From: a virus
Strand: one strand, 5' to 3'
IMG/VR virus record: IMGVR_UViG_3300042879_002956
Span: 1 to 34,711 of that record
Length of the DNA stretch: 34,711 nucleotides
Part shown: positions 1 to 34,711 of the stretch, one piece after another
Layout of the letters: each line of letters opens with the position of its first letter
Numbering within the stretch: position 1 is the first letter of the stretch
Program-made: the position numbers and the translations under genes
Notes under the pieces: model-generated
Seen by the model: only the letters and a program-made list of their open reading frames with translations
Told to the model about the DNA's origin: nothing
The model's database searches: none

Positions 1-7
1 TGCCATA
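1..7. repeat. Terminal 7 bp direct repeat (contig closure)
   Basis: The first seven bases, TGCCATA, are identical to the last seven (34705-34711). Seven bases could match by chance, but joining the ends also restores gene context. The stop codon of the left-end gene lies three bases before the ATG of the right-end gene, and an AGG-containing ribosome-binding site falls just upstream. This supports a circular or terminally redundant genome of 34,704 bp. It does not show whether packaging is headful or from fixed ends. Confidence 0.7.
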
Positions 8-9
8 AA

Positions 10-357
10 TTACCTCATCAAAATGAGGGTCGCCGTTATGTCCGTTGCTCCGGTATTGCGGAAATAAACTGCAGTCTCAGTCCACGGTGTCAGGCTGTCA
101 TCTATTGTGCTTCCATTTGCCTTTACGATCAATCGAATCGAGGGAATCACTCCAAGATTGTGACTGACTCCAACGGTTGCCCCAGCTGGCAAAAAAACGT
201 CAATTTGTTGGCTCTGAAAATTATCTAAAAATGAAAGACTATTAAGCCCCGCCTGAAGTTCCTTCAAACTCAATGCTAAACCGTTTTGTAAATAGGCCCG
301 AATATCTTCAACGGATTGTGCAATCTTTAAAGTCCTAAACCCGCTAAACCTAGCCAT
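10..357 (-). CDS. Small tail-associated virion protein, putative
   Basis: This 115-residue protein has no recognised enzymatic motif. Its first ~45 residues look helical (IAQSVEDIRAYLQNGLA). The rest alternates hydrophobic and polar residues as in a beta sandwich and ends with ITATLILMR. Small proteins of this shape often follow the nozzle gene in podovirus-like phages, so a virion role is inferred from position. Its ATG overlaps the stop codon of the nozzle gene as TAATG, indicating translational coupling. Across the closed circle its own stop lies three bases before the first ejection-type gene, so it sits inside the late operon rather than at its end. Confidence 0.6.
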   Translation of the reverse strand: MARFSGFRTLKIAQSVEDIRAYLQNGLALSLKELQAGLNSLSFLDNFQSQQIDVFLPAGATVGVSHNLGVIPSIRLIVKANGSTIDDSLTPWTETAVYFRNTGATDITATLILMR

Positions 358-2912
358 TAGCTTTTAAACCCCGGCTTATAAGGTAAGGCCATTTCAAGTT
401 CGTATCCCGTCACTGCGATGTTTGTCTGTTCTTGATTATTTGACAAAATTACTCTGAGCGACACACAACGCCCATTGGATAGTTTATGTTTCATGCCCGG
501 ATTTGAAGGATCTCCCCACGCACTTTCCCAAGGTGAAACACCATATCCATCACTCCCAAAATCAATTGAACACTCGCAAATGGGTGCGTCCGGAACAAAG
601 TCCTTTTCAGTCTGAATATCGAGTGTAAACGGCGCATCTAACAGTTCTGAGGAATAAACCTTAATTCGCGTAAATGTTTTTAGCACGCCTGCTTCGCCTA
701 TAAACTCCCAAGGACTTTTATGAAAGCATTCAATCGCTTCATTATGATCCTGATAATCTAAAAACGTTCCGGAATTATGGAATCGATAAAGATAATGGGT
801 AATTGTGGCCGTAAAATCATTATTGTCTGAGTCACGGCGCTCAACGAACAGGATTTCCTTATCGTCTTCGGCTGTAATTAGCCCGCCTGAACAATTTAAA
901 TTTGACCATTTCACCCAAGCATCGCGAGTATAATCGTAAACGATAGTGATACTGTTTTGATTAGCAAATCGCAATCCTGTGATCACCGTTTCAGCGGGAA
1001 CAAAGCAAATATACTTTTCCCGTCGCCGATCATTAATTGCAATAGACCGTTTTACGCGCAAAACTTCTTGATCAGTTTGCCCATAAATATTGAATAAAGG
1101 ATCGATTCGGCTGTTTAATTGATTATCTTTTGCTTCTCCTAAGCCCCTAGGGATATTTGCCCCCGTCATTACTCGCGGACCATTTAAAGAAAGAAAGCAG
1201 ATCGTTCCGCGAACGTCTTGAATTGAAGCGTGAGCAGCGCATCCAATGTCTTGAGTAATTACGTCCACCCGAAAGGTTTGGTTAGGAACATCTCCAGTGA
1301 CCGAATGAATTGCCCGACTCTGAAAGATCAAAAAACTATCATTTGAAGGGTGCAGCGCCGTAATCAAATCGCCCGCCAAATTAGTGACGCGAAATTGATT
1401 TCTCACTAACGGAAAATATTCTGGATTCTCTAGGTCTGAAAAGGATACTTCATTGCTATTTTCCAGATTCCCAGCCGTCACCATTAAGTTCTGGTAAGCC
1501 GAAATATATTTCCCCGCTACGGGGGGGCTTCGATCAGTCGCAGGCTCAAGAAACTGTAAAAACAACGCGCTATCAAGCGTATTGTCGGTATAATTTTGCG
1601 TTGCTGCAAAAGAATTGTTTGGAATCTCAACCAGCTCAAACCAAAGTGTAGGGCTGACATTCGTGTTCTTATTTCTAAGTACTCTTATGCGCAGATTATT
1701 GGAAATCACGGCATTGTCCGCAACAGTCACAGCAGCCCCGGCTATTGTGATAGTATTGGCTGCCACATTCGTTACTCTACGTTCTACATATCCAGCGCTT
1801 ACCCCATCATAAAAATAGGCTGTATCGCCCACTTTTAACGTGTGCGCCCCACCTGCACCATTATCAACATTGATTGTCGTGACTGTAGTTTGAGCGCCTG
1901 CAACAATCGCACAATTAGTGTTGAAACCCGTTCCAGCTTGAATATTTGATAAACCAACTGTTACCGCGCTTGTTCCAGGATCAACCTTTACCTGTTCTGA
2001 TGAAAAAACAGTGTTTCCTTCAATGCGATTGCCTGCATTATCAATTTGGATGAACTGTTGCCGCCAAACATATTTTTCAGTCGTACCAGCCGTTCCACCA
2101 CTAATCGACACGGTGTAAGTTCCAGTCGATCCATCCGAAGCAGGCGGCAAGCCAGCCCGATAAACGTTCTGGCCGTCATATTTCATGATGAAATCATAAC
2201 CGTTTGCAAAGTACATGCAGTTTTGAAGCTGCACAGCAGTAACATTTTCAAAATTAATTGAATCCTTATTGGTTTGAGAGCCAATAAAAGGGCCTGCCTT
2301 ACCTGTAATCGGCGACACATTAAGATTTGACCAATAACCTGCGTTGGTGGTCATGGGCGCATTTATTAATGAAACATTAGGAACTGTTTTTAAAAACGCT
2401 GCAGGTGTTGCTCCTGTGCCACTCACTACTGCTGTGAAACTTGGAAGCGCATTAATCTGCGCAGCCAATTGAGTCACTGTGATAGGTGAAACTTCATCGC
2501 GCCCTAATCCCAAAGCGTAATCAAGCACGCTAGATGTTCCAACTTGAATTTGACAGCGATATTGCCCGGTAACCGTATCGTAAAAAATTGCAATTTGAGC
2601 GACTGGATTTAAGCCTGAATAAGTTACCGTCAAAGAAACTTCGGTAAACTTTAGCAGCGTGCTTGAAATTCCGAGTACTTCCTGTTGCTCCACGCCGTTT
2701 GAATCAACGCGGTTATAAGCAAATAAGCCGTATTTCGCACCCGTTTCCGCGTGGACTTGATAACCTACACGCTTTTCAATCGTTCCTGTTGCTGTGTATT
2801 GAATATTATCAACATCAGTAGCGCGTTGCTCCGGAAATTCAAGGTCATTAGACCTCAGGTCGTAGCCGAAAAAGTTCTGGTATCGTTTTGCAAACTGATA
2901 TTGAACGCCCAT
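357..2912 (-). CDS. Tail nozzle / tail tubular protein B-like
   Basis: This 851-residue protein sits directly downstream of the adaptor gene, the position of T7 gp12 or P22 gp10 in short-tailed phages. The N-terminus (DLRSNDLEFPEQRATDVDN) is the kind of extended opening seen in podovirus nozzle and stabilisation proteins. It is followed by long beta-rich stretches with many short blocks of aromatic and Asn/Gly residues, and by a C-terminus rich in Trp and Pro. No signal peptide or membrane segment is visible. Its ATG overlaps the adaptor stop codon (TAATG), and its own stop overlaps the next start in the same way, giving a tightly coupled adaptor-nozzle-small-protein trio. The class is assigned from size, composition and synteny; a structure prediction would be decisive. 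Confidence 0.65.
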   Translation of the reverse strand: MGVQYQFAKRYQNFFGYDLRSNDLEFPEQRATDVDNIQYTATGTIEKRVGYQVHAETGAKYGLFAYNRVDSNGVEQQEVLGISSTLLKFTEVSLTVTYSGLNPVAQIAIFYDTVTGQYRCQIQVGTSSVLDYALGLGRDEVSPITVTQLAAQINALPSFTAVVSGTGATPAAFLKTVPNVSLINAPMTTNAGYWSNLNVSPITGKAGPFIGSQTNKDSINFENVTAVQLQNCMYFANGYDFIMKYDGQNVYRAGLPPASDGSTGTYTVSISGGTAGTTEKYVWRQQFIQIDNAGNRIEGNTVFSSEQVKVDPGTSAVTVGLSNIQAGTGFNTNCAIVAGAQTTVTTINVDNGAGGAHTLKVGDTAYFYDGVSAGYVERRVTNVAANTITIAGAAVTVADNAVISNNLRIRVLRNKNTNVSPTLWFELVEIPNNSFAATQNYTDNTLDSALFLQFLEPATDRSPPVAGKYISAYQNLMVTAGNLENSNEVSFSDLENPEYFPLVRNQFRVTNLAGDLITALHPSNDSFLIFQSRAIHSVTGDVPNQTFRVDVITQDIGCAAHASIQDVRGTICFLSLNGPRVMTGANIPRGLGEAKDNQLNSRIDPLFNIYGQTDQEVLRVKRSIAINDRRREKYICFVPAETVITGLRFANQNSITIVYDYTRDAWVKWSNLNCSGGLITAEDDKEILFVERRDSDNNDFTATITHYLYRFHNSGTFLDYQDHNEAIECFHKSPWEFIGEAGVLKTFTRIKVYSSELLDAPFTLDIQTEKDFVPDAPICECSIDFGSDGYGVSPWESAWGDPSNPGMKHKLSNGRCVSLRVILSNNQEQTNIAVTGYELEMALPYKPGFKS

Positions 2913-3850
2913 TAGAAGCTATCCCATCCTAGATATTGACCATCAAGAACTGGAACATAATCAGGATCATTGTCAGGTTCTGCAAACGCTGCTTGAATCG
3001 TTCCTTGCACTTTTAGCAATAACTGACCTAATGCATCTGAATCGCTGCTAGAATCCCTAATCAAAATTCTAGTGTTGCAATACTCTAGCAAATACTTCTC
3101 GCACAATTCAGGAAGCTCTGAAAAATTCGACGCATATTTACCACGGCAAACGCTATCACCTACCGAGATACTTTCCCCATCCTCATAAACAAAACTGGCG
3201 TCAACAGTTACCACTCCGGTACTACTAATTGCTGAAATCGGAATCGATCTCATTTTCACCACGCCGTTTTTATCTAAAACGGTGATAAAGTTTTCTTCTA
3301 AAAGCGCGGTGGTATCCATCAAAACCGAATCATCGAGCACTAAACTTGTGATAGTTTTTGAGCCTGTATTTAACGTAACGCTTTCAACTGTAGCCCTTTG
3401 AATATCAAGTCTAGGAATCGTTCGCTGATAAGTTATTCTAATTTTACTTCCGGAACTCTGAGGTTTCGGTTGTAAAAAGATCTGACTTCCATTCCGAATG
3501 TAGAAGCTCGGATCGGTTTGGATGCCTGATAACCGTTCTTTTACTGAACCTTTTTTAAGAGGGTAGTAATTGTCGGGTGCGCCGCTTTGAGTAAATTCAA
3601 TAGTATCAATACGCGTTCCCATGAAAACATCAGAAGGGATTGAATACGCTTCAACCCCCCCTGTAACGTTCATTTCTTTAATTTTCATGAGCACGTGAGG
3701 AAACGCTGCATTGATCAGCGTGTGAATTTCCTCCTGACCATCGTTGAAATACTGGATAAACTCCTCATCCTGAATTCCAGCAGTGTCAGTGTACTCCTGA
3801 TTTTCAGTCGCGCGGCGTGACGCTAAAATGAGAGTTTCCAGTTTTCTCAT
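2912..3850 (-). CDS. Head-tail adaptor (tail tubular protein A-like)
   Basis: This 312-residue protein has the helical N-terminus typical of phage adaptor proteins, containing YTDTAGIQDEEFIQYFNDGQ and a following helix pair. A beta region follows (VEAYSIPSDVFMGTRIDTIE, then FLQPKP and ITYQRTIPRLD). The last ~80 residues are helical and carry CEKYLLEYCNTRIL. That order, the length near 300, and the position before the nozzle gene match T7 gp11 or P22 gp4-type adaptors that bind the portal. AAGGA eight bases before the ATG is a good ribosome-binding site. The preceding acidic gene ends three bases away. Confidence 0.65.
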   Translation of the reverse strand: MRKLETLILASRRATENQEYTDTAGIQDEEFIQYFNDGQEEIHTLINAAFPHVLMKIKEMNVTGGVEAYSIPSDVFMGTRIDTIEFTQSGAPDNYYPLKKGSVKERLSGIQTDPSFYIRNGSQIFLQPKPQSSGSKIRITYQRTIPRLDIQRATVESVTLNTGSKTITSLVLDDSVLMDTTALLEENFITVLDKNGVVKMRSIPISAISSTGVVTVDASFVYEDGESISVGDSVCRGKYASNFSELPELCEKYLLEYCNTRILIRDSSSDSDALGQLLLKVQGTIQAAFAEPDNDPDYVPVLDGQYLGWDSF

Positions 3851-3853
3851 GAC

Positions 3854-4099
3854 TTATTCCTTCATGCGGTTTTTCATGCGCGCAACAATAATAGCCAACT
3901 TTCCGCGCTCGCCATGCATAGGACCAGGAGCTTGTTCTTCTTCTTCGCCCCCTTCGCCTTCTTCTTCCATCTCAGGCGATTCCATTCCTTTTTCTTCTTC
4001 CATCTGCTCAAGAAACGCTTCCATTCCAATTCCAAGCGATTCAAGCTCTTTCATTAAAGCTTCATAATGCATTCGAGCTGCTTTCATTTCTGGTGCCAT
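3854..4099 (-). CDS. Small acidic protein with Glu tract
   Basis: This 81-residue protein begins MAPEMKAARMHYEALMKELE, a probable amphipathic helix. A tract very rich in Glu, Gly and Met follows, then a basic C-terminus (IVARMKNRMKE). The start was moved inward from a longer TTG-initiated frame because AAAGGAGAT lies five bases before this ATG, a near-perfect ribosome-binding site. I do not recognise a family. The strong split between acidic middle and basic end, and the position between two small virion-type genes and the adaptor, fit a small structural, chaperone or scaffold-like role, but this is inference. Confidence 0.6.
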   Translation of the reverse strand: MAPEMKAARMHYEALMKELESLGIGMEAFLEQMEEEKGMESPEMEEEGEGGEEEEQAPGPMHGERGKLAIIVARMKNRMKE

Positions 4100-4109
4100 A
4101 AGATCTCCT

Positions 4110-4385
4110 TTATCGAATAGATGCGCGGTAATTTGCAATCAAAGCACTCAAAGGCGAAGTCATTCCTTGAATGTTTGATGCCATTGCTCGGTTTTGAGCT
4201 TCGGCAATAGTTAAATTTTTCTTCTGTTCCAATTCGCGTTCAGTCTGGCCTTTTTGTTGTTCTGCTTTAAAAAGCCCACTCGCTAAATTGGCTGCAGCAC
4301 CAATTCCCGCTTCTCCCATTTTCATTCCAAAGGAAGCTTCGGGTTTCTTTTGGTCCATTTTTGACAAAAGTTCCTCAAGAGTCAT
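4110..4385 (-). CDS. Small virion-type protein, paralogue of its neighbour
   Basis: This 91-residue protein has a charged N-terminus, a Gly/Ala-rich hydrophobic segment (GEAGIGAAANLASGLF), a charged helical middle (KGQTERELEQKKN) and a C-terminal LSALIANYRASIR. The adjacent 75-residue protein shares this plan and ends in LADLIAAYRSTL, so the two are probably diverged copies. The ATG overlaps the stop of the upstream gene as ATGA. A Gly-rich hydrophobic segment plus a helical charged region is common in small podovirus internal proteins. A virion role is inferred and no family is claimed. Confidence 0.55.
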   Translation of the reverse strand: MTLEELLSKMDQKKPEASFGMKMGEAGIGAAANLASGLFKAEQQKGQTERELEQKKNLTIAEAQNRAMASNIQGMTSPLSALIANYRASIR

Positions 4386-4609
4386 TTTCCACCCCCAAGC
4401 GTACTGCGATAAGCGGCAATTAAATCAGCCAATGCACTTTGTTTCGCTTTTTGTTCAGCTTCAATTCGCGCTTGTTCCATTTGAAAAACCCCTTGCGCGC
4501 CCGTGGCAGCCATTTGCCGATTCATTGCTTCACGTTGCGCACCAGCTTGCAATAGATTCGACAACAATCCTGCACCGCCTAAAATTCCTGCACCAATGAT
4601 CGGGTCCAT
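4382..4609 (-). CDS. Small virion-type protein with Gly-rich hydrophobic N-terminus
   Basis: This 75-residue protein starts MDPIIGAGILGGAGLLSNLL, a Gly-rich hydrophobic segment. A Gln/Glu/Ala-rich helix follows (MEQARIEAEQKAKQ), then LADLIAAYRSTLGGGK. The tail resembles the C-terminus of the next gene, pointing to a tandem duplication. GAGGTGAT sits just before the ATG and doubles as the end of the upstream gene. Sequences that open with PIIGAGILGG-type segments are common in small internal or membrane-interacting phage proteins. The exact function is unknown. Confidence 0.55.
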   Translation of the reverse strand: MDPIIGAGILGGAGLLSNLLQAGAQREAMNRQMAATGAQGVFQMEQARIEAEQKAKQSALADLIAAYRSTLGGGK

Positions 4610-4612
4610 AAA

Positions 4613-5140
4613 TCACCTCAAATCTAATTGCCAATCAGAGTAATAGACTGATCCTGTGTAATATAATGACACAGCATCAACAGAATTCAACGATTCAGTC
4701 CAGATAGGTTCCTGACCTTGAGGCCACTTAACCGCTGCAGGCCAGCTAACCGATAACGCCACGGCTGGATTTATAAAGAATAACTGATAATTTGCCCCAG
4801 CTTGCGCATTCGAAAACTGAATGGTCAGTGTGCCCGTGGCCCCACTTACATCAATAATTCTAATATTTCCCAAATCAAAATCGACTGTAATGGTCTGATT
4901 TAATCCGGTAACCGTTAGAGTAGCAGCCTGAGTTAGTGCGATATTTGGCGCAAGTTTGGCACTTGTAACTGAATCGTTTGCTAGTCCGCTTGTAGCAATT
5001 TGATTTCCATTTCCACCGCCTGAATGATCGTGCGAGGAAATTTTAGTCCATGTCGTATTGAGTAACGTTGAACCCCAATTACGCGTTCCCGTGGTGGGGA
5101 TCGTAAGTGTAAGCCCTAAAGTTAAATTAGTATAACCCAC
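4613..5140 (-). CDS. Tail fibre-like protein with HxH motif
   Basis: This 175-residue protein starts at GTG, preceded by GGGAGGGG. The N-terminus has the NWGSTLLNTTWTKI pattern often found in phage fibre proteins. A HDHSGGGNGNQI segment (His37 and His39) follows. HxH motifs of this type coordinate metal in trimeric fibre tips such as T4 gp37. The remaining ~100 residues alternate as beta strands (LTVTGLNQTITVDFDLGNI, then LTIQFSNAQAGANYQLFFI), consistent with a small jelly-roll. It is the most distal of the adhesion genes in this operon. It could be a fibre tip or a virion decoration protein. Confidence 0.55.
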   Translation of the reverse strand: MGYTNLTLGLTLTIPTTGTRNWGSTLLNTTWTKISSHDHSGGGNGNQIATSGLANDSVTSAKLAPNIALTQAATLTVTGLNQTITVDFDLGNIRIIDVSGATGTLTIQFSNAQAGANYQLFFINPAVALSVSWPAAVKWPQGQEPIWTESLNSVDAVSLYYTGSVYYSDWQLDLR

Positions 5141-5154
5141 AATCCCCTCCCAAG

Positions 5155-5517
5155 TTACGGTTTCGGATACTTCGCCTTAATTGCAAGCCTTTGCACTTGT
5201 AGCGCATCAAGAGCCGCTTGCCCGCCGTCGAAAAACGCATTGAGAAAATCCTCTGCGCTTGGGTACTCTGCGCGGCGGTTTACAATTGCCTGTTTCAGCG
5301 CGTGCTCTGCGGTAATGTCTTCAATCTCCACCGTGTATTCAGCGGGGAGAATCACTCCCGTAGGTTCTCCCATTTCGTCAAGCTCGGGACGTTCTGGTAA
5401 ACCGCACACACCGGAAGCTAACAACTCATCAATTCTTGCTTGTGGGTTTTCCGCTTGAAAGTCCCAATTGATTGAAGCATCGGGATATTTAAGACTTCTA
5501 ATTTTGACTTGTTTCAT
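5155..5517 (-). CDS. Fibre-associated small protein with YPS...KAKYPKP C-terminus
   Basis: This 120-residue protein has an N-terminal beta-like half containing DASINWDFQAENPQARI and VEIEDITAE. Its helical C-terminal half reads AEYPSAEDFLNAFFDGGQAA and ends IKAKYPKP. A YP...D.L.A...GG...L...AIKAKYPKP-like tail is common in small proteins encoded beside phage tail fibres, where they act as fibre tip parts or assembly factors. The gene sits between two fibre genes, three bases after the stop of the large fibre gene. An assembly or tip role is therefore likely but unproved. Confidence 0.5.
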   Translation of the reverse strand: MKQVKIRSLKYPDASINWDFQAENPQARIDELLASGVCGLPERPELDEMGEPTGVILPAEYTVEIEDITAEHALKQAIVNRRAEYPSAEDFLNAFFDGGQAALDALQVQRLAIKAKYPKP

Positions 5518-5519
5518 CT

Positions 5520-7613
5520 TTAGTTACCCACCCGAACGATTGAAAGACTGTTATAATTACTTGTTGTGTCATAATTCAGGTTTCCTCCTGAGTTTTGAAA
5601 TGTAGACACTGTGATTTTTTGACCAGCTATTGCTGTGACCAAGCCAGAAAAATTTAAGGTATTTACATTCGATCCGTCGGCTGTACGAACTTCACCACCA
5701 AGTTTTCGACTTAAATCCACTTCAATTTGTAATGCCCTCACTCCTGTAGCGTTAGGAGAAAACCCAATCGTTCCAGCTACAAGGTACGTTCCAGAAACAG
5801 GGACAGTATATTCTCCCGTTGTGATGTTAAATGCCCCATGAGTATCAAACGGCGAGGCATTATAGCTAGCTACCGTTTGATTATTTCCGTTGTTAGTATG
5901 AGATCCGCTTGTCTTATACGCACGCATAGCGACCGCCTCATTCGCCGCGATCGTTGCTGGGCCGGATACGCGTTCTACCTGGAAGTAGTTTACAGCAGCA
6001 TTTGCATTTAAAGAAACAGATGCACCAGAAGTGTTTGATAAGGCTAAACCTACCGTGTTGCCCGCTGAAAAATAAAGAATTAGAGATCCCTTTAAGGTAA
6101 TATACCCCGTAAAACTCGTCTGTAATCCGACAATATCCAAACTAATGTTAGGTTGAGACCCAGTAGTTTGTAGCTGCACCTGTCTAGTAGCTGCATATGA
6201 CCATGCTTGCGACCCAAGCAATAAAGCCGCACTTATTTTATAAAAACCACTAACAGGAATAGTGTATACTTTTGGCGATCCACCGCCGCCTGATCCAGCA
6301 CTATGAGTATCAAAGGTTGTCCCATTAAAATCTAAACTTGTTGTTGTTGCGTCGGCTGTAGTATTTGCCGCAGTCGTCGTGTACCTAGCCGCCACAACCC
6401 GAGTGTCGGTGTCGTTCGACATTTGAACCGTCGAGGACCAGCCGGTTACTGGAACGAAGAATTCGCAGGAAATGTAGTCATTATTAGCCCAAGTAGCGGG
6501 AATAGTGTTTGTTAACACATTTCCATTACCATTAACTGTCAACCAAACTTGAGTTGATGTTATCGCGGCAACAACTCCATTATAGATTGCAACACCAGTT
6601 CTAATCGCAGTCCACGTTCCATTTGGATTTGTTTGATTAAGCCCAATTGGTCCCGCTAGCTTTGTACTATCAATTGTAAAACCAGTTGGAATGCTGACAT
6701 ATAACTGCGCCGCAGTAACCGCTCCGCTAATTGGAATGTACACTTGCGCATGAAGTGAATCACCAACGCGACGATACCGACCAAAAATCCCAAAACCTAC
6801 ACCAGCGGTCCAGTTAATCGTTGGAGTGTAACTCACCCAATCCGTCACGGGAGCGCCGTATTGCACAACCTGGGGGCCTACCACTACGTTATCAATTGCA
6901 AGCGTGTAAGCAAGTGCGCTTACTGATGCGACGTGAAAGCACAAACGATAGGATTGCCCCGTTGCTTGCGTTTGGAACGTTGCAATCTGTTTCATTTTGG
7001 TGCCAACTGTTGCATTTTGCACCACATAACCAGCGGGCTGAATCACAACCGGCGTTCCAGCGGGATCTGCAATCAGATAAACCGTAAGATCGCCATCGGC
7101 GTAAGTTCCTGACAATACTTCATAGTCAAAAGTAACCGTCAAAACTTTGGCTTGATCCGCGAGATCAATCGTAAAATCAGTCGATACACCTTGGCCTTGG
7201 CGATTGACTGCGTCTTTCGAAAAATTAAAATCGGCTGATCCACGAAGAGGAGTAGTTGTGGAACGGGTCCACGTTACGTTAGGACTTCCACCAGTTCCAT
7301 CAACAGGTTGCGCTCCTGCAGCATCGGCATAGGTCGCCCATCCGGTCGTGTTAGTCGCTGCGCTCGGATTTGAGATATAATTGATACCACTTCCACCGCT
7401 TCCAACCTCGCTCCAATTGGTAGAACTTCCAGAATCGTTTTTCCGGTAGAGCTTTCCGCTAATGGTATTTAATAATAATGATCCTGGCTGCGCATCTACC
7501 GCCACCGACGTAGGATCTGTTGTAGAGCTTACTACATCAGCTCCTCCGTTTAGATTAAGCGTGCTTTTCAGCGTCTTAATCTTTTGTCCCGCAAAAATTG
7601 TTGCCTGCCCCAT
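5520..7613 (-). CDS. Large tail fibre with duplicated C1q-like C-terminal domains
   Basis: This 697-residue protein begins with a ~100-residue attachment-like region (TDPTSVAVDAQPGSLLLNT, KLYRKNDSGSSTNWSEVGSG). A sandwich resembling a carbohydrate-binding module follows (residues ~100-245, ending YTLAIDNVVVGPQVV). Two related domains close the protein. One contains TSLDFNGTTFDTHSAG and YTIPVSGFYKISAALLL; the other contains VASYNASPFDTHGAF and YTVPVSGTYLVAGTI. The FDTHG...Y.VPVSG.Y pattern is characteristic of C1q/TNF-type jelly-rolls at phage fibre tips. GGGAGA lies upstream of the ATG. Receptor binding is the expected role. Confidence 0.7.
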   Translation of the reverse strand: MGQATIFAGQKIKTLKSTLNLNGGADVVSSTTDPTSVAVDAQPGSLLLNTISGKLYRKNDSGSSTNWSEVGSGGSGINYISNPSAATNTTGWATYADAAGAQPVDGTGGSPNVTWTRSTTTPLRGSADFNFSKDAVNRQGQGVSTDFTIDLADQAKVLTVTFDYEVLSGTYADGDLTVYLIADPAGTPVVIQPAGYVVQNATVGTKMKQIATFQTQATGQSYRLCFHVASVSALAYTLAIDNVVVGPQVVQYGAPVTDWVSYTPTINWTAGVGFGIFGRYRRVGDSLHAQVYIPISGAVTAAQLYVSIPTGFTIDSTKLAGPIGLNQTNPNGTWTAIRTGVAIYNGVVAAITSTQVWLTVNGNGNVLTNTIPATWANNDYISCEFFVPVTGWSSTVQMSNDTDTRVVAARYTTTAANTTADATTTSLDFNGTTFDTHSAGSGGGGSPKVYTIPVSGFYKISAALLLGSQAWSYAATRQVQLQTTGSQPNISLDIVGLQTSFTGYITLKGSLILYFSAGNTVGLALSNTSGASVSLNANAAVNYFQVERVSGPATIAANEAVAMRAYKTSGSHTNNGNNQTVASYNASPFDTHGAFNITTGEYTVPVSGTYLVAGTIGFSPNATGVRALQIEVDLSRKLGGEVRTADGSNVNTLNFSGLVTAIAGQKITVSTFQNSGGNLNYDTTSNYNSLSIVRVGN

Positions 7614-7637
7614 AAGTCTCCCTTGAGAGTTCTACCC

Positions 7638-10097
7638 TTACGAGTAGAAGTTAATGGCGATCTCACCCGCCGTTGCGTTTGCGCTCACTGCTTTAATCGA
7701 AACCCTTGCACCCGATGCAATAGCAAGCGGTATTCTTCCGTTTCCACCTGGGAAAACGTAAACTTGATCTACTTCGCTACCTGCTCCACCTGTTGCGATA
7801 ACCAAAGTCTCACCGCTCGAATCAAAGATTTCTACCTCATTCACTGCCGCAGCAAGAGATGCGACTAATTGAACATAGGCACCAGTTGTCACATTTGTTG
7901 AAGAGTAGACGTTTCTTGCGCGTCCAACTACCGAACGTCCGACCTGAGACACTGGCAAAGTCGTTTGATTGCTTGCAATAACTACCGGCGTTGAAGCGAC
8001 CATCGCCGCTTGGCCTAATGCTGGCGTCTTCGTGTTAATTGCTGATAATGTCGTTTCTGTAGCCGCACCTGTCGGTAGGCTAATCGTTCCTGAAACGTTG
8101 TTGATATTCCACGTTCCAGACTGAGTCGCTGCTACAGTACCCGTTACATCAGCGACCAATGCACCTGAAGGGTTAACTTTAACATTGACGTATCCACCGC
8201 CGCCGCCAGTTGTAACTCCTGTAATTACCGATCGGGTAAGCCCTGCTAATGAATTGTCAGTCAAGGAGTCTGTGATCTTGGTGTAAGAACTAGAAGTCCC
8301 ACCAGCCCAGCACGCTGTTGACATGATCAGATTTGTTGCATCCGATGCAGTCTTGCTTACATCCAATGTAATTGGCAAATTTGGGTTCTGAATCGACGGA
8401 TTGAGAGCACTGTTAGGCTGCTTAATCGTGTGGAAATTTACCCAAATCCCATCGGGACTGAAGACATCAAACAAAATAGAAGCAGATCCAAGCCAACCGT
8501 AGCGAATACGGAATAGATTGCTATAAGTAAGGTTAATCGCTTCTGGTGTCCCATTGCGAGTAAACTTAGAACCCGCTGCACCTGTTAGCAGATCACCGTT
8601 AAAGCTTGCCCGAGGGACAGAAGTATCTACTCCCCCTGTTCTTATCGTGACGCCAAAACTTGTTCCTTCATACCCAATAAAGAAACCGTTTGATGCGTTA
8701 TAAATCCCGATACGCTGATAAGACGCCGCTGAGGTAGGAGTTGTAAACGACGCTGTGAAATCAGCGTAAATCTCTGCGCCTGGTCGATAAACGACGTTGC
8801 CAACCGTGACCGCTTTGGCTTGTGCAGTCGCACCAGTACTCGTTGAGTAAAGCGCATGACCATTGGTGTGACTAACTGCACCTCCACCCGAAAAGGTTTG
8901 AGTGATAAAGGTAGCACCTGGCGCAGTCTCAAAGTTGACCTCAATCTGATTGTATCGGGTTCCAACTAATGCCGTTGCAAAAACATCATTGCCAGGATCA
9001 ATCGCCGCTTTGATGACATTAACATCAAGTCCCTTAATCGGACCCACTGCAGTAGAAGTGATAACAGTACCCAAACCGTCAACAAGTTGAGTTTTTTGAG
9101 TTCCGTTAGTCTGATTTGCGCTTGTTGCTGCTCCAAGCGGCAACGCAGAAGTTACAACATCAACTTGAATCTTTCCGGCACTGACCGTTCCAGCAAGAGT
9201 CGATAAACTTGTGTTTCCAGTGTCTTGCTTTGCTTCAGTAGCCGCACCGGATGGTAATGCACTTGAAAGAACATCTACCTGGAGCTCACCGTTAATATCT
9301 GTTTTAAGCGCGCGGTTAACCGATCCATCACTTCCAAAGACTGCTACTGAGTCATTGGCTTGTGACAAACTTACATCAACTGTAATCGGGGTTTTTACAT
9401 TAACATCAAGAGCATTGCCCGTTGAGCCGATGACATTACCAGACCCGTCAACTATTTGGCTCTTTTGCGTTCCATTCGTTAGATTAGCGTCAAGACTTTG
9501 CACTGACGCAAGAACACTACTTACGTCCGATTGAACTGTTGAAAGTGTAGATTCAGTCGCGGCATCGAGCGGCAATGCAGAACTTATTACGTTTACATTC
9601 GCTTGACCCGCGCCATCAACACTAAGAACCTGAACTGCTGACCCATCATACCCAGCGACTACCTTTACCAGAGCGGGCAAAGCTCCGCCATTGGCTGCTG
9701 TCGCTACTTCTGTCGCAAGCGTTACCACTGCTCCCGAAGAGTCAACCGCTGGATACTTGTGTCTTAAAATCTCAAAGGCATCTGCCGCTGCTGGCGCTAC
9801 TGATAAAGTCTCAGCAAGCGTTATAGAATTGACGCTTACTTCGTAAACCTTAACCTCACGGCCTGATAACGCGCCCGAGGTAAAATGAATAACATCACCT
9901 TTCACCGCGCTGTGTGCCGTTGCTACAATAACCGAGGTTGTCGATCCTGCTTCTACAGTATCAATTCCCACTTGATAAACAAATTGGTGGGACACAACAC
10001 TCATCGCATTTTGCAATTCTCTGACTGGCTCTACTGTTGCAAATTGCGCCGATAATCTATCGTCTTTTTCCTGTGTCGGGTAACCTTTAATCGACAT
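7638..10097 (-). CDS. Repetitive tail fibre / adhesin
   Basis: This 819-residue low-complexity protein is rich in Ala, Val, Ser, Thr and Asn. Residues ~160-340 contain repeated units of the form ALPLDAATESTLSTV, ALPSGAATEAKQDT and ALPLGAATSANQT, alternating with VDGSGNVIGSTGNALDVNV-type units. A related unit (LPTGAATETTLSAI) recurs near residue 690, followed by ASTPVVIASNQTTLPVSQ. Such repeats are seen in long fibre-like proteins of environmental phages. A non-repetitive beta region spans ~360-620. The C-terminal ~90 residues (VYSSTNVTTGAYVQLVASL onward) look like a compact beta domain. The start follows GGGGAGGGGAA. Confidence 0.65.
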   Translation of the reverse strand: MSIKGYPTQEKDDRLSAQFATVEPVRELQNAMSVVSHQFVYQVGIDTVEAGSTTSVIVATAHSAVKGDVIHFTSGALSGREVKVYEVSVNSITLAETLSVAPAAADAFEILRHKYPAVDSSGAVVTLATEVATAANGGALPALVKVVAGYDGSAVQVLSVDGAGQANVNVISSALPLDAATESTLSTVQSDVSSVLASVQSLDANLTNGTQKSQIVDGSGNVIGSTGNALDVNVKTPITVDVSLSQANDSVAVFGSDGSVNRALKTDINGELQVDVLSSALPSGAATEAKQDTGNTSLSTLAGTVSAGKIQVDVVTSALPLGAATSANQTNGTQKTQLVDGLGTVITSTAVGPIKGLDVNVIKAAIDPGNDVFATALVGTRYNQIEVNFETAPGATFITQTFSGGGAVSHTNGHALYSTSTGATAQAKAVTVGNVVYRPGAEIYADFTASFTTPTSAASYQRIGIYNASNGFFIGYEGTSFGVTIRTGGVDTSVPRASFNGDLLTGAAGSKFTRNGTPEAINLTYSNLFRIRYGWLGSASILFDVFSPDGIWVNFHTIKQPNSALNPSIQNPNLPITLDVSKTASDATNLIMSTACWAGGTSSSYTKITDSLTDNSLAGLTRSVITGVTTGGGGGYVNVKVNPSGALVADVTGTVAATQSGTWNINNVSGTISLPTGAATETTLSAINTKTPALGQAAMVASTPVVIASNQTTLPVSQVGRSVVGRARNVYSSTNVTTGAYVQLVASLAAAVNEVEIFDSSGETLVIATGGAGSEVDQVYVFPGGNGRIPLAIASGARVSIKAVSANATAGEIAINFYS

Positions 10098-10158
10098 TTC
10101 CCCTCCCCGTCCTATTGGCGGATCTTTGTAGTTATTTTTAGTTTACCGATAAAAAAAA

Positions 10159-11370
10159 TTAGTTCAAGGCTTCAACAATCATATTTAATTCTGTGACAAG
10201 CAAGTTGTTCGCATTTGTTGCATTGGCAATAAATAGCTCAATAAAGTCGTTCGTAGTTAATTCCACAATCGCCTGTGAGTAAAAGTTTTCATTTCTAAGA
10301 GTTCCAGAAGTAGTAGCCTGTGATTCACTTTCTGCAATCGTAGTCCCATTCTTTGCTGCTCGCACTAAAATAGTCGTGTTGTTGGTCGTAATCGCTTGAG
10401 CGGAGCATGAAGCTGTTACGCGAAAAGAGCGCGTTATCCCGCCTGTATATGTCAACCGGTTATCAGTATGGCTAAACTTCTGGTTTACAGAACTAGCTGT
10501 GGTAGTGCCGAGGATCTTTTCAAAAACACCAGTCGTAGCAATCGGGTTTTGTGTCGTTTTGTTAGTGTAATACGCCTGACCGATCTCCGCACTATTCCCG
10601 ATCCCTTTGCAGTTGATAAATAGTGCTTTGTTGTCATTAAACTGAACACCTGCTGTATAGGTAGCCCCGCCAGAAAAGTTAATTGTGTCGAGAATATATC
10701 CTTCGACCGGAATTACAGCCGAAGTGCTCACGTTAATGGCAGTAGCCCCACTAGCCGCCACAAAACTGGAATAGGTCGCCCGAATCCTACGAGTGATTGT
10801 AAGTGTAGACGGAAAATTTAAAGTCGTCTGTCCTGCAACGCCTGAGAATAAGCACTGTACGAAACCAACCGTTCCAATCGTGCCGTTGAAAGTCATGCCC
10901 GAGCTGTTTAAAAGAGCGCAGTCAGACATAATAAAGTTCGAGTAGTTTTGAATCGTCCCCACTCCAGAACCACCGCCCGAGGAGTTACAGTCGAGGAAAT
11001 TCACGCCGAACCAGTCAATCGCCGCTGTTGGAGTACCCGAACCGTTAAGATTTAAAGCGGTGCCGTGGGTAATCGTAATGTTTCTCATCGGTAAGGAATA
11101 AACCGACGTAATCAAAGGCGTTGCTGCGGCAAGTCCCGTCGATTTTAAAATGCAATTCTCTGAACTTCCGCCAATAATCGTTGTATTTTGCCCACAAACG
11201 ATCCGCGCCCCAAGAAGGTCCACCGTAGTCGTCACGAAATAAGTTTGATTATCTACGAGAGTAATAACGCCCGAAACTGGCGTGGGAAAGTCTTCGAGCT
11301 TATCAATAAACTCAATTTTTGAAGATTCTAAAAAGTTATTAAATCTTTGATATTGCTCAAGAAAACCCAT
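10159..11370 (-). CDS. Tailspike-like protein, beta-helix plus jelly-roll
   Basis: This 403-residue protein opens with a short helix (MGFLEQYQRFNNFLESSKIE). A run of short strand-turn units follows from ~30 to 265 (TIIGGSSENCILKST, NITITHGTALNLNGSG, FIMSDCALLNSSGMTFNG), as in a right-handed parallel beta-helix. The last ~125 residues (LGTTTASSVNQKFSHTDNRL to LNMIVEALN) look like a jelly-roll tip. Beta-helix spikes bind or cleave surface polysaccharide. No catalytic residues can be assigned by eye. No clear Shine-Dalgarno is present; a stable GC hairpin ends 10 bases before the ATG. Confidence 0.6.
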   Translation of the reverse strand: MGFLEQYQRFNNFLESSKIEFIDKLEDFPTPVSGVITLVDNQTYFVTTTVDLLGARIVCGQNTTIIGGSSENCILKSTGLAAATPLITSVYSLPMRNITITHGTALNLNGSGTPTAAIDWFGVNFLDCNSSGGGSGVGTIQNYSNFIMSDCALLNSSGMTFNGTIGTVGFVQCLFSGVAGQTTLNFPSTLTITRRIRATYSSFVAASGATAINVSTSAVIPVEGYILDTINFSGGATYTAGVQFNDNKALFINCKGIGNSAEIGQAYYTNKTTQNPIATTGVFEKILGTTTASSVNQKFSHTDNRLTYTGGITRSFRVTASCSAQAITTNNTTILVRAAKNGTTIAESESQATTSGTLRNENFYSQAIVELTTNDFIELFIANATNANNLLVTELNMIVEALN

Positions 11371-11380
11371 TAAACAAACC

Positions 11381-11400
11381 GGGGGGGATTGCTCCCCCCC
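11381..11400 (-). terminator. G7/C7 hairpin with GNRA-like loop
   Basis: On the minus-strand RNA, seven G, then AGCAAU, then seven C form a perfect hairpin. If the inner A-U pairs, the stem is 8 bp with a GCAA tetraloop. It lies 13 bases after the stop of the 302-residue gene and 10 bases before the ATG of the spike gene, and is followed by GGTTTGTTTA, a weak U-rich tail. It may be a partial terminator, an mRNA-stability element or a translational control on the spike gene. Which of these applies cannot be told from sequence. Confidence 0.5.
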
Positions 11401-11413
11401 AGCCTCATATTAT

Positions 11414-12322
11414 TTAAATTGCTTGTTTAGCGTACTTCACGCGAACCACATCCCCAGCAGACAGTTTTTCCTGTCCGACAGTGATGAGCGATCCAGCGAA
11501 CGTGATGCGAGTCACACCGCCCACGGTGGAAAGCGTGTAGTCATCGGTTGCATGGATTGCCAAACGATCAACAAACGCGTTAATCGACGCAGCAATCGCA
11601 AGGTTAGCCAAGGTAACATAACCATTCGTAATGTCGCCTGCACCGAGAACAAACTTTTCTTGAACAAATTGAACCGAAGCGCCCTCAAGAGCGGTGATTG
11701 CGGATTCAGCCGCTCCCAAGTCGGTATCAAGCTGCACAAGAGCTGCTTGCACTTCCGTAGCAGCACGAACCGCTACAGGAAGGTTAATATCGTCCGATTG
11801 TAGGACAACAGCACCAGTTTGTCCGTTTACCGAATCAACATCAGACCCGGACTCAATCTCAATCCAGCTTGAACCGTCGTAGATGTAGGTCTTGGGCAAG
11901 CCTGCGCCTGCGTCGGTAACCTTTGCAACGTCGCCCTCTTCGATCCCAGTCAAGGCATCGCGAGCGGCGATATTTGCAACAACAAACACGTCGGTGATTG
12001 CAATGCTTGGAACCTGTGCCGATGCAAGCTTACCGTTACTGTCAAGGGTAGCGATACCATTGGCAGCTCCGAGCTTGTCAGTGACACCTTCGTCGAAAAA
12101 CACCTTGGTGATAACGTCTGCATCGTCAGACACAGCCGCAACACTAGCGTCAAGACGCGGACGTTTGAGCATTTTAAGAACGTCCGAAGCGTCGAGCTTT
12201 AGCAAGCTAACATCTGCAGAATCTGCAGCGTTACGAGCTTTAAGAGCACCATCGTTCAACAACAGGATCTTGGCTTCGTCAATCGCCTGATCCTTAATAA
12301 ACTTCTTTTGAATTTGTGACAT
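11414..12322 (-). CDS. Tail fibre-like protein
   Basis: This 302-residue protein has a helical N-terminus (KKFIKDQAIDEAKILLLNDG). A segment typical of phage fibres follows (GIATLDSNGKLASAQVPSIA), then a small strand region with KTYIYDGSSWIEIE, the linker VNGQTGAVVLQSDDI and a helical stretch. The C-terminal ~85-residue beta domain includes FVLGAGDITNGYVTLANLAI, DDYTLS and SAGDVVRVKY. A similar closing domain occurs in the next gene (DYTVSG, EPGDVLQVIY), so the two share a module. The ATG follows GGGG. It probably forms part of a branched or accessory fibre. Confidence 0.6.
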   Translation of the reverse strand: MSQIQKKFIKDQAIDEAKILLLNDGALKARNAADSADVSLLKLDASDVLKMLKRPRLDASVAAVSDDADVITKVFFDEGVTDKLGAANGIATLDSNGKLASAQVPSIAITDVFVVANIAARDALTGIEEGDVAKVTDAGAGLPKTYIYDGSSWIEIESGSDVDSVNGQTGAVVLQSDDINLPVAVRAATEVQAALVQLDTDLGAAESAITALEGASVQFVQEKFVLGAGDITNGYVTLANLAIAASINAFVDRLAIHATDDYTLSTVGGVTRITFAGSLITVGQEKLSAGDVVRVKYAKQAI

Positions 12323-12341
12323 ATTTTCCCCTTTTGTTTAA

Positions 12342-12731
12342 TTAGACGAAATAAATCACCTGAAGAACGTCCCCCGGCTCAAGAAGTCCATCAAGCCTCA
12401 ATCCATTCCATGATAACGCAGATCCCGACACTGTGTAATCAAGTGAATAAAATGATGGCGCAGCTCCATCAATTTGCAACAAAACATATGAGGGATATGC
12501 TGGAACATTTGTTAAAGTAACCTCTTTTGAGACAATATTACCCAACGTTAAGGTAAAATATTCTGCGATATAACCAGACGCGCCTGGACAACTTGTGTCA
12601 ATTAGTCGTTTTTCTACAGCGTCCTCGCCTTGAATGTAGAGACCTAAATCAAGTTTTGAATAGATGCTTAATTGACCAATAGGAGCGGCACTTTCAGGAG
12701 CGGCATTGTTCTGAAGTCTTATTCGGGCCAT
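12342..12731 (-). CDS. Small fibre/accessory adhesion protein
   Basis: This 129-residue protein has an N-terminal segment LQNNAAPESAAPIGQLSIYS and a beta-rich C-terminal domain (EYFTLTLGNIVSKEVTLTN, SLDYTVSGSALSWNGL, LEPGDVLQVIYFV). The latter resembles the end of the adjacent 302-residue fibre-like protein in strand pattern and the terminal GDV..V.Y motif. Its ATG overlaps the upstream stop as TAATG. It is likely a fibre subunit or decoration built from the same closing domain. Confidence 0.5.
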   Translation of the reverse strand: MARIRLQNNAAPESAAPIGQLSIYSKLDLGLYIQGEDAVEKRLIDTSCPGASGYIAEYFTLTLGNIVSKEVTLTNVPAYPSYVLLQIDGAAPSFYSLDYTVSGSALSWNGLRLDGLLEPGDVLQVIYFV

Positions 12732-12946
12732 TAAATCACCATAAGAGTAGATCCGTTTTCAATTGTTAGACCACTTGAATTCGTCACAGTTAACTCAATC
12801 ACACATTCCATTTGCGTTCCGGATACTAAACTTACTACTCCGGATGTTATAGCCGTCCCGCCAGCACCAAGAGTTACTATGGGGACTTTTGCAAACCTAA
12901 ACTCTCCTAAAACGGGATCAAATACCAGTTTATGCGTGAAACTCAT
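12731..12946 (-). CDS. Small beta-rich protein of the fibre cluster
   Basis: This 71-residue protein (MSFTHKLVFDPVLGEFRFAK onward) has a predicted all-beta pattern and the repeat-like phrase GTAITSGVVSLVSGTQMECV. A longer in-frame start lies four codons upstream. The chosen ATG overlaps the upstream stop as ATGA and has GGTGA five bases before it, so it is preferred. The family is not recognised. Its compact size and tight coupling to fibre genes suggest a minor virion component. Confidence 0.45.
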   Translation of the reverse strand: MSFTHKLVFDPVLGEFRFAKVPIVTLGAGGTAITSGVVSLVSGTQMECVIELTVTNSSGLTIENGSTLMVI

Positions 12947-13227
12947 GTAATCACCCATCCCGAAATGTTTGATTTACTGGAGTTTGTGTAAGTAATCGTC
13001 ACAGTTTTTAAAACTGTAGCACCTTTTAAATAAGTGTAAATTTCCGTGACTAAATCCGGATAACTGACTGTAGCGGAGTCATAATCCGCCGGAATCGCTG
13101 CTGATCCAACTACTCCCCCAATAAGAAAAACATCAGACCCCCCCTTTTGACCGTTCTTCGTTCCCGTTTGAACAAAGGCGGACGAAGGGGAAGAGTCTAA
13201 TTGAGGGTAGAGATCAACCTTTGCCAT
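12943..13227 (-). CDS. Small protein of the fibre cluster
   Basis: This 94-residue protein begins MAKVDLYPQLDSSPSSAFVQ and ends with strand-like segments (VLKTVTITYTNSSKSNISGW). Its C-terminal motif of alternating Thr/Val followed by Asn/Ser resembles small beta domains in other fibre-cluster proteins. No known fold is claimed. It overlaps the end of the 43-residue gene upstream by 14 bases and the start of the next gene by ATGA, so it belongs to a chain of coupled short genes. A minor fibre or base component is plausible. Confidence 0.45.
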   Translation of the reverse strand: MAKVDLYPQLDSSPSSAFVQTGTKNGQKGGSDVFLIGGVVGSAAIPADYDSATVSYPDLVTEIYTYLKGATVLKTVTITYTNSSKSNISGWVIT

Positions 13228-13345
13228 TCTCTAAAGCCTTTTGGATTGTTTGCAGTGCCAACAAAATCGCCTGATGCACTTCTCTATTTGCACTGATTGT
13301 CTTGGTTACATCGTCAAGCACCTTCAAAGCTTGTTCAGTTGTCAT
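13214..13345 (-). CDS. 43-residue helical protein, previously easy to miss
   Basis: A 43-codon gene (MTTEQALKVLDDVTKTISAN ... ALENGKG) fills what would otherwise be a 114 bp gap. Its ATG overlaps the stop of the 579-residue fibre gene as ATGA, and its stop falls 14 bases into the next gene, as expected for a coupled chain. The product is almost entirely amphipathic helix with evenly spaced Leu/Ile/Val, suggesting a short coiled-coil. Function is unknown; it could help trimerise or assemble fibres. Confidence 0.55.
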   Translation of the reverse strand: MTTEQALKVLDDVTKTISANREVHQAILLALQTIQKALENGKG

Positions 13346-15081
13346 AGCTGCACCCAACCTGCACCAGTGTTATAACAGAGCTTGTTGGTGTCGGTGTCAT
13401 AGACCAAAAGACCAGTAACGTTAGTCATTCCCGTTCTCTGTGCGCTTGTTACTCGCCCCACTCGAATAGCTTTTGGATCGTTTATATCGAGCACTACGTC
13501 GGAGTTAGTAACTGTTTTGGTCGCACCAGAAACAACCATTCTAGGCAAATAGTTCTCAGTCCCCTGGTCATCAACAGAGATACCAAAAGCCAACGTTGCC
13601 AGAGCGGACATTCCGCTCTCAATCTGCAATCCGTAAATAGTTCCGATGTTAAGCGTGCCGCCAAAGTTAGCACTGAATGCTCTAATCAGGTGTAAATCCG
13701 TAATTGTTCCGCCCGCACTCGTTGCATCCACCGCTAGTCCGGTCGTCAACATAGAAACATTGCTTACAGTTGTTCCAGCCGCAGCCGCGACCTGAGAAAC
13801 GAAGCCGACCGAAGCCACACCAAGACCAAGTGGTGATCCCGAATAGTTAGCCTTAAAATCCATGAACCCGGCTAAGTTACTCATTAAAACATCGGTCCCA
13901 GTAATTGGGACTCCTGCTTTTACTTCAAAGATAGGACGCAACACGTTTGCGGAATCTACAAGAGTAGGTAAACTCGATGTCGTGCTAAAAGTGACATTTG
14001 AAGAAAGCGTACCGTTTTGAATATCTAAACCAACGGGTCTATTTGTGATGGTCGCTGAGCTAAAATCAATCGAGATCCCAGTCGCATCGGTATAGCTGCC
14101 TGTTGGCGAAACATTTAATCCGTTAATGCTTCCAGCGTTACCCGATACGTTTAAACTAAACCCTTGAAGCGTTCCAGTGATCGGGGCGTTACCCGACGCT
14201 AGAAAGTGAGTTTGACTTGTTCCAACTCCCGTGTAGCCAGGTTGACTCAAATAACCTGTAAAATTAGTTGGCTTTGCAGTGCCATACCCAAAAGCTTCAA
14301 ATGCCCGATAATTTGTAACCGTTTGGTTTATCGGAGAATTAAGCGTGACACCTGACAGGTTTGTTAAACCTGGGTTTGCAACCGTTGGACTGATACTAAT
14401 ACTAAAATAATCCGTAATCCCTACTGGGATGGTAATTGCGTTTTGTGCGCCAATTTGTAGCGCACCATTGTCATCAAATGCCCAACCTGGCACTTGAGCA
14501 AGTTGACCGGTTCCATCCCAACCAGCAAAGGTTAGATTTGTCCCAGGGCTTACATTATCAAGGTTTCTGACATTGATCTGACTCTCATCAACGTCAATAT
14601 CGACTTCTTTATTTCCTGCGTCATTAACTACTGTGACTTTGCTTGAGCCCGCGTTGATATTTTTAAACTGAAGCGTTGAACCCGATAAAGCGTCAAAAAC
14701 TCCTACGCCACCAGAGCCGACGTTACTCGCGCCAGTAACACCGCCTCCTCCTCCAGTGGCTTGATTAAAAAACGCTGCGGCCACTACTACTGGAGTGCCT
14801 CCGCTCGCTGCGTATGCCGTGCATTCAACCTGATATTCTTCAACTAAACTAATATCAACAGTCGTGCCCGTTGTTGCGCCGTTGATTGTCGCTAGGACTT
14901 GCCAAGCGGTTTGTTGAAACAGTTTGCCGCGAATGACAATCGTATTGCCGCCACCTACGTTCTCGACCACTACGCGCAAGTTATTGCACATTGTAGTCGG
15001 AACATCCGAGACAAGCATTCCGGTCGCGGTAAACTCTTTAAAACTCTTTGGCCGCTGTTGAAAGTTTTGCTGAATAGTCAT
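13342..15081 (-). CDS. Tail fibre-like protein
   Basis: This 579-residue protein is built almost wholly of Gly/Ser/Thr/Asn/Val-rich strands. Residues ~1-110 form an N-terminal beta domain (NNLRVVVENVGGGNTIVIRG). A Gly-rich linker follows at ~111-128, then a long repetitive strand region (INGLNVSPTGSYTDATGISI and similar). It ends MTNVTGLLVYDTDTNKLCYN plus GAGWVQL, a closing motif shared by many phage fibres. AAGGATT precedes the ATG. It is the first gene of the adhesion block, immediately downstream of the tRNA-like gene, and may be the main fibre anchored to the tail. Confidence 0.65.
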   Translation of the reverse strand: MTIQQNFQQRPKSFKEFTATGMLVSDVPTTMCNNLRVVVENVGGGNTIVIRGKLFQQTAWQVLATINGATTGTTVDISLVEEYQVECTAYAASGGTPVVVAAAFFNQATGGGGGVTGASNVGSGGVGVFDALSGSTLQFKNINAGSSKVTVVNDAGNKEVDIDVDESQINVRNLDNVSPGTNLTFAGWDGTGQLAQVPGWAFDDNGALQIGAQNAITIPVGITDYFSISISPTVANPGLTNLSGVTLNSPINQTVTNYRAFEAFGYGTAKPTNFTGYLSQPGYTGVGTSQTHFLASGNAPITGTLQGFSLNVSGNAGSINGLNVSPTGSYTDATGISIDFSSATITNRPVGLDIQNGTLSSNVTFSTTSSLPTLVDSANVLRPIFEVKAGVPITGTDVLMSNLAGFMDFKANYSGSPLGLGVASVGFVSQVAAAAGTTVSNVSMLTTGLAVDATSAGGTITDLHLIRAFSANFGGTLNIGTIYGLQIESGMSALATLAFGISVDDQGTENYLPRMVVSGATKTVTNSDVVLDINDPKAIRVGRVTSAQRTGMTNVTGLLVYDTDTNKLCYNTGAGWVQL

Positions 15082-15098
15082 GGTTAATCCTTAAAAGG

Positions 15099-15176
15099 CG
15101 GTGCCCGAGGGACTCGAACCCTCGACCTGTTTCAAGTGCCGCGCTTGAAACCACTCTACCACTGAGCTAGGGCACC
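15099..15176 (-). tRNA. Aberrant tRNA-like gene, isotype undetermined
   Basis: On the minus strand a 7 bp acceptor (GGTGCCC/GGGCACC), positions 8-9 TA, a D-arm GCTC AGTGGTA GAGT and a T-arm GAGGG TTCGAGT CCCTC are all canonical. The anticodon region is not: GTTTCAAG and CTTGAAAC form a perfect 8 bp stem closing a 7-base loop CGCGGCA that lacks U33. Read at the loop centre the anticodon would be CGG (Pro), which is doubtful. The arm is six bases longer than normal. CCA is not encoded (GCCT follows the acceptor). Two further pairs could extend the acceptor to 9 bp. It lies between the decoration-type gene and the first fibre gene, co-oriented with them. Confidence 0.6.
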
Positions 15177-15184
15177 GCAATTGC

Positions 15185-15520
15185 TTAATATTCGTCTGCT
15201 GCGTCGAAACCTTGCACCATCAGGTGAAAGTCTGCATCTTGATCTGCTCCAGCTGCATCATAGATGCGAATCGCAACACTGCCAGCGGCAGACGATTCCA
15301 CCGATGCAATGATACCAGCCGAACCATAGACTACCGCTGGAATCGCGACACACTCGCGAGCAAAAGGCTGCTCAAAGGTAATTGTGTAACGTCCTTGTGC
15401 GCTCCTGACCACCGATGCGTCTTTGGAACCAATGAGAAGCGATGCGCTTCCTCCTGTTCCATCGACCTTGAAATGCAATTGGCGAGGCATACGCTGTGGG
15501 GACTTAATTGAACGAAGCAT
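15185..15520 (-). CDS. Candidate capsid decoration / small virion protein
   Basis: This 111-residue protein directly follows the major capsid gene. The N-terminus is basic (MLRSIKSPQRMPRQLHFKVD). The rest is beta-rich (GSASLLIGSKDASVV, GRYTITFEQPFARECVAIPA) with an acidic C-terminus. Small beta proteins in this position commonly decorate the capsid, but the sequence does not match a decoration family that I can name. AGGAGA precedes the ATG. The intervening hairpin could lower its expression relative to the capsid protein. A minor tail-knob protein is the main alternative. Confidence 0.5.
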   Translation of the reverse strand: MLRSIKSPQRMPRQLHFKVDGTGGSASLLIGSKDASVVRSAQGRYTITFEQPFARECVAIPAVVYGSAGIIASVESSAAGSVAIRIYDAAGADQDADFHLMVQGFDAADEY

Positions 15521-15554
15521 AAATTCTCCTTTGGTTTAACTCAAGTAAGAGAAA

Positions 15555-15577
15555 GAGAGGGGGCGGCATCCCCTCTC
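15555..15577 (-). terminator. Hairpin after the major capsid gene
   Basis: The minus-strand RNA forms an 8 bp stem GAGAGGGG/CCCCTCTC with a 7-base loop, starting eight bases after the capsid stop codon and followed by TTTCTCTTACTTG. The U tract is interrupted, so it may be a leaky terminator or a 3' stabiliser that separates abundant capsid mRNA from downstream transcripts. Confidence 0.55.
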
Positions 15578-15584
15578 AAACTAA

Positions 15585-16823
15585 TTAGACAGCAAGACCG
15601 CTAATGACACCGTGGAAAGGGGGCACCACATAGGTTTCCAAATAGCCCCCGAATCGTGCCTCATACGCATCAGCAGAAGCCGTGCGCAAGAAGACAGAGC
15701 CGTCATCATCGAACCAGCCGAAGTCTGGCCGATGGTGAAGCTGGATATAATTATCATTGAGCATGTACATCCGGTCGTCTTCAATGAATCGCTCTGGGAA
15801 CACGCCCACAGGACCAGCCGAAGACATGAACTCAACGCCACGGAACGAAACCTTGCCAACCAATTCAGGCGAGCGAGGTTCAACAATGTATTGTTTCTGA
15901 TCTTCGAGAACGTTCAAAAGCTTACGATATTGAACGAAGGAACAAAGAATCAGGTTCGGTACTTTGCCAGACTTGCGTTGAATTTCAAGCATCGTCTGAT
16001 TCATGAGATCAGTGGTCAAGCCTGCACCGCCTGCAGCTACTTGCGCGCCTGCCTGCCAGCGACGGCCAACAGAAATGCCGTAGAGGGAACCAGAAGTAGC
16101 ATCAAGCACTTCTTTCAATCCCGTTGGGTCATTGGCTTTAGAATTTTGCATGACCAGGATTTTCGCGCCAGCATCAGCCGTCAAGTCAACGCTGCCGGAA
16201 ATCCGAGCCAAGGTTACCGTGCGGGTAGAAGGATCAACTGCAGTGATTTCCCACACAGCAGAAGTGCTGTAAGGGTTAGCAGCCGAATCAACGTTGATAT
16301 AATCCTTCTCTTCGAAGTTCGCTTCTTTCCAGGTTGCAGCCGAAATAATAACCGTTGGAGCTGCAGCGGAACCCGTTGCACCAGCAGCCGTGGTCGTTCC
16401 AAGGTGACCGTTTCCGCTTCCAACCTGGTAAGCAGTAACGCCGTTGAAAAGAGCACGGGACATGTTGCGCATCCAGCTCTCTACACCTTTTTGCACCGAG
16501 TATTTCGTTAGCTCAACGAACGCACCTTCATTTTGACTGGAAGCTTTAATTGCCTCGCGGTCAATTTGAATGACCGAGTACATTTTCTTTGAGGTAATTA
16601 CAGCGTCTTGAACTGCTGCATAGTTAGGGGTTGGGAGAGATCCCGAACCCACACCGCCTGCAAAGCTGGTTGGAACTGCAATGTCCATGCGCTTACCAGT
16701 GAAATTGAAATCCTTTTTCACACGGCCAAGAAGAACGTTTGCAGAGTTATAGGTATTTCCGGATAGTTTGCCGTACTTGCTTTTAAACAAGTTCGACGCA
16801 GTGGTCAGATTAAATTGAGCCAT
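15585..16823 (-). CDS. Major capsid protein
   Basis: This 412-residue protein is downstream of portal and scaffold genes and has the expected length for an HK97-fold capsid protein. Recognisable segments are the N-terminal arm (KSKYGKLSGNTYNSANVLLG), the helix-rich SVIQIDREAIKASSQNEGAF and SVQKGVESWMRNMSRALFNG, a central beta insertion (~130-225) and the C-terminal domain with GKVSFRGVEFMSSAGP, MYMLNDNYIQLHHRPDFGWF and ADAYEARFGGYLETYVV. The last resembles the closing region of other phage capsid proteins with P-domain and A-domain strands. GGGGGG before the ATG and a hairpin after the stop suit high expression. The family assignment comes from synteny plus fold-like pattern. Confidence 0.85.
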   Translation of the reverse strand: MAQFNLTTASNLFKSKYGKLSGNTYNSANVLLGRVKKDFNFTGKRMDIAVPTSFAGGVGSGSLPTPNYAAVQDAVITSKKMYSVIQIDREAIKASSQNEGAFVELTKYSVQKGVESWMRNMSRALFNGVTAYQVGSGNGHLGTTTAAGATGSAAAPTVIISAATWKEANFEEKDYINVDSAANPYSTSAVWEITAVDPSTRTVTLARISGSVDLTADAGAKILVMQNSKANDPTGLKEVLDATSGSLYGISVGRRWQAGAQVAAGGAGLTTDLMNQTMLEIQRKSGKVPNLILCSFVQYRKLLNVLEDQKQYIVEPRSPELVGKVSFRGVEFMSSAGPVGVFPERFIEDDRMYMLNDNYIQLHHRPDFGWFDDDGSVFLRTASADAYEARFGGYLETYVVPPFHGVISGLAV

Positions 16824-16839
16824 TTGGCCCCCCTTTATT

Positions 16840-17991
16840 TTAGGTCAAATCGTCAAACAGGAGAGGATCAGAGCTAGGGTTCTTCTGAGCCTTTGAACCA
16901 TATTGGCGATTTGCTTTTAAGTTTTTATCAATCTTGTCATTCAGCTTTTTATAAGCCGACTTTTCTTTTTCTTTTCTCGCAAGCTCTAACGCCTCGGGAA
17001 TTAACTCCTCAGGTAATTTAACCTGAACGACGTCCTCCCAGAATTGAGTCAGAGCTTCTTGATTTTCAGACAATGGATGATTCGTTTCAATGACTAACTT
17101 GTTGATAACATCGAGTTTGCGCATGCTGGTCGCGTAGTCGACAACAATCTCCGGAGTAATCGTTGACGGGGCACGCCCTAGCTTCACGATCTCATCAAAC
17201 GTGTCAGCGAATTGACTCATCTCCATTTTGTTTTCACTTAAAACTTTTTGAACGTGGCTTTCCAAGGCTTGCTTGGATTTAGCTTGTTCTTGACTTTGCT
17301 TCTGCGCTTCCATTCGTTTTCGATAGTAAGCATTTTCAGCTTCTACCTCCCGAAACTTCCTTTCCTCGGGACTAAGCGACTGAAACTCTTCAATTTGCTC
17401 ACGGATTTTGCCCACAGCATCTTGATAAAGATCATTCGCGTTGACTCCCATCGCCTCACCCAGAAAATCCATAAAGCCCCGAAGGTCTTTTTGATTTACC
17501 AGATAATCATAGGACTTGTTTAACGCGTCCGAAATCGCGGTGCGTTCCTTGTCAAAGGTTTCACGCTCGGATTTATAGGACTTGTATAACTTGTCCAAAT
17601 GGGACTGCTGAGAGTAGCGATTGAGCGCTTCCTGAAGCGGGACATCAACTATCTTTCCATCAATCTTGACTGGAACCATTGCATCCGACGCAACATCAAG
17701 CTCAGTTTCGCCACTCTTCAATTTTAAAAGTTTGACAGGTGTTTCTGTTTTTTCAACACCTTTTGTTTGTTTTTCTTTTTCTTTAGGCTGATCTTTTGCT
17801 TCAACTTTAGGCTCAGTCTCTTTTTTCTTTGGTTCTTTAGCCTGTTTCGGTTCGTCTTTTTCTTGTTTAGGTGATTTTACGGATAACCTGTCGAGGTCAT
17901 CCCAAGACGCGGGAGATTCTCCTCCACTTAAAACGACTGGCTCAGCTGATTGACTTTCACTTGTACTTGGTGCGGCGTTTGTCTCTGACAT
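16840..17991 (-). CDS. Scaffolding protein
   Basis: This 383-residue highly charged protein lies between portal and capsid genes. The N-terminal third is disordered (SETNAAPSTSESQSAEP), with a Lys/Glu-rich stretch at ~40-85 (KEPKKKETEPKVEAKDQPKE). The central part (~130-250) is helical and likely coiled-coil (LSPEERKFREVEAENAYYRK). The C-terminus is basic then acidic (NLKANRQYGSKAQKNPSSD, ending LLFDDLT). This is the usual layout of podovirus scaffolds, which assemble inside the procapsid and leave on maturation. No protease motif is visible. A weak GAGA precedes the ATG, and the portal stop lies six bases away. Confidence 0.75.
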   Translation of the reverse strand: MSETNAAPSTSESQSAEPVVLSGGESPASWDDLDRLSVKSPKQEKDEPKQAKEPKKKETEPKVEAKDQPKEKEKQTKGVEKTETPVKLLKLKSGETELDVASDAMVPVKIDGKIVDVPLQEALNRYSQQSHLDKLYKSYKSERETFDKERTAISDALNKSYDYLVNQKDLRGFMDFLGEAMGVNANDLYQDAVGKIREQIEEFQSLSPEERKFREVEAENAYYRKRMEAQKQSQEQAKSKQALESHVQKVLSENKMEMSQFADTFDEIVKLGRAPSTITPEIVVDYATSMRKLDVINKLVIETNHPLSENQEALTQFWEDVVQVKLPEELIPEALELARKEKEKSAYKKLNDKIDKNLKANRQYGSKAQKNPSSDPLLFDDLT

Positions 17992-17999
17992 GCTTGTCT

Positions 18000-20213
18000 C
18001 TATAGTCCTTTGGTTGGCTCAACAGGCGGCATCGGCCCGCCCACTTGAGCTTCTAGGTTTGGTTGAGGTTCAAGTGTCGGTAATTGTGCTTCCCCACCGA
18101 CTAGGGGATTGACTGGCAAGCCTGGCATTTGAGCCACTCCTTGCGTCAATGGTTTGACAGGTTCAGGCATCATAGGAGCAGGCGGCATCATTGGCGCTAC
18201 TTGTTCCACGTAGAACATGGGGAACATTGGAAGCTTTGACAGCTGTTCCGCAAACGCTGGTGACTTAAGCCCCTGCTCCATCATGAGCATTTCATGAGCA
18301 GCAACATGATCCTTGAACCGTTTTTGAATTTCAGGACTGGTTCTGTATTTAAACTGGAATTCCTGCATTTGGCGCGTGTGAATTTTCCAATGCAAAATAT
18401 GATTTTCAAACTCAACAGGGGCTAGTTCTTCTGCGTCCTCTACTTCGTATAACTTCTCATTTTCTGCTTCGGCTGTTCTTACCGCAACGGTCGCCGCGTC
18501 TGTAAACTTATCGCTTTGAGCAAGATCGAGCATTTCGATCACCTGCTCACCAGTAAACTGGTCAGGAAAACGTTCAGACAAATCAAGCAAGGTTTGCGTT
18601 CTCGCTGCTACAGACTTAGGCAACGCCGAACTATTTTGAACGCGAATGTCATAATCTTTTTCCAAAGCCGAAACTTTGAAAAACTCCGTCATGTATTCGT
18701 TATTCTTTCCAAGAATCCGAATCATTCGCTCATCCGATTTATCGTAATAATCACCAGCAACGGCAATTGTCATTGCAGCGGTTTGTCTAATAACTTCGTT
18801 CCATTTTAAAACGAGTTCGTTATAGCGCTCTGATTCCTGTTCAGAGAGGAATTGAAGGGCAACGCCTGCTTTAATTCCGGGCGGTGGTTCGCCTCGCGAA
18901 ACTCCAAAGACACCTGAGATTTGTTGGAACTCTTCTTTGAGCTTATCTCGAAAAGCAAACACATCACTAGGAACACTCTGAGAAGACGCCAAAACAGGAG
19001 CTTGGGGCCCTTTATATTGAACGATTGTGATGTCATTGCCTAACCTATCAAGCGCGACTGATCCGGCTGGCACCATCCATTTTGGATGGCTGACCATGAC
19101 GATATTGCGAATCAGCATGTTAGTGATGTTGTTATAAGTACCCGTGAGCCCTTTGATCTGCTCATAGAAGCTCATCCCGTGCAGTTCACCGGGTAAATCC
19201 ATGTCAGTGAATCGAACGCATGGAAGCTCGCGATGAGAGAATGGAAACTCAGTGTTTTCTAAAAGGACTTCATTTGTAAAAACGAGTTTTCGTCCCTTAT
19301 CCATTTGCTCAGTTCGTCTGTGCCAAAAGGTGTAGAGCAGGCATTCTCTGCGCGTCGAAACAAGCTGCATCTTTTCGTAATCGTAGATTTGAGCGTCTTG
19401 ATCTTTAATCTTTGCAGCTTTTTCTGGATAGCGCGCACGCAATGCGTCGGTTGAAATGGTTTCAATCGTGAAACAATAATCAACCTCTTCCCATTTCTTT
19501 TTCTTCTGAAGCAAGACATCAGTCGCTAAAGTGATTTGATAATCAACATCACCAATGCGTACAGGCTTATCGATAAAGATTGGATTACCGTTTGGGTCTT
19601 GCACCTGCTGACCATTCTGATCAAGCAAAGGAATCTTGCCATCTTTCACGGTTTTTTTAGCTTCAACATAAGCAGGCGATAAATCACCGAGGGCTTCATT
19701 CCACGTGATGAAAAGATAGACTTCACCCATGATTTGAGCATAGGTCGCTAACTGCGTTTGAAGCACGCCCTCAAAATCGTTCTCGTACCAGATATGGTCG
19801 AGTAACATCTTGCAAGATTTGGCTGCTAACTTGTCTTCTAGTTCGTCATTCGTTGGAAGGATTGCAACCGCTGGCCGGAACTTCACTAACCTTGACGCTC
19901 GGTTTTTTGTCAGATCGTACAAATGGTTTGCTACAATCTTTCGTAGGAATTGCGATCTGTCGGCGGCCCTATCGCGTGCATCGATTCGAGTCTCTAATTC
20001 CTGATACTGAATGCCTTTATAAAGTGCTAAATTACGACGCATCACTCGAACACGGTCGCGAGCGTCTTCTGCTAGATAGTCTCTTTCACCTTTCAACCAC
20101 TGCAGAATGTTTTCATCGTTTTTGGGATCATCAAGATCAAGTTCGTAGAGCGGACGCGCAGGCTTATTGTACTGCTGACTATCCATATCATCGAAGCTGT
20201 AGAACTGATCCAT
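18000..20213 (-). CDS. Portal protein, P22-like size class
   Basis: This 737-residue protein lies between terminase and scaffold genes. The N-terminal ~150 residues contain LQWLKGERDYLAEDARDRVR, RNLALYKGIQYQE and RKIVANHLYDLTKNRASRLV, a pattern typical of podovirus portals. Central residues carry LPCVRFTDMDLPGELHGMSF and GLTGTYNNITNMLIRN, followed by a helix-rich region with SGVFGVSRGEPPPGIKAGVA, the clip/stem area of many portals. The last ~100 residues are Pro/Met/Gln-rich and likely disordered. The portal forms the dodecameric DNA channel at the capsid vertex. GGGGAG precedes the ATG. The family is clear from synteny and length; residue-level assignment is approximate. Confidence 0.85.
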   Translation of the reverse strand: MDQFYSFDDMDSQQYNKPARPLYELDLDDPKNDENILQWLKGERDYLAEDARDRVRVMRRNLALYKGIQYQELETRIDARDRAADRSQFLRKIVANHLYDLTKNRASRLVKFRPAVAILPTNDELEDKLAAKSCKMLLDHIWYENDFEGVLQTQLATYAQIMGEVYLFITWNEALGDLSPAYVEAKKTVKDGKIPLLDQNGQQVQDPNGNPIFIDKPVRIGDVDYQITLATDVLLQKKKKWEEVDYCFTIETISTDALRARYPEKAAKIKDQDAQIYDYEKMQLVSTRRECLLYTFWHRRTEQMDKGRKLVFTNEVLLENTEFPFSHRELPCVRFTDMDLPGELHGMSFYEQIKGLTGTYNNITNMLIRNIVMVSHPKWMVPAGSVALDRLGNDITIVQYKGPQAPVLASSQSVPSDVFAFRDKLKEEFQQISGVFGVSRGEPPPGIKAGVALQFLSEQESERYNELVLKWNEVIRQTAAMTIAVAGDYYDKSDERMIRILGKNNEYMTEFFKVSALEKDYDIRVQNSSALPKSVAARTQTLLDLSERFPDQFTGEQVIEMLDLAQSDKFTDAATVAVRTAEAENEKLYEVEDAEELAPVEFENHILHWKIHTRQMQEFQFKYRTSPEIQKRFKDHVAAHEMLMMEQGLKSPAFAEQLSKLPMFPMFYVEQVAPMMPPAPMMPEPVKPLTQGVAQMPGLPVNPLVGGEAQLPTLEPQPNLEAQVGGPMPPVEPTKGL

Positions 20214-20222
20214 GCTGCTCCC

Positions 20223-20429
20223 CTATTGCACGTTGTCGAATAAGTCTTTGCTCAAGGCTTCTTTCACTGAATCAGTGACGCGCTCGAAACCTTGGTCTGC
20301 TGGAACATATTGTATGGAGTGAGTCGACTTTTGCATAGCGCGAAGTTCAACCAATCCCCAAAACAATCCAAGCACGCAAACTATTTGCACAATACCAAGA
20401 CTAATAACCGCCCCGATTAACATTACCAT
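20223..20429 (-). CDS. Small membrane protein between terL and portal
   Basis: This 68-residue protein has one strongly hydrophobic N-terminal segment (residues ~3-26, LIGAVISLGIVQIVCVLGLF) and a polar tail with ERVTDSVKEALSKDLFDNVQ. An internal ATG at the third codon overlaps the terL stop as TAATG and may be the true start. The first ATG overlaps terL by seven bases. A single-pass membrane protein in this slot is not part of the standard packaging set. It may anchor assembly at the membrane or play a minor lysis role. No family is recognised. Confidence 0.6.
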   Translation of the reverse strand: MVMLIGAVISLGIVQIVCVLGLFWGLVELRAMQKSTHSIQYVPADQGFERVTDSVKEALSKDLFDNVQ

Positions 20430-21832
20430 AAGCTATTCTCCCAATCGTCAATCTTTTCACCTGTTTCAGTATAACCTGGAAAATCGTCTTCAATTCTTGC
20501 ACCTCGAAACATCGGGTCTTGCTCACGCACAACAGGCATCGATTCATTAAGCGAATAATATGCCGCACCCAAAATATAACGCGCGCAGTCGATCAAATGG
20601 TCATCGCGTTTAACAATGCGTCCTTCATCGTCTTTGCGATAATTATCTAACTCCCAAAAGAACTTGTGACACCGTTCAGAGATAAACACTTTGTCTTGCA
20701 GCATTGCGTCTTTCAACAACGATAACCCAGTTGTCTTGTCGTTCTTTGATTTTTGTGTTGGTTCAAACGAAAGGCTAAAGCGCTCCAACATTTCATTGGC
20801 GAACCATTTTTCTGCTTCGTCATAACCATAGCGCCATTCCCCGTCAAACAGTTGACGGCTCATTGAGATGCACCGAGATCCAATTTTATCGACTGTCATC
20901 TCCTCTTGGCGCTGTTCGTAGATTTCATCAAGGAAGTAGATATCTCGCGTGTAAGGGTTAATTGCTGCAAGCAGCACGGCAAAGGTTGACGCACCAGCCG
21001 GGTCAGCCCATAAAAACCACTCTAGCCGTCTTCTATCCCGTGCAATTTTTCGCATCAGTTCGGCGTGAGGTTTTACCATCTCATTTCTCAACATCGGGAA
21101 AATACGCTTTGAGCCCCCCCGAACGAACTCGGCCATGTATTCGCGTTCCCACTTGTCACCCTCGCCACGGGCATAAAGCTCAGTCTTTTTGTCTGCTAAC
21201 CATTTGCGCGAGATATGTGGGTTTTCATGGCTTGGAAACTTAAAGAACCGCTTGGTCTTATCGTTAGCCCATGACGCTGCAATCTCTGTGAACTGGCCTT
21301 CGAACTCTGGAGGCGTGCCAATGATAAAAAGAGGGGTGTCGTGCGCGGCTCGGTTAGGATCGTAAGCATCGAAAAACTCTGGACGAAAATCTTTGAACTC
21401 ATCGAATACAGTCAAGCCTCTAGGCTTAACACCCCGGTAGGCTTCCACGTTGTCTGACCCGTCAAGTTTTAGCCATGAGCCATTCTTGAAAGTAATCCGC
21501 ATCTCTTGGTCATTGATCTTGTCGATCCAGTCTTCAGGTCCAAGGCTCTGCATCCGCCTAGATGCCCACATGATCTCACGGGACTGCTTCATGAACGGGG
21601 AAAAATAGTAGTTCTCAGAGCCCGGATAAGTCCACGCCCATCGCCACATGAGGTAGGCCGTCAACTCTGATTTTCCCAAATTTCGACCACACTGAGCAAA
21701 TACGTCTTTGACATGCTCACCAATGAGAGCGCGCCCGATCTCAATTTGCGCTGAGTGAGGAGTCCACATCTCATGAAGGGCTTTTACGCCTCTTGCGACG
21801 CGCTCGACTTCAGGGTGCGGGTTGTAAATCAT
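20423..21832 (-). CDS. terL: Terminase large subunit
   Basis: This 469-residue packaging motor has its ATPase half first. Walker A is CGRNLGKS (residues 48-55) and Walker B is TVFDE (141-145), followed by FIIGTPPEF (169-177), a coupling-type motif. The C-terminal nuclease half has the three expected acidic positions: Asp277 in FLWADPAG, Asp338 in YGYDEAE and Asp415 in HLIDCARY, the RNase H-like arrangement. Length is normal for the family. Its ATG overlaps the terS stop as ATGA. It cuts concatemeric DNA and pumps it through the portal. Confidence 0.93.
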   Translation of the reverse strand: MIYNPHPEVERVARGVKALHEMWTPHSAQIEIGRALIGEHVKDVFAQCGRNLGKSELTAYLMWRWAWTYPGSENYYFSPFMKQSREIMWASRRMQSLGPEDWIDKINDQEMRITFKNGSWLKLDGSDNVEAYRGVKPRGLTVFDEFKDFRPEFFDAYDPNRAAHDTPLFIIGTPPEFEGQFTEIAASWANDKTKRFFKFPSHENPHISRKWLADKKTELYARGEGDKWEREYMAEFVRGGSKRIFPMLRNEMVKPHAELMRKIARDRRRLEWFLWADPAGASTFAVLLAAINPYTRDIYFLDEIYEQRQEEMTVDKIGSRCISMSRQLFDGEWRYGYDEAEKWFANEMLERFSLSFEPTQKSKNDKTTGLSLLKDAMLQDKVFISERCHKFFWELDNYRKDDEGRIVKRDDHLIDCARYILGAAYYSLNESMPVVREQDPMFRGARIEDDFPGYTETGEKIDDWENSLW

Positions 21833-22194
21833 TTAGTCTCAGTTTTACTCTTGAGCAAAAAGGGGTCGGCCTCAATAATCTCTTGCACCTGTTTTGGTGT
21901 AAGCGTCTCTCTGACCGTGATCTCTTGCACCTGCTCGATCTTGTCAGTCTGTTGAAGAAGCTGCTTACCTAGCCAGATTAGCATAGAAGTATTACCCTTT
22001 TTCGCTGCTTCTAATTGCCAACGCCTGAGTGAGATTTTCAGGTTTTCTCGGCCTTTTGCGAGTTCCTCCGAAAAACGGCCATCAAGAGTGTCGACCGAAC
22101 AGCCTACGACAATAGCGATCTCACTTGTCTTGCAGCCGATTGAGGCAAGGTCTTGAACGAGTTTTGGGTCGATATTGAGCTTAGGCCGCGCCAT
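21829..22194 (-). CDS. terS: Terminase small subunit
   Basis: This 121-residue protein has an N-terminal helix-turn-helix-like segment (IDPKLVQDLASIGCKTSEIA with VVGCSVDTLDGRF). A helical region follows (LRRWQLEAAKKGNTSMLIWL), then a charged C-terminus. LRRWQ..AA..GN..MLIWLGKQ is typical of small terminase subunits, which form a ring that recognises the packaging site and recruits terL. It is directly upstream of terL with ATGA coupling and overlaps the methyltransferase gene by 14 bases. Confidence 0.88.
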   Translation of the reverse strand: MARPKLNIDPKLVQDLASIGCKTSEIAIVVGCSVDTLDGRFSEELAKGRENLKISLRRWQLEAAKKGNTSMLIWLGKQLLQQTDKIEQVQEITVRETLTPKQVQEIIEADPFLLKSKTETK

Positions 22195-23386
22195 TATCTA
22201 CCCCTGCTTTAATATCGTCCCATGCCACGCCGTCTTCGCGGTGTGCTTTCTTGCCCGTGAACTTCTGCCAGCGGTCGAGAATAACGCCGCAGTAGTGAGG
22301 GTCTAGCTCCATCATGAAGCAATGACGGTCAGTTTTTTCACAAGCGATTAGCGTTGACCCTGAGCCGCCGAAAAGATCGAGCACAAGCCCTTTAATCTTT
22401 GAGGAGTTTCCGATTGCATGTGCTACCATGTCCACTGGCTTCGGAGTCGTATGACCGCTCACGCTTTCGCGACCAAACTCCCAGACCGAGGTTTGCTTCC
22501 GATCCGAATGCCAAGCATGCGCAGCGCCTTCCTTCCATCCGTAAATACAAGGCTCATGGCGGGACTGGTAATCGGTCTGGCTTAAGACGAGTTGGGGCTT
22601 TACCCAGATAACCATGCTTGAGAAATGGAAGCGTTTTCGGAACTCCTGATGAAACAGGTCTGCGCAGCGGTCTGAATGAAAGCAGTAAATGGGCGCACCA
22701 TTTTTTATCGAAAGCAAGTAATGGTCGAAAACCGCCGAAAGCAGATCGGAAAGCCCATCGCGCGAGTCGTTGTTAATCCCCTCGTAGTCCACGCCATATG
22801 GCGGATCAGTGAAAACCATATCGGCTTTCTTCCCATCCATCAGCCGCTCAACATCGGTGATCGCAGTCGAGTCCCCGCACATGAGCCTATGGTTCCCAAG
22901 GATATAGACCTCGCCCTTGACTACCTTTGGCTCTGGGAGCGCGTCTGGTACCTCGTCCTCGTCGCACTGAGGCTCAAGCTTTTCAATCGGCTCAAGTACG
23001 AAGTCTTTAATTCCAAGCAGGTCAATATCGAAGTCAGGGCCAAGGTCTGTCAGGTCTGCATTAACTCCGGACAGGTCTAGCTCTGACCATGACGCAATGG
23101 AATTGTCAGAGATCGTGTCAGCGTACTCTTGTTCCTCGCTGTCATAGTCTTGAAAACTGACCGGGACCTCTTTCCACTTGAGAAGCTTTGCAGCCTCAAG
23201 CCGACCATGCCCTGAGGTAATAAATCCCGAGCGTTTACTCACCTTAATCGGATAACGCCAGCCTTGAAACTCTAAGATTTTAGCAAGCCGTTCAATTTGA
23301 TCCTTTGGATGACTGTTACGATTTAAAGGGTTTGGCTTCAATTCTTTGACGTTGACCAGCGCATCATGCGGGCAATGTACAATCAT
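22181..23386 (-). CDS. ParB-like domain / DNA methyltransferase fusion
   Basis: This is a 401-residue two-domain protein. Residues ~5-95 carry a ParB/sulfiredoxin-like nuclease-type domain (LKPNPLNRNSHPKDQIERLA and GFITSGHGRLEAAKLL). Residues ~155-375 form an amino-methyltransferase with catalytic DPPY at 194-197 and the SAM-binding LDLFGGSGST at 336-345, the order of beta-class enzymes that make N6-methyladenine or N4-methylcytosine. No cognate restriction enzyme is nearby, so it is an orphan, probably protecting phage DNA or marking packaging or replication sites. It overlaps terS. ParB-methyltransferase fusions are known in phages. The start has GGAG seven bases upstream. Confidence 0.88.
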   Translation of the reverse strand: MIVHCPHDALVNVKELKPNPLNRNSHPKDQIERLAKILEFQGWRYPIKVSKRSGFITSGHGRLEAAKLLKWKEVPVSFQDYDSEEQEYADTISDNSIASWSELDLSGVNADLTDLGPDFDIDLLGIKDFVLEPIEKLEPQCDEDEVPDALPEPKVVKGEVYILGNHRLMCGDSTAITDVERLMDGKKADMVFTDPPYGVDYEGINNDSRDGLSDLLSAVFDHYLLSIKNGAPIYCFHSDRCADLFHQEFRKRFHFSSMVIWVKPQLVLSQTDYQSRHEPCIYGWKEGAAHAWHSDRKQTSVWEFGRESVSGHTTPKPVDMVAHAIGNSSKIKGLVLDLFGGSGSTLIACEKTDRHCFMMELDPHYCGVILDRWQKFTGKKAHREDGVAWDDIKAGVDNGAA

Positions 23387-23681
23387 TGGTCAACTCCTGG
23401 CTACTTTGTTCTGCTCTAGCTCGCCCGCGTCTTTTAGCTCTTTCTTCATTCGCAAGCCTTGCTTGAATTGCTTGTTGCAATTGCAATAAATCCGCCACTG
23501 ACCAATCTTTAAACCGCTGATGATAGTAGTCAGTGACTTTATCCTCAATCAATCTCTCTAATTGATCTTGGAGCTTTGCTAGATTCATTGGAGCTTTAAA
23601 CACGCGTTCAACAAATTCGCTGGCTGCGTCGATCTCGCGTGCGCAGACTTCTGGACCTTTTGCTGTAAACAAAGACGACAT
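23364..23681 (-). CDS. Hypothetical protein heading the packaging operon
   Basis: This 105-residue mostly helical protein contains EIDAASEFVERVFKAPMNLA, LQDQLERLIEDKVTDYY and a basic stretch LANEERAKRRGRARAEQ, suggesting DNA or RNA contact. I do not recognise its family. It overlaps the ParB-methyltransferase start by 23 bases and is the first gene after a 212 bp gap, so it opens the late operon. It could be a small regulator or a terminase accessory factor, but nothing proves either. Confidence 0.6.
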   Translation of the reverse strand: MSSLFTAKGPEVCAREIDAASEFVERVFKAPMNLAKLQDQLERLIEDKVTDYYHQRFKDWSVADLLQLQQAIQARLANEERAKRRGRARAEQSSQELTNDCTLPA

Positions 23682-23893
23682 GGCTGGACTCTATCTCTTT
23701 AATTTACAGCTTGCAATACAAAACTAATCTTTCGTTAATTTTCTCAAGCACACTGTCAAATCGTCTTTTTGTCGCTGTCTAATCTTTGGACACCCGTTTA
23801 GATCGTCTCTAAGGCCACTAGCTTGCCCGTGGTTGCGTTTTTGCCATGTACTTAAGGGGTAAGGCAGGGGTCGGGGTAAAAATGCGTTATAAG
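23682..23893 (-). promoter_or_regulatory. Intergenic region upstream of late operon, possible promoter
   Basis: This 212 bp separates the replication genes from the packaging genes, all on the minus strand. No credible gene is present: the longest minus frame from an ATG here runs nine codons. A perfect TTGACA hexamer occurs on the minus strand (23754-23759), but the sequence 17 bases downstream (AACGAA) is a poor -10. The TTGACA could belong to a late promoter needing an activator. No terminator was found. Confidence 0.3.
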
Positions 23894-24406
23894 TCAATTG
23901 TGCGTTAGTTGTGCCGAAACATGATCAATCAATTCAGTTTCCTTGCTGCCTGGCCTGCGATTGAGCAGCGCTCGCGCCAGTCCTCTCCACTGCGCCTTGT
24001 AAACCGAAACGGTTTCATCTTGCACCATTTCGCAGACTCGTTGCCACCCGCCTTCTCGAGCGATGATCTCCCACGCGATCTCCCCGACGAACTCACGCGC
24101 TTTTTTTGGATTGTTCCATCCGAATCGCGAAAGCGCCTCTGGAATGCGCGAGGCAATCTCGGCTGCCCGGTCGTCGAGATTTTCACTCGGCGCAACTCTT
24201 GCGCGAATCATGGCTGGCAAGGGGAAACGCGTCACTTTCGGATCTCGGCGAATATCTTGAAACGCCTGAAGCAACGCGCCTTGCGGTAAATCTGCGAGAT
24301 CCTCGGCGTACATAGCCAGTACGCGATCAGGAAACTGCGTCTGGTAATAAGCGCATAGATAAATTAACTGCTGCTGTATCCAACCCGTACTAGCTTTGGA
24401 GTCCAT
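23894..24406 (-). CDS. Putative replicative helicase loader
   Basis: This 170-residue protein contains FPDRVLAMYAEDLADLPQGA, LLQAFQDIRRDPKVTRFPLP and AMIRARV. This is the helical pattern, with Asp/Leu repeats and a TRFPLPA turn, seen at the N-termini of phage helicase loaders related to lambda P and the G39P/DnaC group. The rest is helical (EFVGEIAWEIIAREGGWQRV) and ends in a charged tail. It follows the initiator-like gene with a 17-base overlap, a lambda O/P-like pairing. No AAA+ ATPase motif is present, so it is not a full DnaC. The call rests on motif similarity and position. Confidence 0.55.
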   Translation of the reverse strand: MDSKASTGWIQQQLIYLCAYYQTQFPDRVLAMYAEDLADLPQGALLQAFQDIRRDPKVTRFPLPAMIRARVAPSENLDDRAAEIASRIPEALSRFGWNNPKKAREFVGEIAWEIIAREGGWQRVCEMVQDETVSVYKAQWRGLARALLNRRPGSKETELIDHVSAQLTHN

Positions 24407-25268
24407 TTTGAAGCCTTATCAACTGTTGCTGCAGGTAGTCAAGTCTTTCCTCGCCTTTTGCTTCCTGGCTTGTCGTCATGCGGCCAGTGTCGAGCGCTAG
24501 TGCGATCTTGTTTTGATTCTGAGCGAAGGTTTCAAAATCGTGGGCTTTGGTCAGAAACCAAGAATCGTTCATCTGGCAATAGGCCGAGATCAGTTCACAT
24601 GCCCGCTCGATTGCCACCGACGCTAGGTAGCGTTTGATTCCTCCGAGCGTCTTGCCATCGAGGAATGGTCGCGTTCCCTGCCCGTAACGTTTTGCGTAAG
24701 CTGCCACGTATGCGGCGATGAACTTACCCGACAAATTCGGTTGGACCGAATCGGGATTCGTGTCGTTTGCGTTAGCAAACGTTTCTTGTTTTTTTGAGCG
24801 AGAGTGAGAGGGAGAGTAAGAGCTAGAGTTAGAGTAAGAGTAAGAGGGTTGGGTTTGCTTCGTTTTGCTTGGTGTTTGCTTGGCGTTTGCTTGGATGGTA
24901 TCTGACTCTTTTTGTCTCTCTTTAAATTGACCAGATTCGTCTCTTATAAGACTCTCAGACGCCTTTACTCCACCTTTGCGCCCCGCTTCAATTCGAGCAG
25001 ATAACCAACCAAGATGGTCTTCGGCGCCAGACAAATACACCCCTTCTTCAGTCACTTTTGCCAACCCAACTTCAAGCAGTTTGTCGGCATCTTTTAGACA
25101 GTCAAAAATGGTTTTTGGGACTAATTTTTTGTCGCGGTAGTATTGTTGTGCAACGCGTACGGCTTCAAAAAAAACGCCCGTTGCATAAGCTGCTGACCCT
25201 AGCTTTTCACCTAAAAGTGTTCGTCTTGGATCGCTCCACCATTTGTCTTCAATATTGATTCTCGGCAT
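24390..25268 (-). CDS. Replication initiator / replisome organiser-like
   Basis: This 292-residue protein has an N-terminal winged-helix-like region (~1-95: EKLGSAAYATGVFFEAVRVA then LLEVGLAKVTEEGVYLSG), as in phage replisome organisers. A disordered linker (~100-175) contains a hexamer-encoded Ser/Tyr tract (YSYSNSSSYSPSHSRS). The C-terminal helical region (~180-265, IKRYLASVAIERACELISAY) could bind the helicase or loader. It is the first gene on the minus strand after the divergent control region. GGGG precedes the ATG. The linker DNA carries repeats that may be the origin, as in lambda O. Family membership is inferred from layout. Confidence 0.55.
   Translation of the reverse strand: MPRINIEDKWWSDPRRTLLGEKLGSAAYATGVFFEAVRVAQQYYRDKKLVPKTIFDCLKDADKLLEVGLAKVTEEGVYLSGAEDHLGWLSARIEAGRKGGVKASESLIRDESGQFKERQKESDTIQANAKQTPSKTKQTQPSYSYSNSSSYSPSHSRSKKQETFANANDTNPDSVQPNLSGKFIAAYVAAYAKRYGQGTRPFLDGKTLGGIKRYLASVAIERACELISAYCQMNDSWFLTKAHDFETFAQNQNKIALALDTGRMTTSQEAKGEERLDYLQQQLIRLQNGLQS
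24735..24892. repeat. Candidate replication origin: iterons and inverted repeats
   Basis: Within the initiator gene, four GTTTGCTT-like units start at 24853, 24862 (GTTTTGCTT), 24874 and 24885; their TTTGCTT cores are 10-11 bp apart, about one helical turn. The same GTTTGC core occurs in a perfect inverted repeat, CGTTTGC GTTA GCAAACG (24764-24781). A second inverted repeat, ATTCGG TTGGA CCGAAT, lies at 24735-24751. Between them are about 50 bp of GAGNNA hexamers (24799-24848). The layout recalls the lambda origin inside gene O. Because the repeats also encode a low-complexity linker, replication function is unproved. Confidence 0.5.
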
Positions 25269-25292
25269 AGTTTTCCCCTTTTTTGTTTGACG

Positions 25293-25386
25293 GGGAACAT
25301 CGCTTCAGGCATCAAGAATCTTGAGTACAAATCATTGCGATTTCTTTCTTGCCCGAAGTAATGTTCCCGCATTCTTCGGGTTTTTT
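25293..25386 (+). promoter_or_regulatory. Candidate antiterminator/terminator switch in divergent region
   Basis: Segment A (25293-25310) can pair with segment B (25351-25368) through 16 of 18 positions including one G-U. Segment B also supplies the 5' arm of a terminator whose 3' arm is 25370-25380 followed by six T. The two structures cannot coexist, as in transcription attenuators. Between A and B lie two short inverted repeats, TCAAG AAT CTTGA (25312-25324) and AAATC ATTGC GATTT (25329-25343), which could be protein-binding sites. No convincing promoter was found upstream on the plus strand (a TTGACG at 25287 lacks a -10). Confidence 0.45.
25352..25386 (+). terminator. Rho-independent terminator in the divergent region
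   Basis: CCCGAAG pairs with CTTCGGG, and after a bulged T, AATG pairs with CATT, giving an 11 bp stem with a six-base loop. Six T then ATTT follow on the plus strand. It stands before the first plus-strand gene, so it would stop a short leader transcript unless it is bypassed. Confidence 0.7.
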
Positions 25387-25439
25387 ATTTCCATATTTTC
25401 CGATCAATGTAAAACTGAAGTTACCGTGACGACGGAGAA

Positions 25440-25625
25440 ATGGAGCCATATATGGAATACAAAATTAAAGAACCAAGTCTGAAAAAGGGCAATCAAAAGG
25501 ACGCATCCGCGTACAGCGAAAAGGTCGCTTCGGTTGCTCCGCGCAAGTCTGCTCCCCTCGATGCTAAGGGGCAAACGGGCAAAAAAGATGAGAGCCCGTA
25601 TAAAGAGCATTGCAAAGATGAATAA
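25440..25625 (+). CDS. 61-residue basic peptide, unknown
   Basis: This 61-residue Lys/Glu/Ser-rich peptide (MEPYMEYKIKEPSLKKGNQK onward, ending YKEHCKDE) looks disordered. Two ATG codons are possible. The first has GGAG four bases before it; the second, four codons on, has GGAG six bases before it. It is followed by a strong terminator, so it could be a self-contained transcription unit under the leader switch. No family is recognised. It may be a host-takeover or DNA-mimic-type peptide, but nothing in the sequence shows that. Confidence 0.5.
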   Translation: MEPYMEYKIKEPSLKKGNQKDASAYSEKVASVAPRKSAPLDAKGQTGKKDESPYKEHCKDE

Positions 25626-25660
25626 GCGCTTTTAGCGTCGTCTTTGCAGAGATGCCATGG

Positions 25661-25695
25661 GAGGGGTAGGAATTGGGGCCTATCCCTCTTTTTTT
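25661..25695 (+). terminator. Strong rho-independent terminator
   Basis: GAGGGGTAGG and CCTATCCCTC form a 10 bp stem with one G-U pair around an eight-base loop, followed by seven T. It ends the short transcription unit of the 61-residue peptide, 35 bases after its stop codon, and isolates it from the following early genes. Confidence 0.85.
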
Positions 25696-25697
25696 GC

Positions 25698-25726
25698 TTT
25701 ACACTGTCCGACAATTAATTTAACAA
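25698..25726 (+). promoter_or_regulatory. Candidate promoter for the early operon
   Basis: TTTACA (one mismatch to TTGACA) and TAACAA (three mismatches to TATAAT) are separated by 17 bases, immediately after the terminator. A start six to seven bases beyond would fall on the ATG of the SSB-like gene, giving a leaderless message, which fits the absence of a Shine-Dalgarno there. The weak -10 lowers confidence. Confidence 0.4.
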
Positions 25727-25732
25727 ACCGTC

Positions 25733-26092
25733 ATGTCACAGAATAAAGTTCATCGCATCCGTGTGGATGGTCTTGATCGAAGTAAATTTGAAGGGCGTTA
25801 CGTTGCCATGCTTGCGCTCGATCACGCCGCCGATTCTAAGCGGTTTTGGGTGAGTGAGAAACAGAAGAACTGTCTTGAGAAGAACCTCGACTCAATCACC
25901 CTCTTTGCTGCATTCGATTACAGCAATACGGAGAAAGGCCCGCGTTTCATTTGGGCGTCTAGTGACCGTGGCTGGCTGACTAAGGCGTTTATTGAGTCCC
26001 CCCCTCGCCCGAAGCCTGACCCTGTCAAAACTCACGTTGTAGAGGCTGTAGTACCCGCTGTTACCTGGACTGACGAGGATATCCCGTTTTGA
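25733..26092 (+). CDS. Candidate single-stranded DNA-binding protein (SSB-type tail)
   Basis: This 119-residue protein ends TWTDEDIPF. An acidic run ending Asp-Ile-Pro-Phe is the hallmark of bacterial SSB tails, which recruit repair and replication proteins. The N-terminal ~85 residues (NKVHRIRVDGLDRSKFEGRY, RFWVSEKQKN) could be a small beta barrel but do not match classical SSB sequence, and a Pro-rich linker (ESPPRPKPDPV) precedes the tail. The gene sits just before an ERF recombinase, a natural partner on single-stranded DNA. No ribosome-binding site is visible. Its stop overlaps the TTG start of the next gene. Confidence 0.6.
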   Translation: MSQNKVHRIRVDGLDRSKFEGRYVAMLALDHAADSKRFWVSEKQKNCLEKNLDSITLFAAFDYSNTEKGPRFIWASSDRGWLTKAFIESPPRPKPDPVKTHVVEAVVPAVTWTDEDIPF

Positions 26093-26280
26093 AAGTGCAA
26101 ATCGACATTGAGAAGTTTCCCCGTGCCGCAACCAAAGACCGGATGATCTCGTTTCGCCTTACTGAGGCGGAATACTCGGCTTTGAAAACCTACGATAAAA
26201 ACGTCTCGCGAACCGTTCGCGCCTTGATCGCTCAGTTTTGCGAAGAAGTAAGAAAGGCTAAATTCAAATGGAGCAAATAG
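26089..26280 (+). CDS. Ribbon-helix-helix-like small DNA-binding protein
   Basis: This 63-residue protein starts at TTG inside the previous stop (TTGA); a GTG two codons on is an alternative. It has a ribbon-like strand followed by two helices (MISFRLTEAEYSALKTYD, then VSRTVRALIAQFCEEVRK), the pattern of Arc/CopG-type ribbon-helix-helix proteins. Such proteins usually bind operators as dimers, and the two inverted repeats in the divergent region are possible targets. It is the only clear regulator-like gene seen. Confidence 0.5.
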   Translation: MKVQIDIEKFPRAATKDRMISFRLTEAEYSALKTYDKNVSRTVRALIAQFCEEVRKAKFKWSK

Positions 26281-26867
26281 ACAAATTGGCGCTAGCGCTT
26301 ATCGCCGCTCAATCTCGCATGAAGCCCGCCGTTAAGAGCGCGGTAAACCCGTTTCATAAGTCCCGATATGCTGACCTCGAATCAGTATGGGAGTCAGTCA
26401 GTCAGGTACTCGCCGAACATGGGCTAGGTATTAGCCAAACGTTTCGCTGTGATGGTGAGCTTCCCATTCTAGTGACCCGACTCATTCACACGTCCGGGCA
26501 ACAGTTGATCTCCGAAATTCCCGTCATCGCTGCGAAAAAGGACCCGCAGGGCTACGGTTCCGCAATTACTTATTTTCGGCGCTATGCGCTACAGGCTATT
26601 CTTTCGCTAGTCACGACAGACGATGATGGCGAAGGCGCATCTGAGCGCGTTCAACATTCATCGAATGATTATCAACTAGTTAAGGGACCATTTAAAGGGC
26701 GCACCATTGGCTCATTGACCACGGATGAGCTTCGCAGCCTAGTCGATTCCGTCGATAATCATTGCCGCGAGCAAAAGACCGCTCTAGTCAACCTTCCGCA
26801 AGACACTCAAGAAACTTATTGGAAGGTTCGCGCTGAGATAACAAAAAGGCAGGGAAATGATAAGTAA
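26268..26867 (+). CDS. ERF-family single-strand annealing recombinase
   Basis: This 199-residue protein shows the ERF signature in its first ~125 residues: SAVNPFHKSRYADLESVWE, LAEHGLGISQTF, KKDPQGYGSAITYFRRYALQ and TTDDDGEGA. ERF proteins anneal complementary single strands and circularise or repair phage DNA, as first known from P22 Erf. The C-terminal ~65 residues contain GPFKGRTIGSLTTDELRSLV, which resembles small add-on modules seen in related phage proteins. AAAGG lies 10 bases before the ATG. It overlaps the preceding gene by 13 bases and sits beside the SSB-like gene. Confidence 0.9.
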   Translation: MEQIDKLALALIAAQSRMKPAVKSAVNPFHKSRYADLESVWESVSQVLAEHGLGISQTFRCDGELPILVTRLIHTSGQQLISEIPVIAAKKDPQGYGSAITYFRRYALQAILSLVTTDDDGEGASERVQHSSNDYQLVKGPFKGRTIGSLTTDELRSLVDSVDNHCREQKTALVNLPQDTQETYWKVRAEITKRQGNDK

Positions 26868-27171
26868 GTGTCCCAAGTGCGGTTCTATTGGCTATGATCC
26901 CATTTTGCTCCGCTGTAGAGCATGTAAGGTCGTAGCCAATGGGCCGCTAGTTTCATACGCTTGGCGGCATTTTTGGGCGAATCGGATAGTCGCTCAATTG
27001 CTAGGGGGGGCGCGCATTGGACACGTTGCCCCTCCTAGTGCCAGCGTCTATGATCCGATCACAGGCTATCCGAGCGCGACCGATCGTTATGTCGCAAAGC
27101 TTGAAGCGCAAGATCGCGCGGACATGGAACGAGTTATTGCTGAGACGGCTAGGTACTTTTACAGCGACTAA
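26857..27171 (+). CDS. Zinc-ribbon-like protein
   Basis: This 104-residue protein has CPKCG at residues 5-9 and CRAC at 20-23, a C4 zinc-ribbon arrangement. A mixed region follows (YAWRHFWANRIVAQLLGGAR), then a charged C-terminal helix (DRYVAKLEAQDRADMERVI). It overlaps the ERF gene by 11 bases, with AGGGAA before the ATG. Function is unknown. Small zinc-ribbon proteins next to recombinases may bind DNA or regulate. Confidence 0.6.
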   Translation: MISKCPKCGSIGYDPILLRCRACKVVANGPLVSYAWRHFWANRIVAQLLGGARIGHVAPPSASVYDPITGYPSATDRYVAKLEAQDRADMERVIAETARYFYSD

Positions 27172-27182
27172 AAATAAAGAAT

Positions 27183-27257
27183 TCCGGGGTAGTTCAACGG
27201 TAGAACGTTCGGCTGTTTCCCGAAGTGTTGGTGGTTCGAGTCCGCCCCCCGGAGCCA
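27183..27257 (+). tRNA. tRNA-Asn (anticodon GTT)
   Basis: The cloverleaf is acceptor TCCGGGG/CCCCGGA, D-arm GTTC AACGGTA GAAC, anticodon arm TTCGG CTGTTTC CCGAA and T-arm GGTGG TTCGAGT CCGCC (one G-U), with discriminator G and an encoded CCA. The anticodon GTT reads Asn codons. Position 37 is T, where most tRNA-Asn have a purine, so decoding efficiency could be altered. It lies between two early genes on the same strand. Confidence 0.88.
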
Positions 27258-27284
27258 ATAACTGAATGTTTTTAAGGGGGAACA

Positions 27285-27530
27285 ATGGAAAAGCTAAAAA
27301 CCGATCACGCACCTATTGTGCAACGTCTGATCGAAATTGATCCAGACAGACTGATTGAACTAGGGCACCGAATTAAAGCCGCCGCGATGGATTCGGCGTT
27401 TCCCGGTGACACAATCATTATGCCGTTTACTGATGCGTTATCGCTTGTTTACCATCCGGACCGAGAATTCTGTAAACCCAACCATAAGCTCGGTGACCAA
27501 AACCCAAAACTAACGGACTCACTTAGTTAA
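27285..27530 (+). CDS. Small early protein, unknown
   Basis: This 81-residue protein (MEKLKTDHAPIVQRLIEIDP onward, containing DTIIMPFTDALSLVYHPDRE) has a helical N-terminus and a polar C-terminus ending KLTDSLS. I recognise no family. AAGGGGG precedes the ATG. Its stop overlaps the start of a 22-residue membrane peptide as TAATG, linking it to the following genes. Confidence 0.6.
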   Translation: MEKLKTDHAPIVQRLIEIDPDRLIELGHRIKAAAMDSAFPGDTIIMPFTDALSLVYHPDREFCKPNHKLGDQNPKLTDSLS

Positions 27531-27544
27531 TGGCCTTGGGTTTT
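27499..27544 (+). terminator. Weak hairpin at the 3' end of the 81-residue gene
   Basis: AAAACCCAA pairs with TTGGGTTTT, with an inner AACTAA/TTAGTT stem. It overlaps the end of the coding region and the first codons of the membrane peptide, and is followed by ATTTGG. It is AT-rich and could modulate coupling as easily as terminate. Confidence 0.3.
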
Positions 27545-27598
27545 ATTTGGGTTGTAGGGGCAGTCCTTTTGTTTGTCTTTATCAGGGGCACTAAATGA
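27530..27598 (+). CDS. 22-residue single-pass membrane micro-protein
   Basis: The frame MALGFIWVVGAVLLFVFIRG plus TK is flanked by two overlapping codons: its ATG shares a base with the upstream stop (TAATG) and its stop shares bases with the next ATG (ATGA). Eighteen of its first 19 residues are hydrophobic or small, one membrane span, followed by a basic end that should stay in the cytoplasm. Double coupling strongly suggests translation. The function is unknown; inhibitory or lysis-modulating roles are possible. Confidence 0.55.
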   Translation: MALGFIWVVGAVLLFVFIRGTK

Positions 27599-27849
27599 CA
27601 ATATTCAAACAAGCGCTTTTTCATTTCGGTGAAGGACACCAAATTCTAAAAGCTATTGAAGAGCTTGGTGAATTGTCAGTTGAACTTGCACGTTTCAAAC
27701 GATGTCCCGATAATATAATCGAATGCATTGATGAGATTGCCGATTGTTACATTATGCTTGCGCAATTGCGCGAGGTTTTCGGAACAGATCGAATCGATCA
27801 ACGGATTGTTGAAAAAACCGAGCGCTTGAAACGAATGATTGAAGCTTAG
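27595..27849 (+). CDS. MazG-like nucleotide pyrophosphohydrolase
   Basis: This 84-residue all-helical protein has IEELGEL (residues 21-27, supplying EExxE) and DEIADCYIML (46-55, supplying ExxD), the metal-binding acidic motifs of MazG-type pyrophosphohydrolases. These enzymes hydrolyse nucleoside triphosphates, and phage versions may lower ppGpp or clean nucleotide pools. It is shorter than host MazG but normal for phage single-domain forms. AGGGG lies six bases before the ATG. Confidence 0.75.
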   Translation: MTIFKQALFHFGEGHQILKAIEELGELSVELARFKRCPDNIIECIDEIADCYIMLAQLREVFGTDRIDQRIVEKTERLKRMIEA

Positions 27850-27859
27850 AGGGGGGGCT

Positions 27860-28018
27860 ATGCCATTAAAAAAGGGAGTTTCTCAAAAAACCGTCAGCAA
27901 AAACATCAGCGAGTTAATCACCGCTGGCAGACCGCAAAAGCAAGCCATCGCCATCGCTCTAGCCACAAAACGGGAATCGATCAGGAAATGGAAAAACAAC
28001 CGAAAAAGCCAGAAGTGA
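27860..28018 (+). CDS. 52-residue basic protein resembling DUF6496-type peptides
   Basis: This 52-residue gene follows a strong AGAGGGGGG ribosome-binding site. The sequence KKGVSQKTVSKNISELITAG RP..QKQAIAIAL matches the pattern of small phage and bacterial proteins that share K.GYSQKTISKNI...GRPQKQAVAIAL. It continues with a basic tail (ESIRKWKNNRKSQK). It overlaps the next gene by 31 bases in another frame. Function is unknown. Confidence 0.65.
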   Translation: MPLKKGVSQKTVSKNISELITAGRPQKQAIAIALATKRESIRKWKNNRKSQK

Positions 28019-28230
28019 GAGACCCTGTTCCGTTTGTTAATAACTTCAGTCTTTGCGAAGGCGGGTGTGGAAAAAAAGTAAATAATTCTCACAACAAATG
28101 CATGGACTGTCGCCGATCAACTTGTAAATCGTGCGGAAAACAGTTTCTCGTTAACAGAGGGCTGATTGATCGTTGCGGTCCTTGCCGCTCAAAGTATCAA
28201 AAACGATCACAACATCTTGAAGGGATCTAG
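27988..28230 (+). CDS. Cys-rich zinc-ribbon protein
   Basis: This 80-residue protein has Cys pairs CEGGCGKKV, CMDCRRSTCKSCG and CGPCRSK, enough for two zinc sites. The middle CKSCGKQF...CGPC is a classic treble-clef/zinc-ribbon layout. AGGA sits just before the ATG. The 3' 80 bp overlaps, on the opposite strand, the end of the VRR-NUC gene. Its role is unknown. Confidence 0.55.
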   Translation: MEKQPKKPEVRDPVPFVNNFSLCEGGCGKKVNNSHNKCMDCRRSTCKSCGKQFLVNRGLIDRCGPCRSKYQKRSQHLEGI

Positions 28231-28597
28231 CCACCATGCAGATCGCGCCTAGGTTCGCCATTTGCTGCAAAAATTGTTGTTGCTCTGGACTGACTCGCCC
28301 CTTTGCACTCTTTACCTCAATGCAAAGCATCTTTTGATTCCAAATTCCTAAAATATCGGATGATCCTTTTTCGCTAAACTTGCTTCGGTCTTTTCGATAA
28401 ACGCCCTTAGTTGGATCGTAAACGCCCATGGATTTATTTTTCCACGCTTTACATCCCTTTTGCAGATTAAGCCAACCGAGAATCTGCTGTTCAATTTCGC
28501 GTTCTGATAGCATCAATTTTGTTTTCAATTCGTTCAAGTCTCCGTGCAATTTCAGTTTGGCGCTCGCGAGCGATTTCTTTAGTTTCGAAGGTTTCAT
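28151..28597 (-). CDS. VRR-NUC domain nuclease
   Basis: This 148-residue protein carries the VRR-NUC/PD-(D/E)XK pattern: Glu35 region SEREIEQQ, KGSSDILGIW with Asp81, and CIEVKSAKGRVSPEQQQFLQ with Glu94-x-Lys96, then LGAICMVARSLQDVV. Phage enzymes of this type act as Holliday-junction or replication-associated nucleases. The first ATG overlaps the upstream membrane protein by about 100 bases; ATG at codon 29 (start 28513) is an alternative with no clear ribosome-binding site. It lies at the far end of the late operon and is convergent with the early block. Confidence 0.8.
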   Translation of the reverse strand: MKPSKLKKSLASAKLKLHGDLNELKTKLMLSEREIEQQILGWLNLQKGCKAWKNKSMGVYDPTKGVYRKDRSKFSEKGSSDILGIWNQKMLCIEVKSAKGRVSPEQQQFLQQMANLGAICMVARSLQDVVIVFDTLSGKDRNDQSALC

Positions 28598-28691
28598 AAC
28601 TCCAACTCACTAGTGCCATTGCGCCTGCAATCATCGCAGAAATTCCACCCAGCCACGGCCCTAAACTTTTGATGATTTCATCATTAATCAT
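28491..28691 (-). CDS. Small membrane protein with coiled-coil, lysis-associated
   Basis: This 66-residue protein (chosen start) has one hydrophobic segment (LGGISAMIAGAMALVSWSY) and a charged helical C-terminus (ARERQTEIARRLERIENKID). The start at the fourth codon of a longer frame was preferred because it overlaps the upstream stop as ATGA. One span followed by a coiled-coil resembles an inner-membrane spanin, and the lipoprotein-type gene lies upstream, a possible spanin pair; orientation is unproved. A holin-associated protein is the alternative. Confidence 0.5.
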   Translation of the reverse strand: MINDEIIKSLGPWLGGISAMIAGAMALVSWSYETFETKEIARERQTEIARRLERIENKIDAIRTRN

Positions 28692-28927
28692 CGCGAACAT
28701 TTCTCTTTGATGTAAGTGACTAACGTTTGAAAATCATTATTTGACAGACACGCGTAATTATTCGCCTGGTCTAACGGAAGGACAAAAGATGAACCATCGG
28801 GCCTACCGCATTGCAATTCCTGCAGGTCAGAATCGATCAAACAAATTGTCACTGCTGGCCCAGCACCCCTGCAGGAGAGTAACAAACTACAAACGGCGAA
28901 TAAGCTGAGATATTTGAACCGCTGCAT
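28688..28927 (-). CDS. Short lipoprotein, possible outer-membrane spanin
   Basis: This 79-residue protein has a signal peptide with a lipobox: MQRFKYLSLFAVCSLLLSC, with Cys19 as the lipidation site. The longer frame starts 28 codons earlier, but this ATG has AGGAG seven bases before it and gives a proper signal peptide, so it is preferred. The mature part (CRGAGPAVTICLIDSDLQEL, then four more Cys residues) is small. Lipoproteins in lysis clusters often act as outer-membrane spanins, though typical ones are Pro-rich, which this is not. Confidence 0.55.
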   Translation of the reverse strand: MQRFKYLSLFAVCSLLLSCRGAGPAVTICLIDSDLQELQCGRPDGSSFVLPLDQANNYACLSNNDFQTLVTYIKEKCSR

Positions 28928-29108
28928 CTTTTCGCTCCTGTGGGGTTTTGGCTTCACGGGCCTTCTTGAATGTTTCGGATGCATCCAGAAGGAAGGTGGC
29001 TGGATCATCACCGAAATTAGATTTCATCCAAGCTGCGATCTCGGTCATGAGGCTGACCAGGGCGGGAATCGCTTTCAATAAGGATAAAAGACCCGTGAAG
29101 AAAGCCAT
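28887..29108 (-). CDS. Amphipathic helical small protein, holin-like candidate
   Basis: This 73-residue protein starts with an amphipathic or membrane-interacting helix (MAFFTGLLSLLKAIPALVSL). A charged region follows (FLLDASETFKKAREAKTPQE). It lies between the 65-residue membrane protein and the lipoprotein, overlapping the latter by about 40 bases. Small proteins of this kind in lysis clusters may be holins or antiholins; the hydrophobicity is modest, so this is a guess. Confidence 0.45.
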   Translation of the reverse strand: MAFFTGLLSLLKAIPALVSLMTEIAAWMKSNFGDDPATFLLDASETFKKAREAKTPQERKDAAVQISQLIRRL

Positions 29109-29114
29109 CTTTAA

Positions 29115-29312
29115 TTATTCTTGAGGTGGTAGTTTTGGTTTACGCGAAAACTTGCTCAACCACTCAATTGCGCCTTGCAACGCTTTTTCCGGTTGCTCAC
29201 CAGGAATCAAAAGAGCAATCCCCATGATTCCGCTTAGTACTGCGACCAAAGCAGAAATGACATCCGGCCCATGAGCAATACACCACTTCACAATCTCTAC
29301 TAGCTTTTCCAT
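29115..29312 (-). CDS. Putative holin
   Basis: This 65-residue protein has one strong hydrophobic segment (VISALVAVLSGIMGIALLIP, residues ~18-37), preceded by a polar/amphipathic N-terminus and followed by a basic C-terminus (FSRKPKLPPQE). The ATG overlaps the endolysin stop as TAATG. A short membrane protein beside the endolysin is the usual holin position; one segment fits a small class III or pinholin-like form. No experimental homologue is named. Confidence 0.55.
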   Translation of the reverse strand: MEKLVEIVKWCIAHGPDVISALVAVLSGIMGIALLIPGEQPEKALQGAIEWLSKFSRKPKLPPQE

Positions 29313-29821
29313 TATCCCCCCCTTACCGCTTCAATTGCGGCTAAATTGTCTAAGACTTTTTCCACGTAGTCTTGATTCTTGTACTTGCCTTGAATCGTCT
29401 TGATCGCACTGCCTGCATTGTACGCGGCAAAAATATCAGCCTTGTCCTTATATTTTTTAGCCAATCGTTTTAAAAGTAAACAAGCGTATTTAAAATTTAT
29501 GGCAGGGTCTAAAAGCTGTAAAATTGAGCCATTTAGTCCGAATTCTCGCGCGACCGCACCCATCAATTGCATGTAACCCCAAGACGACATTTGAAGCATC
29601 ATTTCTGTCGTTTCTGTAATGCGTGCTTGGGCTGCTGACTTTTTTACCTCAAATAACCATTTATAATCTTTTTCAAATCGGCACGCATAACGATCACCCG
29701 CGCTCTCAGTGAGTGCGATTGCCGCAATGACATTTTCGGGGATACCCGACGCATCCGATGCGTCTTCGATTTCATCCCACGGTAGAGCCATGATTGCGCG
29801 TGTGAGCGTTACGTGTACCAC
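29312..29821 (-). CDS. Endolysin, soluble lytic transglycosylase type
   Basis: This 169-residue protein shows the SLT/GEWL fold markers: catalytic Glu39 in IALTESAG, SSWGYMQLMG (79-88) and FAAYNAGSA (131-139). These enzymes cleave peptidoglycan between MurNAc and GlcNAc. The frame opens at GTG; ATG at codon 11 is an alternative, and neither has a clear ribosome-binding site. There is no signal peptide, so release would need a holin. It follows the ejection-type proteins and leads the lysis genes. A virion-associated transglycosylase is the main alternative. Confidence 0.85.
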   Translation of the reverse strand: MVHVTLTRAIMALPWDEIEDASDASGIPENVIAAIALTESAGDRYACRFEKDYKWLFEVKKSAAQARITETTEMMLQMSSWGYMQLMGAVAREFGLNGSILQLLDPAINFKYACLLLKRLAKKYKDKADIFAAYNAGSAIKTIQGKYKNQDYVEKVLDNLAAIEAVRGG

Positions 29822-29836
29822 ACAATCAGTCTGAGG

Positions 29837-32431
29837 TTACTGTCTTGGTTTTGCAAGGTTTCTTAAAACGTCCGGCTTATCCATGTTTAGATCAGCCTTC
29901 TTCTCTGGCACCATAACACGCGTTGGTTTTGCACGCTTTCCAATCATCACGGCTGCGACATCGTTACTATTTAATGAGCCGTTGGCGCTCATTTCCTTAA
30001 TCATTTCCGCCTTTTTAATGGTTGAAAGATCACTCGTTTTAATGTCGCGCAATAAAGACGCTGCTTGTTCGGGGGCGATTTCCACCTGTTCCCCTGTTGC
30101 AATCGGAACTGTACGAATAAAATCATTTTTAATCTGATTCACTACTTCAACAGGAAGGCCTGCAAACGCTTTATTGATCTTTTGAACTGTCGGCAAACCT
30201 TCAATTTTTAAATAAGCATCGAGAACTTTTTGCGTCATTTTAGGACCAAATCGGTCAACCATCGAACCGAATCCACCGCCAAGCCCTGCAACGGCGAGCG
30301 AAACGGTTGGATCACCTGTGATGCCGTACATCGCCCCACCCGCACCAAGCGCCCAAAGATTGACGTTCCTAGATCCAATTTGAAACGATTTCCCAAATTG
30401 TTCCGCAATTTTTAAATCATCAATCGCTTTCACGAAGTCTTCGCCCGACAGTTTAGTCAGATTTTCAAGATAGCGAGTATATTCAGGATTTCTGCCACTT
30501 AATGCCGTTTTGATGGCATTAATATTTGAGGCAGGGCGGGCAAATGGTCCTAAATCCTTTAAGTTTTTTTCCGCTGCTGCTGCAATGTTTTGCGCTCGCA
30601 CCATTTGCTCTTGAGCTTGCCTCGCTGCCAAAGCTTGAGGGCTTTCAGCTTTGATAGGCGCTAGGATCTCTTCTAACCGTCCAGGGCGTTGCATTGTTTC
30701 CAAGGCGGTTTCTGCCTTGGTTAATTCCATCCCAAGAGGACTAACTCGCATTTGTTCTGGAATTACTCCTGGAGCAAGACGCGCTTCTGAGCCCTTTAAA
30801 AGCTCAACTTGATTCTCAAAGTTTCTTTGCGTTTTTTGCCCCAATTGAAACAAAACTTGTCTTGATAAATCCTGTTCGGGATTCTCAATCCGGGCAATTT
30901 TTGACTGTGCTCTTTCAACATTGCCAAAAAGCTTATTTGCCTGGCCGAGTAACGCCGTATCATCTGATACCCGCGCCATGATCTCAGCATACTCTGGAAT
31001 GTCTTTTAACTGCTGATCGAAACCGCGACGAATCGCAATCAACGCGTTGTTTAGATCGGTGCCAAACTCGCCTTGATCCATCAAGAATCGTGCATCATTA
31101 TCAAGCTGCTGAATTTTCTTTTTTGCTTCAGTCGCATTTAATGGTTTTTTAAACCGACTTAAATCGTCAACGTATTGTTGAATCTGCTTATATGCTGCTG
31201 CAGCCGCGCCAGTGACAGGCGCCTTTCCTTGAACTTTTAATGCATCTAATTGCTGTTTAGCAATCTGCAACGGGATCGAGGCGTCAATTTGGCGTCCTGA
31301 TCTTTCAAGGATTTTATAGCTTTGTTTTGAGCCTTCAATGACTTGATCTTTAAGGGCGCCAACTGCATTAACTGCGTCATCTCGGAGAATTTGCTTTCCG
31401 GATGTCATTGCCGCTTCAGTAGTCTTTTCTGCTACTTTTACGGCTTCATTAAATTCCTGTTTTTTTTCCGCAAGATATTGTTTTGCATCAAACCTTGCTT
31501 TTGCAAATTCTTGCGAACGATCTTTAATTTCCTGCGTTAATGCTTTTTCAGTTTCGCTGATCGCCTTTTTAGCATCGCTAATTGCAACGTCACCCTTTTC
31601 AATTGCACGATTAAGGAGACCAACCTGTTCATCAATCGATGCTTTAATGACTTCAGGTGATTTTGCGCGCACGACCGCTGCAGGATCTTTGAGATAAGCG
31701 GTAATTCCTTCTTCTGGCACTCCACCAAGCGCACTAACAACCTTCTTGGCTACCCCTGGAATTACTTTTACGCCGGAAATTGCCGTTTGTACGCCTGCCC
31801 CAAGACCACCACCTAGCAGTGCTGCTTCTTTGATGGCTACTTCTTGCGGCGCCATAACTCCTGTTGGCACTTGCGCTGCAGCTTTAAGAGCTTCGGCACT
31901 AGCCGCCGAAACCGCTCCTTTTGCTGCTGCTTGCCCGATGGCAGTGGGGACCATTTTAGCCGCAACTTCACCCGCACCCATAGCAAGCCTAGGAATTACC
32001 GTGGCCGCCTGTACCGCTTTAGGTGCAGCCGTCGCACCGCCAGTAAGTAACCCACCCGCTACAGCTCCACCAATCTCCGATGGAATCGCAATCTCAGGTA
32101 ATTCAGCCTCAAGTTTTCTTCGTCGCGCAATGTCTTTTGAGTACTGTTGCTTTAATGCTTCCGCGCTAACCGCTTTTTTGGCAAATTCCCCGATGCTTTC
32201 TGCATCAAATCCCGCTTCAATCAGGTTGCCAACAAAGGCGTTGATTCCGCCGATTACAGGCTCAGATAATCCACCCGTAGCGCCTTCAATTGCTGATCGA
32301 ACACCCGTTTCCACCTTCTCTTCAATCGCAGGACCGGGGGCTTCTTCCACGACGCTAAACGGCTTCGAGGGATCAAAAGGCGGTTTTACTGCTTCAAAAG
32401 GTTTCGAGGGATCAAATGCGGGTTTTGCCAT
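29837..32431 (-). CDS. Large internal/ejection-type virion protein
   Basis: This 864-residue Ala/Lys/Glu-rich protein opens with two copies of FDPSKPF (residues 6-12 and 19-25), a motif often present at the start of podovirus ejection proteins. Gly/Ala-rich hydrophobic stretches (~115-230, IGGAVAGGLLTGGATAA) could insert in membranes. A long coiled-coil (~265-350: EIKDRSQEFAKARFDAKQYL) and a helical remainder follow. It is the largest of three consecutive ejection-type genes that would be delivered with the DNA to form a conduit. The next gene downstream is the endolysin. Confidence 0.6.
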   Translation of the reverse strand: MAKPAFDPSKPFEAVKPPFDPSKPFSVVEEAPGPAIEEKVETGVRSAIEGATGGLSEPVIGGINAFVGNLIEAGFDAESIGEFAKKAVSAEALKQQYSKDIARRRKLEAELPEIAIPSEIGGAVAGGLLTGGATAAPKAVQAATVIPRLAMGAGEVAAKMVPTAIGQAAAKGAVSAASAEALKAAAQVPTGVMAPQEVAIKEAALLGGGLGAGVQTAISGVKVIPGVAKKVVSALGGVPEEGITAYLKDPAAVVRAKSPEVIKASIDEQVGLLNRAIEKGDVAISDAKKAISETEKALTQEIKDRSQEFAKARFDAKQYLAEKKQEFNEAVKVAEKTTEAAMTSGKQILRDDAVNAVGALKDQVIEGSKQSYKILERSGRQIDASIPLQIAKQQLDALKVQGKAPVTGAAAAAYKQIQQYVDDLSRFKKPLNATEAKKKIQQLDNDARFLMDQGEFGTDLNNALIAIRRGFDQQLKDIPEYAEIMARVSDDTALLGQANKLFGNVERAQSKIARIENPEQDLSRQVLFQLGQKTQRNFENQVELLKGSEARLAPGVIPEQMRVSPLGMELTKAETALETMQRPGRLEEILAPIKAESPQALAARQAQEQMVRAQNIAAAAEKNLKDLGPFARPASNINAIKTALSGRNPEYTRYLENLTKLSGEDFVKAIDDLKIAEQFGKSFQIGSRNVNLWALGAGGAMYGITGDPTVSLAVAGLGGGFGSMVDRFGPKMTQKVLDAYLKIEGLPTVQKINKAFAGLPVEVVNQIKNDFIRTVPIATGEQVEIAPEQAASLLRDIKTSDLSTIKKAEMIKEMSANGSLNSNDVAAVMIGKRAKPTRVMVPEKKADLNMDKPDVLRNLAKPRQ

Positions 32432-32435
32432 AGCG

Positions 32436-33677
32436 TCACTCGTACTGTCCGGTTTTAGGGTTTAAAGTGTATTCAATGCCATTTTGCATGATTCGCTGTG
32501 GGCGTGTTTGTTCACCGGCAACAGCTTCAGAAATGCCAGTACGTTTCGGTTGAATCACTTTTGGCAATGCCGGGACTGGTTGCATTGCTGTTTTGAAACT
32601 ACTGACATCATAACCAGCTTTTCCAAGCGCGCCGATAGTAGAATTGGCTTTTTCATTCATTTCTCGACTGACTAACTCAATCTTATTTAATGCCACTTCA
32701 GGCGATTCACTTAAATTTGGAAGCATTTTTGCGTACTTAATCTCATCCTCTGCACGCAACACGCCGCCTTCTTTTAATTTACCGATCGTTTGTCTAACAT
32801 TTCTTATTTGCGCCTCTACTGTGTTTCCGCGTTCGGTGGGAATCTTTTCAAAAACTCGACCGCGAACTGGACCGAATAAATCTCGATTAGCTTCAACAGT
32901 AGAACGTAAATCAGACAGTAATTTTGGCACCTGGCCCAATTCCGCCAAAGCAATAACCTTGTCAGGCGGCAATTTTTGAATAGTCGGACGAAGTTCAACC
33001 TCACCCGTTTCAGGATTAACTACTTTTTCAAACCCTTTAGGAGCTTGCTGACCCTTTTGCGCAATTTCTTTAGCTTTAAGGCCAAGTTCCGCTTGTTTGA
33101 TTTTGAGTTCGCCGCGTTTAAGTTCTTCTTCTCGCGCTTCTTTTTTGTACTCTTTGACAAGTTTAAGCCTTTCCAAAACGGCTTTTTGTTCTTTTTCTTC
33201 CTGTTCGCGTTGAGCTTTTTTAAGTTCTTCAATGGATTTAAGACCCGCAACGCCTGCTTCTGCCCCCGCAGCTCCACCAGCAGTCACACCTAAGCCACTG
33301 ACTCCACCGATGGCAGCACCAAGCAAAGTCGGGACAAACCCAACCAAAATGCGCCCCAAAAGCTCGGAGTTTGACATCGATTCCTTGCTCTGCGTCTGTA
33401 ACTCATCCTGAACTAGCTTTTGACGTTCAACGGGTGAGGCTTCTTCAAATTCAGGTTTTTTCTGAACTTTTTTTTCTAGTTTACTAATAAACTGCGCAGC
33501 GCCTTTATATGTTTGCGGTTCTGGCACTGCTCCTGCTTCGGCTGACTGGAGAAGCGTTTTTCCCTGCTCTAACGCCTGACCTTGAACCCCTGCTTGCAAA
33601 AGGGCTTGAATGTTGTTTTCAGGCTTTTTAGTCGCTGTTGCTTTTAGCCGTTCAAGTACGTCAAAATCATCAGCCAT
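32436..33677 (-). CDS. Internal/ejection-type virion protein
   Basis: This 413-residue protein has a helical N-terminus (MADDFDVLERLKATATKKPE). One Gly/Ala-rich hydrophobic region (~110-145, LLGAAIGGVSGLGVTAGGAA) may insert in membranes. A Glu/Lys/Arg-rich coiled-coil (~148-210) is followed by a mixed C-terminal region (VALNKIELVSREMNEKANST). It lies four bases upstream of the 864-residue gene and overlaps the 346-residue gene by eight bases. Position between two similar proteins supports a DNA-ejection role; no named family is claimed. Confidence 0.55.
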   Translation of the reverse strand: MADDFDVLERLKATATKKPENNIQALLQAGVQGQALEQGKTLLQSAEAGAVPEPQTYKGAAQFISKLEKKVQKKPEFEEASPVERQKLVQDELQTQSKESMSNSELLGRILVGFVPTLLGAAIGGVSGLGVTAGGAAGAEAGVAGLKSIEELKKAQREQEEKEQKAVLERLKLVKEYKKEAREEELKRGELKIKQAELGLKAKEIAQKGQQAPKGFEKVVNPETGEVELRPTIQKLPPDKVIALAELGQVPKLLSDLRSTVEANRDLFGPVRGRVFEKIPTERGNTVEAQIRNVRQTIGKLKEGGVLRAEDEIKYAKMLPNLSESPEVALNKIELVSREMNEKANSTIGALGKAGYDVSSFKTAMQPVPALPKVIQPKRTGISEAVAGEQTRPQRIMQNGIEYTLNPKTGQYE

Positions 33678-34710
33678 GTTGAACCGCCTTTCTTCTCACT
33701 AGCTTTCCAATCATGCGGCAAAATGGAATCCCGCATTTCATTAGAATCAATCCAATGAAATTTGGTTTATCAATCACTCCTAATTCATAGGCCATTTGTT
33801 TGGCCCATGGTGTTGCAATATGAAACACAAGACGGGTAAAGATCGCTGATTTGCGCATCATTCGAGTGATCGGACGCGCCCATGCATGATACCCAATCAT
33901 TACTTCGGGATCGTTTAGGGTAAGGTTTTGACCGAATTCTTGATCAGCAAGATAAACTTCGCGCGACATTAACCCTTGTTCGTAAAGCTCGGTGCAAATA
34001 ATTTTGCCTTTTTTCTCAGAAGCACGTTCCATTGACTCACCGTATCTAGTCGTTGCTTCGGCTTGGCGTCGTGCTGCTTCGGCTGCTGCTACTTGCTGTT
34101 CAGCGGCAAGGTTTAAAGCCTGTTCCTGGAATCGTTTTGCTTGTTCCGCCTGTAACGACCCTTGAACCGCTGATGCATAGGTTCCTAAAGCTTGCTCCTG
34201 TTTTTGAGCCTGCTTTAGTAGCATTTCAGTATCCATTGTCGCTTTTTCTCGAGCTGCTTGCTGACCAGCTTGCGCCTGCAGTGCTGCTGCTGCTCCACCC
34301 CGAATTCCTTGACGGGCTAAAGCACCTTGCAGTGCGCGCTCTCTTTGTTGCTGCGCTGCCTGTTGCCCGCCTGCCATTTGAGCCTGCATCGCTGCCAGTT
34401 GAGGCGCATTGTAACCTGCGAGCCCTTCCTGCGCGCGTTTTAAAATATCCTGCATTTCAGCCGGACCAGTCCCGGCTAAACTTTGAATTGGCGCTTGCTG
34501 AAAACCTTGAAAGCGTTTGCGAATGTCTTCTGCTTCCTGTGCGGCACTCGTTTGCGCCTGTCTAGCTGCTTCCGCTTGACTTAAAGCTTGCTGACCCCGC
34601 TGCATTTGTTCCTCGGCTTCTTTACGTTGCCGAATGGTTTCTTGAGCGACTGGAATCTCCATGCCCATCTGAATCAATCGCTGATATTCTCTGTTCCAAT
34701 CGGTTGCCAT
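33670..34710 (-). CDS. Internal/ejection-type virion protein, first of the trio
   Basis: This 346-residue protein has a Gln/Ala-rich helical N-terminal two-thirds (~20-235: AAQEAEDIRKRFQGFQQA, LARQGIRGGAAAALQAQAGQ). A compact C-terminal domain follows (KIICTELYEQGLMSREVYLA, VMIGYHAWARPITRMMRKSA and TPWAKQMAYELG) that recurs in many tailed-phage internal proteins. Its ATG touches the right end of the window. Closing the circle places AGG of the left-end gene about nine bases before it, giving the missing ribosome-binding site. A DNA-ejection or internal-core role is inferred. Confidence 0.6.
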   Translation of the reverse strand: MATDWNREYQRLIQMGMEIPVAQETIRQRKEAEEQMQRGQQALSQAEAARQAQTSAAQEAEDIRKRFQGFQQAPIQSLAGTGPAEMQDILKRAQEGLAGYNAPQLAAMQAQMAGGQQAAQQQRERALQGALARQGIRGGAAAALQAQAGQQAAREKATMDTEMLLKQAQKQEQALGTYASAVQGSLQAEQAKRFQEQALNLAAEQQVAAAEAARRQAEATTRYGESMERASEKKGKIICTELYEQGLMSREVYLADQEFGQNLTLNDPEVMIGYHAWARPITRMMRKSAIFTRLVFHIATPWAKQMAYELGVIDKPNFIGLILMKCGIPFCRMIGKLVRRKAVQHG

Positions 34711-34711
34711 A

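Follow-up and report, generated by a model that had tools for sequence, protein, structure and literature searches.

A candidate phage replication origin composed of iterons and an adjoining hexamer tract inside an initiator-like gene

Results

A replication-initiator-like gene of a virus, which has iterons and an adjoining hexamer tract in one linker, probably contains a phage replication origin. The iterons would be bound by the initiator, and the tract would act in sequence-specific strand capture and helicase loading. The gene lies at positions 24390-25268 (minus strand) of an IMG/VR virus record of 34,711 bases; this whole stretch of analysed DNA is called the window. The record carries genes of phage type (terminase, major head protein, methyltransferase, and Erf).

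The open reading frame encodes a 292-residue protein (P0001), for which no match was found in Pfam, PHROG, or NCBIfam, the lambda O (Phage_rep_O) family included. PF09681 (Phage_rep_org_N) matched neither P0001 nor the 21-member family alignment. Relatives sharing the N-terminal domain, in which the start M[AP]RINIE is conserved, match PHROGs described as 'replication initiation', 'O-like', 'DnaD-like helicase loader', and 'replisome organizer'. The whole proteins of some relatives match O-like PHROGs. P0001 was named an initiator because its N-terminal relatives match these replication-initiation, O-like, and DnaD-like families.

In the AlphaFold2 model of P0001, pLDDT is mostly high over residues 11-110. 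The model, the fold matches, and the M[AP]RINIE start point to a winged-helix-like N-terminal domain (residues 6-117; 24918-25253, minus strand), which presumably binds the iterons. The fold matches were weak: the helix-turn-helix proteins (MarR type, LexA, and the winged helix of RuvB) did not exceed Z 4.2, and among the winged-helix-type and phage replication-protein matches none was convincing. Residues 118-178 (24735-24917, minus strand) form a linker that holds all the repeats and is predicted to be disordered, with pLDDT below 50 over most of residues 126-176. The model ends in a helical C-terminal domain (residues 179-289; 24402-24734, minus strand), which presumably contacts a partner or a loader.

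No helicase or loader was recognised in the adjoining genes. The neighbour gene at 23894-24406 was considered as a helicase loader and rejected, since examination gave no support. A gene for a DNA methyltransferase with an N-terminal ParB-like domain (22181-23386; phrog_498 and ParB-like PHROGs) adjoins the replication gene. Between the initiator gene and the rightward genes on the Erf side lies a divergent intergenic region (25269-25732). By eye, it contains the inverted repeats CGGGGAACAT...ATGTTCCCG and CCCGAAG...CTTCGGG, and it has the appearance of an operator or promoter region.

The first-pass annotation had described iterons, a hexamer tract, and two inverted repeats within the linker of a replication gene. 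All of these repeats are present where it placed them, in the low-pLDDT part of a protein whose N-terminal relatives are initiators. Four iterons with TTTGCTT-like units occupy 24854-24894, starting at 24854, 24864, 24875, and 24886 (spacing 10, 11, and 11 bp). They read TTTGCTTGG or TTTGCTTCG on the plus strand and CCAAGCAAA on the gene strand. Tandem direct repeats at approximately helical spacing inside an initiator gene are a mark of in-gene iteron origins, and the window has them. The hexamer tract lies at 24793-24846; its gene strand is (CTCTNN)8 followed by CTCAAA, and its plus strand is (GAGNNA)n. Beyond the tract, as seen from the iterons, the iteron core forms the inverted repeat CGTTTGC-GTTA-GCAAACG (24764-24781), and a second inverted repeat, ATTCGGT-TGG-ACCGAAT, is located at 24735-24751. 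Both have perfect 7-bp arms. Since such arms are not rare, the two repeats are only suggestive as parts of an origin, and the second may be due to chance.

Across the whole 34.7-kb record, the top lag-6 stretch is the window tract. All 8/8 consecutive units have CTC on the gene strand. They are read as TCT-NNC codon pairs, with the third base fixed in each of the eight TCT and eight NNC codons (16 wobble bases). The variable codon encodes Y, Y, N, S, Y, P, H, and R, and the differences among the units are amino-acid changes. We recoded the window gene 5000 times with the protein held constant, using either its own codons permuted or the phage codon usage. The 8/8 CTC units were obtained in 1/5000 and 0/5000 recodings, respectively, and the four iteron copies in 244/5000 and 87/5000. 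No recoding had both. Thus, the iterons alone are moderately significant, and the tract is strongly so.

The GC content of the tract is 0.42, against 0.48 in the gene, and a weaker 40-bp stretch exists elsewhere in the gene. For these reasons, an AT-rich DUE was rejected as the identity of the tract, which does not supply the AT-rich unwinding element that stands beside the iterons in an in-gene iteron origin. A turning point of the cumulative GC skew near 24.8 kb had been put forward as a check on the origin and was not seen there: the skew falls across the window and flattens only at 24-28 kb. This flattening coincides with the change of gene orientation, and the skew, being confounded by transcription, neither supports nor refutes an origin.

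To follow the tract among relatives, we used 23 genes picked by N-terminal protein similarity alone, a set that is partly non-independent (L009 and L011 being closely related). The locus-wide lag-6 maximum falls in the linker in 22/23 genes, and the six-base periodicity exceeds that of synonymous shuffles of the same gene in 23/23 (p ≤ 0.02). The tract unit is CTCTNN in 22/23. It is read in codon phase 1 in 10 genes (LTLT, LSLS, PTPT, and QSQS) and in phase 2 in 12 (SYSY and SSSS or poly-Ser). In one gene (L010), a continuous hexamer switches its reading from LTLTL to SNSNSN. A test for CTC at period 6 gave p ≤ 0.02 in 21/23 genes; L019 and L156 missed this level.

The core CTC is kept at 93-100% in both phases, a figure that is partly by construction as units were seeded on CTC; that CTC is retained independently of the phase is no artefact of the seeding. 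The hexamer letters at wobble positions differ between the phase groups, yet each group retains the same letters. Because CTCTNN is retained in two codon phases, it is the DNA of the tract that is conserved rather than the protein, the reverse of what is expected from selection at the protein level. The first-pass annotation had supposed that the low-complexity linker tolerates the repeats. Mere tolerance does not explain tract DNA that is kept across frames. The hexamer tract, which that annotation named last, is the most conserved part of the candidate origin. The simple iteron test was passed by 12/23 genes, and the others missed p < 0.05. When close relatives were sought for a substitution comparison, only distant ones were found: the phage collection gave 0 matches and the genomes one locus, and besides the genome of that locus, 398 genomes of its phylum gave 0 matches.

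The tract was also approached from the DNA, with three hexamers scanned in IMG/VR; on these three, the signature may be GAGNNA or wider. A search of all viral contigs for (TCTTAC)3 gave 101 stretches, 80 of which were read. There were 61 ORFs of at least 150 aa, and 48 were scanned. PF09681 was found in 26/48 scanned ORFs, a fraction that is somewhat flattering because the 13 ORFs omitted by eye were a near-identical protein set and those with the tract outside a linker-like place. The PHROG tallies are mostly of organiser, DnaD-like-loader, and replication-initiation families, and some organisers have a DnaB_2/DnaD-type domain. In the 84 bases before the tract, a repeated 8-mer occurs in 3.89 copies; control stretches taken from these 46 genes have 1.93 and 2.20 (sign p=2e-10).

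(TCTCTA)3, which had been chosen as a control, lands alike, with PF09681 in 23/44 ORFs after near-duplicates were dropped and a repeat excess beside the tract (p=1e-5 and 0.004). With the balanced control (AGCATC)3, an organiser family of any kind was found in 0/44 ORFs, and repeats were no commoner than in the downstream stretch (16 genes). In other organiser families, the tract is read as SKSK, RVRV, and EIEI. A set of near-identical 370-aa proteins of no known family (L054, L060, L062, L072, L083, L092, L104, and L108) has SKSKSKSGELNAIQS; in L104, the single copy examined, no marked repeats were seen beside the tract.

We also analysed 16 PF09681-type genes of annotated phages, picked by the N-terminus and spread along the match list. 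The lag-6 maximum of the locus is inside the gene in 16/16, and iteron-like repeats immediately precede the tract in most of them. The tract exceeds synonymous shuffles (p<0.05) in 10/16, the Glu-rich EIEI weakening this test. Repeats such as TTGGACAATGTCCAA lead directly into AGAGATAGAG in several phages, among them Lactococcus 4268, S. thermophilus STP1 and CHPC1230, and Brochothrix BL3. The repeat-plus-AGAGAT layout was also observed in an unannotated gene of the Streptococcus satellite phage Javan596 (L294), and satellites may share this hexamer-tract origin type.

DUF1376 genes of prokaryote genomes suggest the layout in about 2/11 loci (L425, and weakly L423), several of the 11 having a wrong central ORF or masked sequence. 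Thus, the iteron-plus-tract layout is not universal. The DUF1376 protein gene of L425 has GACGGGGAC repeats at codons ~214, followed by a (GACAGT)n tract read as SDSDSD. Initiator-like genes in L028 (reverse strand), L025, L033, and L026 have AAGCAAACGCAAGCAAAC iterons and then other tracts: the seven-base ACAAATA (L028), the five-base AGCAG (L025), GATAGT, and CTGTTA. Outside the families studied, the tract unit takes more forms than GAGNNA.

Discussion

We propose to recognise a hexamer-tract origin by a CTCTNN/GAGNNA tract that abuts iterons in the linker of an initiator and is conserved in more than one codon phase, and this is what was found here. In the proposed mechanism, the N-terminal winged-helix domain would occupy all four iterons from one side of the DNA helix, forming a head-to-tail array, as their 10-11 bp spacing suggests. 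The duplex would open at the (CTCTNN)n/(GAGNNA)n tract abutting the bound array. The initiator or its helicase loader would then capture one unstructured strand of the tract, onto which the helicase would be loaded, and replication would initiate in this region. The assignment of the iterons as initiator sites, with opening in the module next to them, follows the example of lambda, SPP1, and iteron plasmids (PMC7466680, PMC6316719, PMC10797057). Because the tract is not AT-rich and yet its sequence is kept, we infer that a protein, whether the initiator, a loader, or one of the host, recognises it as a strand. The pyrimidine strand, being poor in G, should have little structure, as expected of a helicase-loading strand.

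The tract might instead be a neutral hexamer microsatellite, produced by slippage in a dipeptide-tolerant linker, with the iterons alone being of importance. Some tracts, (TCTTCC)n in L007 and (TCCTAC)n in L018 among them, are perfect tandem repeats that resemble recent expansion, the linkers are disordered, and other initiator genes show other periods (seven bases in L028 and five in L025). However, diverged tracts retain CTC in both codon phases while other positions vary, and in the window tract the wobble positions are frozen. The tract also adjoins the iterons, whereas the control hexamer repeat is located elsewhere. Thus, we regard slippage as unlikely. Selection on the protein linker, which would be Ser/Thr/Gln-rich and phosphorylated or flexible, with the DNA repeats as a by-product, would suit the Ser-rich sequence in the window and half of the relatives. 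It is extremely improbable, since the same DNA encodes SYSY, LTLT, QSQS, and PTPT in this family but SKSK, RVRV, and EIEI in other organiser families, and since synonymous recodings do not reproduce the repeats.

Initiators often control themselves through repeat binding, and this initiator gene is the first of a leftward transcription unit, with a rightward unit opposite. The repeats would then be an autoregulatory operator or an mRNA element of the initiator gene, and no origin. We consider this very unlikely: the repeats lie ~370-530 bp into the gene, and PF09681 genes carry GAG on the coding strand but the window family on the template strand, as would suit a DNA element rather than an mRNA one. 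More chance, though still a small one, is given to the tract as a phage DnaA-trio or DnaD recognition element (DRE), which has T/A at every third base and would be bound by host DnaA or a DnaD-like domain. In its favour, (TACTCT)n resembles the B. subtilis DRE CTACTATTACTTCTACTA (PMC10201434), DnaA-trios require only NAN triplets (PMC8287927), and a DnaB_2/DnaD-type domain is present in some organisers. In contrast, (TCTCTA)n, which is frequent at these sites, is without T or A at period 3. The three-base pattern is followed by TCTTAC-type tracts only; in the window tract it holds for part of the units and not overall. As a general rule it was rejected, because the intended control TCTCTA occupies like sites.

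Beyond the window, we lean towards the view that the two-module origin represents a large unrecognised class of phage origins. In this class, an iteron array would be fused, within the linker of the initiator, to a six-base-period CTCTNN/GAGNNA tract dedicated to sequence-specific single-strand capture or helicase loading, which would replace the AT-rich DUE and explain the dipeptide linkers. If so, the SKSKSK, EIEIEI, LTLTLT, and poly-Ser linkers of phage replication proteins would be DNA features, and a repeat signature readable from the sequence would permit origin prediction across many phages and satellites. The biochemical question would be what reads the CTCTNN strand beside the iteron array. 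Few phage origins have been mapped so far. No earlier description of hexamer tracts at phage origins was found in open-access full texts, and the two-part layout, across many otherwise unrelated phages and in different coding frames, does not seem to have been described before.

In lambda, the iterons are located in the middle of gene O and a second module adjoins them (PMC7466680; Stx-phage relatives are grouped with lambda), as in the window. The suggestion of a lambda-like origin within an initiator gene is to this extent supported, by the initiator-family relatives, by the iterons and second module in the disordered linker, and by the wide recurrence. However, the second module of lambda is AT-rich and the weakest duplex of gene O, whereas that of the window is CTCTNN with ordinary GC. 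When a hexamer repeat was sought in lambda O, none was found (13/30, p=0.99), and the annotated iterons and AT-rich element were present. Thus, the candidate origin would work like the lambda origin, but it is not filed as lambda-type because the AT-rich element is absent from it.

SPP1 oriL, in gene 38, has direct repeats and an AT-rich DUE within the replisome-organiser gene (PMC6316719). Direct repeats in an organiser gene are common to SPP1 and the window, whereas the SPP1 DUE is AT-rich. The organiser gene of Bacillus phage 031MP002, which is followed by a gene annotated as the Gp40 helicase loader, had no significant hexamer tract (p=0.63). In the iteron plasmids RK2 and F, the DUE repeats are located outside the initiator gene. 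They are T/AT-rich 13-mers, unlike the CTCTNN tract of the window. These plasmids combine iterons with a repeated DUE that the initiator binds strand-specifically (PMC10797057).

B. subtilis oriC, with DnaA boxes and DnaA-trios/DRE, also places double-strand sites beside a repeated single-strand-binding motif, and TCTTAC resembles the DRE (PMC10201434, PMC8287927). Its rule is of three bases and not six, and TCTCTA tracts break it. The PF09681 organisers of Lactococcus, Streptococcus, and Brochothrix phages share with the window iteron-like repeats followed by a GAG-containing hexamer tract in the linker. They differ in that the N-terminus is of another family and GAG is on the coding strand, whereas in the window it is on the template strand.

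Follow-up and report, generated by a model that had tools for sequence, protein, structure and literature searches.

We describe here a small gene of an uncultivated virus whose product is most probably (probability about 0.8) a member of a new sequence family of phage single-stranded DNA-binding proteins (SSBs) with an OB fold, which would coat single-stranded DNA (ssDNA) and, by means of an SSB-type C-terminal tail, would recruit the annealing protein of the phage and enzymes of its host. The window, that is the whole stretch of 34,711 nucleotides that was analysed, is the record of an uncultivated virus of 34.7 kb, whose minus strand carries the genes for terminase, portal and major head proteins. 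The analysis established the open reading frame (ORF), its family, the conservation of the tail, a predicted OB fold, the gene neighbourhood and an alternation with canonical SSBs belonging to the PF00436 family.

A preliminary description had proposed a gene for a protein ending in TWTDEDIPF after a Pro-rich linker. The ORF was confirmed (Table 1), and the linker of the window copy is indeed Pro-rich (PPRPKPDP...), with a pLDDT of about 50 in blocks 91–110 of the AF2 model of the window protein. Formation of an SSB-type tail by chance is improbable, because among the window's 3274 stop-to-stop segments the loose tail pattern has one other match (57 aa, ending in ESVPF), and, judged from composition, a given C-terminus would read [DE][DE]D[ILVM]PF with a probability of about 2e-7.

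Table 1. Features of the window discussed in the text.
Feature	Position	Strand	Basis or remark
SSB-like gene, 119 aa	25733..26092	+	ORF and translation; ATG start; ends ...VTWTDEDIPF-stop
Predicted OB-fold core, residues 1-86	25733..25990	+	AF2 models, fold comparison, alignment A6
Variable low-confidence linker, residues 87-111	25991..26065	+	pLDDT, nonsynonymous differences
SSB-type C-terminal tail WTDEDIPF, residues 112-119	26066..26089	+	[DE][IL]PF end in 11/11
61-aa conserved protein, function unassigned (..KKDES.YKE.CKDE)	25440..25625	+	ORF; recurrent module neighbour
Small ribbon-helix-helix-like protein	26089..26280	+	ORF, TTG start; weak phrog_876 match, E 0.0016
ERF single-strand annealing protein	26268..26867	+	PF04404 E 7e-25, phrog_2324 E 6e-36
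tRNA-Pro(cgg)	15097-15176	-	
tRNA-Asn(gtt)	27183-27257	+	Just downstream of recombination genes
Divergent genes beside module	23894-24406 and 24390-25268	-	First: phrog_10105 (unknown), E 5e-12
VRR-NUC / Holliday-junction-resolvase-like nuclease	28154-28597	-	PF08774 E 2e-7

No convincing match for the 119-aa protein was found in Pfam, NCBIfam, PHROGs, PDB sequences, cultured phages or plasmids. Single-sequence searches of phages (best E 5–9), plasmids (E 7), viral_contigs and genome_contigs gave no real relative, a search of genome_contigs with alignment A2 also gave none, and two other family members found nothing among cultured phages (best E 1 and 0.3). Homologues were reached through the terminase: relatives of the window terminase comprised 21 contigs, 8 of them with an SSB-like homologue, and a terminase profile led to 67 contigs, including five further ones with diverged members. 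The profile search for remote homologues proposed in the preliminary description ended in this way with 13 other uncultivated phage contigs, or 14 together with the window, which encode 11 distinct proteins (those of L010, L012 and L013 are identical, as are those of L019 and L027).

Alignment A6 of the 11 distinct proteins, showing 29–56% identity to the window copy, contains 12 invariant residues (S41, K43, Q44, D62, R71, F72, A75, W81, L82, F86, P118 and F119). The tail, whose loss in homologues the preliminary description had named as an objection to an SSB, is kept in all 11 of them as an acidic C-terminus of the [DE][IL]PF form, as in PF00436 SSBs. A scan of viral_contigs with the A6 profile, which is driven by conserved peptides and may be escaped by more distant members, returned the same 13 contigs and none besides, which limits the family, as far as it could be traced here, to the phage group of the window. 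No description of it was found in the literature searched by titles and abstract starts, partly among the matches listed.

Several weak matches were set aside. That to phrog_16822 (E 0.094) was taken as a chance one, the same profile having matches among control genomes too (6 of 14, E up to 10); phrog_18898 (one member, E 0.004) and phrog_10426, an integrase (two members, E 0.03), were not common to the family and were treated as chance. A protein of Lactobacillus phage Lv-1 (E 9 in the phage search, 5e-4 in a small set of 4397 ORFs) is encoded between holin and lysin genes, is rich in Lys, Glu and Ala by eye and was rejected as a relative by judgement, and a match in Astolliot was dropped, lying on the strand opposite to the gene annotated there. 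A search with the ERF protein led to other phages (L002 and L003); the tailed protein of L002 reached only E 6.9 against the SSB-like family, and the tailed small protein of L003 was not among the listed matches to it. These two small proteins match phrog_18187 (function unassigned; L002:6572-6859 and L003:7219-7446, E 7e-6 and 0.026), are encoded 0–1 gene downstream of ERF and end in NDFPDSDIPF and PKDEDIDF; they possibly belong to another uncharacterised tailed SSB-like family.

The SSB-like ORF is under purifying selection, and its linker is looser than the core, yet not free. In 15 pairs of six members the core showed 0.09–0.42 nonsynonymous versus 0.54–0.82 synonymous differences per site. 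In the tail, with its eight residues, the nonsynonymous ones were 0–0.31, and the synonymous values, being noise at so short a length, were set aside. In the linker, nonsynonymous differences amounted to 0.54–0.63 against the window copy and 0.17–0.47 among the other five members. The net charge in the six members is +3 to +5 in the mildly basic core and −2 to −3 in the tail.

The preliminary description had suggested an unrecognised OB fold, and structure prediction supports it in two members, no unrelated fold being seen. The AF2 model of the window protein (pLDDT 77, pTM 0.60) comprises b1 4–16, b2 22–29, b3 36–41, a1 42–50, b4 57–62, b5 71–76 and a2 79–87, after which there is no structure. 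The model of the L010 protein, 42% identical to the window copy (pLDDT 85–91 in ten-residue blocks 1–80, pTM 0.58), shares with it the order b1-b2-b3-a-b4-b5-a, that is OB topology; both were built from shallow alignments holding the same 6 sequences. The order of elements of the five-stranded barrel b1-b2-b3-a-b4-b5, which defines OB-fold membership, is thus predicted in both models.

In Foldseek the best matches, E 0.025 in PDB and 0.0062 in BFVD, fell short of 1e-3, and RuvBL chains from chromatin remodellers took up much of its PDB lists at TM of about 0.2–0.3. The best 50 rows of VIA-align for the window model consisted mostly of OB folds, with the metal chaperone SilF on top (Z 8.2, 70 aa, 2.4 A), and, at Z values under about 8, which may reflect just a common arrangement and not kinship, LEF-3 (Z 7.4 for 7yny and 7.2 for 7ypo, with ssDNA), eIF5A (6.6), RecO (6.3), Mycoplasma SSB 2hql (6.1, 78 aa, 3.5 A), RecG (5.6), the mitochondrial SSB Rim1 (5.5), RPA and Stn1 (5.2). 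Several B subunits of AB5 toxins, which like SilF and eIF5A are OB folds, were also among these rows. The L010 model gave a similar list, with RecO at Z 5.9 and the plasmid protein PrgE with DNA at 5.6. SSBs of the gp2.5, gp32 and Enc34 types were absent from the best 50 rows for both models, which excludes nothing. None of these structural matches decides the fold by its statistics, but since the two models agree and a run of OB proteins appears among the matches, the core of the SSB-like protein likely adopts an OB fold.

Downstream, the stop of the SSB-like gene overlaps the TTG start of the ribbon-helix-helix-like ORF, the end of which overlaps ERF, and these overlaps suggest that the three genes form one coupled operon. 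The gene had been placed next to both ERF and a ribbon-helix-helix gene in the preliminary description; the latter does come next, and ERF is one gene away. L049, L050 and L052 lack the ribbon-helix-helix-like ORF, and their SSB-like gene immediately precedes the annealing gene; elsewhere, including several relatives with RecT, this ORF separates the two. L017 adds an HNH endonuclease-like ORF (L017:7046-7561, by eye) between the ribbon-helix-helix-like gene and RecT, found in none of the other compared relatives and possibly a homing insertion.

In L010, L015, L016 and L019 the SSB-like gene is preceded by a homologue of the 61-aa protein, as judged by eye, and a short protein resembling it was found, also by eye, between the SSB and annealing genes in L023, L056, L061 and L091 and ahead of the ribbon-helix-helix and RecT genes in L066 and L026. 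The 61-aa protein of the window ends KKDESPYKEHCKDE, and the similar short protein of the sister lineage has ..VKGKDAGQYSKAGIQDQKKQAGA (by eye). Short-unit tandem repeats near the recombination module (L023:1886-2144, L010:3507-3882 and L015:5439-5844) are open in several overlapping frames (GYGSGYGDG..., TVTVPV..., ATATAPAP...). As for other surroundings of the module, the pair of divergent genes resembles, by eye, a phage replication initiator with a helicase loader, a combination that would suit a phage replicating with the replisome of its host; the VRR-NUC-like nuclease is a further recombination gene close by, and within positions 22001–28000 only the tRNA-Asn matched DNA of the phage collection at E 1e-5 (Microcystis phage MaAM05).

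In 13 of 13 SSB-like stretches reaching it, an annealing gene (ERF or RecT) is located downstream on the same strand; L016 and, in the PF00436 lineage, L072 end before any annealing gene. Four own-built HMMs were used to compare 19 terminase-related stretches with ERF or RecT, the window included, an SSB being counted when upstream on the same strand: 13 carried an SSB-like gene, four a PF00436-type SSB (L023, L056, L061 and L091), two neither and none both; 47 of all 70 stretches had no match to any of the HMMs. A fifth PF00436 SSB, in the record of L069, has ERF just downstream (L098), so an annealing gene follows the SSB of this lineage in all five cases where it is visible. L026 and L066 have RecT and neither type of SSB, and the SSB-like gene is thus dispensable in some relatives; a sub-cut-off PF00436 match in the L026 record (E 0.0045, a 41-aa frame with a stop) was not counted.

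The alternation was also seen at the level of whole records, many of which are short fragments. The SSB-like family was found in 14 of 67 records and PF00436 over the cut-off in seven (those of L023, L056, L061, L069, L072, L075 and L091, all ending in DIPF), with no overlap and with no PF00436 match in the window record. These 67 records consist of 17, searched for the SSB-like family with A2, and 50, searched with A6, and include L002 and L003 though they are no terminase relatives; L007, L008 and L011, which bring the total to 70, were covered by the HMM scan only and gave no match. One first-look candidate in each of G025, G030, G045 and G064 failed scoring as a member of the family.

In a terminase tree of 19 rows, six PF00436 rows fall on one side of a branch with support 100/100 and the SSB-like family on the other, and the two rows with neither SSB are among the latter; the tree was built without L091, whose terminase is partial, and without the duplicates L012, L013 and L027, and the row of L075 fills 12% of the columns. 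Because the alternation follows one lineage split, it represents a single swap (or a single gain plus a single loss) rather than many independent events. Gene order differs between the lineages, L023 having, besides the 61-aa-like protein, further ORFs over 1.2 kb between its PF00436 SSB and the annealing gene, and hence they share a neighbourhood, not an identical slot. The SSB-like protein is best read as an OB-fold SSB in the role of the canonical one.

This bears on the alternative of the preliminary description, a tail-mimic that captures host SSB partners. In such a reading a small folded protein would coat no ssDNA, and its SSB-type tail would capture or divert partners such as RecO, Exo I, PriA or the chi subunit of the polymerase. 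It agrees with the tail being among the most constant parts, along with a few core residues, and an OB fold does not imply nucleic acid binding, since such folds have proteins, sugars and metal ions among their ligands too (SilF and the AB5 B subunits are examples among the matches). However, in related phages the place of the SSB-like protein near the annealing gene is taken by a PF00436 SSB with a tail of this kind, so an OB-fold SSB is better supported; moreover, purifying selection acts on the slightly basic core, in which K43, Q44, R71, F72 and W81 are retained. We consider mimicry very improbable.

Somewhat less improbable, yet still hardly to be expected, is a recombination mediator, whose OB core would bind ssDNA or the annealing protein and act as a RecO-like loader on DNA covered by host SSB rather than as a bulk coat. 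OB domains of RecO are among the structural matches of both models, the constant company of ERF or RecT would suit such a loader, and in nine SSB-like records without a PF00436 match the main coat may be supplied by the host SSB. A mediator would, however, be expected to read an SSB tail rather than to carry one, and the alternation with PF00436 SSBs also speaks against it.

The two families resemble each other in the tail: WTDEDIPF, FTEDDLPF and MTEADLPF occur in the SSB-like family, and ITDEDIPF, FTEDDIPF and QTEDDIPF in the PF00436 lineage. Apart from this, the last eight codons of L050 (641-664, SSB-like) and L056 (5099-5122, PF00436) are identical in 22 of 24 bases; of the 55 between-family pairs this one ranks first, the next reaching 19 of 24, and the identity may be due to chance; it is compatible with grafting while being too short to show it. 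PF00436 bacterial SSBs (E. coli SSB and phage copies) have in common with the SSB-like family an OB-type topology, predicted here, a linker, a DIPF-type tail and a position upstream of an annealing gene; they differ in that no sequence relation of the cores was detected and in a core of about 105 aa versus about 86 here (by trimming).

This likeness leaves some room for the view that the protein has the same function and is an extremely diverged PF00436 SSB, and not an unrelated OB family that displaced one, and the topology, tail and neighbourhood common to the sister lineages are what it would predict; we regard it as doubtful. The absence of a classical SSB sequence from the N-terminal region, mentioned in the preliminary description, was borne out by the PF00436 profile, which matched none of the 11 members at E up to 10, in a scan where HMMER filters drop most weak matches. 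In hhalign the cores, represented by shallow profiles (11 and 5 sequences) in which a distant kinship could go unseen, matched at a probability of 0.3 (E 0.18), which is background (unrelated controls 0.1–0.4), whereas each family found its own other half at 99.7–99.9; with the tails included, just the last 15 columns aligned between the families. Going further, it may be speculated that an unrelated OB core replaced the canonical SSB in one lineage, the tail having stayed or been re-grafted, and that selection by annealing and host partners keeps the last eight residues and not the DNA-binding body. This scenario seems unlikely to us; if true, any OB body could be fitted with the tail as a portable docking plug.

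Other phage SSBs offer parallels to the proposed OB-fold SSB. The SSB of HK620 (N4-type, DUF669) is also a small phage protein encoded beside an annealase, Sak4, which it stimulates, and its tail ending in PF matters: Sak4 requires the last six residues to bind coated DNA, and most of the stimulation depends on them (PMC5928155). This tail is NDYPPF versus WTDEDIPF here, and the partner is Sak4 versus ERF or RecT; no Pfam match to DUF669 was obtained, and hhalign against the single HK620 sequence gave a probability of 0.1. T7 gp2.5 and Enc34 ORF6 (DUF2815) are phage OB-fold SSBs with an acidic disordered C-terminus as well (PMC5686142). They are larger than the SSB-like protein (gp2.5 has 232 aa), no Pfam match to the gp2.5 type was obtained, and hhalign against the single gp2.5 sequence gave a probability of 0.3. 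Their tails are presumably not of the DDIPF type. The lactococcal proteins Orf14bIL67 and Orf34p2 form a phage-only SSB family that was found by OB modelling and is encoded beside an annealing gene (PMC3208561, PMC8093625); they are described as unlike E. coli SSB in the C-terminal part (PMC3208561), and the comparison made here consisted of the general Pfam and PHROG scans.

Links between annealing proteins and SSBs have been reported. Almost 80% of erf genes in Firmicutes phages accompany ssb genes (PMC8093625), and a Redbeta mutant without SSB binding retained 0.03% of recombination in vivo (PMC8303780). Annealases of the RecT type are said to depend mainly on the last seven residues of SSB, which in the Pseudomonas tail DSFDDDIPF are common to E. 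coli, and in recombineering a phage annealase can be used only as far as it suits the SSB tail (PMC10711431).

The protein most probably acts as follows. The 86-residue OB-fold core would coat phage ssDNA, and the disordered linker would let the WTDEDIPF tail reach out to readers of bacterial SSB tails. The tail would dock on the phage's own annealing protein, apparently encoded in the same operon (ERF here and RecT in relatives), and probably also on host replication and repair enzymes, which are likely partners because it matches the bacterial consensus (DSFDDDIPF in Pseudomonas). Coated ssDNA could thereby be passed to the annealing protein, to ERF in the case of the window, and in the sister lineage this role would fall to an ordinary PF00436 SSB, whose tail is of the same kind.

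Summarizing, a real, conserved phage protein family that has no label in the libraries searched adds to phage SSBs an SSB-like sequence family which these profile libraries do not recognise and which accompanies annealases of two kinds, ERF and RecT. The related phages present a natural swap experiment, with a common neighbourhood and the same kind of tail on a different body, which makes it testable whether the tail alone decides compatibility with the annealase and the host. This is also a practical question for recombineering (PMC10711431).
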